A DNA stretch of 64,000 bases from Gluconobacter cadivus (GTDB taxonomy: Bacteria > Pseudomonadota > Alphaproteobacteria > Acetobacterales > Acetobacteraceae), in the NCBI RefSeq assembly GCF_015244745.1, contig NZ_JABCQI010000006.1, forward strand, positions 1-64,000, written 5' to 3'. Each line of letters opens with the position of its first letter. The first letter of the stretch is position 1. Positions 1 to 64,000 of this stretch are shown one piece after another. A program made the position numbers and the translations under genes. Below the pieces are notes generated by a model. That model saw only the letters and a program-made list of their open reading frames with translations, was not told where the DNA came from and searched no databases.

Positions 1-343
1 GCCACCAATCCAACGGCACCGAGACGACTGAAAGGGCAGTAAGTGCCGCCTGCTCAGGGTCCGGATGGCCTCCATGTCCTCTCCCAAGGGCGAGCACCAG
101 CGTTGCCCGGGTCTAGGACCGCTGCTCTAGAACAGGCAGGACTTCGGCCAAGTGGTCAGGGGGCGAAGGATGAGAGCGTCATGACTAAGAGTGTATAGGT
201 GTTTCGTAACTTTCCACTAGAGAATAAAATCAATTGTTAGGCTTGGGAGCAGAATATTTGGTCTTGGGATCTGAAGAATTTTCTTCGGGCTATACTGAAT
301 AAAGTGGATCTGGTGGCATCATATTCTTACGGAATAACAGTCT
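1..343. other. left-edge region without an intact gene
   Basis: No intact gene is visible. Reading the minus strand over roughly positions 1-160 gives a stretch with coding-like composition (short peptides such as HLAEVLPVLEQRS and GHPDPEQAALTALSVV) interrupted by an in-frame TAG at 113-115. It may be the tail of a decayed gene entering from outside the window, but I cannot name a family. From 190 to 343 the sequence is AT-richer and is probably just the region downstream of the next minus-strand gene. Confidence 0.3.
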
Positions 344-673
344 TTACAAAGCCCAACAGCGTGATGTTGGGACATTCTGGTCCGTTTGCGGATTAGGAGG
401 GGTGAGCACACAGAGAATAGTCTGACCATGATTCTCAAGCGTGAAGAGCGCCCCAGATTCTTCATAGCTTGTGGTTGTGGTGATCCGATATCCTGTTTTT
501 AGTAGACTGTTTAGGGAAGCTGTGACTGGGTGAAGTGTCGTTGGGACGGCAAGTGGACTGTAAGGCGATTTAACACCAGATTCCGGCAACCAGTCGTGGG
601 AGCTTTGCGCAAAAGCGCAGACTGGGAAGAGAAGGGCGCACAGGACAGGAAGTGGGGGCAAAGGATTGATCAT
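344..673 (-). CDS. small exported protein of unknown function
   Basis: A protein of about 109 residues starting MINPLPPLPVLCALLFPVC, a clear Sec signal peptide with a probable cleavage after AFA. The mature part is short, Ser/Thr/Pro-rich and has two cysteines near the C-terminus that could form a disulfide. ATG at 673 was chosen because GGAG lies 6 nt upstream; a TTG four codons earlier is also possible. I do not recognise a family. It stands alone, transcribed in the same direction as the oleate hydratase upstream but separated from it by about 185 bp. Likely periplasmic; function unknown. Confidence 0.5.
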   Translation of the reverse strand: MINPLPPLPVLCALLFPVCAFAQSSHDWLPESGVKSPYSPLAVPTTLHPVTASLNSLLKTGYRITTTTSYEESGALFTLENHGQTILCVLTPPNPQTDQNVPTSRCWAL

Positions 674-857
674 AGAAAGCTCCAAGAGAAGGAATATATT
701 GAGGTCAGTGACCCGCTGACATTGATAAGAAGTTCATGACCAGAAGGCCTGCAATGACAAAGCCCATTCCGGTGATGGTCGGGAGATTAAGGCTTTGGCC
801 CAGAAAACCATCTATGTCTCTGAGATCTGACCAAAGCTCTAACCATTCGAAATGATG

Positions 858-2837
858 TTATTTTCGAATCCTTTCTATAATCTCTTCCCGGGCCTTTTGC
901 AGCCATTTGCCCACGGTATTGATTGTCTGAGCGCTCTTTTTGAGTAAACCCTTCAATTCGGCGTCGGCAGTTTCGCGAAATCCCTGTCGCCGATCTGGAA
1001 GTGGTGGTAAAATATGGGCGTAGTAAGTCTTTTTAAGTAAGAGATGTAATAAATATTCACCCAGGAATGGTTTTCCATTATTGATCGCTCGGGCAGCTTT
1101 GATTAAATTACGAACATCATATTGTACCGGGCTGATATCAGGAACCTTTTTTTGTAAGCCCAGTAAAGTATAAACTCCAATTCTGGCTGTCCGAATAGAA
1201 GAGTCCATTGTAAAGACGATGTCGTTTGAAGTTTCCACGAATTGCCCCATAAGCGCGAGATTTGTGCAACCCTGCGGTACTACATGTGGCCGATCACCGG
1301 CTTTCCGGGGCATGAACATCGCGGTGATATAGGGCATGAGCGCCAGACGGACCTTTGTATTGGCTAACACAGCTTCAAATTGATTGTCTGTAATGCCCAA
1401 ATGGTGGCAAAGCTCTTGAAGGATTTCGCGGCCAGTGCAGGCAGGCATAGGCTTTTTGATACAATTGCCGTCCTTGTCCATAAGCAAAGCATACGCCCAA
1501 AGAACCAATACATTACCGGGTTGACCGGGGAAATGTGGTTGGCGATTACAGGTGACGCTCAAGACCCAATTGGAATCAGTGAAGGTAATGATCCCTCCGG
1601 TTACGGTCTTGCCTGAATAAGGATCGTTGACAGAGAGTTCTTTTATTCGATCTACCAGTGGTGAAGGATTGCAGGTGATGGTGGCAGATTCCCACATCGA
1701 CCTGCCAATATCGTTATAGAATTTCTCAGGATTACCAAACAACGACGATTTTTTAGCTATGTTTTTCCATAACGCCCAGTCACTATCATTGCCTGGATCG
1801 TGACGACCACGCTGAAGAACGGGGGCATGGTTCATGTCGCCATACGCGGTTCCTTCGGTCATTGATCCAGTCAAGACAAATACAAGGTCTTTTTCGTTTA
1901 CCGAGATAAGGTCGGCGGCTCCATGGTTGAGCATTCTAATGCCTGTGACAGTACATTTCCCCTCTTCATCCCGCCACTCGAGGTCGTAGGCACGTGCGCC
2001 GAATTCGAACTTTACACCCTGCTTTTTAAGATGCTCAACGAGAGGACGTACAAAAGTATCGTACTGGTTATACTTCGGGAAAACGAGCGCAGACATGTCA
2101 TTGAGGCCGTCGATCGCGTCAATGAAACGATGCATGTACAATTTCATCTCAAGCAAGCTATGCCAATTCTCAAACGCGAACATTGAACGCCAAAAGAACC
2201 AGAAATTGGTTTGAAGAAAGTCTGCGCTGAAATAATCCTCTATCGTAACGTCATCGAGATTCTCCTTACGTTTCAGCAAGAGGCGAATTAACTGCCACTG
2301 TTGTGAACGAGAAAGGCCGAAGGTTGAGAAATCACGGATCTGTCCCTGCTTGTGCATAAGCCGGGCTTTCGAATAATTGGGATCATTATCATTGATGAGG
2401 CGATATTCGTCGAGGACGCTGTATCCCGACGGAAGCTCGATTGCCTGGATATCCTGAAAAATATCCCAGAGATTGTCGTAGTTCCAGTTCATCTCGCGGC
2501 CACCGCGAATGATGTAACCATCTTCAGCGTTGCCAGCGCCATCAAGCGAACCACCTTCAATATCGAGCGCATCGAAAATAGTAATATTCTCTCCCTTCAC
2601 GGCCCCGTCACGCACCAGGTAGAAAGCGGCGGCCAGGCCGGCAATTCCACTGCCGATGATCCATCCCTTACGACCTTCGATCTGATTCGCGGGGTAAGGC
2701 CGATTTCGCATATAGGCGCCCATCATATCGGGCGGAGGAAGCGTATTATCGGGATGGTTCGACCAATATCCGCTTGTGGTATCGGCCTCTACGATAAAGG
2801 GATGTCTATTGTTTCCATCGGCAGTACGCGTCATCAT
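858..2837 (-). CDS. ohyA: oleate hydratase (MCRA family flavoprotein)
   Basis: A 659-residue protein of the oleate hydratase/myosin-cross-reactive-antigen family, which adds water to the cis-9 double bond of oleic and related unsaturated fatty acids to give 10-hydroxy acids, using FAD as a structural cofactor. Visible are the dinucleotide-binding [13 protein letters not shown] at about residues 62-74, followed by the family motif RGGREMNW (about 111-118) with the catalytic glutamate. Length fits the longer members of the family (about 590-650). GGAA lies 5 nt before the ATG at 2837. It is monocistronic; the 280 bp upstream contain no gene. A role in detoxifying free fatty acids or modifying membrane lipids is inferred from the family. 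Confidence 0.93.
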
Positions 2838-3119
2838 GATATTCCAATACCTAAGGATTGAACCACACCGGAATTGGGAAGGACCGGTTTGTATAAATTA
2901 CGCGGCCATGGAGATATGGTTTGACGTGTTCTTCGAGAATGTAGCCGCTTAAAAGCAGAGACCGATCGCGCAGAGAGGTCGACCCGTCCTTTCGGACAGT
3001 TTTATGGACCTGATAAGCTTTAATTGGTTGTTGTCAGGTCGCCAGATTGACGGCGTTGTTGTTGGCCACGGGATCCAGGGTTAATCCCGGACCCCGTGGG
3101 GGCTGCTTCTAATGATACG

Positions 3120-3860
3120 CCTCATCGGGCGCTCGTTCGGTCAGCGGCCCCGCCCATCCATGCTGATGCGGATCTGGCGCGCTTGCGACACGTCCGTGAA
3201 CCGAGGCGTCGTGAGTTGTGACCCCTGATCTGTGTTGAAGATCTCCGGCGCGCCGGAGCGGATCAGAGCTTCCTGCAGCACCCCCATGCAGAACTCAGCA
3301 TCCATCGTGTTCGACAGCCTTCAGGACAGAACCTTACGCGTCGACCAGTCCTTGATTGCCATGAGATACAGAAAACCCTTGCGCATTGGGATGCAGGTGA
3401 TGTCCGAGCACCACACCTGTTTGGAGCGATCAACCACCAGGTCTCGAAGAAAATACGGATATTTCCGATGTGCCGGATGCAATATCGTCATGCGTAGTTT
3501 CTGGTAGATCGTCCGCAGACCCATCGTCGCCATGAGCCAGCGAACGCGCTTGCGCCCGACAGACATCATGTCCGAGACGGCAAAGATGCCTCGTCTTTTA
3601 CCGCACCCCGTAATACGGCGTCTCCAGAAACTGATCGATCTTCGCATGAAGTTTCTCCACGTCGGCCGGACTGATTGTCGTCTTGGATGCCCGCTTGCCA
3701 GAGAGCGCCCCCGCCCTACATTCAATCGCCTGGCGCTTCCATTGGGCGATCGGGAGAAATCCTCTTCCACGGGACGCTTCCCAACACACTCGATGCCATA
3801 CGATGTATGGTGTCGCGACTGACTGAGAAGCCAGGCATTCGAAATACCCCATCAGCAATT
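3120..3860 (-). pseudogene. broken IS3-family transposase (OrfA/OrfB remnants)
   Basis: Reading the minus strand, an OrfA tail (FLPIAQWKRQAIE, ALSGKRASKTTISPADVEKL) is followed in another frame by OrfB: RSKQVWCSDITCIPMRKGFL carries the first DDE aspartate, then after a frameshift near 3320 comes MDAEFCMGVLQEALIRSGAP and FNTDQGSQLTTPRFTD with the second aspartate. The reading ends at ISMDGRGR followed by a stop and unrelated residues, so the region with the catalytic glutamate is missing. Several frameshifts and a lost 3' end show it is dead. No inverted repeats could be paired with confidence. Confidence 0.8.
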
Positions 3861-4058
3861 TATTCTGGGTGAAAGCATCCGACGCATTGAAGAATGCTCA
3901 GCAGTGCGGCGATCGATTATTAAAGGTTTGCGGTATCCAGATGGGATTGAGACTCCTTCTGGATGAGCCAAAGTGCCATTCTCGTCAAGAAGCGATTTTG
4001 CTTTGCGAAATTCCACAGTAAAGCTGAATCCTTCAGAAAAACGAAGTCTAGTTGGCAT
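3852..4058 (-). CDS. doubtful short gene
   Basis: An open frame of 68 codons (starts MPTRLRFSEGFSFTVEF, ends RMLSPRINC) abutting the broken IS3 element. It has no recognisable domain, no strong ribosome site, and its 3' end runs into the transposase remnant, so it may be the truncated N-terminus of a gene disrupted by the insertion. The 130 bp between it and the next gene hold nothing I can identify. Reported mainly to account for the sequence. Confidence 0.2.
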   Translation of the reverse strand: MPTRLRFSEGFSFTVEFRKAKSLLDENGTLAHPEGVSIPSGYRKPLIIDRRTAEHSSMRRMLSPRINC

Positions 4059-4192
4059 AAGAAATATTATGCGACCTAGTGGTGGCTGCCCAATGCTACA
4101 AAAACAAGGCCATGTGCGTCATGGCGTTCGGCTTCACCACCATCTATAACAAACAACCCATGCGGTGCCGCCCCGTGTGCTCAGGTATGGGA

Positions 4193-5170
4193 TTATTTTT
4201 CCATCAAATGGTGCGCGATGCCACTGAGGGTCTTTCGCCTCGCCTCCTGAGAATATAACGGCGTACCGATCAGGAGTTCATCAGGCCTGTACCGCTCTGC
4301 GAAAGCGGAAATGTTTTTTGTGACGTCTTCTGCGGTTCCTACGAAGGTATAACGCAGTGTGCTGTCAAGGAGACGCTGTTCCTGACTATTCCAGGACACT
4401 GACCGAGGTGCAGGAAAAGTCGAAGGACGTCCCTGACGCAGAGCAATGAAATGCTGCTGTAGAGATGTTGCCGCCTGCTGTGCTTCGATCTGCGTCTCTC
4501 CGATGACTGCGTTGATGCCCAGCATGGCATAAGGTGACTGCAGTCGCTCCGAAGGCTCAAACCGCTCACGGTACAGCGTCAGAGCCTCTTCCATCAGATC
4601 AGGAGCGAAATGGCTGGCGAATGCGAATGGCAGTCCCATGATGGCGGCCAGATGAGCGGAGAACAAGGACGATCCCAGCAGCCAGACCGGTATAGTCAGC
4701 CCCGCGCCCGGAACGGCAAAGACTGCCTGACCCTGTTCCGGTTTTTCAAAATAACGCAGCAGTTCGAACACGTCCTGTGGGAAGCGGTCAGCGGAGGCCG
4801 GATCACGACGCAGCGCGCGCATTGTGGCCTGATCGGAGCCGGGCGCGCGTCCAAGCCCAAGATCGACCCGGCCCGGATAAAGGCTTTCCAGCGTGCCGAA
4901 CGCCTCGGCAATAGCAAGCGGGGCATGGTTTGGCAGCATGATCCCGCCTGCACCCACCCGGATGGTTTTCGTAGCGCCTGCGACATAGCCGATTACTACC
5001 GCAGTCGCAGCGGAGGCAATGCCCGCCATTGAGTGATGTTCAGCCAGCCAGAAACGCTTGAAGCCCAGACTTTCCGCATGCTGCGCAAGATCCGCACTCC
5101 GATGAAGCGCCTCGGTCGCCGAACTGCCTTCGGTGATGAACGCGAGATCGAGAATTGAAAGTGGAATCAT
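4193..5170 (-). CDS. LLM-class flavin-dependent monooxygenase (luciferase-like)
   Basis: A 325-residue bacterial-luciferase-like TIM-barrel protein of the single-subunit type (YhbW/MsnO8-like). These use reduced FMN supplied by a separate reductase to oxidise small substrates. Diagnostic segments are [15 protein letters not shown] at the N-terminus, [35 protein letters not shown] and [19 protein letters not shown] at 5170 was chosen because the family conventionally begins with this IPLSxLDL strand; a longer reading to 5302 adds 44 residues with no homology. The substrate is unknown. It is flanked by an IS3 wreck and a divergent acetyltransferase, with no obvious operon. Confidence 0.88.
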
Positions 5171-5485
5171 GTGCAACGCCCTGTCAGCAGTTTGCCCATA
5201 CAGGTGGGGTGAACTGTGGGATGTGCCAAGCAGAAAGGGCCAACCTTCTAAAACTCGAGAATGTTCTTCTCCGATCTCAGAAAGGAATACTGTTCCTGCC
5301 ACCCTACAGGATACGGTCTATAGAAAAATCAACGATATCTCTCATGAGCCGACGGTAGTCTGCCTCAGCACCGCAGGATATGCATCCGATTGATAGGTTT
5401 TTTTCTTTAGAGCTACGTTTTAGAAAATAGATTTTTGATGAGGTTCGAGCCATGAATGCTCGGCTGAGACCAGTTTAGGACCATT

Positions 5486-6040
5486 ATGACGACTTACGCT
5501 GCAGGAAAGATTCGAACACGTTGGGCTACGAGCAGCGATCTTCCTGCGTTAAAAAATCTCATCAACAGATCTATCGACGCATTACAGGTAGGATTTCTCA
5601 CTCCTGAGCAAATCATCGCCAGTCACGCCGTCATGGGTCTGGATACCCAATTGGTTCAAGACGGATCCTATCTCATAGCCGAATATGACGGGGTTTTAGC
5701 GGGATGCGGAGGATGGAGTAAGCGCGCAACGCTTTACGGAGGTGATCACAGCAGCGATCTTCGTGATCCTATTCTACTCAATCCTGAACGAGACCCTGCG
5801 AGGATCAGGGCAATGTACACCGACCCCGCGTTCACGCGAAAAGGGATCGGCAGTCTTATTTTGAAGCAGTGCGAACAAGCTGCAGCAGATCATGGTTTCA
5901 GAACTGCTGAGCTCATGGCCACTCTCAGTGGAGAACCCCTCTACATCGCCTCCGGTTATTACCCTTTAGAAAGAGTTGAAGCCACAGGGGATGGAGTGAA
6001 CGTTCCACTGATACGAATGCAAAAAAAATTAAAGCTTTAG
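5486..6040 (+). CDS. GNAT-family N-acetyltransferase
   Basis: A 184-residue GNAT acetyltransferase that would move an acetyl group from acetyl-CoA to an unidentified amine. The fold is marked by IRTRWATSSDLPALKNLINR at the start, the central strand GVLAGCGGWSKR, and the acetyl-CoA loop in TDPAFTRKGIGSLILKQCE (a variant R/Q-x-x-G-x-G/A). TAGGA lies 6 nt before the ATG. The gene stands alone and is divergent from the luciferase-like gene. A res-like recombination site follows it, so it may have been carried in on a mobile element; that link is inference. Confidence 0.85.
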   Translation: MTTYAAGKIRTRWATSSDLPALKNLINRSIDALQVGFLTPEQIIASHAVMGLDTQLVQDGSYLIAEYDGVLAGCGGWSKRATLYGGDHSSDLRDPILLNPERDPARIRAMYTDPAFTRKGIGSLILKQCEQAAADHGFRTAELMATLSGEPLYIASGYYPLERVEATGDGVNVPLIRMQKKLKL

Positions 6041-6092
6041 TCTTAGCTGGCAGGTCTGTACAAATTTTCCAAAAAATAGACCCCTCCCCACC

Positions 6093-6196
6093 CCCTATGT
6101 CCGTTAATTTCTATTATCGGACATAGGGTAGTATGCATGAAATCGTCTCTAAAATGCTCTTCCTATGTGCTGATTTGGAGCCCTTGTCCTCGGACA
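6093..6196. promoter_or_regulatory. candidate res-type site for a serine recombinase
   Basis: Positions 6098-6123 read TGTCCG-TTAATT-TC-TATTAT-CGGACA, i.e. two inverted half-sites matching the TGTCYRNTAA-type half-site of Tn3/gamma-delta resolvase crossover sites; the repeat extends to a perfect 11-bp arm pair (6093-6103 and 6118-6128). A second, weaker pair (TGTGCTGAT at 6166 and CCTCGGACA ending at 6196) lies where an accessory subsite would be, about 70 bp centre to centre. No resolvase is encoded nearby. The remainder up to 6414 contains no gene I would defend. Confidence 0.45.
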
Positions 6197-6414
6197 AAAA
6201 CAACTCTGGAAAAGATGGTTTCATCGCCTCTGCCATTCCGGGCGTGAGGAATTACACCCCCGCATAGACCCACAATCCTTTATCGGTTGTGCAGCGGCTT
6301 TGGGGGGGGAAGCGAAAGGTCTGCTTTTAGATCCTATTACAAACAAGCAGACATCGTTGATTAGTCTCCTTCGCTTCAAACGAAAAATTGATTACTTAAG
6401 ACTCTCCAAATCAT

Positions 6415-7227
6415 CTAGGTGTTTAGTCCCGTGGTTTGATGGGTTGGATTATGGAAGCGTTTGACGGTTGCTTCCTTGATTGTCCGGTTCATCCGCTCAA
6501 CCTGACCGTTCGTCCAGGGATGATTGGGTTTCGTCAGACGATGTTCGATCCCGTGAGCTTCGCAGATCATGTCGAAGCGCATGGGGCGAGACCAGGCCGT
6601 ATTGCGGTTACGGGGCTGATCAGCGAACTGGATGCCGTTATCGGTCAGAATGGTATGGATCCGGTAAGGAATGATGCTCAGGAGATATTCGAGGAATTCC
6701 CAGGCGGTCTTCCGATCGGCTTTCCCGACGAGTTGTGTGACAGCGAACTTGCTGGTCCGATCGATGGCGACGAAGAGATACAGCTTGCCTTCAGCAGTCT
6801 GGACCTCGGCAATATCGATGTGAAAAAAGCCGATGGGATAGCGTTTGAAACGTTGTCGTCTGGGCTTGTCTCCCTCGATATCCGGAAGCCGGGATATTCC
6901 GTGGCGCTGCAGGCAGCGATGCAGGGCCGAGCGTGTCAGATGGGGAATGCTGGCCTGCAGGGCATAAAGGCAGTCATCCAGCGGCAGCAACGTATGCCGG
7001 CGAAACGCCACGATCATTGCTTCGTCCGTCTCGGACAGAACTGTGGATCGCGGCTCTTTGGGACCTGTCTTCTGATCCTCAACCGTTTGACGCTTCCGCC
7101 ACTTTGCAACTGTTTTCGGGTTGACCCCGAACTTCTTGCTCAGCGTCGCGAGCGAAGCCTGCGATCGCTGTATTGCTGCTCGCACGGCGTGCGTGGTCGT
7201 GGCGCTGCCATGACGTATCTGTCCCAT
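6415..7227 (-). pseudogene. IS481-family transposase with C-terminal internal deletion
   Basis: A 270-residue DDE transposase. The N-terminal HTH (LATLSKKFGVNPKTVAKWRK) is followed by a complete catalytic core: FHIDIAE (first Asp), ILTDNGIQF (second Asp) and NGQVERMNRTIKE (Glu). Right after TVKRFH the frame jumps to NPTHQTTGLNT, which resembles the extreme C-terminus of full-length relatives ending in NPxHQxxGLNT. From knowledge of the family (about 315 residues) some 45 internal residues appear to be missing in frame. ATG at 7227 has AAGGA upstream. Whether the shortened protein still works is unknown. Confidence 0.8.
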
Positions 7228-7285
7228 AAGGCTTCCTTCCACTCGCGTGAAAATACCACACCATCAAACCCCGGGACTAAACACC
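6418..7285 (-). mobile_element. IS481-family insertion sequence, both ends present
   Basis: The element is bounded by 25-bp inverted repeats matching at 24 of 25 positions: 6418-6442 (starts GGTGTTTAGTCCCG) and the complement of 7261-7285. The transposase stop codon abuts the left repeat. No convincing target duplication flanks it. The element is about 870 bp, shorter than typical family members because of the internal deletion in the transposase gene. Confidence 0.85.
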
Positions 7286-7312
7286 TTATGTGTTTCCAGC
7301 CTGTTATGATGG

Positions 7313-7348
7313 CCTCATGAACGACCCTGGCCAGGGTCGTTCATGAGG
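7313..7348 (+). ncRNA. 36-bp perfect palindrome in IS110 leader, possible bridge-RNA stem
   Basis: CCTCATGAACGACCCTGG is followed immediately by its exact complement, giving an uninterrupted 18+18 bp palindrome. Downstream, 7348-7410 can fold again (GAGAT...ATCTC enclosing AGCCTG...CAGGCT), and 7432-7456 contains CCCGG-TT-CCGGG flanked by GCGG/CCGC. IS110-group elements are known to transcribe a bridge RNA from this 5' non-coding end, so a structured leader is expected here. The specific RNA boundaries and guide loops cannot be assigned by eye. Confidence 0.4.
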
Positions 7349-7481
7349 TGAGATACAGCGCTTAACACCTGGTAGCCTGACCACGTTTTCTAGCAGGCTG
7401 ATCTCGCCTCTCTTCACCGTCTCGAACAGTTGACGGCGGCCCGGTTCCGGGACCGCGAACATAAGAAAGAGAGAGAGTGAT

Positions 7482-8442
7482 ATGTCTTCGGAAACGGTCA
7501 TTGGAGTAGATGTGTCTCGAGACTGGCTTGATGGCTTTTGCCTGCCAGAAAAGCAGAGATTTCGTTTTCAGAATTCACCTGATGGCCATGCCAGATTACT
7601 GGAAACTCTTCAGAGTATGCCGGACGGTCTCACGGTTGGATTTGAAGCCACCGGTGGACAGGAATGGGCACTCTGGCGTGTTCTCATCAGTATGGGACTC
7701 AATGCCGTCCAGTTGCCTCCAGCACAGATCAAAGCTTTCGCACTCGCCATGGGGAAACGCGCGAAAACCGATCAGATCGATGCGGAATTGATTGCGCGCT
7801 TTATGGCTTTTCGTCCAGAAGCAGGACGAACACTGCCGGATGAGAAGCTCCAGTTTCTGCGGGCACTGACGGTGCGCAGAGCTCAGATGGTGGAGGCACG
7901 TAAACGGCTTTCTGCCCAGATTTCGGCGCGCCGCAAGCAAGGTGTGAGCGCTGAACTGGAGGAGATGGACAGCAGTCTCAAAGCATTTCTCGAAAGCCAG
8001 ATCAGCGAGCTTGAACAACGGATTGAAAAGCGTTATCGCAAAGGCAGAAGAACTCTCCGCCATAGCAGAGCCTCTCCGTTTCATTCCTGGTATGGGCCCG
8101 GTATCAGTCGCCATGCTTCTCGCAGAAATGCCAAAGCTCGGCCCCATGACAGCGACAGAAGCCGCTGCCATGACCGGACTTGCGCCAATGGCTCATGATA
8201 GTGGCGCGATGCGTGGGAAACGGGTCATTTCAGGGGGAAGAAGATCTCTCCGCCACGTGCTGTTCCAGGCAGGATTGGCAGCTGCCTGCCATAATCCAGT
8301 TCTGAAAGCTGTTGCCAAGCGCATGAAAGAGCGGGGTAAACCACATAAACTAGTGATCGTCGCTATCGCACGGCGCCTCATCACAATCGCCAACGCTATC
8401 CTCAAAACTGGAGTGCCATGGCGCATTAGCTCCGCCGCTTAA
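7482..8442 (+). pseudogene. IS110-family transposase, frameshifted
   Basis: The N-terminal DEDD (RuvC-like) half reads VIGVDVSRDWLDGF, GFEATGGQEW and KRAKTDQIDAELIARF up to about 8025. The C-terminal half (Transposase_20) continues one frame over with RFIPGMGPVSVAMLLAEMP, MTGLAPMAHDSGAMRG and GRRSLRHVLFQAGLAA. The switch falls in GAAAAGCGTTATCGC near 8027, consistent with one extra base. Together the halves make about 315 residues, the normal size. As read, the product is truncated before the catalytic serine region, so the copy is probably inactive unless the shift is programmed or a sequencing error. Confidence 0.85.
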
Positions 8443-8455
8443 ACACAGTTGCTAG

Positions 8456-8787
8456 GCGGCCTTGCCCATTTTACTGGTCTGCCGCTTATCGATCTGCGGG
8501 GTGACGTCGCGATTGTCACATCCTACCTCATGATTATTCATCTTGACCATGAAGGTCATCGACGCGAACTGCCAAATCATGGGGCCTCGACGGGATACCG
8601 CATTCACCGCGTGGTCGTGAACCGTTGGGAGCTTGAACGGCACAAAGGTCGCTGGATGATTGCCAGGCGCACCCTTCTGCCCGTCGACGGGTCGGCTGAG
8701 CAGCAGGAGCTGCTGCGCAGGGGTTTGAATGGGGTGTATCGCAGATCATTGGGATCTGAAGAGAACGAAGACCCGATCGACGGATAG
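8456..8787 (+). pseudogene. N-terminally truncated SnoaL/NTF2-like protein
   Basis: Immediately after the IS110 terminus an open frame continues for about 110 codons: LRGDVAIVTSYLMIIHLDHE, GYRIHRVVVNRWELERHKG, then WMIARRTLLPVDGS. This is the C-terminal part of a SnoaL/NTF2-like cone-fold domain, as in polyketide cyclases and ring-hydroxylating dioxygenase small subunits. The first half of the domain is missing and the frame begins inside IS DNA, so the insertion seems to have beheaded it. Function of the parent gene unknown. Confidence 0.5.
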
Positions 8788-8825
8788 TTGATGGTGTCGC
8801 AAAACGCCGCAGGTTGGTCAGTTTC

Positions 8826-9944
8826 TTACAACGATGGCCGACCAGAGACAGCAACGCCGCCCAAAGCCAGAATAATGGCGGCTATGAAGGCAGAACTTAT
8901 ATTGCCAGGGAGATATTCCAAAAACGATGACAGGAATTGCCCCATAAAAATGGCAACAGACAGGTAGGCAAGTGCTGAGCCGCGTTCGACAGAGTGGGTG
9001 CGTTCGATCGTCAGGTGATTGACGAGGGGAACTGTCAGTCCGAAACCGGTCCCGAGCATGATTGCAGCGCCAATCATCGGGACTGCCGTCATCATGGAAG
9101 CAAAAAGTGCATGGGCGGCTGCATAGGCCAGAAAGCCCGCCCGCAAAGTGTTTTGCTCCCCGATACGCCGACAGATTTTTGGGAGAAACCACGCTGCTCC
9201 TACAGCGACAAGAGAGACGAATGACAGAAAATACCCTGTTTGCGCCTCGGAGAAGTGAATGCCTTCCAGCCGTCTGGGCAAGGAGATGATCGCTGTGAAG
9301 AACACGGTCATGGAGAGGAGAGCGGCTATATATATTCGCGCCAGTTTGCCCAGAACAGAACCTCGATCTGCTTCTGTTTGGGGTGACGCAACGGGTTTGA
9401 CTGGCGGATACGGTACGAACAGTTCGACGAGGACGAGAAAGACCCAACTCATCAGATAGAGCGAAAACGGCCATTGCCATCCCATACTGGCGAGGAGTCC
9501 TCCCAGAGACAGGAAGATAACGCCTCCCAGTTCAATGGCCATGCCCTGGAGTGCGATCATCTTGAGCCGCGCGTGTCCCTCAAAAAAATCGGATAAAAGC
9601 CCTGTGCCCGAAGCCATCACGATCGCTGTTGCTCCCCCGAGCAAAAGCCGGTCAGAAAAGATCAATACTGCGTTGCTCAGCCATATACATGCCAGCCCGA
9701 GCGCTCCGTACAGAGCGAGGCCAATACGCAAGGCCTGGCGAGAGCCAAGGCGTGTAATCAGGTGGCCGGCAAAGGGGCCAAAGATCACTACGCCGAGTGA
9801 GGGCAAGGTGACCAGCCAGCTTGCTTCCTGGGAGAGACCGAGAGCCGTCGCGATGCCGGGCAGGCCAGGTACGATAACGCAGCCGACCATGATCGTCAGA
9901 CATGCGACACAGAGCAGAGCAAAGACGCCCCTTCGCTTTAACAT
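8826..9944 (-). CDS. MFS efflux transporter
   Basis: A major-facilitator protein of about 372 residues with roughly 12 hydrophobic helices. It starts with a positively charged MLKRRG and a helix, and has the motif-A-like loop GPFAGHLITRLGSRQALRIG between helices 2 and 3. It is a drug/H+ antiporter-type inner-membrane exporter; substrate unknown. ATG at 9944 has AGGAA 6 nt upstream; a TTG seven codons earlier is less likely. It is divergent from a TetR gene with only about 70 bp between, and that gap contains two operator-like repeats, so it is almost certainly repressed by that TetR. Confidence 0.88.
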   Translation of the reverse strand: MLKRRGVFALLCVACLTIMVGCVIVPGLPGIATALGLSQEASWLVTLPSLGVVIFGPFAGHLITRLGSRQALRIGLALYGALGLACIWLSNAVLIFSDRLLLGGATAIVMASGTGLLSDFFEGHARLKMIALQGMAIELGGVIFLSLGGLLASMGWQWPFSLYLMSWVFLVLVELFVPYPPVKPVASPQTEADRGSVLGKLARIYIAALLSMTVFFTAIISLPRRLEGIHFSEAQTGYFLSFVSLVAVGAAWFLPKICRRIGEQNTLRAGFLAYAAAHALFASMMTAVPMIGAAIMLGTGFGLTVPLVNHLTIERTHSVERGSALAYLSVAIFMGQFLSSFLEYLPGNISSAFIAAIILALGGVAVSGRPSL

Positions 9945-9970
9945 GGACATTTCCTGTTTGGGCAATCTAA

Positions 9971-10012
9971 ATACGAGACCAAGGTATCATAATATATACG
10001 AGACCGGCGTAC
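9971..10012. promoter_or_regulatory. tandem TetR operators between exporter and regulator
   Basis: Two related sites 25 bp apart: ATAC-GAGACCAAG-GTAT (9971-9987) and ATAC-GAGACCGGC-GTAC (9996-10012). Both share ATACGAGACC and have inverted outer arms, as TetR-family half-sites do. They lie 27 bp and 52 bp from the exporter start and just before the regulator start, so one dimer pair could silence both genes. Confidence 0.5.
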
Positions 10013-10016
10013 CGCA

Positions 10017-10628
10017 ATGACGAAAATGACAACCTCTACTCGCTCTCCGGGGCGCCCGCGCGATAATAAAGTTGGGCCAAGCCTGTTGGCGGCAGCCCGG
10101 CAGCTCGTCCTGCAACACGGATATTGCGGTGTCAGCATCCAGATGATTGCAACAGAGGCTGGTGTTGGCAGGCAGACGCTCTATCGCCGATGGCCGAGTA
10201 AGGCTGAACTCGTTCTGGCCGCGTTCCTGGAAAGCGCTGGTGATGCGGACGTTCTATCGGACGGCCGCGCCGAGAAGCGGTTGCTGCATTTTCTGGTCAA
10301 CGTGTTCAGGAACTTGCAGCAGGATGGACCTGCGATCAGGAACCTGATTGCGTCCGCGCAGGACGATCCCGAATTTCTAAAGAGTTTCCGGGCCGGTTTT
10401 GTTGAGCCAAGAGCGGAAATCGTCGCCACCATTTTTCGTGACGGCATTGCAAACGGAGAAATCCTGGAAGATGCCGATGTGGAAATGGCGGTCGCCGCGT
10501 TTCATGGTGCATTTTGGTATCACCTTCTTCTGGGAGGCAAACTTGATGCTGAATTCGCGCAGCGCCTTACGAGGCTCATTATGAAAAGTATTTCAAAAGA
10601 GCCTCGTGAAGAGGAACTATTGAAATAG
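10017..10628 (+). CDS. TetR/AcrR-family repressor
   Basis: A 203-residue regulator. The N-terminal HTH is IQMIATEAGVGRQTLYRRWP preceded by SLLAAARQLVLQHGYCGVS. The C-terminal part is a TetR ligand-binding domain (AEIVATIFRDGIANGEILED, VAAFHGAFWYHLLLGG). It is divergent from an MFS exporter and carries operator repeats upstream, the usual arrangement for a local efflux repressor that responds to the exported compound. The start overlaps its own promoter region; TTG/ATG alternatives within the first few codons cannot be excluded. Confidence 0.87.
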   Translation: MTKMTTSTRSPGRPRDNKVGPSLLAAARQLVLQHGYCGVSIQMIATEAGVGRQTLYRRWPSKAELVLAAFLESAGDADVLSDGRAEKRLLHFLVNVFRNLQQDGPAIRNLIASAQDDPEFLKSFRAGFVEPRAEIVATIFRDGIANGEILEDADVEMAVAAFHGAFWYHLLLGGKLDAEFAQRLTRLIMKSISKEPREEELLK

Positions 10629-10671
10629 TTCATTCACCATGTGGACAGCGTCCAGATAAAATTATTTGAAT

Positions 10672-10829
10672 TTATTCATCTATGTTTGACCGTATCGCCT
10701 GAATGGGAGCCATCGTGCCGAAGACTCTATCCCGGCGGATGAGCGCGTGGAACAAAGCGGCTGCAATATGAGCGAGGATATCTGCTGAAGTTCTGCGGAA
10801 GTCGATCAGACCGTTTGCTGATTCAGTCT
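10672..10829 (-). pseudogene. C-terminal scrap of a cytochrome b561-type protein
   Basis: On the minus strand the frame reads GLIDFRRTSADILAHIAAAL followed by FHALIRRDRVFGTMAP and a stop at 10672-10674. This matches the last helix of bacterial cytochrome b561 proteins (conserved HxxAALxHxxxRRDxVxxRM), with a heme-ligand histidine. Everything N-terminal is gone; the frame is cut at 10829/10830 by a fragment of IS110. It would have been an inner-membrane diheme electron-transfer protein. Confidence 0.6.
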
Positions 10830-10905
10830 CTAGCAACTGTGTTTAAGCGGCGGAGCTAATGCGCCATGGCACTCCAGTTTTGAGGATAGCGTTGGCGATT
10901 GTGAT
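10830..10905 (-). repeat. 76-bp inverted copy of the IS110 right terminus
   Basis: By eye this is identical, base for base, to the complement of 8380-8455, the 3' end of the IS110 element (last transposase codons plus terminus). It is fused directly to an IS630 remnant on one side and to the cytochrome b561 scrap on the other. Together with 8380-8455 it brackets the MFS/TetR pair in inverted orientation. Confidence 0.85.
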
Positions 10906-11287
10906 ATGAAACACCGAAACGCTTCTCAATCACCCGCTTCAGATCAATACTGCGCCAACGGACCACACAGCCTCGGTTACGATCAGGTCCGGCGACGATC
11001 AATGCCGAGAGCTCCGCCTGCTGGTCCGCCGTCAGGCGGCAGACAGAGGCATTGCACCATTGATACCGCAGGCCGGCTGGGCCTGCAGCATTGAACCGGA
11101 GCACCCAGTCCCGCAGGGTTTGCCGGTCCATGCCACCGATCCGCGCCGCTTCGCCTCGACTGCTACCCTCACGCACCGCAGCCAGAGACAAAAGGCGCCT
11201 TGCAACATTCGCATCCCGTGTACGAGCGGCCAGCCACCGAAGCGCATCAGCCGTATAATCCGTCCGTAAAGCAATCGCTCTAGCCAT
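10906..11287 (-). pseudogene. IS630-family transposase, N-terminal fragment
   Basis: The frame starting MARAIALRTDYTADALRWLA at 11287 contains the N-terminal HTH of IS630-type OrfA (VREGSSRGEAARIGGMDRQT, LRDWVLRFNAAG) and the linker LTADQQAELSALIVAGPD, then KRVIEKRFGVSYH. Homology stops at 10906, where IS110 terminal DNA takes over and the frame reads NRQRYPQNW nonsense. The catalytic DDE half is absent. Confidence 0.75.
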
Positions 11288-11339
11288 ACCCGACCCTCCG
11301 TCCAAGGACTGAATCAGAACAGCCTTCGGTATCATTATC

Positions 11340-11740
11340 AGGTGGACGTGTGGCGCGGGAACTGACGGCCCTGGTGGAAAGATATGGCAAACCCTCATGA
11401 TTGTCAGTGACAACGGTACGGAGTTCACATCCCATGCCATCCTGAAATGGGCGGATGAGATGAAGGTTGAATGGCATTATATCGCCCCCGGGACACCGCA
11501 ACAGAGCAGTTTTGTCGAAAGTTTCAACGGCCGGTTGAAGGATGAATGCCACAACGAGACGCTGTTCACGTCTCTCAGCCATGCCCGACAGGCTCTGGCT
11601 GACTGGCGGGAAAGACTACAATACGGTGCGCCCCCATTTCCAACTGGGTGGCAGAACACCGGATCAGGTTGCCAGACAAGTATCTCGGGGGCACGCCCAC
11701 GAGATACTTGTCATCCCATCAACCCAAAGCCATAAAAAAC
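11340..11740 (+). pseudogene. IS3-family OrfB, C-terminal fragment
   Basis: The stretch reads [15 protein letters not shown], then in the next frame [20 protein letters not shown] and [20 protein letters not shown] (second Asp and catalytic Glu of the DDE core), then [16 protein letters not shown]. After a frameshift near 11620 it continues [20 protein letters not shown]. At least two frameshifts and a missing front end show decay. Just beyond, AAGAACCGT (11754) and ACGGTTCTT (11812) form a 9-bp inverted repeat of unknown meaning. Confidence 0.8.
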
Positions 11741-11841
11741 GGGGTACGTCAAAAAGAACCGTCAATCAGAACGTCCAAAGCCGCGAATCAGAAACAAGAC
11801 ACATCAACCCAACGGTTCTTCGGTCCCTCCAGCTTCGTCCC

Positions 11842-13251
11842 TTAGCGCGTTGCCACTTTGCGGCGAGCTAGAAGAAAAATGATAATCAAAACAAACAATC
11901 CTGCAGCAGCTATTCCTGCAACACTCATGCTATGAGCGTAGCGTGCTATAAAGGGCTTGGGGCCGCCACGTTTGAGCAGTTCGACATCGCTAGCGCTGAC
12001 ATGCAAGGCGTCATTCCCAAATCTGGAGAGAACATAGTTTGCAACAGCGGCAACCTGCTCGTTGTTCAACTGGCCTTCGAAGGCTGGCATCGCAACGGTT
12101 CCGTTGTTGGTGGCACGGTCCACGCCTTTGAGGATGGCCATAACCAGGTTCTGAGACGTTGGACCACCGACAATGGTGTTCGAGGTCAGTGAAGGATAGA
12201 ACTGGTCATGTGTCCCCTGCCCGTTCAACTGATGGCACGAGGCGCACGCACCGGTGTACAATTCCGCACCATTGGTGCTTGTTCCCAGTGTCATCGCATC
12301 AGGGCTGCGGTCGATCGGTGCGTCAAGCTTTGCGAGGTCTGCGAGCTTTGGCGTGCTGAAGCTGAAGCCCGGAGCTTTCTGGTTCGGGTCCCGAACAGGC
12401 TTGACGGTACGCAGGTACTCGACAATCGAGGTCAGGTCAGAATCAGTGAGGTGACGCAGACTGTGTTCGACCGCTTCTGCCATGCCTCCTGCCGCCTGGC
12501 TTTTGCCATGAGCACTGCCGTCACGCAGATAGGACTTGATGTCTTCGTCACTCCATCCGCCAATGCCACTGACAGGATCCGAGGTGATATTTGGTGCGTG
12601 CCACCCCCCGAGGTCCGCACCGCCGAGAAAGCGGCTCTGGTCTTCAGACATGGCAATGTTACGCGGTGTGTGACAAGTCGAACAATGAGCCAACACGTTG
12701 ACCAGATACTCACCGCGCTTGGCGCCCCCCTCTTGTGTGGTTGCGGCGGGCATGGGCTTTCCGCTCGCATACAGCACGTTCCATCCCGCCATCAACCAGC
12801 GCTGGGAAAATGGAAAGGGAAGGTTCGTTTTCTTGACCGGGGCCTCATCGACAGGCGCGGTACCTTGCATAAAATACACATATAACGCGTGAATGTCAGC
12901 ATCACTGATACCGGAATATGAGGTATAGGGCATCGCCGGGTAAAGATTACCTTCAGGGGCGACGCCTTCACGAACGGCTTGAGCAAACTGGCCTTCGGTC
13001 CAGTTGCCAATACCGTAGGTTTTTGAAGGCGAGATGTTGGAGGCAATGATGTCCCCCAGCGGTGAAGAAATGACGTAACCGCCACCATAATCTTTGCCAC
13101 CCGGATTGGTGTGGCAGGCCATACAATCTGCCGCGCGGGCAATGTAAGCTCCCTTTTTAATGAAATCGTCAGTGCCATCCTGAGCCATCGCGAAATGCGG
13201 GATGGCGGCAAGGGTGAGAAGGCCAAGACCAGCGATGAGAGAACGTGTCAT
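11842..13251 (-). CDS. triheme cytochrome c subunit of membrane-bound FAD dehydrogenase
   Basis: A 469-residue periplasmic cytochrome with a Sec signal peptide (cleavage after AMA, about residue 23), three heme-c sites CMACH (43-47), CSTCH (190-194) and CASCH (336-340), and a C-terminal membrane anchor (about 440-462, ending ARRKVATR). This is the standard architecture of the cytochrome subunit that takes electrons from a GMC flavoprotein and passes them to ubiquinone in acetic acid bacteria. It is the last gene of the operon, 3 bp after the flavin subunit. The substrate of the complex cannot be deduced from this subunit. Confidence 0.93.
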   Translation of the reverse strand: MTRSLIAGLGLLTLAAIPHFAMAQDGTDDFIKKGAYIARAADCMACHTNPGGKDYGGGYVISSPLGDIIASNISPSKTYGIGNWTEGQFAQAVREGVAPEGNLYPAMPYTSYSGISDADIHALYVYFMQGTAPVDEAPVKKTNLPFPFSQRWLMAGWNVLYASGKPMPAATTQEGGAKRGEYLVNVLAHCSTCHTPRNIAMSEDQSRFLGGADLGGWHAPNITSDPVSGIGGWSDEDIKSYLRDGSAHGKSQAAGGMAEAVEHSLRHLTDSDLTSIVEYLRTVKPVRDPNQKAPGFSFSTPKLADLAKLDAPIDRSPDAMTLGTSTNGAELYTGACASCHQLNGQGTHDQFYPSLTSNTIVGGPTSQNLVMAILKGVDRATNNGTVAMPAFEGQLNNEQVAAVANYVLSRFGNDALHVSASDVELLKRGGPKPFIARYAHSMSVAGIAAAGLFVLIIIFLLARRKVATR

Positions 13252-13254
13252 GAC

Positions 13255-14847
13255 TCAGACTTCCTTGGCGATAATATCGGCAGCGCGAATGGCGAAGGCT
13301 ACGCCTGTCAAGGTCGGGTTGACGACACCGCAAGCCGGGATGACGCCAGTTGTCGCCATGAACAGGTTACTATGGTCCCAGGCCCGGCAGTCCTTGTCGA
13401 CCACCGAGGTCTTGGCATCATTACCCATAATGACGGTTCCCATGATGTGGTCACGGTTCTGCCAGCCGGTATTGTCGTTAATAACTGTACCACCCATCGT
13501 CTGAACGAACTTTGCGTAATCTGCCTTGGCTTTGACAGCTCCGCGCTCAATGTAATCATCGGTGTTGTAGTGGACGGTCATGGTCGGAATCCCCAGCGCG
13601 TCCTTGCGGGTCGCCGAGGGCTGAATGCGGTTTTCAGGGTTTGGAAGCAGTTCGAACACCGAGGAGATATCCACCCAACGTGCCGCCCAGTCCTTGATTT
13701 TTTCATCGAGTTCAGGTCCCACGATACCCTGGGACAGAAGATGCTGTGTGATGGCTCTGTTTGGCACGGTGTTGGTCAAGGCATGTTTGATGGCAGAGTG
13801 TTCACGACGAAACTCACCATCACGCCAGTTGAAGATGCCACCTTGCTGAACCTGCCCGCGACCTGGCCACAGCGGTTCGTCTGCCAGGAACTGCAGCCCC
13901 ATGCCAGTATGGTCCATAATGTTGCGCCCGACCTGGTCGGACGAGTTGGCAACATCAGACATGAGCAAAAGTTTTGGGGTCTCCAGGCCGTTTGCAGCGA
14001 TGATGAAATACCGTGCAGTCAGGCGGATGTCTTTGTGATCGGACGTTCTGTAGTGCGCTGCGACAATTTTGCCGTCCGAGCCCTTCTCGAGCTTATAGAC
14101 CGTGGCGTCCTCGATAACTTTGCCGCCCATTTTTACGACGTGCTTAGCATGGACATCGCCGGAATACATGGCCCCGATGGGACAGACGGGCATGCAGTTG
14201 TTGTTGCCTGAGCAGCCAGGGCGACCATCCCAGGGCTGATTGGTGCGTGCGTTGGGCTCATGGATGAAGTTGAACCCTTCCGGAGCCAGGCGGGCCTTAA
14301 TGCGCTGGAAGTAGTAGGTTTCCGCTTCGGGAGGCACTGGATACGGTGTGGAGCGGTGTGGAAACTGGCCTGCTCCGCCCTGCCCGGACTGATCCTGCGT
14401 GTCGCTGCCGGCCACACCAAGATTGAACTCGGCGCGTCCGTAATAAGGCTCCAGTTCATCATAGGAAATAGGCCAGTCGCGCCCGACACCATAAAGGGTC
14501 CTGAGCTTCATATCGTTGGGCAGGAAGCGCCAGGTGGCCGCTGCCCAGTGCCAGGTTGTACCACCGACCAGGCGGAGCATTCCGGGAAGGAATTTAAAGC
14601 TACCTGTGTTCTCAATATAATCGGGTGAGAAAGATGTCGGCGCCCAGGGTTGGTTCGGGTAGGGGTCGTTATGGTTGCCTTTCCGCGGAGACGAACGAAA
14701 GTTCTCAACGATTTTCCAACGCGGGATCCACCTGCCGGATTCCAGGACAATGACAGACTTGCCCTGTTTGAGAAGTTCATAGGCTGCGTTGCTGCCAACT
14801 GCGCCTGAGCCGACGACAATCACGTCTGCATCGTATTGAGTGGTCAT
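13255..14847 (-). CDS. GMC flavoprotein, large subunit of membrane-bound sugar/polyol dehydrogenase
   Basis: A 530-residue GMC oxidoreductase. The FAD-binding Rossmann motif VVGSGAVGSNAAYELL lies at about residues 11-26, the second flavin motif RLVGGTTWHWAAATWRF near 90, a cysteine-containing GCSGNNNCMPVCPIGAMYSG segment near 210, and a C-terminal HIMGTVIMG followed by GVVNPTLTGVAFAIRAADII with the His/Asn active-site pair. It oxidises a sugar, polyol or sugar acid in the periplasm. The gene order small-large-cytochrome matches sldSLC (D-sorbitol), gluconate and 2-ketogluconate dehydrogenase operons; which of these applies is not decided by the sequence alone. Confidence 0.9.
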   Translation of the reverse strand: MTTQYDADVIVVGSGAVGSNAAYELLKQGKSVIVLESGRWIPRWKIVENFRSSPRKGNHNDPYPNQPWAPTSFSPDYIENTGSFKFLPGMLRLVGGTTWHWAAATWRFLPNDMKLRTLYGVGRDWPISYDELEPYYGRAEFNLGVAGSDTQDQSGQGGAGQFPHRSTPYPVPPEAETYYFQRIKARLAPEGFNFIHEPNARTNQPWDGRPGCSGNNNCMPVCPIGAMYSGDVHAKHVVKMGGKVIEDATVYKLEKGSDGKIVAAHYRTSDHKDIRLTARYFIIAANGLETPKLLLMSDVANSSDQVGRNIMDHTGMGLQFLADEPLWPGRGQVQQGGIFNWRDGEFRREHSAIKHALTNTVPNRAITQHLLSQGIVGPELDEKIKDWAARWVDISSVFELLPNPENRIQPSATRKDALGIPTMTVHYNTDDYIERGAVKAKADYAKFVQTMGGTVINDNTGWQNRDHIMGTVIMGNDAKTSVVDKDCRAWDHSNLFMATTGVIPACGVVNPTLTGVAFAIRAADIIAKEV

Positions 14848-14872
14848 GATTCTACCTACCTGAAATCAGCAA

Positions 14873-15415
14873 TCAACCAGCGCTCTGGCTGGCGGGTGGG
14901 TTCACCCAGTAATTGGTGTGACCACGGGAATAACTTGGGATGACGGTTGTGTCGGCTGTCGGCGCGTACATCAGGGCGCCCACATAGGTGACGAAGGTTG
15001 CGTCATCGACAGGATGGCCCACGGCGGGCGTGGCGTCCATGAGGGGTGTGCCCGTATAGCCCAGATACCATGCGGAAATGATGCTCATCGCAACAGGAGC
15101 CTGATTCGCATTCTGCTCAGCAAACTGCTTGAAATCGGACATGTCCTTCAGACCATAGGTCTTCATGGCGCTGATGAGGCTACCGACCTTCTGGGGGAAG
15201 CTGCTGTCCAGGGCCGTCAGGGCTGTGAGGATCCTGTTGGAAATTTCAAGATTGAGTCCTGACTTTCCTGTCAGGGTTCCACACAGGTCATGAAACTGCG
15301 AAAGGGTGACGAGACCGGCTGCGCGCGCAAAGCCCGGAAGGCTGCCGAGAGCTGGAAGCGTCAACGAGGTTGCGAGAACCTGCCGGCGGGAGAGACCCTT
15401 TTTTGTGAAGCGCAT
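14873..15415 (-). CDS. Tat-exported small subunit of membrane-bound FAD dehydrogenase
   Basis: A 180-residue protein with a twin-arginine signal (KKGLSRRQVLATSLTLPAL, cleavage near AARA). The mature part fits the FAD-SLDH small-subunit family (FHDLCGTLTG, IISAWYLGYTGTPLMD, YVGALMYAPTADTTVIPSYS). It is needed for maturation and export of the flavin subunit, which lacks its own signal and is presumably carried out by this Tat signal. It lies 25 bp upstream of the large-subunit gene and 76 bp downstream of the porin gene. Confidence 0.9.
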   Translation of the reverse strand: MRFTKKGLSRRQVLATSLTLPALGSLPGFARAAGLVTLSQFHDLCGTLTGKSGLNLEISNRILTALTALDSSFPQKVGSLISAMKTYGLKDMSDFKQFAEQNANQAPVAMSIISAWYLGYTGTPLMDATPAVGHPVDDATFVTYVGALMYAPTADTTVIPSYSRGHTNYWVNPPASQSAG

Positions 15416-15491
15416 AGAGATAGATCCTCAAGTTCTGAAATACCGTTCTGACAGTGACGCAGGCTTTAACACCCTCAACATCCCGTCTTCC

Positions 15492-16949
15492 CTAGAAGGC
15501 AACATTCAAAGCACTGCTCAGTACAGCAGCGTCGTTAAAAACCGTCGTTCCACCGACATGGTTGACGTACTGGAAGTCGCCCTGAAGGGTGACACCGGTC
15601 CGGACATGATAGGTGTAATACGCTTCATAAATGGTCTCATGGCCCTGAATGCCGTATGGCGTTCCGAAATTGGCACCGACCAGCGCCAAACCGTTGGCAA
15701 GAGCAGCCTGCTGGGACAAAACCGCACTGCGGGAGAAATGGGCCCACTGGAAAGCGATGCCGATACCGTCCTCCGGGCGGCCCCACAGATGCCCTGTATC
15801 CATAAGCGCCGCGACGATATGGTGGTTGATCTGTGAGGTTTTACCGTCTGCGTAGGCGTATTGAGCACCGAAGACGAGGCCGTTGGATGGGCCATCGCCG
15901 TGTCGAACCAGCATCTGGTCTGCCATGACCCATACAGACGTCTGACCGCTTTGTTTGCGAGCGGGCAGACCCGTGACAACCCATGGCCGCCCGTTGATGT
16001 CCTCATACAGGTTGTTGTAGCGCGAGTTGTCGTACATCACTCCAACCTTGTAGTGACCGATCAGCTTGTCGTGTCCGAATTCAGGAATCCAGCCAATTTC
16101 AGCTTCCGTTGAAAGTTTGCCCAGATTGGATTGTCCCTAGGACCAGCCGGAGATACCGCCGTTATATGAATGTGGCGAGACGGCGAAGACACCTCCCATG
16201 ACATAAACATGAGGATTGGGCATCAGGCGCAGCACCCCACCGATATTGCCAGAAGGCCAGTCCCGCCCGCCTACGAGGTACTTCGTCGGCGTGACGTTTC
16301 CGCACATCCAGACGTTCATGAAGTTACACACCCAAGGGGCATTGTTGAAAAACGTCCCGGTCGGGATCCAGCCGGTGGCCAGGTCGATTTTATGGTTGAA
16401 CCAGGATTTCTCGAAATATGCCCAGACGAGATGGGCAACGACGTTTCCACGCGCACCGTAGATCTGCTGAACCTGATTGCCGTTATCACCAAAGGAGCGG
16501 CTGAGATTGGTTCCGTGCCCATTGACGATGAGGGTGTGCAGCCACAAATCATCTGACCACTGACCGGTTCCAAAAAGCTTGCGAAAGTCGATATCGACGG
16601 TGCTGCCAACCTGACCTGCAACGGTGTAAGTTTTCTTGCGACCTCCTGATACATTTCCGGAAATCCCTTCGTACAGGGCAAGAGCGACATAAACGCCGTG
16701 CTTTTGAAGCCAAGGCTGTATCCCGCCCCAGTCTCCGAGGGCGTGCGTCGTCCCATATGGTGCACCGAATGATGGGGCCCCATAGGGCGATTGCAGAAAA
16801 CCGGGGATAGTCTGCTGCAGGTTTGTCATTTTCACAGATGCAGGCGAGCTCTGGGTGTTGGTCGCATTATCAGCGTAAGCTGCGGACGAACTCGCAAGCA
16901 GTGTTACAGCGGCAGCGAGGCAGCAGCGCCAAAGACGGTTAGAGCTCAT
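15492..16949 (-). pseudogene. oprB: OprB-family carbohydrate porin interrupted by one in-frame amber codon
   Basis: The frame runs 485 codons and would make a complete outer-membrane carbohydrate-selective porin: signal peptide ending SSSAAYAD, THALGDWGGIQPWLQKHGVY near residue 70, and a beta-barrel ending in aromatic ALNVAF. It is broken by a single TAG (16137-16139) after GGISGWS; reading continues in the same frame with GQSNLGKLSTEAEIGWIPEF. A TGG-to-TAG or CAG-to-TAG change would explain it. As written the product is truncated in mid-barrel. It sits between the heme-binding-like gene and the dehydrogenase, suggesting it feeds substrate into the periplasm. Confidence 0.85.
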
Positions 16950-16969
16950 ACAAAGACAACTCCAGCGCG

Positions 16970-17443
16970 TCAGAGAGCGTTAGCAGCGGCATGGACGACT
17001 GCGAGATCCTTCGAGCCATCGGGAGTGCTTATGGCAATGGAGCCGACGACGGTTTTGCCGACGAAGAGCGGAACACCACCTGGGTTGCTTGAGAGATCCG
17101 GCACAGCGAGATTGTGAACCTCTCCTTTGACCAGCCCTTCATAGGACACGTTGGTGTCTGTCTTGAAAATGGCGGCCGACTTGGCTTTTCCTAATGCTGC
17201 AGAGAGACAATTGGGAGTAGCATTCACCTGACGCTCGACATAGAGAGGAACGCCATCAGGGTCCGCGATAACGATACAGCCATTAATGTGCTGCTCGGCT
17301 AAAGCTTTGCGGGCGGCCGACGCCATCTTCAAAACATCTGCGTCCTCGAGTGCTGGCTTTTGCTCAACAGCCAATACCTGGCTTGCAGAGCCAAGGAACG
17401 TAGCGATTAAGATAGATGAGGTAACAAAAAAGTTGTTTTTCAT
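16970..17443 (-). CDS. exported GlcG/HbpS-like protein
   Basis: About 157 residues with a Sec signal peptide (MKNNFFVTSSILIATFLGSA, cleavage after VLA) and a GlcG/HbpS (DUF336) domain: ALAEQHINGCIVIADPDGVP, LGKAKSAAIFKTDTN, PGGVPLFVGKTVVGSIAIST. Members bind heme or accompany flavin dehydrogenases; the exact role is unclear. ATG at 17443 has AGGAA closely upstream; an upstream reading to 17518 lacks a signal peptide. It is the first gene of the dehydrogenase operon, 20 bp before the porin gene, so the operon promoter probably lies in the roughly 100 bp above 17443. Confidence 0.85.
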   Translation of the reverse strand: MKNNFFVTSSILIATFLGSASQVLAVEQKPALEDADVLKMASAARKALAEQHINGCIVIADPDGVPLYVERQVNATPNCLSAALGKAKSAAIFKTDTNVSYEGLVKGEVHNLAVPDLSSNPGGVPLFVGKTVVGSIAISTPDGSKDLAVVHAAANAL

Positions 17444-17564
17444 AACATTCCTATGTTCGATTCGCTCTGCATACGACATTGAACATAATACGACGCTTGA
17501 AAATTCCGTGATCAGCACACAGTTGCGTTTTTATTTTAATGCCTGAGCCTGATGGGCTCGTCGA

Positions 17565-18320
17565 AAAACGGACCACCGGAGGATATGCGGGACCCGGATC
17601 TGGGCCTGGGTGATTTTCACGACGAGGCGACGGATTTCCTGAATTGACCACTGGATAAGCTTTTGCGCGTTGGAAGCGGTCTTTTTTTGAGCGCAAGGAC
17701 GTTCGCCTGGGAGCGCACGGCGGCCATCATGGCGTGGGCGAGCATGACCAGAGAGACGTGGCGGTGCCAGCCGTGCCAGGAACGGGTCTCGTTGTGGTCA
17801 AGGCCAAATTCGTTCTTGGCGGTCTCAAAGCCTTCCTCGATCCGCCAGCGCGCGCCTTCAACGCGGGCCAGCGTTTCAAGCGGCGTCCCCTGGGGGCACC
17901 AGGTTATGAAATAGCGCAGATCGCCATCAGCGGGATTGCGGCGGACCAGCAGGCCTCGGGTCCATGTTCCGGTCAGGGTGTCAGCATATTCCGACGCGTG
18001 GAGATCGGCCATCGGGCAATACAACCAGTCATACCATCGCTCGCCCTTGGTACCGTGCCCGGCCGAACACCGGACCCAGGCTTCGTCAGGCAGGGTGTTG
18101 ATAATCTCGCGGGCCTCGGCGACCCACATCACGTCAGGTCGCCAGGAGTAAAACCAGTGGTTGGCATTCACGCCCAGCACGAAACCTTTGCCCGTGCGGC
18201 GTAGAGCCATTTCCAAATCGCCGACACCATACACGCTGTCGCCCGCGACCCAAGCGAACGATATGTCGGCATCCAGCGCACGTCCGATCATCGTAGTTGC
18301 CAGCGCCGGTTTGGTGGCAA
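17565..18320 (-). pseudogene. IS701-family transposase, C-terminal two thirds
   Basis: From the right the frame reads RFATKPALATTMIGRALDAD, ISFAWVAGDSVYGVGDLE (DDE aspartate region) and LARVEGARWRIEEGFETAKN (glutamate region), then HRHVSLVMLAHAMMAAVRSQ. Near 17635 a frameshift moves the reading to KLIQWSIQEIRRLVVKITQA and LRWSVF. The N-terminal third is missing, replaced abruptly by IS91 DNA at about 18321. Non-functional. Confidence 0.85.
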
Positions 18321-18325
18321 AGCGG

Positions 18326-18545
18326 ATATCATCAGGAACATGCGCCGCTGGTGGGCATGTCGCGCCCTGCGGGTACTGCGGACACTGGCGGATCGCCTAT
18401 AACAGCTGCCGCAACCGTCACTGTCCGCGCTGTCAGGTGAACGCCGCGCGGACATGGCTGGCCGAGCGGGAGGCCGATCTGCTGCCGGTCGGGTATTTCC
18501 ATGTCGTCTTCACCCTGCCGGCACGGATTTCGACCGACGCCCGTC
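18326..18545 (+). pseudogene. IS91-family transposase, N-terminal zinc-finger fragment
   Basis: The plus strand reads GGHVAPCGYCGHWRIAYNSC followed by RNRHCPRCQVNAARTWLAER and LPVGYFHVVFTLPARI. This is the cysteine-rich N-terminal domain of IS91/ISCR rolling-circle transposases. The HUH/Y2 catalytic part is absent, and the frame ends at a TAG near 18550. It abuts the IS701 remnant with no spacer, so the two were joined by deletion or recombination. From 18546 to 18836 I see no gene, only a short hairpin (TCTGCTC...GAGCAGA, about 18725-18750). Confidence 0.8.
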
Positions 18546-18836
18546 TATAGAGAGAGGAAGGCCCACGACGAAAATGAGAAATGCGGTAGTCCAAGGTTGG
18601 GATGCACAGTTTGCCCGACATTACGCAGAATCCATCGCCTGTCAGATCCTAAATTTAGCTGCGTCCGATTTTGGGAAGTTGCAGACACCGTCTGAACGAC
18701 CGCTTTGAAGGCGTAAGCCGCCTGTCTGCTCCTACATCACTGAGCAGATAGGCAGTTTAATGAAAGTCAGCCTGAGATCAGTTCGTAGAGTCGGGATTGC
18801 GAACATATCACCATATCATCACTATTGATCAACTGC

Positions 18837-19439
18837 CTACGCGCTTCCCTCGATAAGTGAACGTAGGCCGACCGTAGCAACCGCTGCGACCTGCTCCAGA
18901 CATACACAGCTGACACCATCTCGCGCAGCAGCCGACATGCCGGCCATTGTCACCGTCACGACGTCGGTTGCGATTAATGCTACCGCTGGTGCCCCGCGGG
19001 CGATGAAGGCTTGCAGCTTTTCACGACGGATCTGAGCAACGCGCATAGCGATGCGCCTTCCTTCGCCGCTACGATCGGCCCGCAACGCTTCAAGGATCAG
19101 GCACCCTGCTTGATCACTGCAGGTCGTGTATGTGCGTGCGGCTTCGCCCAGCAGCTCGGCAATACTGTCGACAATCGGACAGTCATCACGAAAGAAGGCC
19201 TCCAGCGGCAGAACTTCGGCCACATACGCTTCTGCAATTCGCTCGAAATAGGCGGCCTTGCTCCCAAACGCAGCATAGAAGCTGGCCGGCCGGATACCGA
19301 GTGCCTCGGTAATGGCGGCAATACCAAGCGCTTCATAACCGTGCGTGTGAAATAATGCGCGCCCGGTGATGAGAGCGGCATTTGGATCGAACCGGCGGGG
19401 GCGGCCACGCGCTCCTTTTGATAATAAATGATCGGTCAC
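18837..19439 (-). CDS. TetR-family repressor
   Basis: A 200-residue regulator with an N-terminal HTH (GRPRRFDPNAALITGRALF, ITEALGIRPASFYAAFGSKA) and the TetR_C-type ligand domain of the AefR/NemR-like subgroup (CLILEALRADRSGEGRRIAM, TVTMAGMSAAARDGVS). It is divergent from a four-gene enzyme operon with about 70 bp between the start codons, so it most likely represses that operon and itself. No unambiguous palindrome stands out in the gap. The ligand is presumably a substrate of the operon; that is inference. Confidence 0.87.
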   Translation of the reverse strand: MTDHLLSKGARGRPRRFDPNAALITGRALFHTHGYEALGIAAITEALGIRPASFYAAFGSKAAYFERIAEAYVAEVLPLEAFFRDDCPIVDSIAELLGEAARTYTTCSDQAGCLILEALRADRSGEGRRIAMRVAQIRREKLQAFIARGAPAVALIATDVVTVTMAGMSAAARDGVSCVCLEQVAAVATVGLRSLIEGSA

Positions 19440-19508
19440 TCAAAAATCCTTGACGTTAGTGCTTAATGAATTATGTAGCGATCAATCAACAAATTCAAGG
19501 AGCTCCTA

Positions 19509-20222
19509 ATGTTGGCTTCGGCAACACGCAAAATTCTGGTCATCGGCGGCAGTCGTGGAATTGGGGCGGCGATCGTCGCGCGCTTTGCTGCAGAAGGCGA
19601 CGACGTGTCATTCACCTGGGCTGGATCGCAGACAGCTGCGGAGGCAGTCGCGGCTCGTACTGGCGCACACGCGATCCGCAGCGACGCTTCAGACCGCGAT
19701 GCGACGATTGCCCTCCTGCGCGAGATAGGGCCGCTTGATGTTTTGGTCTATAATTCCGCCCTTCTGTTGCCAGGCGACCCGCTAACGCTGGAGCCGGATG
19801 CAGTAGACCATCTGATCGACGTCAATATTCGCGGCCCTTATTTCGCATCCGTCGAAGCTGCGCGTCAGATGAGTGAGGGCGGCCGGATTATCCTGATAGG
19901 TTCTGTGCATGGAGACAGAATGCCGTTCGAAGGTCTTACGGCTTATGGAATGAGTAAATCGGCATTGCAGGGTCTTGCGCGTGGTCTGGCACGAGATTTT
20001 GGCGCGCGTGATATCACGGTTAACGTGGTGCAACCGGGTCCGACGAACACCGACATGAATCCTCATGACGGTCCCCTCGTGCAGGCGATGCATGACGAGA
20101 TGGCGCTCAAACGGCACGGCACAGCAGAAGATGTGGCACACTTGGTGGCCTATCTCGTAGGTCCGCATGCGAGTGGGATCACGGGCGCCATGCACACGAT
20201 TGACGGCGGGTTCGGCGCATGA
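19509..20222 (+). CDS. SDR-family oxidoreductase
   Basis: A 237-residue short-chain dehydrogenase/reductase. The cofactor motif is ILVIGGSRGIGAAIVARFAA, the NNAG equivalent is DVLVYNSALL, and the catalytic Ser/Tyr/Lys fall in RIILIGSVHGD and GLTAYGMSKSALQGLARGLA. The C-terminal TIDGGFGA is classical. AGGAG lies 6 nt before the ATG. The stop overlaps the next start (ATGA at 20219), pointing to translational coupling. It is the first gene of a four-gene operon divergent from TetR; substrate unknown. Confidence 0.92.
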   Translation: MLASATRKILVIGGSRGIGAAIVARFAAEGDDVSFTWAGSQTAAEAVAARTGAHAIRSDASDRDATIALLREIGPLDVLVYNSALLLPGDPLTLEPDAVDHLIDVNIRGPYFASVEAARQMSEGGRIILIGSVHGDRMPFEGLTAYGMSKSALQGLARGLARDFGARDITVNVVQPGPTNTDMNPHDGPLVQAMHDEMALKRHGTAEDVAHLVAYLVGPHASGITGAMHTIDGGFGA

Positions 20223-20524
20223 ATGAAGCGGTCTTATATGTGATCTATCGCGGCACACCAGCCGATCGTTTCGACCGGGTATACTATGTGGAGCGCCACC
20301 TGCCGCTGGTGAGGAATGCCTTTGGTGCCTATGGGCTTGTGTCGCTCGCAGCATTCTACCCAGCGAAGGACACTTCCGAAACTGTCGCGATCTGCGAGTG
20401 CCGCTTTACCGATTCAGCCAGTATCGAGGTCGCATTCAGCAGTCGGGAAGTTGCGGCCGTCATGGCGGATGTGCCTCGCTTTACCAATCTTGAACCACTG
20501 CGCCTGCGCGTATTGCCTCTCTGA
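20219..20524 (+). CDS. EthD-like ferredoxin-fold protein
   Basis: A 101-residue dimeric alpha/beta-barrel protein of the EthD type. VLYVIYRGTPADRFDRVYYV followed by ERHLPLVRNAFGAYGL is the family signature (DxxYYxxxHxPL). EthD-like proteins assist degradation operons or act as small isomerases and dehalogenases; the reaction here is unknown. It is translationally coupled to the SDR upstream and 9 bp before the hydrolase gene. Confidence 0.8.
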   Translation: MNEAVLYVIYRGTPADRFDRVYYVERHLPLVRNAFGAYGLVSLAAFYPAKDTSETVAICECRFTDSASIEVAFSSREVAAVMADVPRFTNLEPLRLRVLPL

Positions 20525-20533
20525 GGTTCTGAT

Positions 20534-21535
20534 ATGAATTTTCATCACCCATGGTCGAATGCACCGCTACGCAGTATTCGCCGAGGCCATTTCTGGATAC
20601 CAGGCGAGCGCGTGGTCCAATCTGGCCGCACCTATCAGCGTGCACCGATGTATGTGGAGTGGGAGGCACCCGAACACGTTACACGTCCTTACCCGATCGT
20701 TTTGATGCATGGGGGCGGGTTTCAGGGGACGGAATGGTTCGATACGCCCGATGGCCGAGCGGGATGGGCGCAGCGTCTGGTTGAAGCAGGTTATGCAGTG
20801 CTAGTGATCGACCGGCCGGGGCACGGGCGTTCGCCCCTGCATACGGACATCACCGGGGCAATGGGACCGCCGTTTTCCTATGAAGGCGGCCGTCAGATCT
20901 ATTTCCCTGGTACCAATCCGCGCCATACACAATGGCCGTTTGCTGCGGATAACGAGTCGGCAATGGACGATTTTATCGCGGGTTATGGGCCATTGCCCGC
21001 TGATTTGTGCGTCTCCCAGACGATGGATGCCGACCGGACCGCAGCCCTTTTGGATAAAATTGGCCCTGCGATCCTGCTGACGCATTCTGCCTCCGGCCCG
21101 GATGGCTGGCTGGTCGCTGATCGGAGACCTGATCTCGTGCGGGGTATCGTTGCGATCGAGCCAATGGGGCCGCCTTTTGCGACCATTCCCAACATCGGAC
21201 CGATGACGTGGGGCGCTGCTGCCGCGCCACTGGCGTTCGAACCGCCTGTGAGCGATGCAACGGTCCTGCAAGCTGCAGAGCCAGGTACGTATCGCCTGCC
21301 GTCTCTGGTCGGATTGCCGATCCTGATCGTGACCGCCGAGGCTAGCGACTTTGCCGCCGCAAGCCTGCCCACTGCTGCATTTTTGAATAATGCGGGGGCT
21401 TCAGCCGAGTTGATGCACCTGCCGGATTATGGCGTGCACGGCAACGGACATGGCTTGATTTACGAGAAAAACTCTGACGAAGCACTGGCTCCAGTACTGG
21501 CATGGCTTGCGCCGAACACAGAGGCGTTAGCATGA
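20534..21535 (+). CDS. alpha/beta hydrolase
   Basis: A 333-residue alpha/beta-hydrolase-fold enzyme. The oxyanion segment is PIVLMHGGGFQGTEWFDT, and the nucleophile elbow is the variant ILLTHSASGPDGWL (HSxSG-type, serine near residue 188). The C-terminal GVHGNGHGLIYEKN supplies the catalytic histidine. It probably cleaves an ester or lactone made by the other operon enzymes. ATG at 20534 follows the EthD stop by 9 bp, and its stop overlaps the next gene by four bases. No signal peptide, so cytoplasmic. Confidence 0.87.
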   Translation: MNFHHPWSNAPLRSIRRGHFWIPGERVVQSGRTYQRAPMYVEWEAPEHVTRPYPIVLMHGGGFQGTEWFDTPDGRAGWAQRLVEAGYAVLVIDRPGHGRSPLHTDITGAMGPPFSYEGGRQIYFPGTNPRHTQWPFAADNESAMDDFIAGYGPLPADLCVSQTMDADRTAALLDKIGPAILLTHSASGPDGWLVADRRPDLVRGIVAIEPMGPPFATIPNIGPMTWGAAAAPLAFEPPVSDATVLQAAEPGTYRLPSLVGLPILIVTAEASDFAAASLPTAAFLNNAGASAELMHLPDYGVHGNGHGLIYEKNSDEALAPVLAWLAPNTEALA

Positions 21536-22392
21536 AGATAGCCTTTATCGGCCTCGGTGCGATGGGTCGTGCTATGGCCACCAATCTGGTCCGCAACGGC
21601 CATGACGTTTCCGCTTGGACTCGCTCGGGCCGCACGCTTGCAGGTGTGACCACGCTGGAAATACCGGATAAGGCCTTCGAGGGCGATGTCGTACTGACAA
21701 TATTGTCAGATGATACGGCTGTTCGCTCCGTAATCGTCGATCCAGATTTGCTGTCACGCGCAAAATCAGGTGTGATCCATGTGATGATGTCCACGATTTC
21801 GGTCGCGTTTTCGCGCGAGCTGACGGCGCTGCACAACCAAGCCGGGGTGGCATTTGTGGCAAGCCCTGTTCTTGGCAGGCCGGATGTTGCGGCAGACGGC
21901 GCGTTGCAGATCCTGACGGGTGGCGATCCAACACATTTGGCCAGGCTCGTGCCCGTATTCGAGGTTTTGAGCAAACGTATTTGGCCGATGGGGGACAAAC
22001 CTTGGGGAGCTCATGCGGCTAAGATTGCGTGTAATATGATGATTACCATGGCGATTGAGGCGATGGCGGAGGCAGTTGTGCTGACAGAGGCTAATGGTGT
22101 CGCACGCGAGGTATTTTTTGATCTGATCCTAAATACGCTGTTTGGCAGTCGATCTTATCAGGTCTACTCGAAGAATATCACGAACCGGGTTTACGAACCC
22201 GGCTTCCGTGCGGCTCTCGGCCTCAAGGATCTGAGGCTTGCGACAGAAGCGGGTGCTGCGACCGGTCGTGAACTGCCAATGCTGGCTGCGATCTTCGGAC
22301 AGATGGGAGAAGCCATTGATGCTGGGCATGGAGAAAAGGACTGGTCGATCGTCGCGGCGCAGACATTGGGTGAGGCAGATAAGAATTCCTGA
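21532..22392 (+). CDS. NAD(P)-dependent 3-hydroxyisobutyrate-dehydrogenase-family enzyme
   Basis: A 286-residue beta-hydroxyacid dehydrogenase. It starts MKIAFIGLGAMGRAMATNLV (Rossmann GxGxMG plus NxxxxGHxV), has the mid-motif region VASPVLGRPDVAADGALQIL, and the catalytic-lysine helix WGAHAAKIACNMMITMAIEA. The family oxidises 3-hydroxyacids or reduces semialdehydes and imines. The start at 21532 overlaps the hydrolase stop (ATGA). As the last gene of the operon it probably handles the hydroxyacid or aldehyde product; the actual pathway is not identified. Confidence 0.88.
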   Translation: MKIAFIGLGAMGRAMATNLVRNGHDVSAWTRSGRTLAGVTTLEIPDKAFEGDVVLTILSDDTAVRSVIVDPDLLSRAKSGVIHVMMSTISVAFSRELTALHNQAGVAFVASPVLGRPDVAADGALQILTGGDPTHLARLVPVFEVLSKRIWPMGDKPWGAHAAKIACNMMITMAIEAMAEAVVLTEANGVAREVFFDLILNTLFGSRSYQVYSKNITNRVYEPGFRAALGLKDLRLATEAGAATGRELPMLAAIFGQMGEAIDAGHGEKDWSIVAAQTLGEADKNS

Positions 22393-22499
22393 GAGATTAT
22401 GGGATGCATAGTCAGGCGTATGAGCGGTAGTTAGACGGCATACAGAAAGCATGTCTGCTTTTGGAAATTCTCTACGGCGCTTTGCATGTCCGAGATGAG

Positions 22500-22526
22500 G
22501 GCGTAAGCAGCAGGTCCGCTTACGCC
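22500..22526. terminator. hairpin downstream of the four-gene operon
   Basis: GGCGTAAGC (22500-22508) and GCTTACGCC (22518-22526) form a perfect 9-bp stem with a 9-nt loop, about 110 bp after the operon stop and 120 bp before nhaA. There is no U-run after it, so it may be a weak or Rho-assisted terminator or an RNA-stability element. Nothing else is seen in the 22393-22649 gap. Confidence 0.35.
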
Positions 22527-22649
22527 TACACGCCGAACATCAGCCGCGTTAAACGGCCATCCGGAAAGCGGGCATTAATAGAAACATTATGACAAGGTAG
22601 CGCATCGCTACAGGCTTGTGTGGGAGCCTGCCTCATTCAACAAAGAGGA

Positions 22650-23858
22650 ATGAGCGAATTTTCTGTTCCGTCCACAACGCATATCCGACGTTTTCTGGCC
22701 TCTCCCGCAGGTGGGGCGTCTGTTCTCCTGCTGGCATCCCTGTTGGGTCTTGTCCTGGCGAATTCGTCATGGGCGTCGGGTTACGGCACCCTGATAACAA
22801 CGCCCATGAAATTACCCATCTTGGGAGAGCGGGGGCCAGAAAACATTGATGCATGGGTCTCTGACGGACTCATGACCCTATTCTTTCTGGTGGTCATTCT
22901 CGAAATCAAAAAGGAAATTGTTTCCGGGCACCTCTCATCACTACGCAGCATCGCCCTTCCGCTTATCGGAGCGTTGGGGGGAATGATCGTGCCGGCCCTT
23001 ACGTATCTGCTGGTAACATGCGATCATCCGGAAGCGACACGCGGCTGGGCCGTTCCTGTTGCAACGGATGCCGCGTTTACGTTGCCAATCATCCTTGCTC
23101 TTGGAAGGCATGTCTCGCCGGGAGCCAGGGCCTGGCTGATGGCGCTTGCCATTTTCGACGATGTGCTGGGGATTGTGGTGATCGCCCTATTTTATGGGAG
23201 CGCTCTGTATTGGCCGGGGCTTATCGCGGTCGTGATCGTGACTGCCGCATTGGTCGGCGCGAACAGGATTGGGATCAGAACTCTCTGGAGCTACGGCATC
23301 GGTTGCGTCCTGTTATGGGTGGCGCTTCTGGATGCCGGCCTGCACCCGACGCTTGCTGGAGTCATCACCGGCCTATGCCTTCCAGCAGTCACCTCAGGAA
23401 TGGATGCCAGACAAGCTACGCCACTTGATCGGACATCTTCTGCGTTGACCCCTTTCGTTACCTGGGTCGTTCTACCGCTGTTCGGTTTCATGAACGTGGG
23501 TGTTTCACTAGCTGGCGTTCATCCGGACATGATGCTGGAGGCTGCTCCGCTCGGGATTATATTAGGACTGATTGTTGGCAAACCGGTCGGCATCTTTGGT
23601 ATAACAATGCTTTCGACCCGCCTGAAGATCGCCACGCTTCCGGCTGAAACGCCGACGGGGATGCTGTTTGGGCTTTCGTTGCTATGCGGCATTGGGTTCA
23701 CGATTAGTCTGTTTATCGCAAACTTGGCATTTTCCGGATCAGATCTTGTGACACCAGCTAAGATGGGCATCTTTGCTGGCTCTGTTCTGTCTGCCCTGAT
23801 GGGATGGCTTTGGTTACGCTTCTTATCCCAACACAACCGGCTACCCCCCCATTCCTGA
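22650..23858 (+). CDS. nhaA: Na+/H+ antiporter NhaA
   Basis: A 402-residue inner-membrane antiporter that expels Na+ in exchange for protons. It has RRFLASPAGGASVLLLASLL at the first helix, the ion-site aspartate in VATDAAFTLPIILALG (Asp133 equivalent), and the paired aspartates in AIFDDVLGIVVIALFY (Asp163/Asp164 equivalents). About 11-12 hydrophobic helices are visible. ATG at 22650 is preceded directly by AGAGG, rather close; a GTG at 22620 would add ten residues. It stands alone and converges on the vapC gene only 4 bp away. Confidence 0.92.
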   Translation: MSEFSVPSTTHIRRFLASPAGGASVLLLASLLGLVLANSSWASGYGTLITTPMKLPILGERGPENIDAWVSDGLMTLFFLVVILEIKKEIVSGHLSSLRSIALPLIGALGGMIVPALTYLLVTCDHPEATRGWAVPVATDAAFTLPIILALGRHVSPGARAWLMALAIFDDVLGIVVIALFYGSALYWPGLIAVVIVTAALVGANRIGIRTLWSYGIGCVLLWVALLDAGLHPTLAGVITGLCLPAVTSGMDARQATPLDRTSSALTPFVTWVVLPLFGFMNVGVSLAGVHPDMMLEAAPLGIILGLIVGKPVGIFGITMLSTRLKIATLPAETPTGMLFGLSLLCGIGFTISLFIANLAFSGSDLVTPAKMGIFAGSVLSALMGWLWLRFLSQHNRLPPHS

Positions 23859-23862
23859 CAAA

Positions 23863-24288
23863 TTATAGTAGCTTTGTTTTTAAGCCTATATTAGGACCTG
23901 CCTCAGCGAGGCGTCTATCAAGAGTGCATAACGTTGCTCCGTGATCGGCGCAGACGGCAAGGTGTAAGGCATCACCTGCACGCAGCCCTAACGCATACTG
24001 ATCAGAAAAACGCGCCGCTGCCCTGAACTGCTGTGTCGTTATGGGCAAAATCTGAAAGCTTTCAGCGGACAGACGAGTAAAGAGGGCTAACGCATTTGCA
24101 CGGTCAGCAACGTTGATCTGACCGCTCCGTAGTTTGATTGAAAGTGCGGAAGAAAACTCAGTCGCGACCCAATCACTTATAAATAATTCGTCTGGATCCT
24201 GACTGGAAAGCCATGATTGCATCCGGTCTGTCTCTGCCTCGTTGGTCAGCGCGGCAACCAGAACGGACGTATCGATATAAACGCTCAA
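23863..24288 (-). CDS. VapC-like PIN-domain toxin
   Basis: A 141-residue PIN-domain ribonuclease. The acidic residues lie in VYIDTSVLVAALTNE (first Asp), FISDWVATEFSSALSIKLRS (Glu), LRAGDALHLAVCADHGATL (Asp) and LCTLDRRLAEAG (last Asp), the full Mg2+ site of an active nuclease. Its start overlaps the antitoxin stop by four bases, the usual toxin-antitoxin arrangement. It is expected to cleave RNA when the antitoxin is degraded; the target is unknown. Confidence 0.9.
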   Translation of the reverse strand: MSVYIDTSVLVAALTNEAETDRMQSWLSSQDPDELFISDWVATEFSSALSIKLRSGQINVADRANALALFTRLSAESFQILPITTQQFRAAARFSDQYALGLRAGDALHLAVCADHGATLCTLDRRLAEAGPNIGLKTKLL

Positions 24289-24527
24289 TATCGTGCCTCG
24301 TCTCGCATATCCCGTACCATTTCTCGCGCGGACACAGCCTGGACTGTCATATTGGCTGTAAGCGAGCGCAGAGCGTTCAAATCAACAGGCTTGCGCTTGC
24401 ATGTGACTTTGTCGATTTGTGCGACGATTTTCCCCCGACGCATAATGCGAACGGGTTCGCCCTGCATGGCCTGATCGACCAAACGACTGAGGTGGGCTTT
24501 TGCGTCCACCAAATTCACAGTTTGCAC
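24285..24527 (-). CDS. Phd/YefM-type antitoxin
   Basis: An 80-residue antitoxin with the N-terminal Phd DNA-binding fold (VQTVNLVDAKAHLSRLVDQA, GEPVRIMRRGKIVAQID) and a charged C-terminal tail that would wrap the toxin. A GTG start at 24527 was chosen because AGGAG lies 7 nt upstream and the protein then begins with the family's usual (M)QTVNLxDAK. Upstream ATG codons at 24545 and 24557 have no ribosome site. It probably represses its own promoter together with VapC. Confidence 0.85.
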   Translation of the reverse strand: MQTVNLVDAKAHLSRLVDQAMQGEPVRIMRRGKIVAQIDKVTCKRKPVDLNALRSLTANMTVQAVSAREMVRDMRDEARY

Positions 24528-24881
24528 ATCGAATCTCCTGACCATTAAACTAGTCACTTCATAGCGCGGAGATTTATTCTAAGGTAGACAAATTAAGCGC
24601 AACCAGATCGCAGCACAAAGTTTCGTGTCCGCTTTTGTCATATCTGCGTGCATAGCCGACCTGCCGCTTCCCCCCCTAAACAGCCTGTCGGCTCATCAAC
24701 AACAGAGCAGACGGGCTGTAGTCGCCCTCATCCCGGACATACAAGCCCCCATTCGCCAAGCTCCTAAGCGGACAGTCCGCAATCACCATGAGCTGATGGA
24801 GTTTCCTCCCACCCGAGTGCATTCTCCGCTCGGCTGCATAAAAGCAGCCCCTTCTGAGAACGTATCATAGAACAAGACATG
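24528..24881. other. intergenic region, nothing recognised
   Basis: About 350 bp between the antitoxin promoter and a small exported-protein gene. Open frames here are short, low-complexity or antisense-like, with no family resemblance. The toxin-antitoxin promoter should lie at the left end. Confidence 0.4.
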
Positions 24882-25115
24882 TCAGATGGGGTGGAAGGCC
24901 TCCTTGCGGCATTGATGTGCCATACCGGCGGTTGATAAGCCTTCTGAAGGAGACCGCCCACCCCAACTGACAGCTAGCGGCGCGACCAGGACTGGTGGTG
25001 GAACGACAATGGGTGGTCCAGCATAAATCCACGGCCAGGCCTCCGCCGGAGCGGCAATCAGCATGGTCGCGGCGAATGCCACGGCCAGCAACTTCCATCC
25101 GATACTATCAGGCAT
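24882..25115 (-). CDS. small exported Pro/Val-rich protein, possibly truncated
   Basis: A 77-residue product starting MPDSIGWKLLAVAFAATMLI with a clear signal peptide cut at AEA, followed by WPWIYAGPPIVVPPPVLVAP. This pattern is common in small secreted alphaproteobacterial proteins that continue with many Pro/Tyr repeats. Here the repeat stops early and the tail (LSTAGMAHQCRKEAFHPI) looks unrelated, so the gene may be cut short by an old rearrangement. Function unknown. It is divergent from the Hsp20 gene. Confidence 0.45.
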   Translation of the reverse strand: MPDSIGWKLLAVAFAATMLIAAPAEAWPWIYAGPPIVVPPPVLVAPLAVSWGGRSPSEGLSTAGMAHQCRKEAFHPI

Positions 25116-25186
25116 TGTTCTGGTCCACTCTGAACACGCGAACGATTGAGGACGCCCAAACCTGCCTTTCTGCATTTTTGATACCT

Positions 25187-25215
25187 CTTGACACCATGCA
25201 CGGAGTGCCCAGATT
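25187..25215 (+). promoter_or_regulatory. possible RpoH (sigma-32) promoter of hsp20
   Basis: CTTGACA (25187-25193) and CCCAGATT (25208-25215), separated by 14 bp, resemble the CTTGAA...CCCCAT-type heat-shock promoter. Placement just before the thermometer leader fits, though the start site would fall right at the first leader hairpin. Tentative. Confidence 0.35.
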
Positions 25216-25216
25216 G

Positions 25217-25299
25217 AATCTGCCGGCCGCCGAAGGGGTCGGCAGACAGAACTATCAGTTTTGATCTTGTGTCCATGTTGCTCAAAGGAGGATATGGCT
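25217..25299 (+). promoter_or_regulatory. ROSE-type RNA thermometer in the hsp20 leader
   Basis: The leader can fold a first hairpin CTGCCG...CGGCAG (25220-25245). A terminal hairpin (25273-25297) pairs CCAUGUUGCUC with GAGGAUAUGG around an AAAG loop. This buries the Shine-Dalgarno AGGAGG (25286-25291) and leaves exactly the U-U and G-G non-Watson-Crick pairs plus a bulged G that characterise ROSE elements; the conserved anti-SD motif U(U/C)GCU is present. ROSE thermometers melt on heating and so switch on translation of small heat-shock genes. Confidence 0.75.
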
Positions 25300-25782
25300 A
25301 TGAGAGCCACCGTTGATTTTGCTCCCCTGTTCCGTTCGAGCGTGGGTTTTGACAGAATGCTCAACGCCCTTGATCTCGCCAGCCGGATTCCGGCGGTCGA
25401 TAACTGGCCGCCTTACGATATCGTCAAGACCGGTGAGGATGATTACCGGATCGACATGGCGGTTGCCGGACTTGCCGAGGCCGACCTTACGATCACACAG
25501 GAGCGCAATACTCTTGTCGTGACAGGTCGAAAGGCGCCGGAGCCGCAAAGCGCCACCGAATATCTCCATCGGGGTATTGCGGGCAGAGAATTCGAACGCC
25601 GCTTCGATCTGGCCGAGCATATGAAAGTCACCGATGCGCACTTCGAGAACGGACTTCTGTCCATTACTCTGAAACGTGAGATACCCGAAGCGATGAAGCC
25701 GCGTCGTATCGCGATTACGTCCTCTACAGCACGTGCGGAGGAAGCCGTGCCCCAGATTGAGGCGCGGAAAGAGGCAGCCTGA
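25300..25782 (+). CDS. Hsp20 small heat-shock protein
   Basis: A 160-residue alpha-crystallin-type chaperone that binds unfolding proteins. The N-terminal arm is TVDFAPLFRSSVGFDRMLNA, followed by the class-A signature WPPYDIVKTGEDDYRIDMAV, the beta-sandwich (LTITQERNTLVVTGRK, GIAGREFERRFDLAEHMKV, FENGLLSITLKREIPE) and a short tail ending IEARKEAA. The IxI-like tail motif is present as RRIAI. The second of two nearby ATGs (25300) was chosen because AGGAGG then has 8-nt spacing; the ATG at 25294 is only 2 nt from it. Controlled by the ROSE-type leader above. Confidence 0.93.
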   Translation: MRATVDFAPLFRSSVGFDRMLNALDLASRIPAVDNWPPYDIVKTGEDDYRIDMAVAGLAEADLTITQERNTLVVTGRKAPEPQSATEYLHRGIAGREFERRFDLAEHMKVTDAHFENGLLSITLKREIPEAMKPRRIAITSSTARAEEAVPQIEARKEAA

Positions 25783-25797
25783 TGGCGTGACGAAAAC

Positions 25798-25829
25798 TCT
25801 CCCCCGGCCATTCATCCGGCCGAGGGAGA
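25798..25829 (+). terminator. GC-rich hairpin after hsp20
   Basis: TCTCCC pairs with GGGAGA and CGGCC with GGCCG around an 8-nt loop, with one mismatch. It lies 16 bp after the hsp20 stop and 14 bp before the next start. No U-run follows, so it may reduce rather than end transcription into the next gene. Confidence 0.4.
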
Positions 25830-25842
25830 ATCTCGAAAGGTC

Positions 25843-26199
25843 ATGAGCATGAAGAGGATGAAAATATCTCTGTCGTGCGCTGCTCTGAGCTTGTCTCTAC
25901 TGAGCCAGTCGGGCGCACATGCTGGTGATGTTGTCCGGACGACTGCAACATCGTTCGATGCAAGGGCGACTGAGGGAACGTCCACAATCCCCGAAACCGG
26001 GGCTCGCACTCATTACGAAGACGGCACAGGTGATATGCTGGTCGACAGCTTGAACGCAAGCCAGTTGGATCAGAACTACAAGGGACCGGTCTACTCTCCC
26101 GGACAACCCATTCCGCCGTTCCGGCCCATCGACACAGATCATCTGGCACCGTCAGGGCCAGAGACGGCGAAGAAGACGTCCTCATCGCACGAGACATAG
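25843..26199 (+). CDS. small exported protein of unknown function
   Basis: 118 residues with a signal peptide (MKRMKISLSCAALSLSLLSQ, cleavage after AHA). The mature part is acidic and low in hydrophobics (GTSTIPETGARTHYEDGTGD, PGQPIPPFRPIDTDHLAP) and probably flexible. No family recognised. It follows hsp20 by 60 bp on the same strand and may be partly co-transcribed; a periplasmic stress role is only a guess. Confidence 0.6.
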   Translation: MSMKRMKISLSCAALSLSLLSQSGAHAGDVVRTTATSFDARATEGTSTIPETGARTHYEDGTGDMLVDSLNASQLDQNYKGPVYSPGQPIPPFRPIDTDHLAPSGPETAKKTSSSHET

Positions 26200-26247
26200 T
26201 GGGGATTGAGTAAAGGCGGCGTTATAGACCGCCTTTACTTCGATTCT

Positions 26248-26805
26248 TCAGGATGAAGACCGTTCAGGCTCACAGCGGGCCGCAGGATTATCTTCAAGAT
26301 GCGCCTGTTCTCTGGCATCGCGCGCGACACGCGCATCCTGCTCGCGGACCAGCCAGTAGACGGCACCCAGCGCCAGAACAGCCGCCGAGAGAGCGAACAG
26401 TTCCATGGCAGTCACATCATGCAGATCCAGCAGGATGAATTTGCGGGCAATCGCCAGGAGGGCGATCAGGACGATGGTCCGTACCCGGATGACGTTCTCA
26501 TGCTGGGCAAGAACGACCAGCAGGGAGTGTTTGAATTCAAGGGCGATGATAACAGTAAAGATCGCGCCAAAAATCGCCTGGAAGATCGTCTGGTTGATCG
26601 GATCGATTCCGACATCGACGACCAGATGCCATACCGCGCCGATCAGATGAATCGTCGCGATGGCGGTGACCAGCATGATGAGCGCAATCAGGGTCAGAAT
26701 GATCGCCTGTTCAAAACGCTCGTAGAATGTCAGGCCCCTGAACAGCTTGATGAAGTGGGACCAGTCCCTGCTCTGCCAGGAACGTTTCATGGAGAGGTCT
26801 TCCAT
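26248..26805 (-). CDS. PsiE-family membrane protein
   Basis: About 185 residues with four transmembrane helices, matching the phosphate-starvation-inducible PsiE family: FYERFEQAIILTLIALIMLV, the conserved loop IFGAIFTVIIALEFKHSLLV, and VLIALLAIARKFILLDL. The tail is charged (VREQDARVARDAREQAH). The role of the family is poorly known. ATG at 26805 has GGGAA 7 nt upstream; a GTG at 26844 is the longer alternative. It converges on the small exported gene and is upstream-unlinked. Confidence 0.8.
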   Translation of the reverse strand: MEDLSMKRSWQSRDWSHFIKLFRGLTFYERFEQAIILTLIALIMLVTAIATIHLIGAVWHLVVDVGIDPINQTIFQAIFGAIFTVIIALEFKHSLLVVLAQHENVIRVRTIVLIALLAIARKFILLDLHDVTAMELFALSAAVLALGAVYWLVREQDARVARDAREQAHLEDNPAARCEPERSSS

Positions 26806-27064
26806 AGCCGTTTTCCCATCTATGAATTGCGTTATAGTTCCCACGCCCTGGGTCTGGTTTTTCTTTTAGAGCAGTTCCACTGATCCAGAGTTAAAAGGAC
26901 TGGTCGAACCGCTTGATCCCTCGGATGTGGATGCGAACTCCCCTGCGGACTGAATCAGTCTCTGGAAGGGCTCATGGCCCTTCCGGCTTACATCCGGTGC
27001 CAGCATGGCAGACAACAGGACAATATTCTGGCATGATCTCGCACGGCCTTTGGCAAGGCCAATG

Positions 27065-27370
27065 TCAGTTGATTTTCGAGGTCTCCCAACGACTAGCCCA
27101 AGGCCTTGGCCATGTGCGTGCGGTCAGCGACAGGCAGGAGTTTTCGGACCACGGCGTTGGTCGGGTCGTCGCTTCCGGGTCTGGCGCGGTTCTCCAGCGA
27201 GATACCAGGTGGTAAATCAGATGGTCAGCCGCCCGATGCATGAGGCCGCCGTATCCGCGGTCTTTTTCCTCGTAGCTGAGATAGTGGGCAAGCAGGACCG
27301 CCAGTTCTGTGCTGATCTGAACGGTCGGAAGCGACATAATTTTGTTCGGCCTGTCCGTATGAAGAGTCAT
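27065..27370 (-). CDS. hypothetical protein coupled to the STN-domain gene
   Basis: 101 residues beginning MTLHTDRPNKIMSLPTVQIS, with a short helical segment ELAVLLAHYLSYEEKD and a basic, Trp-rich tail. I recognise no domain. Its start overlaps the stop of the STN-domain gene by four bases (27367-27370), which argues that it is translated. No signal peptide or membrane helix. Confidence 0.4.
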   Translation of the reverse strand: MTLHTDRPNKIMSLPTVQISTELAVLLAHYLSYEEKDRGYGGLMHRAADHLIYHLVSRWRTAPDPEATTRPTPWSENSCLSLTARTWPRPWASRWETSKIN

Positions 27371-27834
27371 GGTGCACTCCTCAGGCCGGACCGCGTGTCA
27401 CCCGATGTCAGAGCCGTCGCATCCAGAGGACTGACGCTCAAGCCAGAAACAGTGGCGGTGACGTCGATATGCACGGATCCGAACAGATGCAGGAGGGCGG
27501 CCTGAGGCGTATAGGCGCCCTTGACGGCTGCCGAGGTCCTGCCGTCCATAAGGATCGGGTCGATTAGGACCGGGCACCCGGTCTGCCGGCTCAATATCTC
27601 TATGGCGCGGGCCAGTGGCATGGATGGAATGTTTACCGGCTGCTTTTCTGTCTCGCACGACAGCATACCCTGCGGTGCATGAGCTGATGTCGGCGAGACC
27701 ATTCCGACCAGCAGCATGAGGATGAGACCGACAGCGACATGTGGCCTCTCCCGCTGCCGAAGGTGCCGAGGTTGCTTGGCTGTCTGTTCCGCTCGCTCCG
27801 TCTTTCCCGCGGAGTGCGACCAAACTGGCCGCAT
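27367..27834 (-). CDS. exported STN (secretin/TonB short N-terminal) domain protein
   Basis: About 155 residues from the ATG at 27834, which has GGGGGA 4 nt upstream; longer readings to 27921 or 27999 exist. A long basic N-region precedes a signal helix (VAVGLILMLLVGMVSPTSAH), then an STN domain: VNIPSMPLARAIEILSRQTG, PVLIDPILMDGRTSAAVKGA and YTPQAALLHLFGSVHIDV. In FecA-type receptors and secretins this domain meets signalling or periplasmic partners; here it stands alone with no barrel attached. A free-standing periplasmic adaptor is inferred. Confidence 0.6.
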   Translation of the reverse strand: MRPVWSHSAGKTERAEQTAKQPRHLRQRERPHVAVGLILMLLVGMVSPTSAHAPQGMLSCETEKQPVNIPSMPLARAIEILSRQTGCPVLIDPILMDGRTSAAVKGAYTPQAALLHLFGSVHIDVTATVSGLSVSPLDATALTSGDTRSGLRSAP

Positions 27835-28074
27835 TGTCCCCCGTGAACGGGGCACGGGGGGATGGTTATTCCAATAGTGCTGAAGCGCCTTCAGGTTGAG
27901 AAAATGAATAAAACTCGACATCTCCCTGTTCTCGCTGCTTTTGATTTCATCTGCAGAAACGCGGGACCTCCGATGGAAGGCCCCGCTCCACCCTCTCATT
28001 CGTGCGGTCGTTCCAGAAAAGATGGCGCTTCCGCTCGGAGAAGGCGTTTCTGATCTACCCGGCGCGGTTGTGCC

Positions 28075-28344
28075 TTACGCCGCGATCGGAACTGGCGGTG
28101 CGGCTCTTGCCCGCATGGGGACACGGAACGCGAGATCAGAAGCCAGAGGATCACACCCGGCAGGGGTGACCGTGCCCGCCTGGACCAGGCATTCCAGCGT
28201 AGAGCGAAGTCTGATCCCCGGTATACCGGTATGGGCCACCAGAGACGTCAGCATCACGCCACGTCCGTCATGACCGAGGCGGCGGAGCACGGAGAGGACA
28301 CGCGGAGCTAGCGGATCGTCTCCAAAAAGGGGGCGCGTTACCAT
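28075..28344 (-). CDS. small winged-helix-like hypothetical protein
   Basis: 89 residues starting MVTRPLFGDDPLAPRVLSVL. The pattern RRLGHDGRGVMLTSLVAHTG and IPGIRLRSTLECLVQAGTVT looks like a small winged-helix DNA-binding domain, but I cannot tie it to a named family. The start is decided by a strong GGAGGGAGG 6 nt before the ATG at 28344. It lies 240 bp upstream of the STN-domain gene on the same strand. From 28345 to 28690 I see no gene. Confidence 0.45.
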   Translation of the reverse strand: MVTRPLFGDDPLAPRVLSVLRRLGHDGRGVMLTSLVAHTGIPGIRLRSTLECLVQAGTVTPAGCDPLASDLAFRVPMRARAAPPVPIAA

Positions 28345-28700
28345 GATACGCCTCCCTCCAGTCGGTTGCGCCATCTCCGGGCGGCTGTGCGCAAGGAGCG
28401 GCGATAGCGGGAATAAAGTCCTTTCAGTGTCGACATCCACATCCTCCGATTAAAGCAACATGGACTTCAGTTGTCTGGCTCACAGAGCCTATGCCGGACC
28501 CGATGGCGTCCAGCGAAAGAAAAATTGGAAGAGATGCTTGCCTCGTCAAGAGGGCACGAAATGCAGATGGAGGGATCGAAGAACCGTTGATTGATGTGCT
28601 TGGCCCGTGATTTCTGGGTTTTGGCAATCTGATTGACGGTTCTTTGGGGCGTTTTCTGTTTGTGTTTTGAACGGATTAGGGGCTGTCCCCTGCTGGATGA

Positions 28701-29153
28701 CTACGCGCTCGCGCTGATTCGCTCCAGGAAGAGAAGACGGCGCATATTATAGACGATATTGGCGAGCCCGATCCTCATGGTGGCCCGGGTGATACCGACA
28801 GTTCGGATCAGCAGTCCCGTCTGTGATTTCTGATCGGCAAAGACATGCTCGACACGAGATCGGATCACAGACTTTCCGGCATTCGATTTCTGGATATGCC
28901 GGGGCATAGGTTTGAGATGCGGCTTTTTCCTGTGAACCTTGGAGACAAAGCCCTGCTTTTCCATGAAGTCTTCGTTGGCTTTGGAGCGATAGGCCGTGTC
29001 TGCCCAGACGCTTGAGGCCGTATTGGTTTTATCCAGCAGCCCCTCTCTCAATCGCGCGCCATCGCTGGCAACGGCATCCGTCGTCTTCCATTTCCGGATG
29101 AACCGATACTTCCGGTCGATGGAGACGTGATCTTGTACCGAGAGCGCAAGCAA
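28701..29153 (-). pseudogene. IS5-family transposase, C-terminal part
   Basis: The reading VSIDRKYRFIRKWKTTDAVA, ADTAYRSKANEDFMEKQGFV (DDE Asp region), KSVIRSRVEHVFADQKSQTG (Glu region) and ANIVYNMRRLLFLERI is the C-terminal half of an IS5-group transposase. Its N-terminal side is cut at about 29130 by the IS110 element. The matching N-terminal half lies at 30835-31466. Confidence 0.85.
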
Positions 29154-29164
29154 TTTTTCCGGTT

Positions 29165-30502
29165 TCAGGAGTTCTTTTCGATCCGATTGGAACGACGTCC
29201 TGCTCTACTGTTTTCTCCGACAGTATAGCGCTCCAGAGTGATAGCTTTTGCTTCACAGAGGGTGATGCTGTTTCCCTCCCTGTCGCGCACTTCATAAGGC
29301 TTTCCTCGTTTGAGAACGCTGAAGATCCGGTTCACAATACGATTGGCAACGGCACATAAAGCCTGTTTGTGATGATGACCTTTCGCCGTCATCAGCCTCC
29401 AATAAAGTTCTGCCAGTTCAGGATCTGTTTTTCGTGCCGTATCAGCAGCAAGATAAAGTGCATGTTTGATGCGGTTATTGCCACCCTGGATCAGGGTCTG
29501 GCCCGCTCGCTCCACACCACCACTATCAGCCCTCCTGGGAAACAGGCCACAGAACCACCGTAAATGTTTTTCGGAATGAAACCGCTCAATGTTCTGCAAG
29601 ATACCGATCAGGGTTGGCGCGAGATGACGGCCGACACCCGGAACACTGAGCAGAAGAGCCTGTGGGTCGAGGTGTTTATAGAGATCTGCAATATGCTGCT
29701 CAAAATCTTCAACTGGTTGGATTTTCTTCAGAACATTCTCAATTCCCGTCGCGATTTGGAATTGTAGTTCCGAAAAATCAATGTGTGTCCCATGAAGGTC
29801 TTGAGCGTATTGCGCCGCTTCACGTAACCCTGTGATCAGCGTTTCCACAAAGGGCCCACTGCGCGGATGGTTCCCTCCCGCATGAGCTCCAACATATTTG
29901 GCGAATGTCGTACGACGCGCCTTCAAAACATCCGAGGGGTGAAACCATTTCTGCAACAGGGCCAAAGAGAGCCGTGTTCCTAAGTCGGGCAAGACTGCTT
30001 CAAGCCTGGGGGATGCCCAACGAATGAGATCAAGCAGGCGCCGCCTGGCATCCGCGATCTCGTTCTGAAAGCGGCTTCTCTGTTTGATTAGACGTTGAAG
30101 AGCGTGGCTTTGCGGATCCGGAATGTGGACTGGATCAAGACGTGGTCCACCAAATGACGGTATGGCCGCCAGGATCTGGGCATCAGCCATATCCGTTTTG
30201 GCGTGTTCGGAAAGGTAACGGCGTAGAGCCTTGACCCGTTTTCCCTTGACACGAGCCACGGTGACGCCAGCATCTGCAAGATGGTGGGCAACAGGAAACC
30301 AGCTCATGCCGGTTGGCTCCATGATGGCCTGAATGTGGTCATCCGCTCTCAGCCCCATCACGGCTGTCTGAACAAAAGCGGCGAGTGAGGGCTGATCGTG
30401 CCTGAAACGAATTGCACGGCCATTAGGGCGGCCATCGTCATAGATCTGAGCGAGGTGATCTCCGCGAATGGCCAGATCAATACCAATGATACGGAATGTC
30501 AT
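29165..30502 (-). CDS. IS110-family transposase (bridge-RNA-guided recombinase type)
   Basis: A 445-residue intact transposase. The N-terminal DEDD/RuvC-like domain shows IIGIDLAIRGDHLA, QAIMEPTGMSWFPVA and LSEHAKTDMADAQILAAIP; the C-terminal domain shows LLSVPGVGRHLAPTLIGILQ, RWFCGLFPRRADSGG and GNNRIKHALYLAADTARKTD, the region with the catalytic serine. AAAGGA lies 6 nt before the ATG. Members of this family cut and join DNA guided by an RNA made from the element's own end. This copy has no frameshift and may be active. Confidence 0.9.
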   Translation of the reverse strand: MTFRIIGIDLAIRGDHLAQIYDDGRPNGRAIRFRHDQPSLAAFVQTAVMGLRADDHIQAIMEPTGMSWFPVAHHLADAGVTVARVKGKRVKALRRYLSEHAKTDMADAQILAAIPSFGGPRLDPVHIPDPQSHALQRLIKQRSRFQNEIADARRRLLDLIRWASPRLEAVLPDLGTRLSLALLQKWFHPSDVLKARRTTFAKYVGAHAGGNHPRSGPFVETLITGLREAAQYAQDLHGTHIDFSELQFQIATGIENVLKKIQPVEDFEQHIADLYKHLDPQALLLSVPGVGRHLAPTLIGILQNIERFHSEKHLRWFCGLFPRRADSGGVERAGQTLIQGGNNRIKHALYLAADTARKTDPELAELYWRLMTAKGHHHKQALCAVANRIVNRIFSVLKRGKPYEVRDREGNSITLCEAKAITLERYTVGENSRAGRRSNRIEKNS

Positions 30503-30668
30503 GGTCGGTCCTTTCTGGTGAGGGAACCAACGCTACGGTCACAGTCAGGTGTGTCATTCGTGGCCGATCAACTTCACTCAAAGCAGACGCCACAATCTTG
30601 TTACTCTTGCCCCGTCAGCGCGGCCGGACCGGGTTCATGCTTCACAAAAGACGAGACGATCGGCGGAT

Positions 30669-30750
30669 CTCTCAGGGACTTCAGCCCCGAACCGGCCTGG
30701 TTCGCTCTGAGAGTATAGACCCGGTTCCCGGCATGCTGGGAACCGGGTCT
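30669..30750 (-). ncRNA. candidate bridge RNA / structured leader of the IS110 element
   Basis: Three nested or adjacent perfect stems lie in the 5' non-coding end: CTCTCAG/CTGAGAG (30669-30675 with 30707-30713) encloses CGAACC-GGCCT-GGTTCG (30688-30704). Next to it is a 13-bp perfect stem, AGACCCGGTTCCC/GGGAACCGGGTCT (30717-30729 with 30738-30750) with an 8-nt loop. Such a multi-stem RNA upstream of the gene is where IS110-group bridge RNAs are encoded. Guide loops could not be matched to target or donor by eye. Confidence 0.5.
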
Positions 30751-30834
30751 GATCCACAACCACGTCTCCGAAGCCTGCGCTTCTCCGACTTTCTCCATGG
30801 CATCAAACCCGGCCCCGCTATCGATACCTGGGAT

Positions 30835-31466
30835 TTGTAGCCAAAGAACGGGATGGCGAGATCGCTGGATGGCATGGTTCCATCATCCTGCCGCTTCGCC
30901 TTCGTGAACTTCAGCGTCCAGCGCGCATGGCGATCCTTGTGCGACAGCTTGGACGGCTTGTCCTGCCAGTCTTCGGGGGTACGTCCTGCCCGGAGATCTA
31001 CCTTCTCGGCATTAGTATTGCGCTGCTTTGGAGCAGCCACCAGCGTTGCATCCAGGATCTGACCCGACATCGGCAGATAGCCTGCGTTCCGCAGGGTCGC
31101 ATCAAAGCGCTCAAACAGTCTTTCAATGGCCCCCGCCTGTGTCAGGCGTTCACGGAACAGCCAGATTGTTTTGGCATCAGGCACCCGATCTGAAAGCCCC
31201 AGACCAAGGAAACGCATGAACGACAGCCGGTCGTTGATGAGATATTCCGTCCGTTCATCAGACAGATTGTTCAGCGTCTGGATCACCAGGATCTTGAACA
31301 TCAGCACCGGATCAAATGGCCGTCGCCCGCCTTTGCTTCCATCTGAATAGGCCAGGGCCTTCTCCAGATCAGGGCAGAACGCTTCAAGCTGATCACCAAG
31401 CCCGCTCAATCGCGCAAGCCGCTCTTCAACGTCAAAGAAACCAGCCTGCTTCATCTTCTCCCTCAA
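30835..31466 (-). pseudogene. IS5-family transposase, N-terminal part
   Basis: Starts MREKMKQAGFFDVEERLARL and contains SKGGRRPFDPVLMFKILVIQ (DUF772 domain), the zinc-free helical region DRLSFMRFLGLGLSDRVPDA, the first catalytic Asp in GQILDATLVAAPKQRN, then SSDLAIPFFGYKSQVSI. After that the frame enters IS110 leader DNA and ends at 30681. A hairpin GAGGGTT-TTTCG-AACCCTC at about 31510 lies in the upstream IS5 end. With 28701-29153 it would make one near-complete transposase, though the junction codons differ. Confidence 0.85.
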
Positions 31467-31666
31467 TCAATGCAGGAGAAATGGAATCACAGAGACAGAC
31501 TCAAAACCAGAGGGTTTTTCGAACCCTCCAGGTAGCCCTGACGATTGGCTTCTGGCTTCGCGGGGGCGGGACGATACGATAGAATAGTCCTAACCACCCT
31601 CCATCTGCCATCCAGAGCGGGGTATTCCCCCACTATTGAGCTTTCTAAAATTAATTAGGCAAAACA

Positions 31667-33043
31667 ATGCGAAGCCAGTCACCTTGGAATGCACGTCTCC
31701 CAGACGGAACCGGATCGTCAGCAGAGCGTCTAGCCGACGTGCTGGGATCAGACATACTCCATGGTATTTTGTCTGTTGGCGATCGACTGCCAGCACACCG
31801 TGACCTCGCGTGGCGTCTGGGCATCGGCATTGGATCCGTTACGCGCGCTTATGCCATTCTTGAAAGACGCGGATTAGTGCGGGCCGAGCATGGGCGTGGA
31901 TCTTTCGTTGCAGCACGGGCGGATGATCGGTCGATTTTGCTGGATATGTCCACCAATATGCCCCCGCCCATGTTTAGTGACCGAGCACTCGCTCGCACCC
32001 TGTCACGTCTGGCCCGTACCGTCGACGCCGCCCTTTTTAACGTTTATCCACCTGTTGCTGGACATATCGAACACCGTCGAATTATGGCGCACTGGCTGAC
32101 AGGTTGCGGTATCGAAATCGATCCGGAAAATCTGTTACTGACTGGTGGAGCGCAACAGGCACTCAGCGTGGCGTTCACCGTCGCGCGCCCACATGTGGGC
32201 AGCATTATAACCGAAGAGGTGACCTACCCCGGCATGCTGGACACAGTGCGTCGCGGAGGAAAAACCTTGCAAAGTATTGCCATGGATGCGCGCGGGATGA
32301 TGCCTGATGGGCTGGAAGCCGCCTTATCGTCACCCCAAACTGGACGGGCATTAGTGTATGTAACGCCCACCCTGCATAATCCAACCACCGCTTGCATGGA
32401 TAGCGATCGAGTACATGCCATTGCCCAGTTATGCCGCCGGTTCGATGCTCTGGTCATCGAAGATGGTGTCTATGCTGGACAGAGCAAGCTAAACCACACT
32501 CTCGCGGCGCTCATTCCGGAACGGACTTTTCATGTTTCCAGTCTGTCAAAAATCATCAGTCCAGGTTTGCGCATAGGCGCGCTTGCCCCCCCAGCTGCAT
32601 TCGCAGCGCAGACACTTCCAGTACTGCTTGCATCATCCCTGATGATCGCTCCCCTGTCCTATGCGATGATGGCTCAGTGGTTGAGCGATGGAACGGCTAG
32701 CAGCGTCCGTCAATCTTTACGTGCCGAAGCCGCAAGACGACGGAATCTTGCCCGTAATATATTGGGCAAACGCATGACAGAACCGGGTGGAGACGGCTTT
32801 CACCTTTGGCTGCCCATGGATGCATCCACAGCAGAAAACGTCGCTGAAAACGCAAAGGCACTCGGTGTTTCAATCGCACCACCGAGCGCTTTTGCCAGTT
32901 GCGACACCCTTCAAACAACAGGCGTAAGGCTCGCCCTGGGTGCCGTATCCTTCAAAAATCTGACCGTAGCGCTGACGCGCATACGTCAGGCATGCGAACT
33001 AGTAGAAAGAAAAGTGTCACGCGACACTATAGTCTTAGGCTGA
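31667..33043 (+). CDS. MocR-type regulator (GntR HTH fused to PLP aminotransferase domain)
   Basis: A 458-residue fusion. Residues about 20-80 form a GntR winged helix (LADVLGSDILHGILSVGDRL, WRLGIGIGSVTRAYAILERR). The rest is a class I aminotransferase fold: VTPTLHNPTTACMDSDR, DALVIEDGVYAG (Asp for the PLP pyridine) and HVSSLSKIISPGLRIGALAP with the PLP lysine. Such regulators sense amino-acid or PLP-related ligands and usually control adjacent genes. It lies 53 bp upstream of the ABM/UPF0261/PEP-hydrolase genes on the same strand and is the likely controller of that unit. Confidence 0.9.
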   Translation: MRSQSPWNARLPDGTGSSAERLADVLGSDILHGILSVGDRLPAHRDLAWRLGIGIGSVTRAYAILERRGLVRAEHGRGSFVAARADDRSILLDMSTNMPPPMFSDRALARTLSRLARTVDAALFNVYPPVAGHIEHRRIMAHWLTGCGIEIDPENLLLTGGAQQALSVAFTVARPHVGSIITEEVTYPGMLDTVRRGGKTLQSIAMDARGMMPDGLEAALSSPQTGRALVYVTPTLHNPTTACMDSDRVHAIAQLCRRFDALVIEDGVYAGQSKLNHTLAALIPERTFHVSSLSKIISPGLRIGALAPPAAFAAQTLPVLLASSLMIAPLSYAMMAQWLSDGTASSVRQSLRAEAARRRNLARNILGKRMTEPGGDGFHLWLPMDASTAENVAENAKALGVSIAPPSAFASCDTLQTTGVRLALGAVSFKNLTVALTRIRQACELVERKVSRDTIVLG

Positions 33044-33096
33044 AAGTGTCACTCCGCGTTAGTCTGACAAGAACAGTCAGGCGGCGGAGAGAAAGC

Positions 33097-33414
33097 ATGT
33101 CAGACCCATCAACAAATGTCCTTACTATCATTGCCGAAATCTACATCCGACCTGAACACAAAGATGCCGTCCTCGGCGCAGTTGCGGCATGCGTTATCGC
33201 GTCGCGTTTAGAGCCGTCCAATATCTCCTATGACTGCAAGCGTGACCAAAACAACCCGCAGCATCTCGTGTTTATCGAACAGTGGGAGAGTCTCGACGCG
33301 CTTCTAATTCATGAGCAGACGGCACATTTCCTGGCCATGAAAGAGACGTTTACGGCAGGACTGGAAAGACCACTGACGGTCACATTGCTTGAGCCGTGTC
33401 CCCGGATGGCCTGA
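33097..33414 (+). CDS. antibiotic-biosynthesis-monooxygenase (ABM) domain protein
   Basis: A 105-residue ferredoxin-fold ABM-domain protein: LTIIAEIYIRPEHKDAVLGA, SRLEPSNISYDCKRDQNNPQ, HLVFIEQWESLDALLIHEQT and AHFLAMKETF. Related proteins act as cofactor-free quinone-forming monooxygenases or autoinducer-modifying enzymes (LsrG/YgiN type). ATG at 33097 has GGAG a few bases upstream. It lies 2 bp before the next gene, and is clearly co-transcribed with the UPF0261 and PEP-hydrolase-like genes. Confidence 0.82.
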   Translation: MSDPSTNVLTIIAEIYIRPEHKDAVLGAVAACVIASRLEPSNISYDCKRDQNNPQHLVFIEQWESLDALLIHEQTAHFLAMKETFTAGLERPLTVTLLEPCPRMA

Positions 33415-33416
33415 CG

Positions 33417-34643
33417 ATGGCAAAATACGTCTATCTCATCGGAACGCGAGACACCAAGGACGCAGAACTCCGTTATCTGCAAACCAAATTGTCGGAACGT
33501 GGTGTGCTCTCCAGAGTTGTCGATGTCTCCACAGGACACAATTGCACCGGTGTCATTCAAGCCACCGATGTCGTGGCATGGGACGTCGCATCATGCCACC
33601 CGCGTGGGCCCGATGCCGTATTCGGGAATGTCAGAGGTCCAGCAATTGCAGGAATGTCTGACGCGTTGTTGCACTATCTCTCCTCGCGCCCTGATGTGGC
33701 AGGAGTACTGGCACTAGGGGGGTCTGGAGGCAGCGCACTGGTAGCACCTGCTTTGCAGGCAATGCCCATCGGTATTCCAAAAATTCTTGTGTCCACCGTG
33801 GCATCTGGAAACGTTGCGCCTTATGTTGGTGGATCCGATATAGCAATGCTGTATTCCGTGGTCGATATGCAAGGGCTGAACCGTGTGTCGCGGCGAGTGC
33901 TCGAAAACGCAGCGAATGCCATGGCCGGTATGGTGCGTTCTGCGACGCATGAACCCGAAGACCAACGCCCTGCGATTGGCTTGACGATGTTTGGTGTAAC
34001 GACACCCTGCGTCACACACCTGACTGATACCTTGCATCATCAGTTTGACTGTTTGGTGTTTCACGCCACCGGCACGGGTGGTCGTTCGATGGAACAGCTT
34101 ATTGATCGTGGAGTCATACGCGGTGTAATTGACGTTACAACAACGGAATTCTGCGACCTCATTGCGAATGGTATTTTTCCTTGTGGAGAAGACCGGCTCG
34201 GCGCAGTTGAACGCACTAAAGTGCCTTATGTCGGCAGTTGCGGTGGTCTCGACATGGTCAATTTCGCTGCCCGAGATACGGTTCCACAAAATTATAGAAA
34301 TCGTGTTCTGGTAGAGCATAACCCACACATCACACTGATGCGTACATCAGCCGAAGAATGTCGTCAGATGGGGCAAATGATTGCCGAACGCCTGAATCAC
34401 TGCGAAGGCCCCGTCGCATTCTTTATACCGGAAGGCGGCTTTTCTTTACTTGATGCGGCTGGAGAGGTCTTTTTCGATCCCGAAGCCGATGAAGCATTCG
34501 TCGCGGCGTTATCAGGGATGCTGCGCGAAAGCGCAAGGCGAAGGCTGATACGCCTGCCATATGCGCTCAATGATTCTGCTTTTGCTCAGGCAATGGCGGA
34601 CGAATTTCAGACAATGTTCAAGGAGACCGAATTCAATGCCTAG
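33417..34643 (+). CDS. UPF0261 (Tm-1-like) ATP-binding protein
   Basis: A 408-residue UPF0261 protein, the bacterial counterpart of the N-terminal half of the tomato virus-resistance protein Tm-1. Seen are [20 protein letters not shown], the glycine-rich [20 protein letters not shown] and [20 protein letters not shown] (nucleotide binding), [19 protein letters not shown] and [16 protein letters not shown]. Biochemical function in bacteria is unresolved. It overlaps the next gene by 8 bp; in plants the two domains are fused, which supports a joint role here. Start 33417 leaves a 2-bp gap after the ABM gene; 33396 is a longer option. Confidence 0.88.
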
Positions 34644-35466
34644 CATTGCACGCGAAACTATTCTTGGTCGTTTGCGCGGCCTTATCGCAGAAGGGCGCCC
34701 CATCGTTGGGGGCGGAGCAGGAACAGGTCTTTCCGCCAAATGTGAGGCGGAGGGCGGCATCGATCTGATCGTCATTTATAACTCCGGTCGTTACCGCATG
34801 GCTGGACGCGGTTCACTTGCGGGCTTGCTTGCTTATGGCAACGCCAATCAGATCGTTATGGAGATGGCACGTGAGGTGCTGCCAGTTGTCCCAAACACGC
34901 CAGTACTTGCCGGCGTGAATGGTACCGATCCATTTGTGGACTTTGATGTATTCCTCGACGAAATACGCAGGGTGGGTTTTTCTGGTATACAAAACTTCCC
35001 GACAGTCGGGCTGATTGACGGTACATTCCGAAAAAACCTTGAAGAAACCGGCATGAGCTATGCTATGGAAGTGGATGTCGTCGCTCGGGCCCGCAAGAAA
35101 GATTTGCTCACGACCCCTTATATCTTCGACCCAGAGCAAGCTGTCAGCATGACAAAAGCGGGCGCGGATGTTCTGGTTGCCCACATGGGCCTGACAACTG
35201 GTGGCAATATTGGTGCAGAAACAGCATTCACACTGGACGACTGTATAACGCTGATCAACCAGATGACGGATGCTGCCAAAAGTGTGAGAGACGACGTCAT
35301 CGTTCTTTGCCATGGCGGACCGATTGCAATGCCTGAAGATGCCCAGAAAGTCCTCAAGGCTTGCCCTGATTGCCATGGATTTTATGGTGCATCGAGTATG
35401 GAACGGTTGCCAACCGAACGCGCGCTGGTCGAACAGACACAATTGTTTAAATCTATGACGCGCTAG
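34636..35466 (+). CDS. PEP-hydrolase-family TIM-barrel protein (Tm-1 C-terminal-like)
   Basis: A 276-residue TIM-barrel protein of the PEP hydrolase-like family: [80 protein letters not shown] and [20 protein letters not shown]. The second half of plant Tm-1 belongs to the same family, so genes here are the split form. The reaction is not established. The start at 34636 overlaps the UPF0261 stop. A good terminator follows the stop. Confidence 0.88.
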
Positions 35467-35480
35467 TATTCTTCCTGAAG

Positions 35481-35525
35481 GGCATGTTAGGAAATAGTAA
35501 TGTCTTAAACATGCCTTTCTTTTTC
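35481..35525 (+). terminator. Rho-independent-type terminator after the PEP-hydrolase-like gene
   Basis: GGCATGTT (35481-35488) pairs with AACATGCC (35508-35515) around a 19-nt loop and is followed directly by TTTCTTTTTCC. It starts 14 bp after the operon's last stop codon. Confidence 0.65.
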
Positions 35526-35955
35526 CTTCCGTACATTTGAAAAATTCCATGAATAGCCATATAAATCAGGAGCATAGACATGATAGGAAGCGATATCAGT
35601 GATGCTATGCTCCGGCCCCAGTCTCGGGAACAGATCCCCGACGATGAAGAGATCGCCAGTCAGCGTCACGGCTGGTAGTGTGTATGACACAAGGCGATCT
35701 CATGAAACCATTACCAGCCCTGATACATGGTAGATCATACCTCCCAAAAAGAATGTAGTGTTATGGCGCCTCGCATCAGCAAAGATGCCATCACCCGAAA
35801 TGAAACTCTGTAGGCCTACGGCTATCCCGGACGGGCCAAGGGGAACGATGGAACACCCATCAGACGGGCCGTCTCATAAGCCTAAGCACCCTTAATGCCC
35901 TCTCCGCGTTGACAGGGTAAATTGTACAACAGAGCCACACAACAGGAGAAATGTC
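35526..35955. other. gene-poor stretch
   Basis: About 430 bp with no gene I can support. A 61-codon minus-strand frame (ends about 35505, starts MSYTLPAVTLTGDLFIVGDL at 35690) overlaps the terminator and has no recognisable relatives. The nitroreductase promoter should lie near 35880-35940. Confidence 0.35.
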
Positions 35956-36564
35956 ATGCCCCTCGACGTCGCCAGTGCCATTCTGCAACGCCGCGCTACC
36001 AAAGTCTTCGATCCCGACCACCGCATGACGGACGCTGAACTCGACACACTGCTCGGTCTCGCCCGCCGTATGCCAACGGCGTTCAACATCCAGAATTGGC
36101 GCTTCGTCGCCGTGACCGATCCAGAACTGCGCACCAAGATCCGCGCCGTCGCATGGGATCAAGCTCAGGTTACCGACTCTTCCGTGCTTCTGGTTCTCTG
36201 CGCTGACATCAAGGCGTGGGAGAAATCCACCACGCGCTACTGGGAAAACGCCTCCACCGAAGTGCAGCAATTCATGACCGGCGCGATCGATCAGTATTAT
36301 CGTGGACGCGAACAGGTCCAGCGCGACGAAGGCATGCGCTCGTGCGGTATGGCAGCGGCAGCCATCATGCTACAGGCCGAAAGCATGGGCTACGGCACAT
36401 GCCCGATGGACGGTTTCGACTTCGACGCAGTGGGCAAGCTGATCAATCTTCCCGAGGACCATGAAATCGTCATGTTCGTCGCGGTCGGTAAATGTGCCAA
36501 GTCCCCTCACCCGACCGGCGGCATCCTTCCGACAGACGAGATCATTTTCAGGAACACGTTCTGA
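35956..36564 (+). CDS. nitroreductase-family FMN oxidoreductase
   Basis: A 202-residue nitroreductase. The FMN-phosphate motif is ILQRRATKVFDPDHRMTDAE, the ring contact ARRMPTAFNIQNWRFVAVTD, and the C-terminal FMN contact AAAAIMLQAESMGYGTCPMD with VMFVAVGKCAKSPHP. It would reduce nitro, quinone or enone compounds with NAD(P)H. GGAG is just upstream of the ATG. It lies 37 bp upstream of an MFS exporter gene on the same strand, suggesting a detoxify-and-export pair. Confidence 0.9.
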   Translation: MPLDVASAILQRRATKVFDPDHRMTDAELDTLLGLARRMPTAFNIQNWRFVAVTDPELRTKIRAVAWDQAQVTDSSVLLVLCADIKAWEKSTTRYWENASTEVQQFMTGAIDQYYRGREQVQRDEGMRSCGMAAAAIMLQAESMGYGTCPMDGFDFDAVGKLINLPEDHEIVMFVAVGKCAKSPHPTGGILPTDEIIFRNTF

Positions 36565-36601
36565 GCCGCCACTCGCCTCAAAAGTTGCCAGAAGGCCGCC
36601 C

Positions 36602-37798
36602 GTGACAAACGCTACCGCTCACACGACATTCCGCCTGACACCGGCGATAACCGGACTGTTCGCCGGGGTGTGCGGCCTGACGGTCGCGAACATCTACTAC
36701 GCGCAGGCTCTGATCGGCCCCATCACGAGTGCACTGGCCATTTCCTCCACATGGGCGGGAAGTATCGTCACGCTGACCCAACTCGGCTACGGGGCTGGGT
36801 TGGTCCTGATCGTGCCGCTCTGCGACCAGTCCGAAAACCGTCGTCTGATCCTCCTAACGATTGCCGGGCTTGTCGTCAGTCTGATCGGAGCGGCGCTCAG
36901 CACCTCAGTCGCGACATTCATGCTGTTTTCCGTCACCATCGGTCTGTGTTCCGTGGGATCGCAGATTCTGCTGCCGCTCGCCACGCATTTCGTGGAACCC
37001 GGTCAACGTGGCAGAACGATCGGCAATATCATGGGCGGTCTGCTGTCGGGGATCATGCTCTCGCGGCCCGTCGCAAACGCTATGGCGGCCGCGTTCGGCT
37101 GGCGAGCCGTGTTCTGGGTCTCTGCTGTCGTCATGATGCTCGCGGGTCTTGGGCTGGCGCGCGTTCTGCCCGTTCAGGCCCCAACCCGTCGCATGTCTTA
37201 CGGAAGCCTCTTGCGGTCGATCATGCATCTTCTGGTCCAATACAGGACGTTAAGGGTTCGCATCGCCTGTCATGGTCTCGTCTTCGCTGTCTTCAACATG
37301 TTCTGGACCGCCATTCCGCTTTTGCTTCATGCCCAGTTCGGCTTTAGCCAGAGCAAGATTGCCCTCTTCGCACTCGCGGGAGCAGGCGGCGCACTGGCCG
37401 CTCCTCTCGCAGGACGCTTGGCTGACGCCGGACTGACCCGTCCGGCGACACTGAGCGCAATCGCACTCGTAGGCGCAACGTCTCTCACCTCGGGCTGGGC
37501 CGTCGCTGCAGGTTGGATTATCGTCCTCGCGGTACTTGCGCTGCTGCTGGATGGTGGGGTGCAAACCAATCAGGTCATCAGCCAGCGCGTGGTTTACAGT
37601 CTCAACGACACTGCGCGCGGACGCCTGAATGCTGCTTATATGGGCGGTGTGTTCGTCTGCGGTGCGCTCGGATCGTCTTGCGGGGCCGCACTCTACAGCA
37701 TTGCAGGTTGGTGGGGCTTTGCGATCGCAGGAACGCTCATGTGCCTCGCCTCCCTCGCGCTCTTTGCCGCCACGAATGGTAGGCATGCCGCCTCATGA
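36602..37798 (+). CDS. MFS transporter
   Basis: A 398-residue 12-helix major-facilitator protein of the YnfM/arabinose-efflux type: FAGVCGLTVANIYYAQALIG, LGYGAGLVLIVPLCDQSENR (motif-A loop), PGQRGRTIGNIMGGLLSGIM and GAGGALAAPLAGRLADAGLT. GTG at 36602 was chosen because AAGG precedes it and the family N-terminus begins shortly after; a frame open further upstream overlaps the nitroreductase gene and is not conserved. Presumed exporter; substrate unknown. Confidence 0.87.
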   Translation: MTNATAHTTFRLTPAITGLFAGVCGLTVANIYYAQALIGPITSALAISSTWAGSIVTLTQLGYGAGLVLIVPLCDQSENRRLILLTIAGLVVSLIGAALSTSVATFMLFSVTIGLCSVGSQILLPLATHFVEPGQRGRTIGNIMGGLLSGIMLSRPVANAMAAAFGWRAVFWVSAVVMMLAGLGLARVLPVQAPTRRMSYGSLLRSIMHLLVQYRTLRVRIACHGLVFAVFNMFWTAIPLLLHAQFGFSQSKIALFALAGAGGALAAPLAGRLADAGLTRPATLSAIALVGATSLTSGWAVAAGWIIVLAVLALLLDGGVQTNQVISQRVVYSLNDTARGRLNAAYMGGVFVCGALGSSCGAALYSIAGWWGFAIAGTLMCLASLALFAATNGRHAAS

Positions 37799-38017
37799 AC
37801 CCTGCTCCATTCTCTCCGTCCCTGATCTGGTTTAAAATGCACGAACAGATAGAAATTCAAGACTAGTCTGCTTACCGGCGTCGACCTTCTTGATTCATTC
37901 GTTCAGCGTATGCGTCGAACAATCTACCTTGGTAGTACTCGATCTAAGTGATATCGGCTGAATTTTATTATCGGTGTCCTCATTCGGCTATCAAATTCAG
38001 AGTTCCAGAAAGACAAA

Positions 38018-38425
38018 TTACTGGAGAATTTCGTTAAATTCCAAAACGTTCCCGTCTGGATCACGAATAAAACAGACGACGCGTCTGTCATGCCCCATAT
38101 GCACTGGGCCTTCTGTGATCGTAATCCGTTCCTGTTTCAGCCAGGCCACAAGACCCACCATACTTTCGATAATAAATGCCGCATGTGTGTATCCTGGATA
38201 TTTGACAGGAACATCCATCAGAATATTACCAGCCGGGTCTGACACACCATTAAAAATAAGATGAATACGAAGCCCGGATGGGTGATGTAGACCACAGGCT
38301 TTCACCGCTGGAGCGTATTCTTCTGGATCACGGATGAAGCCAAATTTGGCATAAAACCGTTCGGAAACGGCGAGATCCGTCACACGAATGCCTACATGAT
38401 CTAGACTCAGATGAGAGAAGTTCAT
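38018..38425 (-). CDS. VOC-family (glyoxalase/dioxygenase fold) protein
   Basis: A 135-residue vicinal-oxygen-chelate protein: [40 protein letters not shown] and [17 protein letters not shown]. The H...E ligand pattern (LDHVGI, HAAF, LEFNE) supports a bound divalent metal. Likely a lyase, isomerase or thiol transferase for small electrophiles. Its ATG (38425) overlaps the stop of the glutathione transferase gene, so the two are translationally coupled and probably act on the same toxic substrate. Confidence 0.83.
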
Positions 38426-39048
38426 TGCGCCTCTCCTGTTTTTAAATCCGCTACAATATTCGCGAATGGAACAAATCCCTCCAGGCGTTCCGTGCGCTGC
38501 AACCATCTACCAATGGCCTTGTATTCTGATAGATCAACATTTCCTTCCGGAGCTCTCGCGACATAACTGTAAAGCGCGACATCCGCGATTGTCGGTTCTT
38601 GGGTTCCTGCGATCCAGGTCCGGCCCAGCAAGGTTTGCTCGATCACTTTGAGTGTGTCATGAGCACGCTGGATGACCTCTTCCGGATTGAAGGGGGCTCC
38701 AAAGACTGTCACAAGACGCGCAGCACAGCATCCATATGTGATTTTTCCTGCCGCAACAGACAGCCAGCGTTGAATTTCCGCCTCTGTTACTAGGTCCTCT
38801 GGCAGCCAATGAGATGGCCCCATTTTTCGCGCGACATAAACAAGGATGGCATTGGAATCCGCAATGATAGTCCCGTCATCATCTAGAACGGGAATTTCTC
38901 CAAAGGCGTTCAGCCTTAAAAATTCCGGAGTTCTCTGCTCACCCGCGGCAAGGTCGACAAGCGTCAATTCGTGAGGCAAGCCGACAAGAGAGAGAAAGAG
39001 GTGCGCCCGATGCGCATGCCCCGAAAGGGGATGATAATAGAGCTTCAT
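38422..39048 (-). CDS. glutathione S-transferase
   Basis: A 208-residue GST. The N-terminal thioredoxin-like half has [20 protein letters not shown] (serine in place of the usual active-site Ser/Cys region), [20 protein letters not shown] with the cis-proline and the Ser that hold glutathione. The helical half has [25 protein letters not shown] lies 6 nt before the ATG at 39048. Divergent from a LysR regulator across about 130 bp and followed by a coupled VOC gene; a small detoxification operon. Confidence 0.88.
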
Positions 39049-39197
39049 GGGGAACTCCCGAAAAAAACGGTTGAACAGATACGTTGTCTTCTCACGCAAC
39101 AAAGCGTGCGATAATCTACCAAAAGCGCACTTCATTATTACGTTTTGTGGCTATAATTTGTTGATTACAGGAGAGAGATCTGATCGACCTTCCGGCA

Positions 39198-40091
39198 TTG
39201 CGGATCTTTATGGCCGTGGCCGATCACGCCAGTTTTGTCGGAGCATCCCGAAAGCTGGGTCTTTCCGCAACAACGGTAACACGGACGGTGAGAAGCCTCG
39301 AGACAGCTCTCGGAATCTCCTTATTCAACCGTACAACCCGCTCTGTACATCTGACCACTGAAGGCGTGGTGTTTCTGGCTCGGTGTCGGGCAGCGATTTT
39401 CGACCTAGATGGTGCGATTGCTATAGCGCAAGGTGCGAGGACTGCTCCCCAAGGAGTATTGTCGATTACCGCCCCCGTTATTTTTGGACGGGTACACGTC
39501 CTTCCCGTTGTCACAGAACTTTTAAAAGCCTGGCCGCAATTGAACATCAGGCTTTTTTTGACAGACCGGGTTGTTCATCTTGTGGAAGAAGGAGTTGATC
39601 TCGCCATCCGGATTGCGCCTCCACAAGACAGCGCCCTGAAGATGCAGAAAATCGGAGAGGTCCAGAAAATTTTTGTTGCCAGCCCAGCTTATCTGAAGAA
39701 ACACGGAGAGCCACAGGTCTTTGAGGATCTCGCAACGCATAGCCTCATTGAGGTTAATGAATATGCAGCGGGATATTCTGAGTGGCGACAGGGCGGGAAA
39801 TCTGGTTTTTCGATAAAAGTCTCGCCCCGGCTTTTCGTGAACAGTGTCGATGCGGCTCTCACAGCCGCCACCGAAGATCTAGGCATCGTCACGGCATTAT
39901 CCTACCAAACTCACCAATTTGTTGAAAATGGGCAGCTTCGAAGAATTTTGACTGACACCCCCGCCTCAGTACTTCCGGTCTTCATCCTGTTCCCTGCCAA
40001 AGAACGTCAGTCCGTAAATGTTCGAACGTTTGTTTCCGCGATGAAAGACAGGTTTATGGCAAAAAGGTCTCTCAAAGCACACCTCACATAG
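39198..40091 (+). CDS. LysR-family regulator
   Basis: A LysR regulator of about 297 residues. The N-terminal HTH is FVGASRKLGLSATTVTRTVR, LETALGISLFNRTTRSVHLT, and the effector domain follows (VLSITAPVIFGRVHVLPVV, GVDLAIRIAPPQDSALKMQK). A TTG at 39198 gives a short start; homologous sequence continues upstream as IDLPALRIF to a CTG at 39180, which has AGGAG 6 nt before it, so initiation at a rare CTG is possible. Divergent from the GST/VOC operon, which it probably controls. Confidence 0.87.
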   Translation: MRIFMAVADHASFVGASRKLGLSATTVTRTVRSLETALGISLFNRTTRSVHLTTEGVVFLARCRAAIFDLDGAIAIAQGARTAPQGVLSITAPVIFGRVHVLPVVTELLKAWPQLNIRLFLTDRVVHLVEEGVDLAIRIAPPQDSALKMQKIGEVQKIFVASPAYLKKHGEPQVFEDLATHSLIEVNEYAAGYSEWRQGGKSGFSIKVSPRLFVNSVDAALTAATEDLGIVTALSYQTHQFVENGQLRRILTDTPASVLPVFILFPAKERQSVNVRTFVSAMKDRFMAKRSLKAHLT

Positions 40092-40213
40092 AAGAAGGGT
40101 CCCCTGCAAACAGCCGCTACCATTTTTATGCATTGTGCGGCTTTACGTTTGAGCTTCATTCCATCGAGTAACTGCAAAGCTTTTTGAGCTCTAAAGCGGC
40201 AGACTACCCTGGT

Positions 40214-40657
40214 TCAGGGAGAGCTCGCACAAGACGCAGAAAAGCGCCGGTCAAAATCTTTGGCGATTGCTGCAAGAGTGACCTCGCCTAGTTGAGCAAT
40301 CAGAAGCGCCTCAGCTTTTTCGAGTGCGCTCGTCATTGACGCATTTACGGCCTGCTCGACGAGGCAATCGGGCGCCGGGTCGGCCAGGCCAATTGCGAAA
40401 ATACGTGGCTGCCCCACGGCTTTGTAGACATCAAGCATCGAGATACTTTCCAGCGGCTTCAGAAGCGTCCACCCGCCAGCGTGCCCCTTGATGGAACGAA
40501 CGAACCCCACATCCCGCAGGCCTGCCATCGTACGCCGAATAACAACCGGATTGGTATGCAGCATTTCCGCTGCTTCACCGGAGGTGATGGGCCCATTCGC
40601 GCGATCCATATGGATCAGCAAATGCATCATTCTCGATAATCGCCCGTCCAGTTGCAT
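40214..40657 (-). CDS. Rrf2-family regulator
   Basis: A 147-residue Rrf2 regulator: MQLDGRLSRMMHLLIHMDRA, the winged HTH GEAAEMLHTNPVVIRRTMAG with LRDVGFVRSIKGHAGGWTLL, and a dimer helix. It has a single conserved-region cysteine (APDCLVEQ) rather than the three-Cys Fe-S set of IscR, so it belongs to the redox- or ligand-sensing YwnA-like group. ATG at 40657 has AAGGG upstream; 40684 is a longer option without a ribosome site. Divergent from a thioredoxin-reductase-like gene. Confidence 0.85.
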   Translation of the reverse strand: MQLDGRLSRMMHLLIHMDRANGPITSGEAAEMLHTNPVVIRRTMAGLRDVGFVRSIKGHAGGWTLLKPLESISMLDVYKAVGQPRIFAIGLADPAPDCLVEQAVNASMTSALEKAEALLIAQLGEVTLAAIAKDFDRRFSASCASSP

Positions 40658-40718
40658 CGCCTGCCCTTTAGGCTCTTCTATCATGTCACATCAAGAGTTG
40701 CAAAAAGCTGATATGCAT

Positions 40719-40743
40719 ATATGTAACTTCAGACATTACATAT
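40719..40743. promoter_or_regulatory. operator-like inverted repeat between rrf2 and reductase genes
   Basis: ATATGTAA and TTACATAT form a perfect 8-bp inverted repeat with a 9-bp spacer, placed 22 bp before the reductase start and 62 bp before the Rrf2 start. It is the likely Rrf2 binding site. Confidence 0.55.
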
Positions 40744-40764
40744 GAAGTTGAATAGGATTTAACC

Positions 40765-41658
40765 ATGTATGATGTGATCGTGATAGGCGGCAGCTTTGCC
40801 GGACAAGCGGCAGCTATTCAGCTGGCACGGGCTCGCATGAGCGTTTTGCTGATCGATGCTGGCTTACCGCGAAACCGCTTCGCAGACGCGTCTCATGGTT
40901 TCCTCGGCCAGGACGGCAAAGCGCCGAACACCATTATGCGTGAAGCCACTGCACAATTACGGCGATATCCAACTGCGCAGATCTTGCAGAACGACGCGCA
41001 GAAGGTGGCACGGAATGGCAAGACGTTTACTGTGTCTCTAGCCAACGGAGCAAAATTTCAGGCGAAGCGGCTGATACTCGCTACTGGCGTTTCCGATACT
41101 TTGCCCGATATCCCTGGTGTAGCGGAACGATGGGGCAAGACCGTTCTTCATTGTCCTTATTGCCACGGATATGAGGTCCGCAATCATCAGCTTGGAATTA
41201 TCGCCACAAACCCAATGTCAATCCATCAGGCAACATTAATACCCGATTGGGGGCCAACAACTTACTTCACTCAGGGAATTTACGAGCCTGATCCAGAGCA
41301 GGCAATGTTGCTTAACAAGCGCGGCGTCGTGATCGAACGTACTCCAATCATTTCTCTCATCGGAGATGCTCCTGGTTTGGATGCCGTGAAGCTGGCGGAT
41401 GGACGGCTCATTGAAGTCGCAGCTGTGTTCACGGTACCGAAAACCAGACCTGCCAGCCCGATTGCCGAGGATCTGGGCTGTATTCTGGAAAACGGACCTA
41501 CCGGTCCGTTCATCAAGGTCGATACCTGGGGCGCAACCTCTGTGTCCGGGGTCTATGTAGCTGGGGATGCGGCTAGCCCGATGCATAATGCAACGGTCGC
41601 AGCAGCGTCGGGTGTCCTGGCAGGTATAGCGGCGCACCAATCTTTAGCCAGGGCGTGA
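40765..41658 (+). CDS. thioredoxin-reductase-like NAD(P)/FAD oxidoreductase
   Basis: A 297-residue two-domain flavoprotein: FAD motif MYDVIVIGGSFAGQAAAIQL, second motif KRLILATGVSDTLPDIPGVA, redox-active CPYC in VLHCPYCHGYEVRNHQLG, and the C-terminal FAD motif SGVYVAGDAASPMHNATVAA. It resembles thioredoxin reductase but the pyridine-nucleotide GxGxxA motif is weak, as in TrxB-like or ferredoxin/flavodoxin-reductase-like members. Controlled by the divergent Rrf2 gene in a pattern typical of disulfide or electrophile stress. Confidence 0.88.
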   Translation: MYDVIVIGGSFAGQAAAIQLARARMSVLLIDAGLPRNRFADASHGFLGQDGKAPNTIMREATAQLRRYPTAQILQNDAQKVARNGKTFTVSLANGAKFQAKRLILATGVSDTLPDIPGVAERWGKTVLHCPYCHGYEVRNHQLGIIATNPMSIHQATLIPDWGPTTYFTQGIYEPDPEQAMLLNKRGVVIERTPIISLIGDAPGLDAVKLADGRLIEVAAVFTVPKTRPASPIAEDLGCILENGPTGPFIKVDTWGATSVSGVYVAGDAASPMHNATVAAASGVLAGIAAHQSLARA

Positions 41659-41696
41659 TCACGCGGTAACGCAATCCGCTGCTTGTCATCGAATAC

Positions 41697-42911
41697 TCAG
41701 TTTTCTTTTCCATGCCCGAGCCGATGGCCAGGTCGGAACCCATAGGAGCGGGCTTGCCATGCGATCAGGAAGCTTACAGCAGCGAGTGCCATCACAATCC
41801 AGGGGAATGACAGAGCTCCCCACGTTTCCAGCAACACACCACCCAACAGGCCACCGCCGGCTATGGCGCTGTTCCAGACGACGACATTCATCGATAACGC
41901 AACATCTGTACCCTCCCCGGCTGCATCAGCCAGAGCCGTCTGGAGCAACGTCGCGGCCCCTCCGAAAGTCAGACCCCATATCGTAACGCCAATCATGATC
42001 ACCGCAGGCGATGCTGATCCAATTGCAAAAAAAACTGCAACAGCAGCGAATATTGCCAGACTGACCAGAACAGAAAGCCGGAGGGCATGATCGACCGTGC
42101 AACTGGTGAGCCAGATGCCTGCAAGGGCAGCAAGGCCAAAAAGCAGGAGGATGCGGTCCGCCTCTCCTGCCAGCCCTGCCGGTGTAATGAACGGTACGAT
42201 ATAAGTGTAGAGAACGTTATGCGCGAGCATCCATGTTACCACGACGCCCAGAACAGATCGCACCCCCGGTGTTCGCAGGACATGACCGAACGGCTGGCGC
42301 TCATGATGTGCAAGGCCTGGAAAATCAGGAACCTTCGCCAGAACCCAGACAATTAACAGCAAGGTGGCACCCGACATGATCCAGAAGGCCAGTCTCCATC
42401 CCACAGCCGCGCCCAGCCAAGTGCCCGCCGGAACACCTACAGAAAGCGCGATCGGCGTGCCAACCATGGCGATAGCCAGAGCACGTCCTTGCTGAGCGGG
42501 TGTCACCATTCTGCGTGCATAGCCGGCCAGCAGGGCCCAGGCGAGCCCTGCCGCTGCACCCGCGCCATATCGCGCCACGAGGGTCAGGTCATAATCCGTC
42601 GAGAATGCTGTGATGGAGTTAAAAACTACAAAACCAATGATCGCCAGCAGTAGAACCCGCCTTCTCCGCCAGCGCTGTGTGGCCAATGTTAGCGGGATCG
42701 CAGCACTCAGGGAGCCCAAGGCGTAAGCCGTGACCATCTGCCCTGCCAAGGCGGGGGAAACATGCAGCCCAGCCCCGATCTCAGGCAGCAAACCTGCAGG
42801 AAGAGTTTCAGTCATAATGCAGATGAAGCCAGTCATCGCCAAGGCGAGTAAGCCGGCCATAGGTAATCTGTCATCGGGACTTCTGCGAAGGGGTATCGTC
42901 TTGGAGGTCAT
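41697..42911 (-). CDS. MFS exporter (AraJ/YdhP-like)
   Basis: A 404-residue 12-helix MFS transporter: MAGLLALAMTGFICIMTETL and PAGLLPEIGAGLHVSPALAG (the family's E-x-L-P-A signature), MVTAYALGSLSAAIPLTLAT, and the loop GRALAIAMVGTPIALSVGVP. This group exports drugs or sugars and arabinose-like polymers. Its start is 5 bp from a long TetR-type palindrome (42916-42951), so the adjacent TetR gene almost certainly represses it. Confidence 0.9.
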   Translation of the reverse strand: MTSKTIPLRRSPDDRLPMAGLLALAMTGFICIMTETLPAGLLPEIGAGLHVSPALAGQMVTAYALGSLSAAIPLTLATQRWRRRRVLLLAIIGFVVFNSITAFSTDYDLTLVARYGAGAAAGLAWALLAGYARRMVTPAQQGRALAIAMVGTPIALSVGVPAGTWLGAAVGWRLAFWIMSGATLLLIVWVLAKVPDFPGLAHHERQPFGHVLRTPGVRSVLGVVVTWMLAHNVLYTYIVPFITPAGLAGEADRILLLFGLAALAGIWLTSCTVDHALRLSVLVSLAIFAAVAVFFAIGSASPAVIMIGVTIWGLTFGGAATLLQTALADAAGEGTDVALSMNVVVWNSAIAGGGLLGGVLLETWGALSFPWIVMALAAVSFLIAWQARSYGFRPGHRLGHGKEN

Positions 42912-42915
42912 GCGG

Positions 42916-42951
42916 CTCTCATATATGGATCGAATGATCTATATATGAGAG
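42916..42951. promoter_or_regulatory. TetR-type operator palindrome
   Basis: CTCTCATATATGGATC and GATCTATATATGAGAG are inverted at 15 of 16 positions with a 4-bp centre. The site lies between the divergent exporter (start 42911) and TetR gene (start 43016) and would cover the exporter's ribosome-binding and promoter region. Confidence 0.75.
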
Positions 42952-43015
42952 CGTAAATTCTTGGCAATTACTTCTGGATCACTTAATATGAAAATCTTTC
43001 AAAAGGAGCAATACC

Positions 43016-43633
43016 ATGGCGCGAACAGGGCGTCCCCGGGAGTTTGACAGGGACAAAGCACTCAATGCCGCCATGACGCTTTTCTGGGCGCAGGGCTACG
43101 AACCGACCTCCCTGACACAGCTCAAATCCTGCATGGGCAATATTTCGCCGGCAAGTTTCTATGCCGCGTTCGGCTCGAAGGAAGCCTTGTTTCGCGAAGT
43201 CGTGCAGCATTATCTGGCGACCTACGGACAGGTGATGTCGCCCTTATGGGACGAAAACCTGATACCGCGGGATGCGATTGAACGGACTTTGCGCGGTTCA
43301 GCGCGTATGCAGGCGACCCGGACGCATCCCTGTGGCTGTCTGGTCGTCTCGGGCGCCAGTAACTGTTCGCCCGAAAACGAAGCCGTTCAGGCCCTTCTCG
43401 CTGCAGAGCGCCAGCGGACGCGGACCGGAATCCGGGTCTGCGTGGAGCGCGCGATTGCCCGCGGCGAACTGCGCGATTGCGCGACAACAGCGGCCCTGCC
43501 CGATATTTTCGCGACATTTTTCCATGGCATGACATGCGAAGCGCGGGACGGGATGACGTCAACACATCTGGATGCCGCCATCACTTCGCTTCTGACCTTA
43601 TGGGATGCCAACGCGCTGCTCACCACGCCGTGA
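43016..43633 (+). CDS. TetR-family repressor
   Basis: A 205-residue TetR regulator: GRPREFDRDKALNAAMTLFW, HTH LTQLKSCMGNISPASFYAAF, then a ligand domain of the AefR-like type with TRTHPCGCLVVSGASNCSPE. It has four cysteines in that segment, so thiol chemistry could be part of sensing (inference). AAAGGAG precedes the ATG with good spacing. Divergent from the MFS exporter and followed by an SDR/SRPBCC/AKR operon. Confidence 0.88.
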   Translation: MARTGRPREFDRDKALNAAMTLFWAQGYEPTSLTQLKSCMGNISPASFYAAFGSKEALFREVVQHYLATYGQVMSPLWDENLIPRDAIERTLRGSARMQATRTHPCGCLVVSGASNCSPENEAVQALLAAERQRTRTGIRVCVERAIARGELRDCATTAALPDIFATFFHGMTCEARDGMTSTHLDAAITSLLTLWDANALLTTP

Positions 43634-43752
43634 AACGGTCTGCCAGACATTGATGAGCCTGCAACAGGCCAAGCCTTATGCCGTTAATTCCATATCGACC
43701 ACTCCATAACTCCTTGACCCTGTTTTGCGCACATATTATGGACCATCCAGTA

Positions 43753-43767
43753 CGGAATTAAATTCCG
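43753..43767. promoter_or_regulatory. short palindrome upstream of SDR operon
   Basis: CGGAATT-A-AATTCCG is a perfect 7-bp inverted repeat 37 bp before the SDR start. It may be an operator for this operon; the sequence is unlike the exporter operator, so a different regulator may be involved. Confidence 0.4.
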
Positions 43768-43803
43768 GAACACATCGCCGTGTCTCGGCCAAGGAATCCA
43801 GTT

Positions 43804-44565
43804 ATGAGCAAACAGGACATCGCATTCGTCACGGGTGCCAATCGCGGCATCGGATACAGTATCGCGAAACATCTGATTGCCTCGGGCATCAACGTGATCG
43901 GGACCTATCACTCCAACGAAGACGAGGCGAACGCTGCCGAAGCAGCCCTCGTCGGCCAAAATGCAAAACTGCGCATGCTGAAGCTGGATATCGTGGACCA
44001 TGAATCGTTCGCGGATTTTTCCGGACAGGTCAGAGCACTTCTCTCACATGAGTTCGAGCACAGTGCACTGAGTTATGTCGTTCAGAACGCAGGCAATATC
44101 ATTCACACTCGCTTCGATGCTGCGACATCCGAACAGCTCGATAACCAGTACAACATCCATTTCAAAGGCCCCTATCTTCTGACGGTGGCCCTCCTGCCCC
44201 TGATTCGGGACGGCGGTCGTATTCTCAACATTACCTCTGCCGCGACCCGTTTCTACCTAACGGATCATGGACCTTATTCAGCCATGAAAGCCGCTACCGA
44301 AGTCATCTCACTCTACATGGCAAAAGAACTGGGAGAGCGAGGCATTACCGTCAACGCCGTCGCCCCTGGTGCGATCGCCTCGGACTTCGGTGGTGGTCTG
44401 GTCCGTGACGATGCCACGATCAATAAAAGCCTTGCAGACATCACACCCCTCGGGCGTGTCGGACAGCCCGACGATATCGGAGCTGCGGTCCGTGCCCTTC
44501 TGTCGGACGACATGCGCTGGATGAATGGCCAACGCATCGAGGTGACGGGAGGGCAGTCGCTATGA
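43804..44565 (+). CDS. SDR-family oxidoreductase
   Basis: A 253-residue short-chain dehydrogenase: IAFVTGANRGIGYSIAKHLI, YVVQNAGNIIHTRF, RILNITSAATRFYLTDHGPY followed by SAMKAATEVISLYMAKELGE (Ser, Tyr, Lys), then NAVAPGAIASDFGGGLVRD and the C-terminal MNGQRIEVTGGQSL. ATG at 43804 was preferred because the Rossmann strand begins seven residues later. First gene of a unit with an SRPBCC protein and an aldo-keto reductase; substrate unknown. Confidence 0.91.
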   Translation: MSKQDIAFVTGANRGIGYSIAKHLIASGINVIGTYHSNEDEANAAEAALVGQNAKLRMLKLDIVDHESFADFSGQVRALLSHEFEHSALSYVVQNAGNIIHTRFDAATSEQLDNQYNIHFKGPYLLTVALLPLIRDGGRILNITSAATRFYLTDHGPYSAMKAATEVISLYMAKELGERGITVNAVAPGAIASDFGGGLVRDDATINKSLADITPLGRVGQPDDIGAAVRALLSDDMRWMNGQRIEVTGGQSL

Positions 44566-44596
44566 GGGCCACACAATTCCAAGCGAAGCCAGCCTC

Positions 44597-45049
44597 ATGA
44601 TCCACGTTATGGCCAGTAGTATCATTCCTGCATCCCTTCCCTCTGTCTGGCGGCTGGTCCGTAATTTTGGCGCCCTTGGACGCTGGTTGCCGGGCGTCAG
44701 AAGCTGCGCGATCGAAGGCAATGAGTCCGGTGACCGCGTCGGCGCAATCCGCTTGGTTGAGATGGGGGATGTCGGACTCATCCGCGAACAGCTTCTGGCA
44801 CTCTCCGACGTGGATCACGCGGTCACGTTCTCGATCGTTGAATCAGCCCTGCCGGTCCGGAACTATCGCTCTACCATCAGCCTTCTTCCCATAACGAAGA
44901 GCGACCACACGTTCATCCAATGGCGGGGGCAGTTCGAGGCCCCAGCCGAACATGCCGCCAGTATGGAGGCCCGGATGCCGACACAGATCTACCAGCCAGC
45001 TTTCGACAGACTGGCCGAGATACTGGCCTCAGAGACGACATTGTCATGA
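44597..45049 (+). CDS. SRPBCC-family (polyketide-cyclase-like) protein
   Basis: A 150-residue START/Bet v1-fold protein: [60 protein letters not shown] and [20 protein letters not shown]. Such proteins bind hydrophobic ligands or act as cyclases. It lies 31 bp after the SDR stop, and its stop overlaps the aldo-keto reductase start (ATGA at 45046). Cytoplasmic. Confidence 0.83.
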
Positions 45050-45954
45050 AGGAACCTAAACCCATGATCCAGTCCCCCTCTAACGCTTCCCGATCAGGCA
45101 CATTCAGGATTGGCGGCGATCTCGGCATCAACCGGCTTGGTTTCGGTGCGATGCGCATCACTGGCCAGGGTATATGGGGACCGCCCGCCGATCACGACGA
45201 GGCCATCCGCACACTGAAGCGCCTCCCAGAACTCGGCGTCAATTTCATCGACACGGCGGATTCCTATGGTCCGGACGTCTCCGAATGGCTGATCAGGGAA
45301 GCTCTGCATCCCTATCCCAAAGGATTGGTCATCGCGACGAAAGGCGGCCTCACCCGCTCCGGCCCCGACATCTGGAAACCGGTCGGACGCCCAGAATATC
45401 TATTGCAGCAGGTGCACAAAAGCCTGCGCAACCTCGGCGTCGAGCAGATTGATCTGTGGCAACTCCACCGGATCGATCCCAGAGTCCCGGCAGACGAACA
45501 GTTCGACGCGGTCCGCTCCTTCATTGATCAGAAACTGATCCGTCATGCAGGACTGAGCGAGGTCTCTGTCGACAACATCAAAACAGCATCGAAATTCTTC
45601 GAGGTCGCGACCGTCCAGAACCGCTACAATCTCGTCGATCGCACCAGCGAGGACGTACTCGACTACTGCACGCAGCAGAACATCGGGTTCATCCCGTGGT
45701 TCCCTCTCGCCGCCGGCGACCTCGCCAGGCCGGGATCCATATTGGACACGATGGCGAAGAAATACGGCTCGCATCCAAGCCAGATTGCTCTTGCCTGGGT
45801 CCTGATGCGCAGCAAGGCGATGCTTCCGATCCCTGGCACGTCCAAGGTCGCCCATCTGGAACAGAATGTCGCGGCTGCCGACATCACACTGTCCGATGAA
45901 GACTTCGCGGCGCTGGACGCAGAAGGCCGCAAGGCGTTCCAGTCAACGCCTTAA
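45046..45954 (+). CDS. aldo/keto reductase
   Basis: A 302-residue AKR TIM-barrel enzyme: [40 protein letters not shown] (catalytic Asp and Tyr), [20 protein letters not shown] (catalytic Lys), [20 protein letters not shown] (His) and [20 protein letters not shown] (NADPH phosphate). It reduces aldehydes or ketones with NADPH; the close relative group is YdbC/AKR13-like. Last gene of the SDR-SRPBCC-AKR unit. A start at 45064 is possible. Confidence 0.9.
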
Positions 45955-45972
45955 GGAAACGCGTCCGGACAG

Positions 45973-46437
45973 TTACAATCCTAGCGTCGAAAGACCGGGG
46001 TGACTGTCCGGACGCCGTCCCTCAGGCCATCGGAACAGACGGTCGGTCGCCGAAATGGGTTGGTCGTTGATTGACGCTGCGCGGTAACGCATCAACCCGT
46101 TTTCATCGAACTCCCAATTCTCGTTCCCATGGGACCTGAACCACTGTCCGGCCTGATCCTGCCACTCATAAGCAAAGCGGACCGCGATCCGGTTATCCTG
46201 AAAAGCCCAAAGTTCCTTGATAAGGCGGTATTCCTGCTCGCGCTCCCATTTGCGCGTCAGGAACGCAACGATGTCCTCGCGTCCGTGGATGAATTCCAGG
46301 CGATTGCGCCACTGGCTATCGGTCGTATAGGCCTGCGCCACCTTTTCAGGATCCTGGCCATTCCAGGCATCTTCCGCGAGACGGACTTTCTGAACAGCAG
46401 TTTCAGCATTGAAGGGAGGCAATGGGGGTCGGGACAT
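45973..46437 (-). CDS. SnoaL-like DUF1348 protein
   Basis: A 154-residue NTF2-fold protein of the DUF1348 type: [80 protein letters not shown] and [20 protein letters not shown]. The family is common but unassigned. It is divergent from the GlxA-like regulator across about 110 bp and convergent with the AKR gene, so it is probably the target of that regulator. Confidence 0.85.
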
Positions 46438-46545
46438 TGGGAATTCCGCCTCTGGTTCGGGGACGGATCACGAGTTGATCCGAGACCTGTCAGTGTTTTC
46501 CAAAAGAGCATTTGACGAAAGGACAACGATCCCTCATTTCAAGCC

Positions 46546-47499
46546 ATGACCAGACAGATCGGTATTCTTCTCTATCCAGACTTCCAGTTGCTCGACGCTG
46601 CCGGAGTGACGGCAGCCTTCGAGCTTGCCGGAGGATTTGGGGCGGCTCCGTATGAGATGACGCCCCTGTCCCACCATGGTGGTCTGGTCCGGTCGTCTTC
46701 CGGGATGACGATCGAGACGGTTCCGCTCGCGGCGGCAGGGTCGTTCGATACGCTTATCGTTGTCGGAGGCGAAGGCCACAGGCAGGCTATGAGCTGCCCA
46801 GAATTACTGAACTTTATCAGGCATCAGGCCAGAAATGCGCGACGTATCTGCAGTGTGTGTACAGGGGCTTTCCTGCTGGCAGAAGCTGGCATGCTTGATG
46901 GCCGTCGTGTGACGACACACTGGCAACAAGCCCCGGCCATGGCAGCACAGTTCCCTAAAATCCGGGTTTCGGCAGATGCCATTCATATTCATGATGGCCT
47001 GATCTGGACATCTGCGGGGATCAGCGCTGGCATCGACATGGCGCTGGCGTTGATTGCCGAAGATCTTGGGGCCGATATTGCCCGTCGTACGGCGCAGCAA
47101 ATGGTGGTGTTCTATCACCGTCCCGGAGGACAGTCCCAGTTCTCGGCACTCCTCGAGATGACGAGCCCTCAGGAACGCTTTGCCGAACTGTTGGGATGGA
47201 TCCGGTCCAACCTGGAACAGCGCCTGACCGTGGATATTCTGGCCAGTCAGGCCGGCATGAGCCCCCGAAATTTTTCTCGCAGTTTCCGGGCAGCGGTGGG
47301 GATGAGCCCCGCAAAAGCAGTCGAACGACTGCGTCTCGAAGCCGCACGCGAGCAGGTGGAGAGATCTACCCTCCCCATTGAAGCCATCGCCGTCATGACA
47401 GGCTTTCATGATCCCGAACGGATGCGACGCGCCTTCCTGCGGGAGTTCCATCAGCCGCCTCAGGCTATCAGGCGAAATGCTGCGGCCGAGGCGACCTGA
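46546..47499 (+). CDS. GlxA-type regulator (DJ-1/PfpI domain + AraC HTH)
   Basis: A 317-residue fusion. The N-terminal DJ-1/PfpI-like domain has IGILLYPDFQLLDAAGVTAA and RRICSVCTGAFLLAEAGMLD, with the nucleophile-elbow cysteine in VCTGAF. The C-terminal AraC/XylS domain has LTVDILASQAGMSPRNFSRS and IEAIAVMTGFHDPERMRRAF. It is a transcription activator of the FtrA/GlxA group, with unknown ligand. Divergent from the DUF1348 gene. Confidence 0.9.
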   Translation: MTRQIGILLYPDFQLLDAAGVTAAFELAGGFGAAPYEMTPLSHHGGLVRSSSGMTIETVPLAAAGSFDTLIVVGGEGHRQAMSCPELLNFIRHQARNARRICSVCTGAFLLAEAGMLDGRRVTTHWQQAPAMAAQFPKIRVSADAIHIHDGLIWTSAGISAGIDMALALIAEDLGADIARRTAQQMVVFYHRPGGQSQFSALLEMTSPQERFAELLGWIRSNLEQRLTVDILASQAGMSPRNFSRSFRAAVGMSPAKAVERLRLEAAREQVERSTLPIEAIAVMTGFHDPERMRRAFLREFHQPPQAIRRNAAAEAT

Positions 47500-47633
47500 G
47501 AGTGCTCATTTTTCCTGGACGAGAAAGCAGCTCGTTTTGCAAGCAATCCCGACGAGATCCACTTCAATGATGGATCGCGTCTATCCCGCTAGAACAGGTC
47601 AAACACGCGGCAGATCAGGACACTTCCTAGAAT

Positions 47634-48599
47634 TTAACCCTTTGAATGAGGGGCAGTCCGCAGGAAGATCAGAATTTCTTCAAGCACCTGCCATCGGTTC
47701 CTTTCCATAACCACCATATGCGTTCCTTCCCCAATCTCCGTCCAGCGACGATACGGGGCATTGAGAAAACGTGGAAACAGGTTTCCCATCTGCTGAGTAG
47801 TTACATCCAAATCCCACTCAGCATGAAGCAGAAGAACCGGGACCGTGATCTTTTCGGGACTGTAAAACGCCTTCCCTGCGGACCAGTAGTCACGCACATC
47901 CTGAATGACACCCGCAGGCGCCCGGATCACTCCATCCTGCTCTGCGGGATCGCTCGCAAGAATAACTGCGGCCCACTGTTCAAACCACCCTGCTGGCAGA
48001 ATCTCTTCGCGTTTCTGCTCAGGTGCGCCTTCAAGCCAGCGCTGGCGAAATGCCTGAACATTAAAGCGGCGATAAGCAGGCACTGGACCACCCGGATCCA
48101 GACGAGAAACCCCGTCATTGATCCATTGCGGTGCAATCAGCGTTAATTTCTCCACCTTGTCATTGTGAGCAGCCGTATATGCGCCGGTAACCGTGCCACC
48201 CCAGGACATTCCGATCAGGCAAAGACGTGGGATGGCAAGCGTTGCGAGAAGATAGTCAACAGCAGTACTCAGATCGCGTACTGCTGTTTCGGTCCTGACC
48301 TGAGGCAGCGCAGCTTCAGGTGCACCTCCCATTCCATCAGGACGCGTTGATCCTCCGAAGCCCCGCACGTTGAGCGCATAAACGTCAAATCCTTCCCGCG
48401 AGAGAACATCCATGAATGCCCCCTCCCCAACAGGAACATCGAAAAGACTTTCTGCCGGCAACGTCGCGCCATGCATCAGCAAGATAGTGCGCTGTGAACC
48501 AAATATCTGGATGTCTGCACGTCGTTTATGGCGCAGATGAAGCGAGATATTGTCCGTATCACTCGGAATGAACAGGTTTTCCATAAGCAGATTTGTCAT
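47634..48599 (-). CDS. alpha/beta hydrolase
   Basis: A 321-residue hydrolase: RTILLMHGATLPAESLFDVP (HG oxyanion), YALNVRGFGGSTRPDGMG, nucleophile elbow CLIGMSWGGTVTGAYTA, acid in VLLLHAEWDLDVTTQQMG and histidine in IGEGTHMVVMERNRW, a full Ser-Asp-His set. ATG at 48599 was chosen because it overlaps the upstream stop (ATGA); the open frame extends beyond it into the metallo-hydrolase gene. It presumably opens an ester related to the metallo-hydrolase substrate. Confidence 0.88.
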   Translation of the reverse strand: MTNLLMENLFIPSDTDNISLHLRHKRRADIQIFGSQRTILLMHGATLPAESLFDVPVGEGAFMDVLSREGFDVYALNVRGFGGSTRPDGMGGAPEAALPQVRTETAVRDLSTAVDYLLATLAIPRLCLIGMSWGGTVTGAYTAAHNDKVEKLTLIAPQWINDGVSRLDPGGPVPAYRRFNVQAFRQRWLEGAPEQKREEILPAGWFEQWAAVILASDPAEQDGVIRAPAGVIQDVRDYWSAGKAFYSPEKITVPVLLLHAEWDLDVTTQQMGNLFPRFLNAPYRRWTEIGEGTHMVVMERNRWQVLEEILIFLRTAPHSKG

Positions 48600-49540
48600 C
48601 TGGCGTCTCCTACATTTAGTTGCGCAAATTCCCATGCAAAACCTTCTGGACGACGCCTGACATATCCGGCACCCGTTTCCGCGAAATGACTGGTAAAGCA
48701 GAGACTCCCGCTTTCCGCCGCTTCTCCAAGAAACCACTGCCGCGAGCGCTCGGCAGGCTGAACGAATTCGCAGTAAACGGACCGCAGATCCGGACGATAA
48801 ACCTGCAGAGGATGGTGCATGACATCTCCTGTAAACCACGCGTCTTCACCATCCGACCGCAGCCGGATCGAGGCATGATCGATGCTGTGCCCAGGGGTCG
48901 GATGAAAAGAGAAACCTGCAAGAAGATCTTGACCGTCGATGATAATCGCCTCTCCCAGCCCGGCTTCGATAACGGGGAGCATGCTGTCTGTATAGACACG
49001 TGGGAGTGGGCGATGGTCCGGGCGCCCTAAGATCTCTGGAGGTAGGTCTGGAGCAGGGTCAATACCGTCATTGCTGGCGCCGTATCGGGCCTCAATCACT
49101 GAGAAAACATGACGGGCTTTCGGAAAGGTCGGCACCCATTTTCCGTTGTGCAAACGCGTATTCCATCCAACATGATCGGCATGAATATGCGTATGCAGAA
49201 CGGTATCAACCTGCTCCGGTTGTACGCCTGCGGCTGCAAGATGTTCGAGAAACGACGTATGCAGATGATCCAGTGCCGGTGCGGCAGGTAACGGCTTGTC
49301 GTTTCCTGTGGCGGTATCAACCAGGATATTGAGACCAGAAACCTGAACAAGCCACGCATGAGTTCCCTGCGCGAGCCCACCGGTCACGGGGTTAAATGAT
49401 CCTGGCGTCAAATACGGACCGAATATTGCAAGTGCCTCAGCGTCGATATCCGGATACAGTTTGTGAGGGCGCGCGTTATCCCAATGAAGTTCGGGAATAC
49501 GCGTGACACGGGCGTCACCCACTTGAAAAGCTGCTGCCAT
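48596..49540 (-). CDS. metallo-beta-lactamase-fold hydrolase
   Basis: A 314-residue MBL-fold enzyme with the dinuclear-zinc motif in VDTVLHTHIHADHVGWNTRL (HxHxDH), a further histidine at PTPGHSIDHASIRL and aspartate in EDAWFTGDVMHHPLQVYR, plus SHFAETGAGYV. It resembles lactonase- or ester-type members (AttM/PPOX-like). It starts 78 bp from a divergent LysR gene and is coupled to the alpha/beta hydrolase. Substrate (lactone, ester or phosphoester) not determinable. Confidence 0.88.
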   Translation of the reverse strand: MAAAFQVGDARVTRIPELHWDNARPHKLYPDIDAEALAIFGPYLTPGSFNPVTGGLAQGTHAWLVQVSGLNILVDTATGNDKPLPAAPALDHLHTSFLEHLAAAGVQPEQVDTVLHTHIHADHVGWNTRLHNGKWVPTFPKARHVFSVIEARYGASNDGIDPAPDLPPEILGRPDHRPLPRVYTDSMLPVIEAGLGEAIIIDGQDLLAGFSFHPTPGHSIDHASIRLRSDGEDAWFTGDVMHHPLQVYRPDLRSVYCEFVQPAERSRQWFLGEAAESGSLCFTSHFAETGAGYVRRRPEGFAWEFAQLNVGDAR

Positions 49541-49617
49541 GATTGACTCAATACGATTGTTTTACGTCGCATCAGACGTTAGGGTGCGCGCAAACATCAT
49601 ACAAATCGATTTGAAAT

Positions 49618-50547
49618 ATGAAACCCATTGATCATTTCAATCTTCGTTCCTTCGATCTCAATCTTCTGATTGCTTTCGACGCCCTCGTTTCAGAACGCAG
49701 CGTCACAAAGGCGGCACGACGCCTTCGCATTCAACAACCCGCAATGAGCCATGCACTCGCCACCCTCCGAATGTTACTGGACGATGATGTGCTCGTCAGA
49801 ACCGGTGCTGTCATGCAACCGACCGCCAAAGCGTCAACCATGGCGTCACATGTTGCGGAGTTGTTAAGGCAGGCTCAGCACATCCTGATGTCTGAGGAAC
49901 AATTTGATCCTGCGACGGAACAGCGCATCTTTCGTTTCGGCTTTTCGTCCGAACTTGAAGTCTTTCTGATGCCTAAACTGACGGCCTATTTGCAACGGCA
50001 TGCACCTGGAATACGACTGCTGTCACGTGGATCTCCTCGGAGTGAGGTCTATACATTACTGGATACGGGGGCGCTGGATATCGCAGTTGGGTGTTTTGAT
50101 TTCGGTTTGGAACGCCATTGTGGGGTATCGTTGTATGAGCAGTCTCTCGTCTGCTGCTTCAACCCGAAGCTGATCGATCCGGATGCTCCAATCACGGTTG
50201 AGCGTTATCTTGCATTGCCCCATGTTCTCATGACGCTGAAAGATGACATCCAGGGATGCCTGTCAGACGCACTGATGCAGATTGGTCAGGAACTCAACGT
50301 GGTCCTCGCTGCATCAGATTTTCTGACGGCACTTGCTGCCGCAGCAGCCGCCCCCGTTCTGGCTACGCTTCCCAGCCGGATCGCTCAGCAACATGCCGCG
50401 CATTTCGGTTTAACGATCCGTCCCGTTCCACTGAACTTGCGTATCCCGGCAGTATCGATGATCTGGTCAGCCCGGAGTGATCGTGATCCTGCCGCAGTAT
50501 GGCTGCGCGATGCTGTCGCATCAGTATTGGGTAGTCATGTAAAGTGA
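49618..50547 (+). CDS. LysR-family regulator (NodD/NahR-like)
   Basis: A 309-residue LysR regulator of the NodD/NahR/LinR-like class: FNLRSFDLNLLIAFDALVSE, HTH VTKAARRLRIQQPAMSHALA with LRMLLDDDVLVRTG, and an effector domain (FRFGFSSELEVFLMPKLTAY, GALDIAVGCFDFGLERHCGV). Members often respond to aromatic or lactone-type ligands. Divergent from the MBL/hydrolase pair, its likely target. Confidence 0.9.
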   Translation: MKPIDHFNLRSFDLNLLIAFDALVSERSVTKAARRLRIQQPAMSHALATLRMLLDDDVLVRTGAVMQPTAKASTMASHVAELLRQAQHILMSEEQFDPATEQRIFRFGFSSELEVFLMPKLTAYLQRHAPGIRLLSRGSPRSEVYTLLDTGALDIAVGCFDFGLERHCGVSLYEQSLVCCFNPKLIDPDAPITVERYLALPHVLMTLKDDIQGCLSDALMQIGQELNVVLAASDFLTALAAAAAAPVLATLPSRIAQQHAAHFGLTIRPVPLNLRIPAVSMIWSARSDRDPAAVWLRDAVASVLGSHVK

Positions 50548-50570
50548 GATTTTTAATGGGCGCTCAAAAT

Positions 50571-50617
50571 AGCTATGACAGATAAATCTCTCCAGAAAGA
50601 GATAGGCTGTCATAGCT
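50571..50617. terminator. strong composite hairpin between convergent genes
   Basis: AGCTATGACAG pairs perfectly with CTGTCATAGCT (11 bp), and inside it ATCTCT pairs with AGAGAT. On the minus strand it is followed by ATTTTGAG. It lies between the ends of the LysR and ferredoxin genes and probably terminates both, better for the minus strand. Confidence 0.55.
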
Positions 50618-50703
50618 TCCCCAAAGCACGAGGAGTCATGACGACTTACATCAGCAGAAATTCTGATTATAGAAAAAAATGCGCAGTCATCTTTGTATGA
50701 ACG

Positions 50704-51018
50704 TCAAATTTTTACCAATTTGATTGCGCGCTCAGGACATGCTTTCACACACAAACCACAAGCACGGCATTGATCAGCATGCGGGGTATAGGCGACCATC
50801 CCTCCGTGGACATAGCTCTTGATTTTGCCCACAAATGAAAGATCGCGATAATCGGACGGATCGATCTTGCGCACTTCAAACACGTCGTAAGGACATACGG
50901 CGACGCAGGCGTCTTTTCCCTCACAGCGATTAAAGTCTACGACCGGCATGACCCGTCCTGTTTGGCCGTCTTTCAGACATTTAGGTGTGATCATCGCTTT
51001 ATTCCCTGACCCGCTCAT
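50704..51018 (-). CDS. small 4Fe-4S ferredoxin
   Basis: A 104-residue ferredoxin with two cluster-binding segments: FNRCEGKDACVAVCPYDVF and ADQCRACGLCVKACPERAI. The second is a classic CxxCxxCxxxCP; the first has CxxxxxCxxxCP, so one cluster site is unusual and may hold a 3Fe-4S or an atypical cluster. Its start overlaps the NAD(P)-binding gene's stop (51015-51018), so the two are translationally coupled. Electron partner unknown. Confidence 0.87.
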   Translation of the reverse strand: MSGSGNKAMITPKCLKDGQTGRVMPVVDFNRCEGKDACVAVCPYDVFEVRKIDPSDYRDLSFVGKIKSYVHGGMVAYTPHADQCRACGLCVKACPERAIKLVKI

Positions 51019-51923
51019 TTCGCGCCTTGTTGTAAATGCCGACTTTGCCGCAGCTCCTGCGCGAACATCTCGAGCGTCGTTGTGGGCTTGCCCAGTTCCT
51101 GCCAGATTTTTTCGGCATAGAACGGATCTTCGTGATCCCCGAAATACGCAAACAAATGCGCGACGAACTTCATTTTCGGATTAAAAAGACCGATCATCCG
51201 CATGATCCAAAGTGGAGCCACGCGAATTTTAAGTGTCGGATCATAATTTCGGACAAACCGCTCCAGCGCCTGCCTGACGGAGATCGCTTCCGGCCCCTGT
51301 ACGGGGCAATGTACAGGCATTGCCTCAGGATTCTGAAACGCCTCAATCACCCAGCGCGCATAATCGGCGGAGCTGATCCACCAGATTTTGATGTGTGTAT
51401 TCCCGATCCACTGGAGCGCTCGACCGCTGATCATATTTGGGAGCAGGTCCATGAAATGGGTCGGCGCGAAAAACGTATGACGAATACCGGAATCCGCGAT
51501 GATTTTGTGCCCTTCCATCCGAATAATATTGGGCACGATGTTATGTCTGATAGTGTTGAGCGCGGGAGGATAGGCGCCCAGAGCACCGATTTTAGCAATA
51601 TAATTAATATTCAACCCTTTGATGGCGCTCATCAAGTTCCGCACACCCTCCCTCTCTTCGTAGAAGGGAAGCGTCAAATCCGCCGTGTCGGTCGCAAGGT
51701 TGAGATAGAGCGCATCCACCCCGTCGAGCGCCTTGTGCAACCCCGCAATGTCCCGCAGATCTGCCTGGGCGATTTCGACATTAGGCGGCAGTATCCTCCG
51801 AGCTTTGTCTGGCGAACGAACGATTGCCCTCACCTGAAAATGTTTTGCCAGTTCCGCTGCAACTGGCGCGCCAAGCCGCCCCGTTGCACCGATGACGCCT
51901 ATAGTCCTGATCGGTTCCATCAT
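51015..51923 (-). CDS. NmrA-like NAD(P)-binding protein
   Basis: A 302-residue atypical SDR of the NmrA/HSCARG type: RTIGVIGATGRLGAPVAAEL (GxxGxxG), VRAIVRSPDKARRILPPNVE (NADP-type Arg) and ADLRDIAGLHKALDGVDAL. There is no YxxxK catalytic pair, so it may sense redox state or reduce specific substrates. It sits between TetR and ferredoxin genes, all overlapping by four bases. Confidence 0.86.
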   Translation of the reverse strand: MMEPIRTIGVIGATGRLGAPVAAELAKHFQVRAIVRSPDKARRILPPNVEIAQADLRDIAGLHKALDGVDALYLNLATDTADLTLPFYEEREGVRNLMSAIKGLNINYIAKIGALGAYPPALNTIRHNIVPNIIRMEGHKIIADSGIRHTFFAPTHFMDLLPNMISGRALQWIGNTHIKIWWISSADYARWVIEAFQNPEAMPVHCPVQGPEAISVRQALERFVRNYDPTLKIRVAPLWIMRMIGLFNPKMKFVAHLFAYFGDHEDPFYAEKIWQELGKPTTTLEMFAQELRQSRHLQQGAK

Positions 51924-52630
51924 ATTTTCTGATCCATTGATATAATGATCATCTTGAGTTTTTTCGGGTCGTAATGCCGGTCTATGACGGCGTTCTGGAG
52001 GCCGAGCCCGCGCAACAGAAACCGGATAGTGTTCTCGACCAGCTTGTCTCGTGTGATGCCGTATTCAACGACCGTGATGTCGGGCAGGCTGATGAGATGC
52101 AAAGTATTCGCTAGATGATGGACGAACCATATCTCTGCATGACCGATATGAATGCCAGATTCGACGTCTCCCGCGTCTTGAGCCGCCCTGAATGATTGCG
52201 AAAAAACGCTGACCCACGGCTTTACATGCTGGTCGAGGAACGCCTTTGCGAACTGGCCATCGCCAAGCAGGCTGGCCGTCACAAGGCGTTTGGTGTCTTC
52301 GTGAGACTGCGCATCGCCAATACCGGGAAACACTGCGTGCACGAGTATGGCGACACCCATGACCAGTGTTTCAGTTGAAGGCGTCACCTCGGCGAGAATA
52401 CGGCTGCCAACTGCATTCGCTTCAACGCAGTGAGTTTCAAGCGCCGCATAAAGCACGTCCTTGCTGGTAAAGTGCCGATAAAGCAAAGCTTCGGAAACAC
52501 CAGCGGCTCTGGCGATTTCCTTGGTCGTCGCACCGTCCCGACCGAGCCGGGCGAAAATGGGAGCTGCAGCGGACAGGATGGCCTGCTTGCGGTCAGTCGC
52601 GGACAATCTGGAACGGCGTGAGGTCGGCAT
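51920..52630 (-). CDS. TetR-family repressor
   Basis: A 236-residue TetR regulator: KQAILSAAAPIFARLGRDGA, HTH TTKEIARAAGVSEALLYRHF followed by TSKDVLYAALE, and a TetR_C ligand domain (IHIGHAEIWFVHHLANTLHL). It is the first gene of a coupled TetR-NmrA-ferredoxin operon and has a textbook palindrome just upstream, so it is autoregulated. Ligand unknown. Confidence 0.89.
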   Translation of the reverse strand: MPTSRRSRLSATDRKQAILSAAAPIFARLGRDGATTKEIARAAGVSEALLYRHFTSKDVLYAALETHCVEANAVGSRILAEVTPSTETLVMGVAILVHAVFPGIGDAQSHEDTKRLVTASLLGDGQFAKAFLDQHVKPWVSVFSQSFRAAQDAGDVESGIHIGHAEIWFVHHLANTLHLISLPDITVVEYGITRDKLVENTIRFLLRGLGLQNAVIDRHYDPKKLKMIIISMDQKI

Positions 52631-52653
52631 GGGTTCTCCTTACGGAAGTAAGG

Positions 52654-52671
52654 TAAGTGAACGCTCACTTA
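52654..52671. promoter_or_regulatory. TetR operator upstream of the TetR-NmrA-ferredoxin operon
   Basis: TAAGTGA-ACGC-TCACTTA is a perfect 7-bp inverted repeat, 23 bp before the TetR start. It resembles the TGAGTGA...TCACTCA sites of many TetR proteins. Confidence 0.7.
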
Positions 52672-52869
52672 TATTCAAGCGCTTATTCCATTTTTCCGTA
52701 TAAGATCAGGCTCGGGCGGGCATCGACGGCTTGAGAGTCTGTTTGGAAAATCGGTCTGATGTGATTCAAGCCTTGGATGTCGACGTCAGAACAGAGGGGC
52801 CGAGTGGCCAGGATCAGTTAGAAAAAGAAACACTATCCGTTTGAAATGCCAGGACTTGATCGTATTCTG

Positions 52870-53171
52870 GCAACAGAAGCCTCTGCCATGGCCGGACTTG
52901 CACCAATGGCTCATGACAATGGCGTGATGCATAGAAAACGTGTCATTTCAAGGGGAGGAAGATTTCTCCGTCAGCCCCTGTTTCAGGCAGGATTGGCAAC
53001 TGCGTGCCATAAACCCTTCTGAAAGATGTTTCCAAACCCATGAAACAATCGGGTAAACCACACAAACTGGTGATCGTCGCTATCGTACGGCGTCTCATTG
53101 CAATCACCAATACAGTCCTCAAAACAAGGCTGCCATGACGTATTAGATCCGCCGCTCCAACATAGTTTCTA
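52870..53171 (+). pseudogene. diverged 3' fragment of IS110
   Basis: This stretch aligns with about 8150-8455 of the IS110 element (for example TGGCTCATGACAATGGCG, GATCGTCGCTATCGTACGGC and the terminus ACATAGTTTCTAAC) at roughly 80% by eye, but has stops and indels. It starts where DNA of possible IS5 origin (GAGAGTCTGTTTGGAAAATC at about 52731) ends. It is much older than the 10830-10905 copy. No gene lies between 52672 and 53203. Confidence 0.75.
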
Positions 53172-53203
53172 ACATCTGAAATTTCCTCGCGAGATTATGA
53201 AAA

Positions 53204-54052
53204 ATGACCAGATCGGTTCCGTTTATCTCCCGCATTCTGATCTTTCCGATTAAATCATTGGATCCGGTGGAAGTCACAAATGCGCGGGTTCTTACTAGCG
53301 GGGCCTTGGCAGACGACCGGTGCTGGGCTCTATTTGACGCACAGGGGCGTGTGGTTAACGGCAAGAACCACGCAGAGATTCATCGCATCCGCGCTGGTTT
53401 CGATCTTGATAAACGGACCGTAAGCCTACGAGATGACTCTGGTCGAGGTCTGCCTACTGTTCTGTTCAATCTTGATGGCACTGCAAGACCAATAGAGGCA
53501 TGGCTAAGTCGGTTTTTCGGTTTTCCAGTCCACCTTCGGGCGGATACCACTACGGGACATCCTGATGATACGGATTCGCCTGGTCCGACTATCATCAGCG
53601 TTGCGACGCTAGAGACGATTGGAATATGGTTCGGGTTGCCAGTCGAGCAAGTTCGGGCCCGCTTTCGGACCAATATCGAGATCGGGGGCGTCCCGGCTTT
53701 TTGGGAAGATGCACTGTTCGGAGGACTTGGAGACGAAGTCGAGTTTCACCTTGGTGGCACAGAGTGGTTGGGAATAAACCCCTGTCAGCGTTGTGTCGTG
53801 CCGTCTCGCGATCCGCTAACTGGTCAGAGAGACAATGCTTTTGCCCGCCGCTTCGCAGAGTACAGGCGCCGGACGCAGCCGGCATGGTCTAATCCCGCGC
53901 GCTTTAATCATTTTTTTCGTGTAGCGATCAATACTCGGTCTGCACGCACCGGCGTTAACACAAGGATCGCACTGAACGATATCGTTACAACGTATAACAA
54001 TGCAGCGGCATGCACGGCGTTGGAAGAAAACAAACGCCCCGCAGGATTCTGA
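53204..54052 (+). CDS. MOSC-domain protein (YcbX-like)
   Basis: A 282-residue protein with an N-terminal MOSC beta-barrel domain (ISRILIFPIKSLDPVEVTNA, GALADDRCWALFDAQGRVVN) and a MOSC core (QVRARFRTNIEIGGVPAFWE, WLGINPCQRCVVPSRDPLTG) holding the conserved cysteine that binds molybdenum cofactor sulfur. YcbX-type enzymes reduce N-hydroxylated base analogues using electrons from a ferredoxin-NADP reductase-like partner. That partner here is the wrecked gene directly downstream, so the enzyme may be orphaned. Confidence 0.87.
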   Translation: MTRSVPFISRILIFPIKSLDPVEVTNARVLTSGALADDRCWALFDAQGRVVNGKNHAEIHRIRAGFDLDKRTVSLRDDSGRGLPTVLFNLDGTARPIEAWLSRFFGFPVHLRADTTTGHPDDTDSPGPTIISVATLETIGIWFGLPVEQVRARFRTNIEIGGVPAFWEDALFGGLGDEVEFHLGGTEWLGINPCQRCVVPSRDPLTGQRDNAFARRFAEYRRRTQPAWSNPARFNHFFRVAINTRSARTGVNTRIALNDIVTTYNNAAACTALEENKRPAGF

Positions 54053-54061
54053 GCGGGCACC

Positions 54062-54478
54062 ATGTATATCATTCACGTGCGAGCCGAAACGCCAGATATC
54101 CGTTCGTTCAGACGACGCCCGCTGGTAGGTGAACGGCTTCCCTTCCGTTTTATAGCCGATCATCATATGCGTATTTGCGGCCCAGTTGCTATGGTCGCCG
54201 CGGCGCTTGTATTGTGTGATGAACTCGGGACTTCACCTGAACGGATCGCCTGTGAATCGTTCGGCGGCGTTCTGTCGCACGGAGATAACCTGCCGGACAC
54301 CAAGGAATATCCGATCAGCTTCTCGCTATCGGGCACAACCTACACTGCAAAGTCAAGCTCATAAAAGGCACCATCACAACCGGTTGCGAAGTCGGTCTAT
54401 CGGCGGCAGACAAGAAGGCGGGCTACATCCTGGCGTGTCAGGCAAAACCTCGTGGGCCACTGCTCATGGTACGATAGT
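54062..54478 (+). pseudogene. collapsed FNR-type reductase with 2Fe-2S domain
   Basis: Short pieces of a flavin reductase remain in order: IHVRAETPDIRSFRRRPLVG and ERLPFRF (start of the FAD domain), then directly HHMRICGPVAMVAAALVLCD and GTSPERIACESFGG (end of the NAD domain), then YPISFSLSGTTYTAKSSS (start of a plant-type 2Fe-2S domain). After a stop come GTITTGCEVGLSAADKKAGY and ILACQAKPRGPLLMVR (its end). The FAD/NAD cores and the cluster cysteines CxxxxCxxC are missing. It would have fed electrons to the adjacent MOSC protein. Confidence 0.7.
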
Positions 54479-54554
54479 GTCCACTTAGCAGATGATCGCC
54501 AGATATGCGGTTCCAACTGGATTTCCTGGCGCCCGTGGTGTTCACCGAACCGAC

Positions 54555-54587
54555 AAACCGGAGGGCTCTAAAAACCCTCCGGTTTTT
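54555..54587 (+). terminator. Rho-independent terminator
   Basis: AAACCGGAGGG (54555-54565) and CCCTCCGGTTT (54575-54585) form an 11-bp stem with a 9-nt loop, with U residues running to 54587. It closes the MOSC/reductase unit and faces the end of the carbonic anhydrase gene 70 bp away. Confidence 0.8.
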
Positions 54588-54658
54588 CCAGGAGAATAAG
54601 GTCCCCATTCAGCCAAAATTGGTTCGTACCTCTTTAATTGCGTCCCTTGACGGAAGTT

Positions 54659-55225
54659 TTAAAGTTGATTGGCTATACGTCGATAGGAGTGTGCCAGACT
54701 AACATTCATCTCCGCGACGCTCTCAGAAAATGCCGTCGCATCCTGAGTGACCTGCGTAATCGTCAATAGATCTGTATTCGAATGAATTGTTGTCGTGGAC
54801 GGAATATAAAACTGCTCCGGCAAGACGCAGTCTTCGACAACGGAGTTATGCCTTACCACGCAACCCCGTTCGACCGTGCAGTTGAAGATCACGGAATTGA
54901 AGCCTATGAATACCTCGTCTCCAACAGCGCAGGGACCGTGAATGATCGAGCGATGTGCAATGGACGTGCGCGACCCGATCGTCACGGCCGCGCCATCTTT
55001 TGAGTGGATGACCACACCGTCTTGAATGTTCGACCCACTCCCGATCCGGATGGGCTCGACATGGCCGTCTTCATCGGCTTCATCGGCGCGAATAACGGCA
55101 TAGGGACCGATGAAGACATCGTCCTCGACAATCACATGACCGCACAGGATCGCGGTCGGGTCGATAAAGGCGCTTTCAGAAACTACGGGGAAATCACCAC
55201 GTGGATTTGGTCTCAGCATAGCCAC
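54659..55225 (-). CDS. gamma-class carbonic anhydrase-like protein
   Basis: A 188-residue left-handed beta-helix (hexapeptide-repeat) protein: AFIDPTAILCGHVIVEDDVF, IQDGVVIHSKDGAAVTIGSR, TSIAHRSIIHGPCAVGDEVF and CVVRHNSVVEDCVLP. The three metal-ligand histidines of the gamma family are present (about His74, His91, His96). Gamma enzymes accept Fe2+ or Co2+ as well as Zn2+, and are found in Zur regulons as stand-ins for zinc-only beta enzymes. It is the last gene of the minus-strand zinc-starvation operon, 11 bp after the alcohol dehydrogenase gene. Confidence 0.88.
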   Translation of the reverse strand: MAMLRPNPRGDFPVVSESAFIDPTAILCGHVIVEDDVFIGPYAVIRADEADEDGHVEPIRIGSGSNIQDGVVIHSKDGAAVTIGSRTSIAHRSIIHGPCAVGDEVFIGFNSVIFNCTVERGCVVRHNSVVEDCVLPEQFYIPSTTTIHSNTDLLTITQVTQDATAFSESVAEMNVSLAHSYRRIANQL

Positions 55226-55236
55226 ATTTCGTCTCC

Positions 55237-56400
55237 TTAAAGATCGGTCAGAATTTTGCCAGGTAGGTCATTCGACATGGTTTCGCCCGGCTGATAATGC
55301 ATGACAGAGCGAATGGCCTCTCCCCGATGCAGAAGATCAAATGCCGTATTGATCCGGTCATGAGTCATGTTGTGGGTGATGTAAGGGTCAACGCTAAACT
55401 TCCCCGCCAGCCATTCATCGACCATACCGGGTAACTGCGAACGCCCTTTTACACCCCCAAAGGCCGTGCCCCGCCAGACCCGTCCCGTGATCAGCTGGAA
55501 AGGCCGCGTCGAGATCTCCTCGCCAGCCCCAGCGACACCGATGACTGTGCATTCACCCCAGCCTTTATGGCAACACTCAAGGGCCGCTCGCATGACATCG
55601 ACCCGACCGATCGCCTCAAAGGAATAATCCACGCCGCCACCCGTCATCTCCACGATAACTTTCTGGATTGGATCGGTATGATCGGTCGGATTGACGAGAT
55701 CGGTCGCCCCCAGATTTCGGGCCAGCAGGAACTTCGCCGGATTGGTGTCGATGCCGATGATCCTTGCAGCACCGGCCATGACAGCCCCCTGAATGACGGC
55801 CATGCCGATCGCACCGAGACCAAAGACGGCCACAGTCGATCCCGCTTCCACTTTCGCGGCGTTCCGCACGGCTCCCATACCTGTCGGGACGGCGCACCCC
55901 ATGACGCTGGCTTTCGCAAGCGGCGCCTCTTTGGTGATCTTCGCCACGGCAATTTCGGGCAGCACGGTATATTCGCTGAACGTGCTGGTGCCCATGTAAT
56001 GAAAGATCTGGCGGCCCTTGTATGAAAAACGGCTGGTGCCGTCTGGCATCAGACCGAGCGCCTGTGTCTCGCGGATAGTCGAGCAGAGATTGGTTTTGCC
56101 CGAACGGATCATCGGGCAGTTCGGGTCTTCGGGAATATAGAGCGGAATGACATGATCACCCGGAGCAACAGAGGTAACACCTTTACCCACATCCTCGACG
56201 ATCCCGACCCCCTCGTGACCGAGAATACATGGAAAACGTCCTTCCGGATCATGCCCCGACAGGGTAAACATATCCGTATGACACAGGCTCGTGGTCACGA
56301 TACGGACCAGAACCTCGCCGTCTTTCGGGCCTTCGAGATCAACCAGATCGATCTCAAGCGGCATGTTAGGTTCCCACGCAATTGCAGCTCGGGTTTTCAT
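55237..56400 (-). CDS. class III alcohol dehydrogenase paralogue lacking full structural-zinc site
   Basis: A 387-residue zinc alcohol dehydrogenase of the S-(hydroxymethyl)glutathione/formaldehyde dehydrogenase group. Catalytic-zinc ligands are kept: Cys40 in [10 protein letters not shown], His62-Glu63 in ILGHEGVG and Cys169 in [12 protein letters not shown] motif [16 protein letters not shown]. The lobe that normally holds a structural zinc with four cysteines (ECxxCxxCxSGKTNLC) reads [16 protein letters not shown], with Cys replaced by Asp92 and Ile98. ATG at 56400 has GAGGA 8 nt upstream. Its place in a Zur-type operon suggests a zinc-saving replacement enzyme (inference). Confidence 0.9.
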
Positions 56401-56436
56401 GAAAATATTCCTCAATAATAGCGTGTGGGAATTCGT

Positions 56437-57666
56437 TCAGGCCGACTCAAGACTTTCCGACTGGCGACGCCAAAGCGGAAAGGGATCAGGGAGGCGTGCA
56501 TAGCGTGACGGCTCAAAAGCGGTGTCTCCGAGATCTGGAACAAGACAGGCATCAAGTTCCTGCCGAAGACCGGATTCATCCATATCTCCATTGCCGATAA
56601 AGACGATTTCCTGACGACGGTCGCCGAAGACCGGATCCCAGTTTCCCAATACGAAGTCGCGCCACTGATCAGTATCCGGCCACTGATTTTTCGGAATCGC
56701 AGCCCACCACAGCCCCATCGCCTCGCTTCGCACCAGGGCTCCAGCCTGACTCATTTCACCTACCCAGTCCGGGCGCGTAGCTAACCAGAAATGGCCCTTG
56801 GCGCGTACGACGCCAGACCAGTTCCGATCAAGGAAGGCCTGGAATTTCGCTGGTTCGAACGGACGGCGCGCACGATAGACAAAATTACGGATGCCATATT
56901 CGTCTGTTTCAGGAACATGGCTGGAAAAGCCGTAAAGTTCCTTGAACCACAACGGATGCTGATGTGCCTTGTCGTAATCGAAACGGCCTGTATTCAGGAT
57001 CTGCTCAACAGGAACAGACCCCATGTCGGTCTCGATGATATCAGCGTCCGAATTCAACGCACGAATGATCTGCCTCGCCGCATCAACCTGATCCGATGTA
57101 GCGGTGGAGACTTTGTTGATCACCACGACATCCGCAAACTCGATCTGCTGGACGAGCAGATCGACCAGGGCACGCTCGTCGTCCTCCCCGGCCGTTTCAC
57201 CCCGATCCTTCAGGAAATCGCTGGAAGAATAATCGCGCAGGAGATTGACCGCATCAACGACCGTCACCATCGTATCCAGCCGTGCGATATCGCTCAGGCT
57301 GACGCCACTCTCGTCACGAAACTCAAACGTTGCGGCTACGGGCAGCGGTTCCGCAATGCCTGTAGATTCAATGAGCAGATAATCGAATTTCCGCTCCTCT
57401 GCGAGCCTCCGTACTTCCTGCAACAAATCGTCGCGGAGCGTGCAGCAAATGCAGCCATTGGTCATTTCAACCAACTTTTCATCGGTACGCGACAGATTGC
57501 TGCCGCCCTCGCGCACCAGAGCGGCGTCAATGTTGACCTCGCTCATATCATTCACGATGACCGCGACCTTATAGCCCTGGCGGTTATTCAGTACGTGATT
57601 GAGCAAGGTCGTCTTTCCCGCGCCAAGAAAGCCGGACAGCACGGTAACGGGAAGTTGGTCATCCAT
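56437..57666 (-). CDS. COG0523-family GTPase, putative zinc metallochaperone
   Basis: A 409-residue CobW/COG0523 G3E GTPase: Walker [18 protein letters not shown] (about 12-19), the metal-binding CxCC in [15 protein letters not shown] (72-75), [17 protein letters not shown], the NKVS-type guanine motif in [14 protein letters not shown], and a C-terminal CobW domain ([20 protein letters not shown]). The zinc-regulated subgroup is thought to hand zinc to client enzymes during starvation. ATG at 57666 has AGAGGA upstream. It lies 13 bp after the HisI gene and 36 bp before the dehydrogenase start, in the middle of the operon. Confidence 0.92.
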
Positions 57667-57679
57667 GGGGATTTTTCCT

Positions 57680-58189
57680 CTAAAGCTTTGTCGGGTTTGG
57701 GGCGTCGCCATAGACGGCGAGCGGATCGAATATTTTGTGCGTTTCGCAAAAGAGGAGTGCTGCCGATGATGACGGAAGGCCTTCCTCAGAAGTGAGATCA
57801 ACACGCCGATAAAAACAGCTTCGATAACCCACATGGCAGTTCGCTCCTGTGCCCGCAGTGTGAACGCGCAGCCAGATCGCGTCCTGATCGTCGTCGATCC
57901 GCATTTCGAGGACATGCTGGACCAGCCCGCTCGTGGCGCCCTTTCGCCAGAGACACTGACGGCTCCGGCTCCAGTAATGCGCCTCACGGGTTGCGATAGT
58001 GCGTGCGAGCGCCTCTGCGTTCATGACGCCAACCATCATGACATCACCGCTTTCTGCGTCCGTTGTGACCACGGTCAGCAGTCCGCTGGCGTCGAAACGT
58101 GGGGCGAGATCGCTCCCCTCCTCGACCTGCTCAATTGAGACGCGCGACCCAAATGCCGTGGACACAGAAGATACAGTTGTGCCCATCAC
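57680..58189 (-). CDS. phosphoribosyl-AMP cyclohydrolase paralogue with altered zinc site
   Basis: A 169-residue HisI-type enzyme, longer than the usual 120-140 owing to both ends. Core: [59 protein letters not shown], then [14 protein letters not shown] and [17 protein letters not shown]. Two of the three zinc cysteines are present (Cys118, Cys125), but the third, within the family's DCDxD metal motif, is Asp100 (DDDQD). The Mg2+ aspartates remain. A HisI paralogue with fewer zinc ligands fits a zinc-starvation backup for histidine synthesis. It overlaps the folE stop by four bases. Confidence 0.87.
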
Positions 58190-58797
58190 ACGCCACCCAT
58201 TCCCGCCATAGTGAAGAACTGGCGCCGCAGAGATTCCGACGTCTCGAACTCGCCCAGCAGGCGGCTGGTCACCATACTCACGCCTGGCTTATGTACTCCG
58301 CGTGTGGTCATGCACTGGTGAGCCGCGTCGATCACGACCGCGACGCCACGCGGTTGAAGCACGCCCTGGATTGTATCCGCGATCTGGGCCGTCAGTTTTT
58401 CCTGGATCTGTAGACGATGGGCGAAGACGTCCACGAGACGCGCCAGCTTGCTGATGCCAACTACCCGCTTGTCGGGCAGATACGCCACATGCGCCTTACC
58501 GATCAGCGGAATGATATGATGCTCGCAATGGGATTCCAGACGGATATCGCGTAGCACCACCATCTCGTTGTAGTTACCGCTCTCTTCGAAGGTCCGCTCC
58601 AGAAGAGCGACCGGGTCGTCATGATATCCCTCGAAAAACTCCTCATAGGCCCGCACCACGCGGTCAGGCGTACCGGCAAGCCCCTCGCGATCAGGATCAT
58701 CACCGGTCCAGGCGAGCAGGGTTCGCACCGCCTCTTCCGCCTGAGCCCGGGTCGGCCGGGTTCTCACTTGCCGTGGAACGTCCATCAGTGTGTCCAT
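58186..58797 (-). CDS. folE: GTP cyclohydrolase I (type IA)
   Basis: A 203-residue GTP cyclohydrolase, the first enzyme of folate synthesis. Seen are [20 protein letters not shown], the zinc site [17 protein letters not shown] (Cys91, His93/94) with [11 protein letters not shown] (Cys162), [20 protein letters not shown] and [11 protein letters not shown]. All zinc ligands are kept, so this is an extra copy rather than the metal-flexible FolE2 type. First gene of the minus-strand operon, starting 25 bp from the Zur box. A second in-frame ATG lies four codons in. Confidence 0.92.
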
Positions 58798-58821
58798 TGA
58801 AGTTTATCTGCTATTGACTAT

Positions 58822-58839
58822 GTTATGTTATAACGTAAC
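58822..58839. promoter_or_regulatory. Zur box in the folE/DUF1826 divergent promoter
   Basis: GTTATGTTATAACGTAAC is an 18-bp palindrome with one mismatched pair and matches the GTTATnnnATAAC-type Zur operators of proteobacteria. It lies 25 bp before folE and 40 bp before the DUF1826 gene, so one bound Zur dimer pair could shut both operons when zinc is plentiful. Confidence 0.85.
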
Positions 58840-58878
58840 CATAAAGACGTTCGCCACCTATCGTCAAGCTCGGGAACC

Positions 58879-59586
58879 ATGCCCCCTCCCTCACAGCAAC
58901 ATTCTGTCTCGACGGATATGACTCCACCCGCGCGCGCGCCGAAGGAAAGTCTCGGCGCCATGCTATTCATTGAGAGCTGGCCCGCGCCAACAATCGACCC
59001 ACCGGAAAACAGTACTCTGGGCCGTCTTGCACCGCATGTGGTCGCCTGTGCCCACGCGACAGTCGTGATGGATCTGCAGCGACCGGATGTCGATATGGTC
59101 GTGTGGGGGCGCCGGATTCCGGCAACATGGGAAGGAACTCTCACAAACTGCTCACAAGCCCCATCTGCTCTCACTCTCGCCGGCACACCTTCGGAAATCG
59201 CAGATTCCCTTGTAAACCCGGCTTTACATCAGGACTGGTCTCCCCTCATCCTGACTGATGTCAGGGACTTGTCCGCACTGTTCGGTGCGCTGACAGGAGG
59301 CGTCCGGCAGCACATCCAGCTAATAACGCCATCCCGTGGGGAGACTGCGTTCGAGTTGCCCCCCGATGCACTTCGGCTGATCTGCGCCTATGGAAGCGCT
59401 GGACCAGAGTGGTGCGGCAGCCAAAATCCAAAGAGTGGTATTGTCAGTACCCTGACACCGTTCGCAGTAGTGTTCATTAAAGGGGCGGCTGAAGGCAAAC
59501 TCGGATGCCTTCATCGTCTCCCGGCAAATATCGCAAACGGTGCAAGGCCTGGGCCGGTCCTCGTGATGGATACAATTTCCCGATGA
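58879..59586 (+). CDS. DUF1826-family protein
   Basis: A 235-residue protein of the DUF1826 type: HVVACAHATVVMDLQRPDVD, DWSPLILTDVRDLSALFGAL, RQHIQLITPSRGETAFELPP and GCLHRLPANIANGARPGPVL. The family has no known activity but is repeatedly found next to COG0523 chaperones and Zur, as here. Several His and Cys residues (CAHAT, GPEWCG, GCLHR) could bind metal (inference). Its stop overlaps the zur start (ATGA at 59583), so the two are coupled. Confidence 0.75.
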   Translation: MPPPSQQHSVSTDMTPPARAPKESLGAMLFIESWPAPTIDPPENSTLGRLAPHVVACAHATVVMDLQRPDVDMVVWGRRIPATWEGTLTNCSQAPSALTLAGTPSEIADSLVNPALHQDWSPLILTDVRDLSALFGALTGGVRQHIQLITPSRGETAFELPPDALRLICAYGSAGPEWCGSQNPKSGIVSTLTPFAVVFIKGAAEGKLGCLHRLPANIANGARPGPVLVMDTISR

Positions 59587-60080
59587 TAGAGCGTGTCATG
59601 CCGCCGTCTCGCGACGCACGTCAAGGTTGCGATGCCTTCAAAAGGCGGACCACGTCTTTACGGAATGATGTACTCGACGTGCTGACGAAGGCAAACGTCC
59701 CACTTTCGGCTTACGACATCCTACGGTGTGTCAGTCATTCGAATTGCCCGCGGATTGCTCCGACTACAATTTACCGGGCTCTCGGAAAGCTGATTGCCAG
59801 CGGGTTAGTGGGACGGCTCGAAAGTCGAAATGCCTTCGTGCGGATCTGGGCAAACGATCCCTCTCACCTCGTCTACTGTATCTGCGATCGATGTGGTGCC
59901 GCGCAAGCGGTGGAAAATACGCTATCCTGTCAATTGATCGACGCTGCGGCCGAGACCCTTGGATTTCAGGTCCGGCATCGGGTCATCGAAGTTCAGGGCG
60001 TCTGCGCACGATGCAGCGTCTGCCCGTCTTTCTTGCCGACACAACAAAAGCACAAGCTTCCGACACGCGCGCCCAAATGA
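59583..60080 (+). CDS. zur: Fur-family zinc uptake regulator Zur
   Basis: A 165-residue Fur-family repressor: LRNDVLDVLTKANVPLSAYD, HTH region APTTIYRALGKLIASGLVGR, the histidine-containing SHLVYCICDRCGAAQAVE and GVCARCSVCPSF. The two CxxC pairs (Cys101/104 and Cys141/144) form the structural zinc site. Together with its location inside a zinc-starvation cluster this identifies Zur rather than Fur. It autoregulates through the box at 58822. ATG at 59583 was chosen for its overlap with the DUF1826 stop. Confidence 0.88.
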   Translation: MIERVMPPSRDARQGCDAFKRRTTSLRNDVLDVLTKANVPLSAYDILRCVSHSNCPRIAPTTIYRALGKLIASGLVGRLESRNAFVRIWANDPSHLVYCICDRCGAAQAVENTLSCQLIDAAAETLGFQVRHRVIEVQGVCARCSVCPSFLPTQQKHKLPTRAPK

Positions 60081-60120
60081 ACCGCGCCCCCTCGCCGCTC
60101 TTCTCCGTTAAGGCTCTCTC

Positions 60121-61989
60121 ATGTTACCGACCACCATCTCTTCCCGTCCTTCATCCCACCCACCAAAGGATATGCTCGCCTGCCGTGTGAACGGCATTAT
60201 CAGCGATCTTTCCTCCACAACTGGTGACCAACGGGCTGACCCTGTCTTCCGGTCGGACGCCGATGCGCTTTCCCTGATCCGTCACGACACGGCCCATGTT
60301 CTGGCACAAGCCGTCAGTGAGTTGTATCCCGGCACCGCGCTTGCGACAGGGCCCGCCACGGAACAGGGATTTTTCTACGATTTCGCCGCTGAGCACGCTT
60401 TCACCGATGATGACATCGCTCGGATCGACGCACGGATGCACGAGATCGTCGACCGGGACGAGCCGATCATCCGGGAGGAGTGGGATCGCGAGAGAGCACT
60501 TGCCTGGTGCCGGGAGAATGGACAGCCCTACAAGGCCGAGATCATCATGTCCCTGCCTGCTGATGCCACCCTGAGCTTTTATCGACAAGGCGACTTCGTC
60601 GATCTCTGCCGAGGGCCACATCTCGTCAGCACAGGACAGATCGGACACGCCTTTCGACTTCTCGGTACGGCTGGTGCCTATTGGAAAGGTGATCGAAGCA
60701 ATCCAATGCTGCAGAGGATTCACGGAACGGCCTGTCGTGATGCCGACGAACTCGCCGCGTGGGAGCAGCGTCAGGAAGCAGCAGCACGGCGTGATCATCG
60801 TCGTCTCGGCCGCGAGATGGATCTGTTCCATTTCCAGGCCGAAGCTCCAGGCGCGGTGTTCTGGCATCCGAACGGCTGGACACTGTTCCAGACCCTGCTC
60901 GCTTATCTGCGCGAACGTCAGAAGGCCGAGAACTATGTGGAGATCAATACGCCCGACATCATGGATCTGTCGCTCTGGCAGGCCTCTGGCCATTGGGAAA
61001 AATTCGGGGAGAGCATGTTCACCACCGAAACCGAAGGCCGTACCTACGCCCTCAAGCCTATGAATTGCCCCGGTGGTGTGCAGGTTTTCCGCCAAGGCCT
61101 GAAGAGCTATCGCGACCTGCCCCTGCGGATGGCCGAATTCGGCAAAGTCCATCGCTTTGAACCGTCAGGAGCGTTGCATGGCCTGATGCGCGTACGTGCA
61201 TTCACGCAGGATGACGCACATATTTTCTGCACACCGGAACAGATGGAGGCCGAGACGCAGCGGATCTGCCATCTCGTGCTTTCGATCTATAAGGACTTCG
61301 GTTTTGAAGATGTCCGTATCAAATTTTCCGACCGGCCTGACAAACGTGTCGGATCGGACGAGATCTGGGATCGCTCGGAGGAAGCGTTACAGCGCGGGGT
61401 CGAAGCTTCAGGCCTCTCCTACACACGCAATCCAGGAGAAGGCGCTTTTTACGGTCCCAAGCTGGAGTTCGTACTGCGTGATGCAATCGGCCGGGACTGG
61501 CAGTGCGGTACCGTTCAGGTCGATCTCAATCTGCCTCAGCGTCTGGACGCGCATTATATTGGCGCGGATGGAGAAAAACATCCGCCCGTCATGCTGCATC
61601 GCGCCCTGTTCGGTTCGCTTGAACGTTTCATCGGCATTCTCCTTGAACACCATGCCGGCCACCTGCCTTTCTGGCTTGCACCCATTCAGGTCGTGGTGGC
61701 AACAATCACCGGCGCTGCAGACGATTACGCAGTCGATCTGATTAAAGCGCTCCGCCAACGTGGAGTCCGAGCAGAGCCCGATTTGCGCAATGAAAAAATC
61801 GCTTACAAAATCCGCGAACACAGCCTCGCGAAAGTACCCATGTTGCTGATCGTCGGGAAGAAGGAAGCACAGGCAGGCACCGTGTCTATCCGGGAATATG
61901 GAAGATCAGAAACACCAATGTTGGACATGGAATCCGCTATCAATTTAATCGCCAAAGCATCGGAGTCTCGTTTGGCACAAGTCTTTTAG
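60121..61989 (+). CDS. thrS: threonyl-tRNA synthetase (Zur-island copy, short N-terminus)
   Basis: A 622-residue threonyl-tRNA synthetase. The editing domain starts LIRHDTAHVLAQAVSELYPG (His55, His59) and includes DFVDLCRGPHL (Cys163, His167); the catalytic domain has LKPMNCPGGVQVFRQ (Cys316), FTQDDAHIFC (His367) and PVMLHRALFGSLERF (His493), the three zinc ligands; the anticodon domain follows. The N-terminal TGS domain is only partial (about 30 residues instead of about 60). Zinc ligands are intact, so it is not a zinc-free form; it probably serves as an extra or high-affinity copy. It lies 40 bp after zur. Confidence 0.93.
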   Translation: MLPTTISSRPSSHPPKDMLACRVNGIISDLSSTTGDQRADPVFRSDADALSLIRHDTAHVLAQAVSELYPGTALATGPATEQGFFYDFAAEHAFTDDDIARIDARMHEIVDRDEPIIREEWDRERALAWCRENGQPYKAEIIMSLPADATLSFYRQGDFVDLCRGPHLVSTGQIGHAFRLLGTAGAYWKGDRSNPMLQRIHGTACRDADELAAWEQRQEAAARRDHRRLGREMDLFHFQAEAPGAVFWHPNGWTLFQTLLAYLRERQKAENYVEINTPDIMDLSLWQASGHWEKFGESMFTTETEGRTYALKPMNCPGGVQVFRQGLKSYRDLPLRMAEFGKVHRFEPSGALHGLMRVRAFTQDDAHIFCTPEQMEAETQRICHLVLSIYKDFGFEDVRIKFSDRPDKRVGSDEIWDRSEEALQRGVEASGLSYTRNPGEGAFYGPKLEFVLRDAIGRDWQCGTVQVDLNLPQRLDAHYIGADGEKHPPVMLHRALFGSLERFIGILLEHHAGHLPFWLAPIQVVVATITGAADDYAVDLIKALRQRGVRAEPDLRNEKIAYKIREHSLAKVPMLLIVGKKEAQAGTVSIREYGRSETPMLDMESAINLIAKASESRLAQVF

Positions 61990-62205
61990 CTTATCGACAC
62001 GATTTCTTTGGTTGTTAGATATCATTGGGATAAGTGATTATACGAATAATATTTATAATAATTTCTACATTTCTGACTTCGCCCCGACATCTATTTCGAA
62101 ATCCCAATATATACAAAGAGGCTATTGATTATTTCTACGCAACTTAAGTCCGGGATCGAATACGTTAGTCTTATGCTTGACGAATATTGCGATGTCGGGT
62201 TATTT

Positions 62206-62223
62206 GTGATGTTATAACGTAAT
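62206..62223. promoter_or_regulatory. second Zur-like box
   Basis: GTGATGTTATAACGTAAT matches the box at 58822 at 16 of 18 positions, including the whole GTTATAACGTAA part. It lies 141 bp before the S46 peptidase gene and 217 bp after thrS, in an AT-rich gap (61990-62363) that contains no gene. Confidence 0.7.
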
Positions 62224-62363
62224 GATAGCCACCGAAAATAAAGTGTTTCGACGCGAGTTAACATACTAAAATTCGTTAAACAAGGAACGGGAATTATTAC
62301 AATGTAAAACGTCAAGTAAAGTTATGTTTCCGTATCTTTAAGGTTCTTAATTCGGGTTTATTT

Positions 62364-64000
62364 ATGAGAAAAAAATCAATTTTGTTTGCAATTATTCCTG
62401 CGTTTATTGGATCTGCTCAGGCTGAAGAAGGCATGTGGACGTTTGATCATTTGCCTATTCGGCAGATGAAGCAGCAATATGGGTTTGAACCCTCTGTCGA
62501 ATGGATTAACCATGTCATTCAGTCTTCGGCACGCTTGGCGGAAGGCTGCTCTGCCTCGTTCGTATCAGGTGATGGTTTGGTGATGACAAATCATCATTGT
62601 GCCAATACGTGTCTCACGGATCTGTCTGACAAAAATCACGATTATTTCCATGATGGTTTCTCGGCTCGAGAGGTCTCAAAAGAGCCTCAGTGTCCGGGGA
62701 TGGAACTGGATCGTCTGGATCAGGTGAAAGATGTAACGGGTCGTGTCGCAGAAATGACCGCAGGAAAACATGGTGCGGAATATGGCAAAGCTTTGCAGGT
62801 TGCCAATAGTGTCCTGACCAAGGAATGCGCGCTGGGTGATGCCTCACACTGGCGTTGCGATGTCGTGACACTCTATCATGGTGGACAGACGGCGCTTTAT
62901 CGTTACCGCCGTTATCAGGATATCCGTCTCGTGATGGCGCCCGATCAGGATATAGCATTCTTTGGTGGTGATCCCGATAACTTTACATTCCCGCGTTATG
63001 ATATTGATCTATCGATGCTGCGGGTGTTTGAAGACGGCAAGCCGGTTCATACGCCGTTTTTTAAATTCGATCCAAAGGGCCCCAAGGCTGGTGATCTGGT
63101 TTTCACATCCGGAAACCCAGGACGCACACAACGGTCCCTTCCGGCCAGCGCATTGGCATTTCAACGAGATGTCAGTCTGCCAACCATTATTGCTGCTTAT
63201 TCGACCCTTGAAGGAGCGCTGTGGCAGTATTCCAGAGAAAGCAAGACCCACCTAATTGACGCACAAAATACGCTTTTCGGTGTTCAGAACGCACTGAAAT
63301 CTCTGTCTGGTACAGCAAAGGCTTTGCGTGAACCTGAAGTGATAGAAAAGCGCGAGGCGGAAGATCAAGCCCTTCAGGCGTGGATTGACGCAGATGCAGA
63401 ACGTCGCAAGACTTATGGTGATCCGTACAAAAAAGTGGAAGCCGCTCTTGCTGTGCAGCGTCAGTATTATGTGCATGATTTTGCCATAACACGCACAGTT
63501 CATGGTCTGCTGGGGGACGCTGTTATGCTGGTGTCAGCGGCGCATGAACGAAAGAAGCCAGATACAGAGCGTCGGTCCGGTTACCATGATGCGGAATTAG
63601 CCGCACTTGAAACCGAGATCGCTGCGAAAGTGCCGGTGCATACTGAATTGGAAACTACGACTTTGGCGTTAGGTATGACGACCATGCGCCAGATACTCGG
63701 TGAGGATGATGCAGCGGTCCATCTGATTCTGGGAAAAAAAAGCCCGGATGAGCGCGCCGTAGAACTGATACAGGGCACGAAACTGGCGGATCCCGCAGAG
63801 CGTCTCGCGCTTTACAAAGGTGGCGTCAAGGCCATTGAATCATCCAAAGATCCAATGATCGTTCTGGCACGTCACTTAGAGCCGGTTCTGGACACGATCC
63901 GCAATCGCAGCCGTGACCAGATTGAAGCACCGATGCACGAAGCCCAGGGTACGATTGCACGGGCCCAGTTCGCGCGTGCTCAGGCAGAAGGAAAGGCAGA
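62364..64000 (+). CDS. S46-family dipeptidyl-peptidase, 3' end beyond window
   Basis: The first 545 codons of an exported S46 peptidase (DPP7/DPP11 type, full length about 700). A signal peptide (MRKKSILFAIIPAFIGSAQA) is followed by MWTFDHLPIRQMKQQYGFEP, the histidine of the triad in GLVMTNHHCANTCL, and the aspartate in FFGGDPDNFTFPRYDIDLSM; KAGDLVFTSGNPGRTQRSLP follows. The catalytic serine is past the window end. These enzymes remove dipeptides from peptides in the periplasm. No strong ribosome site is seen before the ATG. A Zur-like box upstream hints at zinc control. Confidence 0.88.
   Translation, partial: MRKKSILFAIIPAFIGSAQAEEGMWTFDHLPIRQMKQQYGFEPSVEWINHVIQSSARLAEGCSASFVSGDGLVMTNHHCANTCLTDLSDKNHDYFHDGFSAREVSKEPQCPGMELDRLDQVKDVTGRVAEMTAGKHGAEYGKALQVANSVLTKECALGDASHWRCDVVTLYHGGQTALYRYRRYQDIRLVMAPDQDIAFFGGDPDNFTFPRYDIDLSMLRVFEDGKPVHTPFFKFDPKGPKAGDLVFTSGNPGRTQRSLPASALAFQRDVSLPTIIAAYSTLEGALWQYSRESKTHLIDAQNTLFGVQNALKSLSGTAKALREPEVIEKREAEDQALQAWIDADAERRKTYGDPYKKVEAALAVQRQYYVHDFAITRTVHGLLGDAVMLVSAAHERKKPDTERRSGYHDAELAALETEIAAKVPVHTELETTTLALGMTTMRQILGEDDAAVHLILGKKSPDERAVELIQGTKLADPAERLALYKGGVKAIESSKDPMIVLARHLEPVLDTIRNRSRDQIEAPMHEAQGTIARAQFARAQAEGKA

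Follow-up and report, generated by a model that had tools for sequence, protein, structure and literature searches.

Introduction

Zur-controlled paralogues that spare zinc are known already. In the sections of their 2009 paper drawn on here, Haas et al. name nine zinc-enzyme families with Zur-linked paralogues and report HisI paralogues with conserved zinc residues (PMC2770081); the word 'dehydrogenase' is absent from the main text of that paper. A 2018 review, in the sections used here, notes that many of the enzymes under Zur regulation are paralogues free of zinc, alcohol dehydrogenase being among those named (PMC6103462). It lists two alcohol dehydrogenase genes in Zur regulons, adhA of Corynebacterium and adhP of Neisseria meningitidis, which in this resemble the gene studied here; the same sections describe them neither as class III nor as having lost the structural site only, and it is by this description alone that we set them apart (PMC6103462).

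In the structural part of the proposal, the closest parallels are DksA2 and the Cys-less ribosomal proteins, paralogues without the structural-zinc Cys residues that lie in zinc-starvation clusters with COG0523, as described in the sections of PMC2770081 and PMC6103462 available to us. Unlike these proteins, the enzyme described below (hereafter D-type) is an oxidoreductase and can be expected to depend on its catalytic zinc as before, which would make the saving partial. Medium-chain dehydrogenases with one zinc are well known, for example sorbitol dehydrogenase and the secondary alcohol dehydrogenases of Thermoanaerobacter and Clostridium. These carry catalytic zinc without structural zinc, as we propose for the D-type enzyme, but they are not class III, and we know of none that is a zinc-starvation paralogue of a two-zinc enzyme.

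The D-type enzyme shares with canonical class III alcohol dehydrogenase (TIGR02818; human chi-chi ADH, 1m6h) a score over the family cut-off, the catalytic Cys/His/Cys and the glutathione-adduct positions, whereas two of its four structural Cys are replaced, residues near the catalytic Cys are specific to its clade, its C-terminus is longer and a Zur-type box accompanies it. In mammalian alcohol dehydrogenase the structural zinc is crucial for structure and dimer formation, according to the part of PMC4960878 used here. Our literature search, which covered open-licence papers and was not exhaustive, found no description of a zinc-regulated class III alcohol dehydrogenase. Nor did it turn up a described one-zinc class III enzyme, in agreement with the preliminary description of this locus, whose author knew of none; a class III case with the saving limited to the structural zinc was likewise not found described.

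Results

The operon and its surroundings

The window is the whole stretch of DNA analysed, 64,000 nucleotides in length. Its adhC gene belongs to an operon in the order folE-hisI-zigA-adhC-carbonic anhydrase, which lies within a zinc cluster composed of the following features.

54659-55225, minus strand: gamma-class carbonic anhydrase-like hexapeptide protein, the operon's last gene (ORF and profile; carbonate dehydratase in the G. albidus annotation)
55237-56400, minus strand: D-type class III alcohol dehydrogenase (adhC), 387 aa (ORF and profile search)
56083-56130, minus strand: structural-zinc lobe E91-C106, with Asp92 and Ile98 replacing Cys (translation and alignment)
56437-57666, minus strand: zigA, COG0523 zinc metallochaperone GTPase, 36 bases before adhC (NF038288 over cut-off)
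57680-58189, minus strand: hisI paralogue, phosphoribosyl-AMP cyclohydrolase (ORF, profile and alignment)
58186-58797, minus strand: folE, GTP cyclohydrolase I, the operon's first gene (ORF and profile)
58822-58839: Zur-type palindrome; the folE ORF starts 24 bases further on, at 58797 (palindrome and motif search)
58960-59586, plus strand: DUF1826 protein, divergent from the operon (ORF and profile)
59505-60080, plus strand: Fur/Zur-family regulator (Pfam FUR; best NCBIfam match Zur, below cut-off)
60121-61989, plus strand: thrS, threonyl-tRNA synthetase, within the zinc cluster (ORF and profile)

The HisI paralogue of the operon has itself exchanged a Cys for Asp, reading IDDDQD in place of the DCD found both in the chromosomal HisI of the host (L087) and in the solved enzyme 1zps. 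We take the exchanged Cys to be one of three zinc ligands. The same Asp is found in HisI of L092, L093 and L119, and Cys in HisI of L011 and L142. In this exchange the operon protein differs from the HisI paralogues that PMC2770081, in the sections available to us, gives as having their zinc residues conserved.

Two further observations concern the DNA beyond thrS. A second Zur-like site lies at 62206-62223 (one mismatch at 62209-62223), about 140 bp before the ORF L086:2365, which corresponds to an S46 family peptidase annotated in G. albidus. About 10 kb past the window adhC, a canonical adhC adjoins hxlA/hxlB-type genes (L086:6431-8783), which are genes of formaldehyde assimilation; this formaldehyde cluster and the zinc cluster are also located together on a G. 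albidus plasmid typed as conjugative.

The window enzyme by profile and copy

The window adhC product matches the equivalog TIGR02818 over profile positions 1-368 of 368 with 622.7 bits, against a curated cut-off of 543.95 in the NCBIfam profile search, and carries the NCBIfam name S-(hydroxymethyl)glutathione dehydrogenase/class III alcohol dehydrogenase. Judged from its sequence, it is a class III enzyme, predicted to oxidise S-hydroxymethylglutathione with NAD. The same gene is present in seven further genomes of the genus at 98.7-100% identity and with an identical lobe, and in three Gluconobacter plasmid records at 100, 100 and 97.7% (the third in two pieces).

A broken structural site beside an intact catalytic site

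The lobe of canonical class III enzymes follows the pattern C-x2-C-x2-C-x7-C. In the window enzyme (residues 91-106) it reads D/C/I/C where the canonical lobe reads C/C/C/C, so that the first and third of the four structural ligands are gone and Cys95 and Cys106 are retained. The replacements are Asp92, with codon 56127-56125, and Ile98, with codon 56109-56107. Both had been noticed in the preliminary description and are borne out by translation, codons and alignment, as is its statement that the three catalytic-zinc ligands are intact: C40, H62 and C169 are present, and they are invariant in all 37 genes of the clade introduced below as well as in 75 of 75 canonical alignment rows.

Further positions are kept as well. 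T42, D51, E53, E63 and R364 are invariant across the 37 clade and 75 canonical rows, K279 is found in 37 of 37 clade rows and 73 of 75 canonical rows, and R110 is invariant in the 37 rows of a separate clade alignment. These residues (T42, D51, E53, E63, R110, K279 and R364) correspond to T46, D55, E57, E67, R114, K283 and R368 of human class III alcohol dehydrogenase, at a constant offset of 4, and it is from the human class III numbering that we take the catalytic-zinc and glutathione-adduct roles of the conserved positions. By sequence, then, the catalytic site is intact and the structural site beside it is broken.

The D/C/I lobe is present in 37 of 37 clade genes, and all four Cys are present in 92 of the 92 canonical genes counted alongside. 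An alternative is that the enzyme is an extra copy which still binds two zincs, through Asp92, Cys95 and Cys106 plus a water or in some other arrangement, and that Zur control serves to raise the amount of enzyme. Cys95 is conserved in 37/37 and Cys106 in 35/37 D-type rows, and an archaeal alcohol dehydrogenase has an acidic ligand at the first structural position, both of which would favour such a site. The sections of Haas et al. used here also suggest that Zur-linked paralogues which retain their zinc residues might serve to provide extra copies (PMC2770081). Against this, Ile98 is unable to bind zinc and is invariant (37/37), and Cys106 has been replaced by Ser in two clade genes, those of Erwinia (L011) and of genome G858 (L158), which stand apart in the tree, so that this ligand was lost on two separated branches. 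Such a loss is expected if the lobe no longer binds metal. We regard two-zinc binding as unlikely, though some residual metal binding through the Asp/Cys/Cys of the lobe may persist.

Structure prediction with AlphaFold2 gave near-identical secondary structure for the D-type enzyme and the canonical enzyme L019, and the models fail to tell the two lobes apart: ten-residue pLDDT means over residues 91-120 were 65-80 for D-type and 63-75 for L019. Ten distinct PDB chains matched the D-lobe peptide at E<=0.001, with four Cys in the five alignments that were read.

Distribution and other fixed differences of the D-type clade

A protein scan of GTDB genomes with the window adhC gave 585 loci, of which the best 80 were taken. 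The seven most similar among these (77-82% identity) all have the D/C/I lobe and come from a Hyphomicrobiales MAG, Ruegeria, Pseudooceanicola, Celeribacter, Salipiger, Erwinia and Sagittula. The remaining 73 have four Cys in 72 cases and D/C/I in one, L077 (70% identity). Plasmid records matching at 80% or more number nine, comprising the three from Gluconobacter (97.7-100%) and six from Rhodobacterales (80-82%); lobes were read in the six Rhodobacterales records and in G. albidus. When the lobe peptide itself was searched against the plasmid collection, the nine D-type records ranked top (82.5-92.5% identity) and the next rows reached at most 80%.

At E<=1e-180, a cut-off too strict for enzymes like L077 (3.8e-177), matches occur in 2 of 385 genomes of the class and 8 of 26 genomes of the genus (host included in both), in 3 of 17 genomes of family f16 and in 21 of 201 genomes of family f201. 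Of the last, 20 are D-type and one, from G950, is canonical. Because the G950 enzyme groups with Halomonas in the tree, family f201 is probably Halomonadaceae. A 40-residue lobe query against 398 genomes of the phylum matched 11 of these genomes at E<=1e-16, D-type in 2 (host included). The best DNA matches in E. coli to a D-type gene, at 67.6% identity, are annotated as class III alcohol dehydrogenase.

Altogether the D-type set comprises 37 genes (36 distinct proteins) from alpha- and gammaproteobacteria, and in a tree of 113 proteins its 37 rows form a single clade with an SH-aLRT support of 100; many of these rows are closely related, and they do not represent 37 independent events. A sequencing error or a peculiarity of Gluconobacter is ruled out as the cause of the altered lobe by this clade of many genomes. 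One D-type copy, L159 of genome G941, has an internal stop, and therefore a D-type gene can be lost.

Beyond the lobe, T36, L39, A164, M167, A170, P172, R179 and M200 are fixed in 37/37 D-type rows, and few or none of the 75 canonical rows share them. D-type proteins are also longer, at 381-394 aa (the lower bound being the broken L159, with its length read from its match) against 369-375 aa in canonical enzymes. Residues 371-387 of the window enzyme form a C-terminal tail with positions that are conserved in D-type and absent from canonical enzymes; this tail might compensate for the lost lobe zinc. The substitutions that lie beside both catalytic Cys (T36, L39, A164, M167, A170 and P172) raise the further thought that the catalytic site has been retuned as well, for a different metal or for far scarcer zinc, leaving an enzyme that needs little or no zinc. 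The COG0523 GTPase in the operon would fit such a change, and the retention of all three catalytic ligands (37/37) speaks against it; we hold it to be very unlikely.

Zur-type boxes upstream of D-type genes

Zur binding in P. denitrificans has been tested by EMSA, and the sites are given in the sections of PMC5387054 used here; 'dehydrogenase' is absent from the main text of that paper. Our motif summarises these sites. As first written, GTWAYRTAATAACAT, it finds the window site at 58825-58839 with one mismatch, the only site with one or none in 64 kb. The motif was widened to W at its eighth position after the window box had been seen, and with this version 58825-58839 matches without mismatch and is again the only such site in the window. 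Five mononucleotide shuffles of the window searched with the widened motif held a single site with 2 mismatches and none with fewer.

With the widened motif, a box with at most two mismatches lies within 200 bp upstream of 27 of the 37 D-type genes, a count in which the window operon is represented by its copy in G414 (L120). The corresponding figures are 0/20 for canonical adhC of the same genomes (20 genes from 19 genomes), 1/72 for other canonical genes and 0.2% in mononucleotide shuffles of the D-type upstream regions. With the original motif the 200-bp counts are 22/37 for D-type, 0/20 for same-genome canonical and 1/72 for other canonical genes. A count over 150 bp with up to three mismatches and with L077 included gave 11/14 for D-lobe genes vs 1/72 canonical. 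In many relatives adhC stands directly behind a Zur-type box of its own, and in Paracoccus sp. MA one of the P. denitrificans sites from PMC5387054 reappears unchanged 51 bp upstream of adhC.

A gene for a DJ-1/PfpI-AraC-type regulator (L148:4820-5824, and in most Rhodobacterales loci) is divergent from the D-type adhC, and the Zur-type box lies in its short promoter region, a hint that control may be dual.

Zinc genes around D-type loci

For the ten D-type genes without a close box, a zinc link is given by an operon box, a weaker palindrome or the neighbouring genes. L006 has a 0-mismatch box ahead of a COG0523-DUF1826-adhC run, and L120 is the window operon in another genome. L008, L010 and L091 each have a palindrome at -46/-47 (3, 4 and 3 mismatches respectively), and their surroundings contain DUF1826 plus ThrS, HisI or COG0523 genes. 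L117 has a 1-mismatch box beyond DUF1826; in L118, with the same protein, the contig edge falls inside DUF1826. DUF1826, HisI, FolE, a Zur-like gene, COG0523 and CysS surround L119. Finally, at L156 and L158, adhC directly follows a DksA-family gene (Pfam DksA_N and zf-dskA_traR) that is preceded by a 1-mismatch box, and the two DksA-family genes (L156:5440-5892 and L158:7223-7717) retain 2 and 1 Cys. Some zinc link is thus present at 37 of 37 clade loci.

We also searched the neighbourhoods of 16 D-lobe loci with 24 reference proteins from the window and from plasmids L089, L090 and L093. Specific zinc-starvation genes (DUF1826, COG0523, ThrS, HisI, Zur, ZnuAB or Azt) were found at 14/16; four of the 16 match by construction (L088, a copy of the window cluster, and the three plasmids), and the other loci give 10/12. 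L007, on a short contig, has none of these genes and does have an AraC-type regulator and a 2-mismatch box; the other exception, L077, gave no match at all. In the same search of 72 canonical loci, 16 had any match, at 26-38% identity, to ZnuC/AztA ATPases, AraC or FolE, and there was no match to DUF1826, COG0523, ThrS, HisI, Zur, ZnuA, ZnuB, AztC or AztD.

Annotation of the plasmids is in keeping with this. Three annotated Paracoccus plasmids carry zigA/GTP-binding, aztABCD-type, hisI or cysS genes near adhC, an annotated Sagittula plasmid has znuABC-like genes and a transcriptional repressor there, and the record annotations of Gluconobacter albidus and P. seriniphilus agree with the neighbour search; the Tritonibacter record carries no annotation.

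Canonical paralogues in the same genomes

The host has two more class III enzymes. L002, on the same contig, adjoins genes matching hxlA/hxlB of G. albidus in the same order, and L003 lies on contig 1. Alignment with the canonical adhC of the same genome had been proposed in the preliminary description, and here L002 and L003 both keep all four Cys. A further class III match at E<=1e-110 exists in 22 of 23 other D-type genomes (in G934 as two partial pieces), G148 being the one with no such match at this threshold. Canonical genes read in D-type genomes have four Cys in 20/20, that of G393 (L192) also has four, and the additional class III matches in the genomes of L012 (2), L011 (1) and L007 (1) have four Cys without exception.

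A D-lobe enzyme outside the zinc context

L077:6001-7107, from a Desulfurellaceae MAG, encodes a D-lobe enzyme that is its genome's only class III match at E<=1e-100. No zinc gene and no Zur-type box were found in the 13 kb around it, where HtrA-like, IspH-like and acyl-CoA dehydrogenase-like ORFs were read from translations. A genome can therefore have a D-lobe enzyme as its one class III enzyme, with no evident zinc regulon around it. Among 297 sampled genomes of its phylum, L077 itself is the only lobe match at E<=1e-16. It has canonical-type residues at 36, 39, 164, 166, 167, 170, 172 and 200, and in the tree it is sister to the D-type clade with support 93, in a quick tree method that places it on a long branch. 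Given this sister position, our preferred reading is that the altered lobe predates the gene's entry into Zur control. The other D-type residues may have arisen only after the change of the lobe, an order suggested by the sequences, and L077 would be a possible intermediate.

L077 could also mean that the lobe change is unrelated to zinc supply. On such an account the altered lobe would be neutral or serve another end, such as redox or heat stability or a dimer contact, and the enzyme would have been recruited to the zinc regulon for its function rather than for zinc saving. As the sole class III match without a zinc context L077 is in keeping with this, as are the other fixed changes and longer C-terminus of D-type. 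The link to zinc of some kind throughout the clade (37/37) argues the other way, as does the position of L156 and L158 behind a DksA-family gene that is itself short of zinc-finger Cys, and we consider a neutral or otherwise employed lobe distinctly unlikely.

The preliminary description had held that the same substitutions in housekeeping adhC enzymes outside Zur control would refute a zinc-sparing role. In part this is what L077 shows, with the same substitutions in the sole class III match of its genome. The description's placing of the gene in a Zur-type operon is well supported by sequence, as is the shared ligand loss across a clade linked with zinc-starvation genes.

Discussion

We think it likely that the window adhC is a Zur-repressed, one-zinc class III paralogue that keeps formaldehyde and nitrosothiol detoxification running in zinc starvation. 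The sequences point to this through the loss of two of four ligands with catalytic residues intact, Zur-type boxes and zinc neighbours, canonical paralogues in the same genome, and the grouping of the genes in one clade; from them we infer that Zur binds the box and releases it, that each subunit holds one zinc, that the enzyme is active and that saving zinc is the benefit selected for.

When zinc is plentiful, zinc-loaded Zur would sit on the box at 58822-58839 and silence folE, hisI, zigA, adhC and the carbonic anhydrase gene, and the cell would rely on its canonical two-zinc class III enzymes. When zinc is scarce, Zur would leave the box and the operon would be made. The D-type enzyme, its catalytic zinc site and glutathione-adduct residues kept, would then oxidise S-hydroxymethylglutathione and perhaps reduce S-nitrosoglutathione, with a lobe that folds without structural zinc and saves one zinc per subunit.

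A more far-reaching version is that the D-type enzyme has been rebuilt wholly for zinc starvation. The structural zinc would have been given up and the catalytic site would work on another metal or on far less zinc, perhaps loaded by the COG0523 GTPase, and the plasmid-borne operon would supply formaldehyde detoxification, folate, histidine (through the Asp-for-Cys HisI) and the hydration of CO2, all at little or no cost in zinc. This we regard as improbable.

A natural clade without two structural ligands in a zinc-starvation setting makes the role of that zinc directly testable, and with it how the protein manages without. The EDPxCPxI-like lobe also provides a sequence mark for finding zinc-starvation islands. 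The plasmid-borne copies, one of them on a plasmid typed as conjugative, suggest that the gene set moves between bacteria. If our proposal is true, the detoxification of formaldehyde and nitrosothiols would join the list of functions maintained by bacteria starved of zinc.
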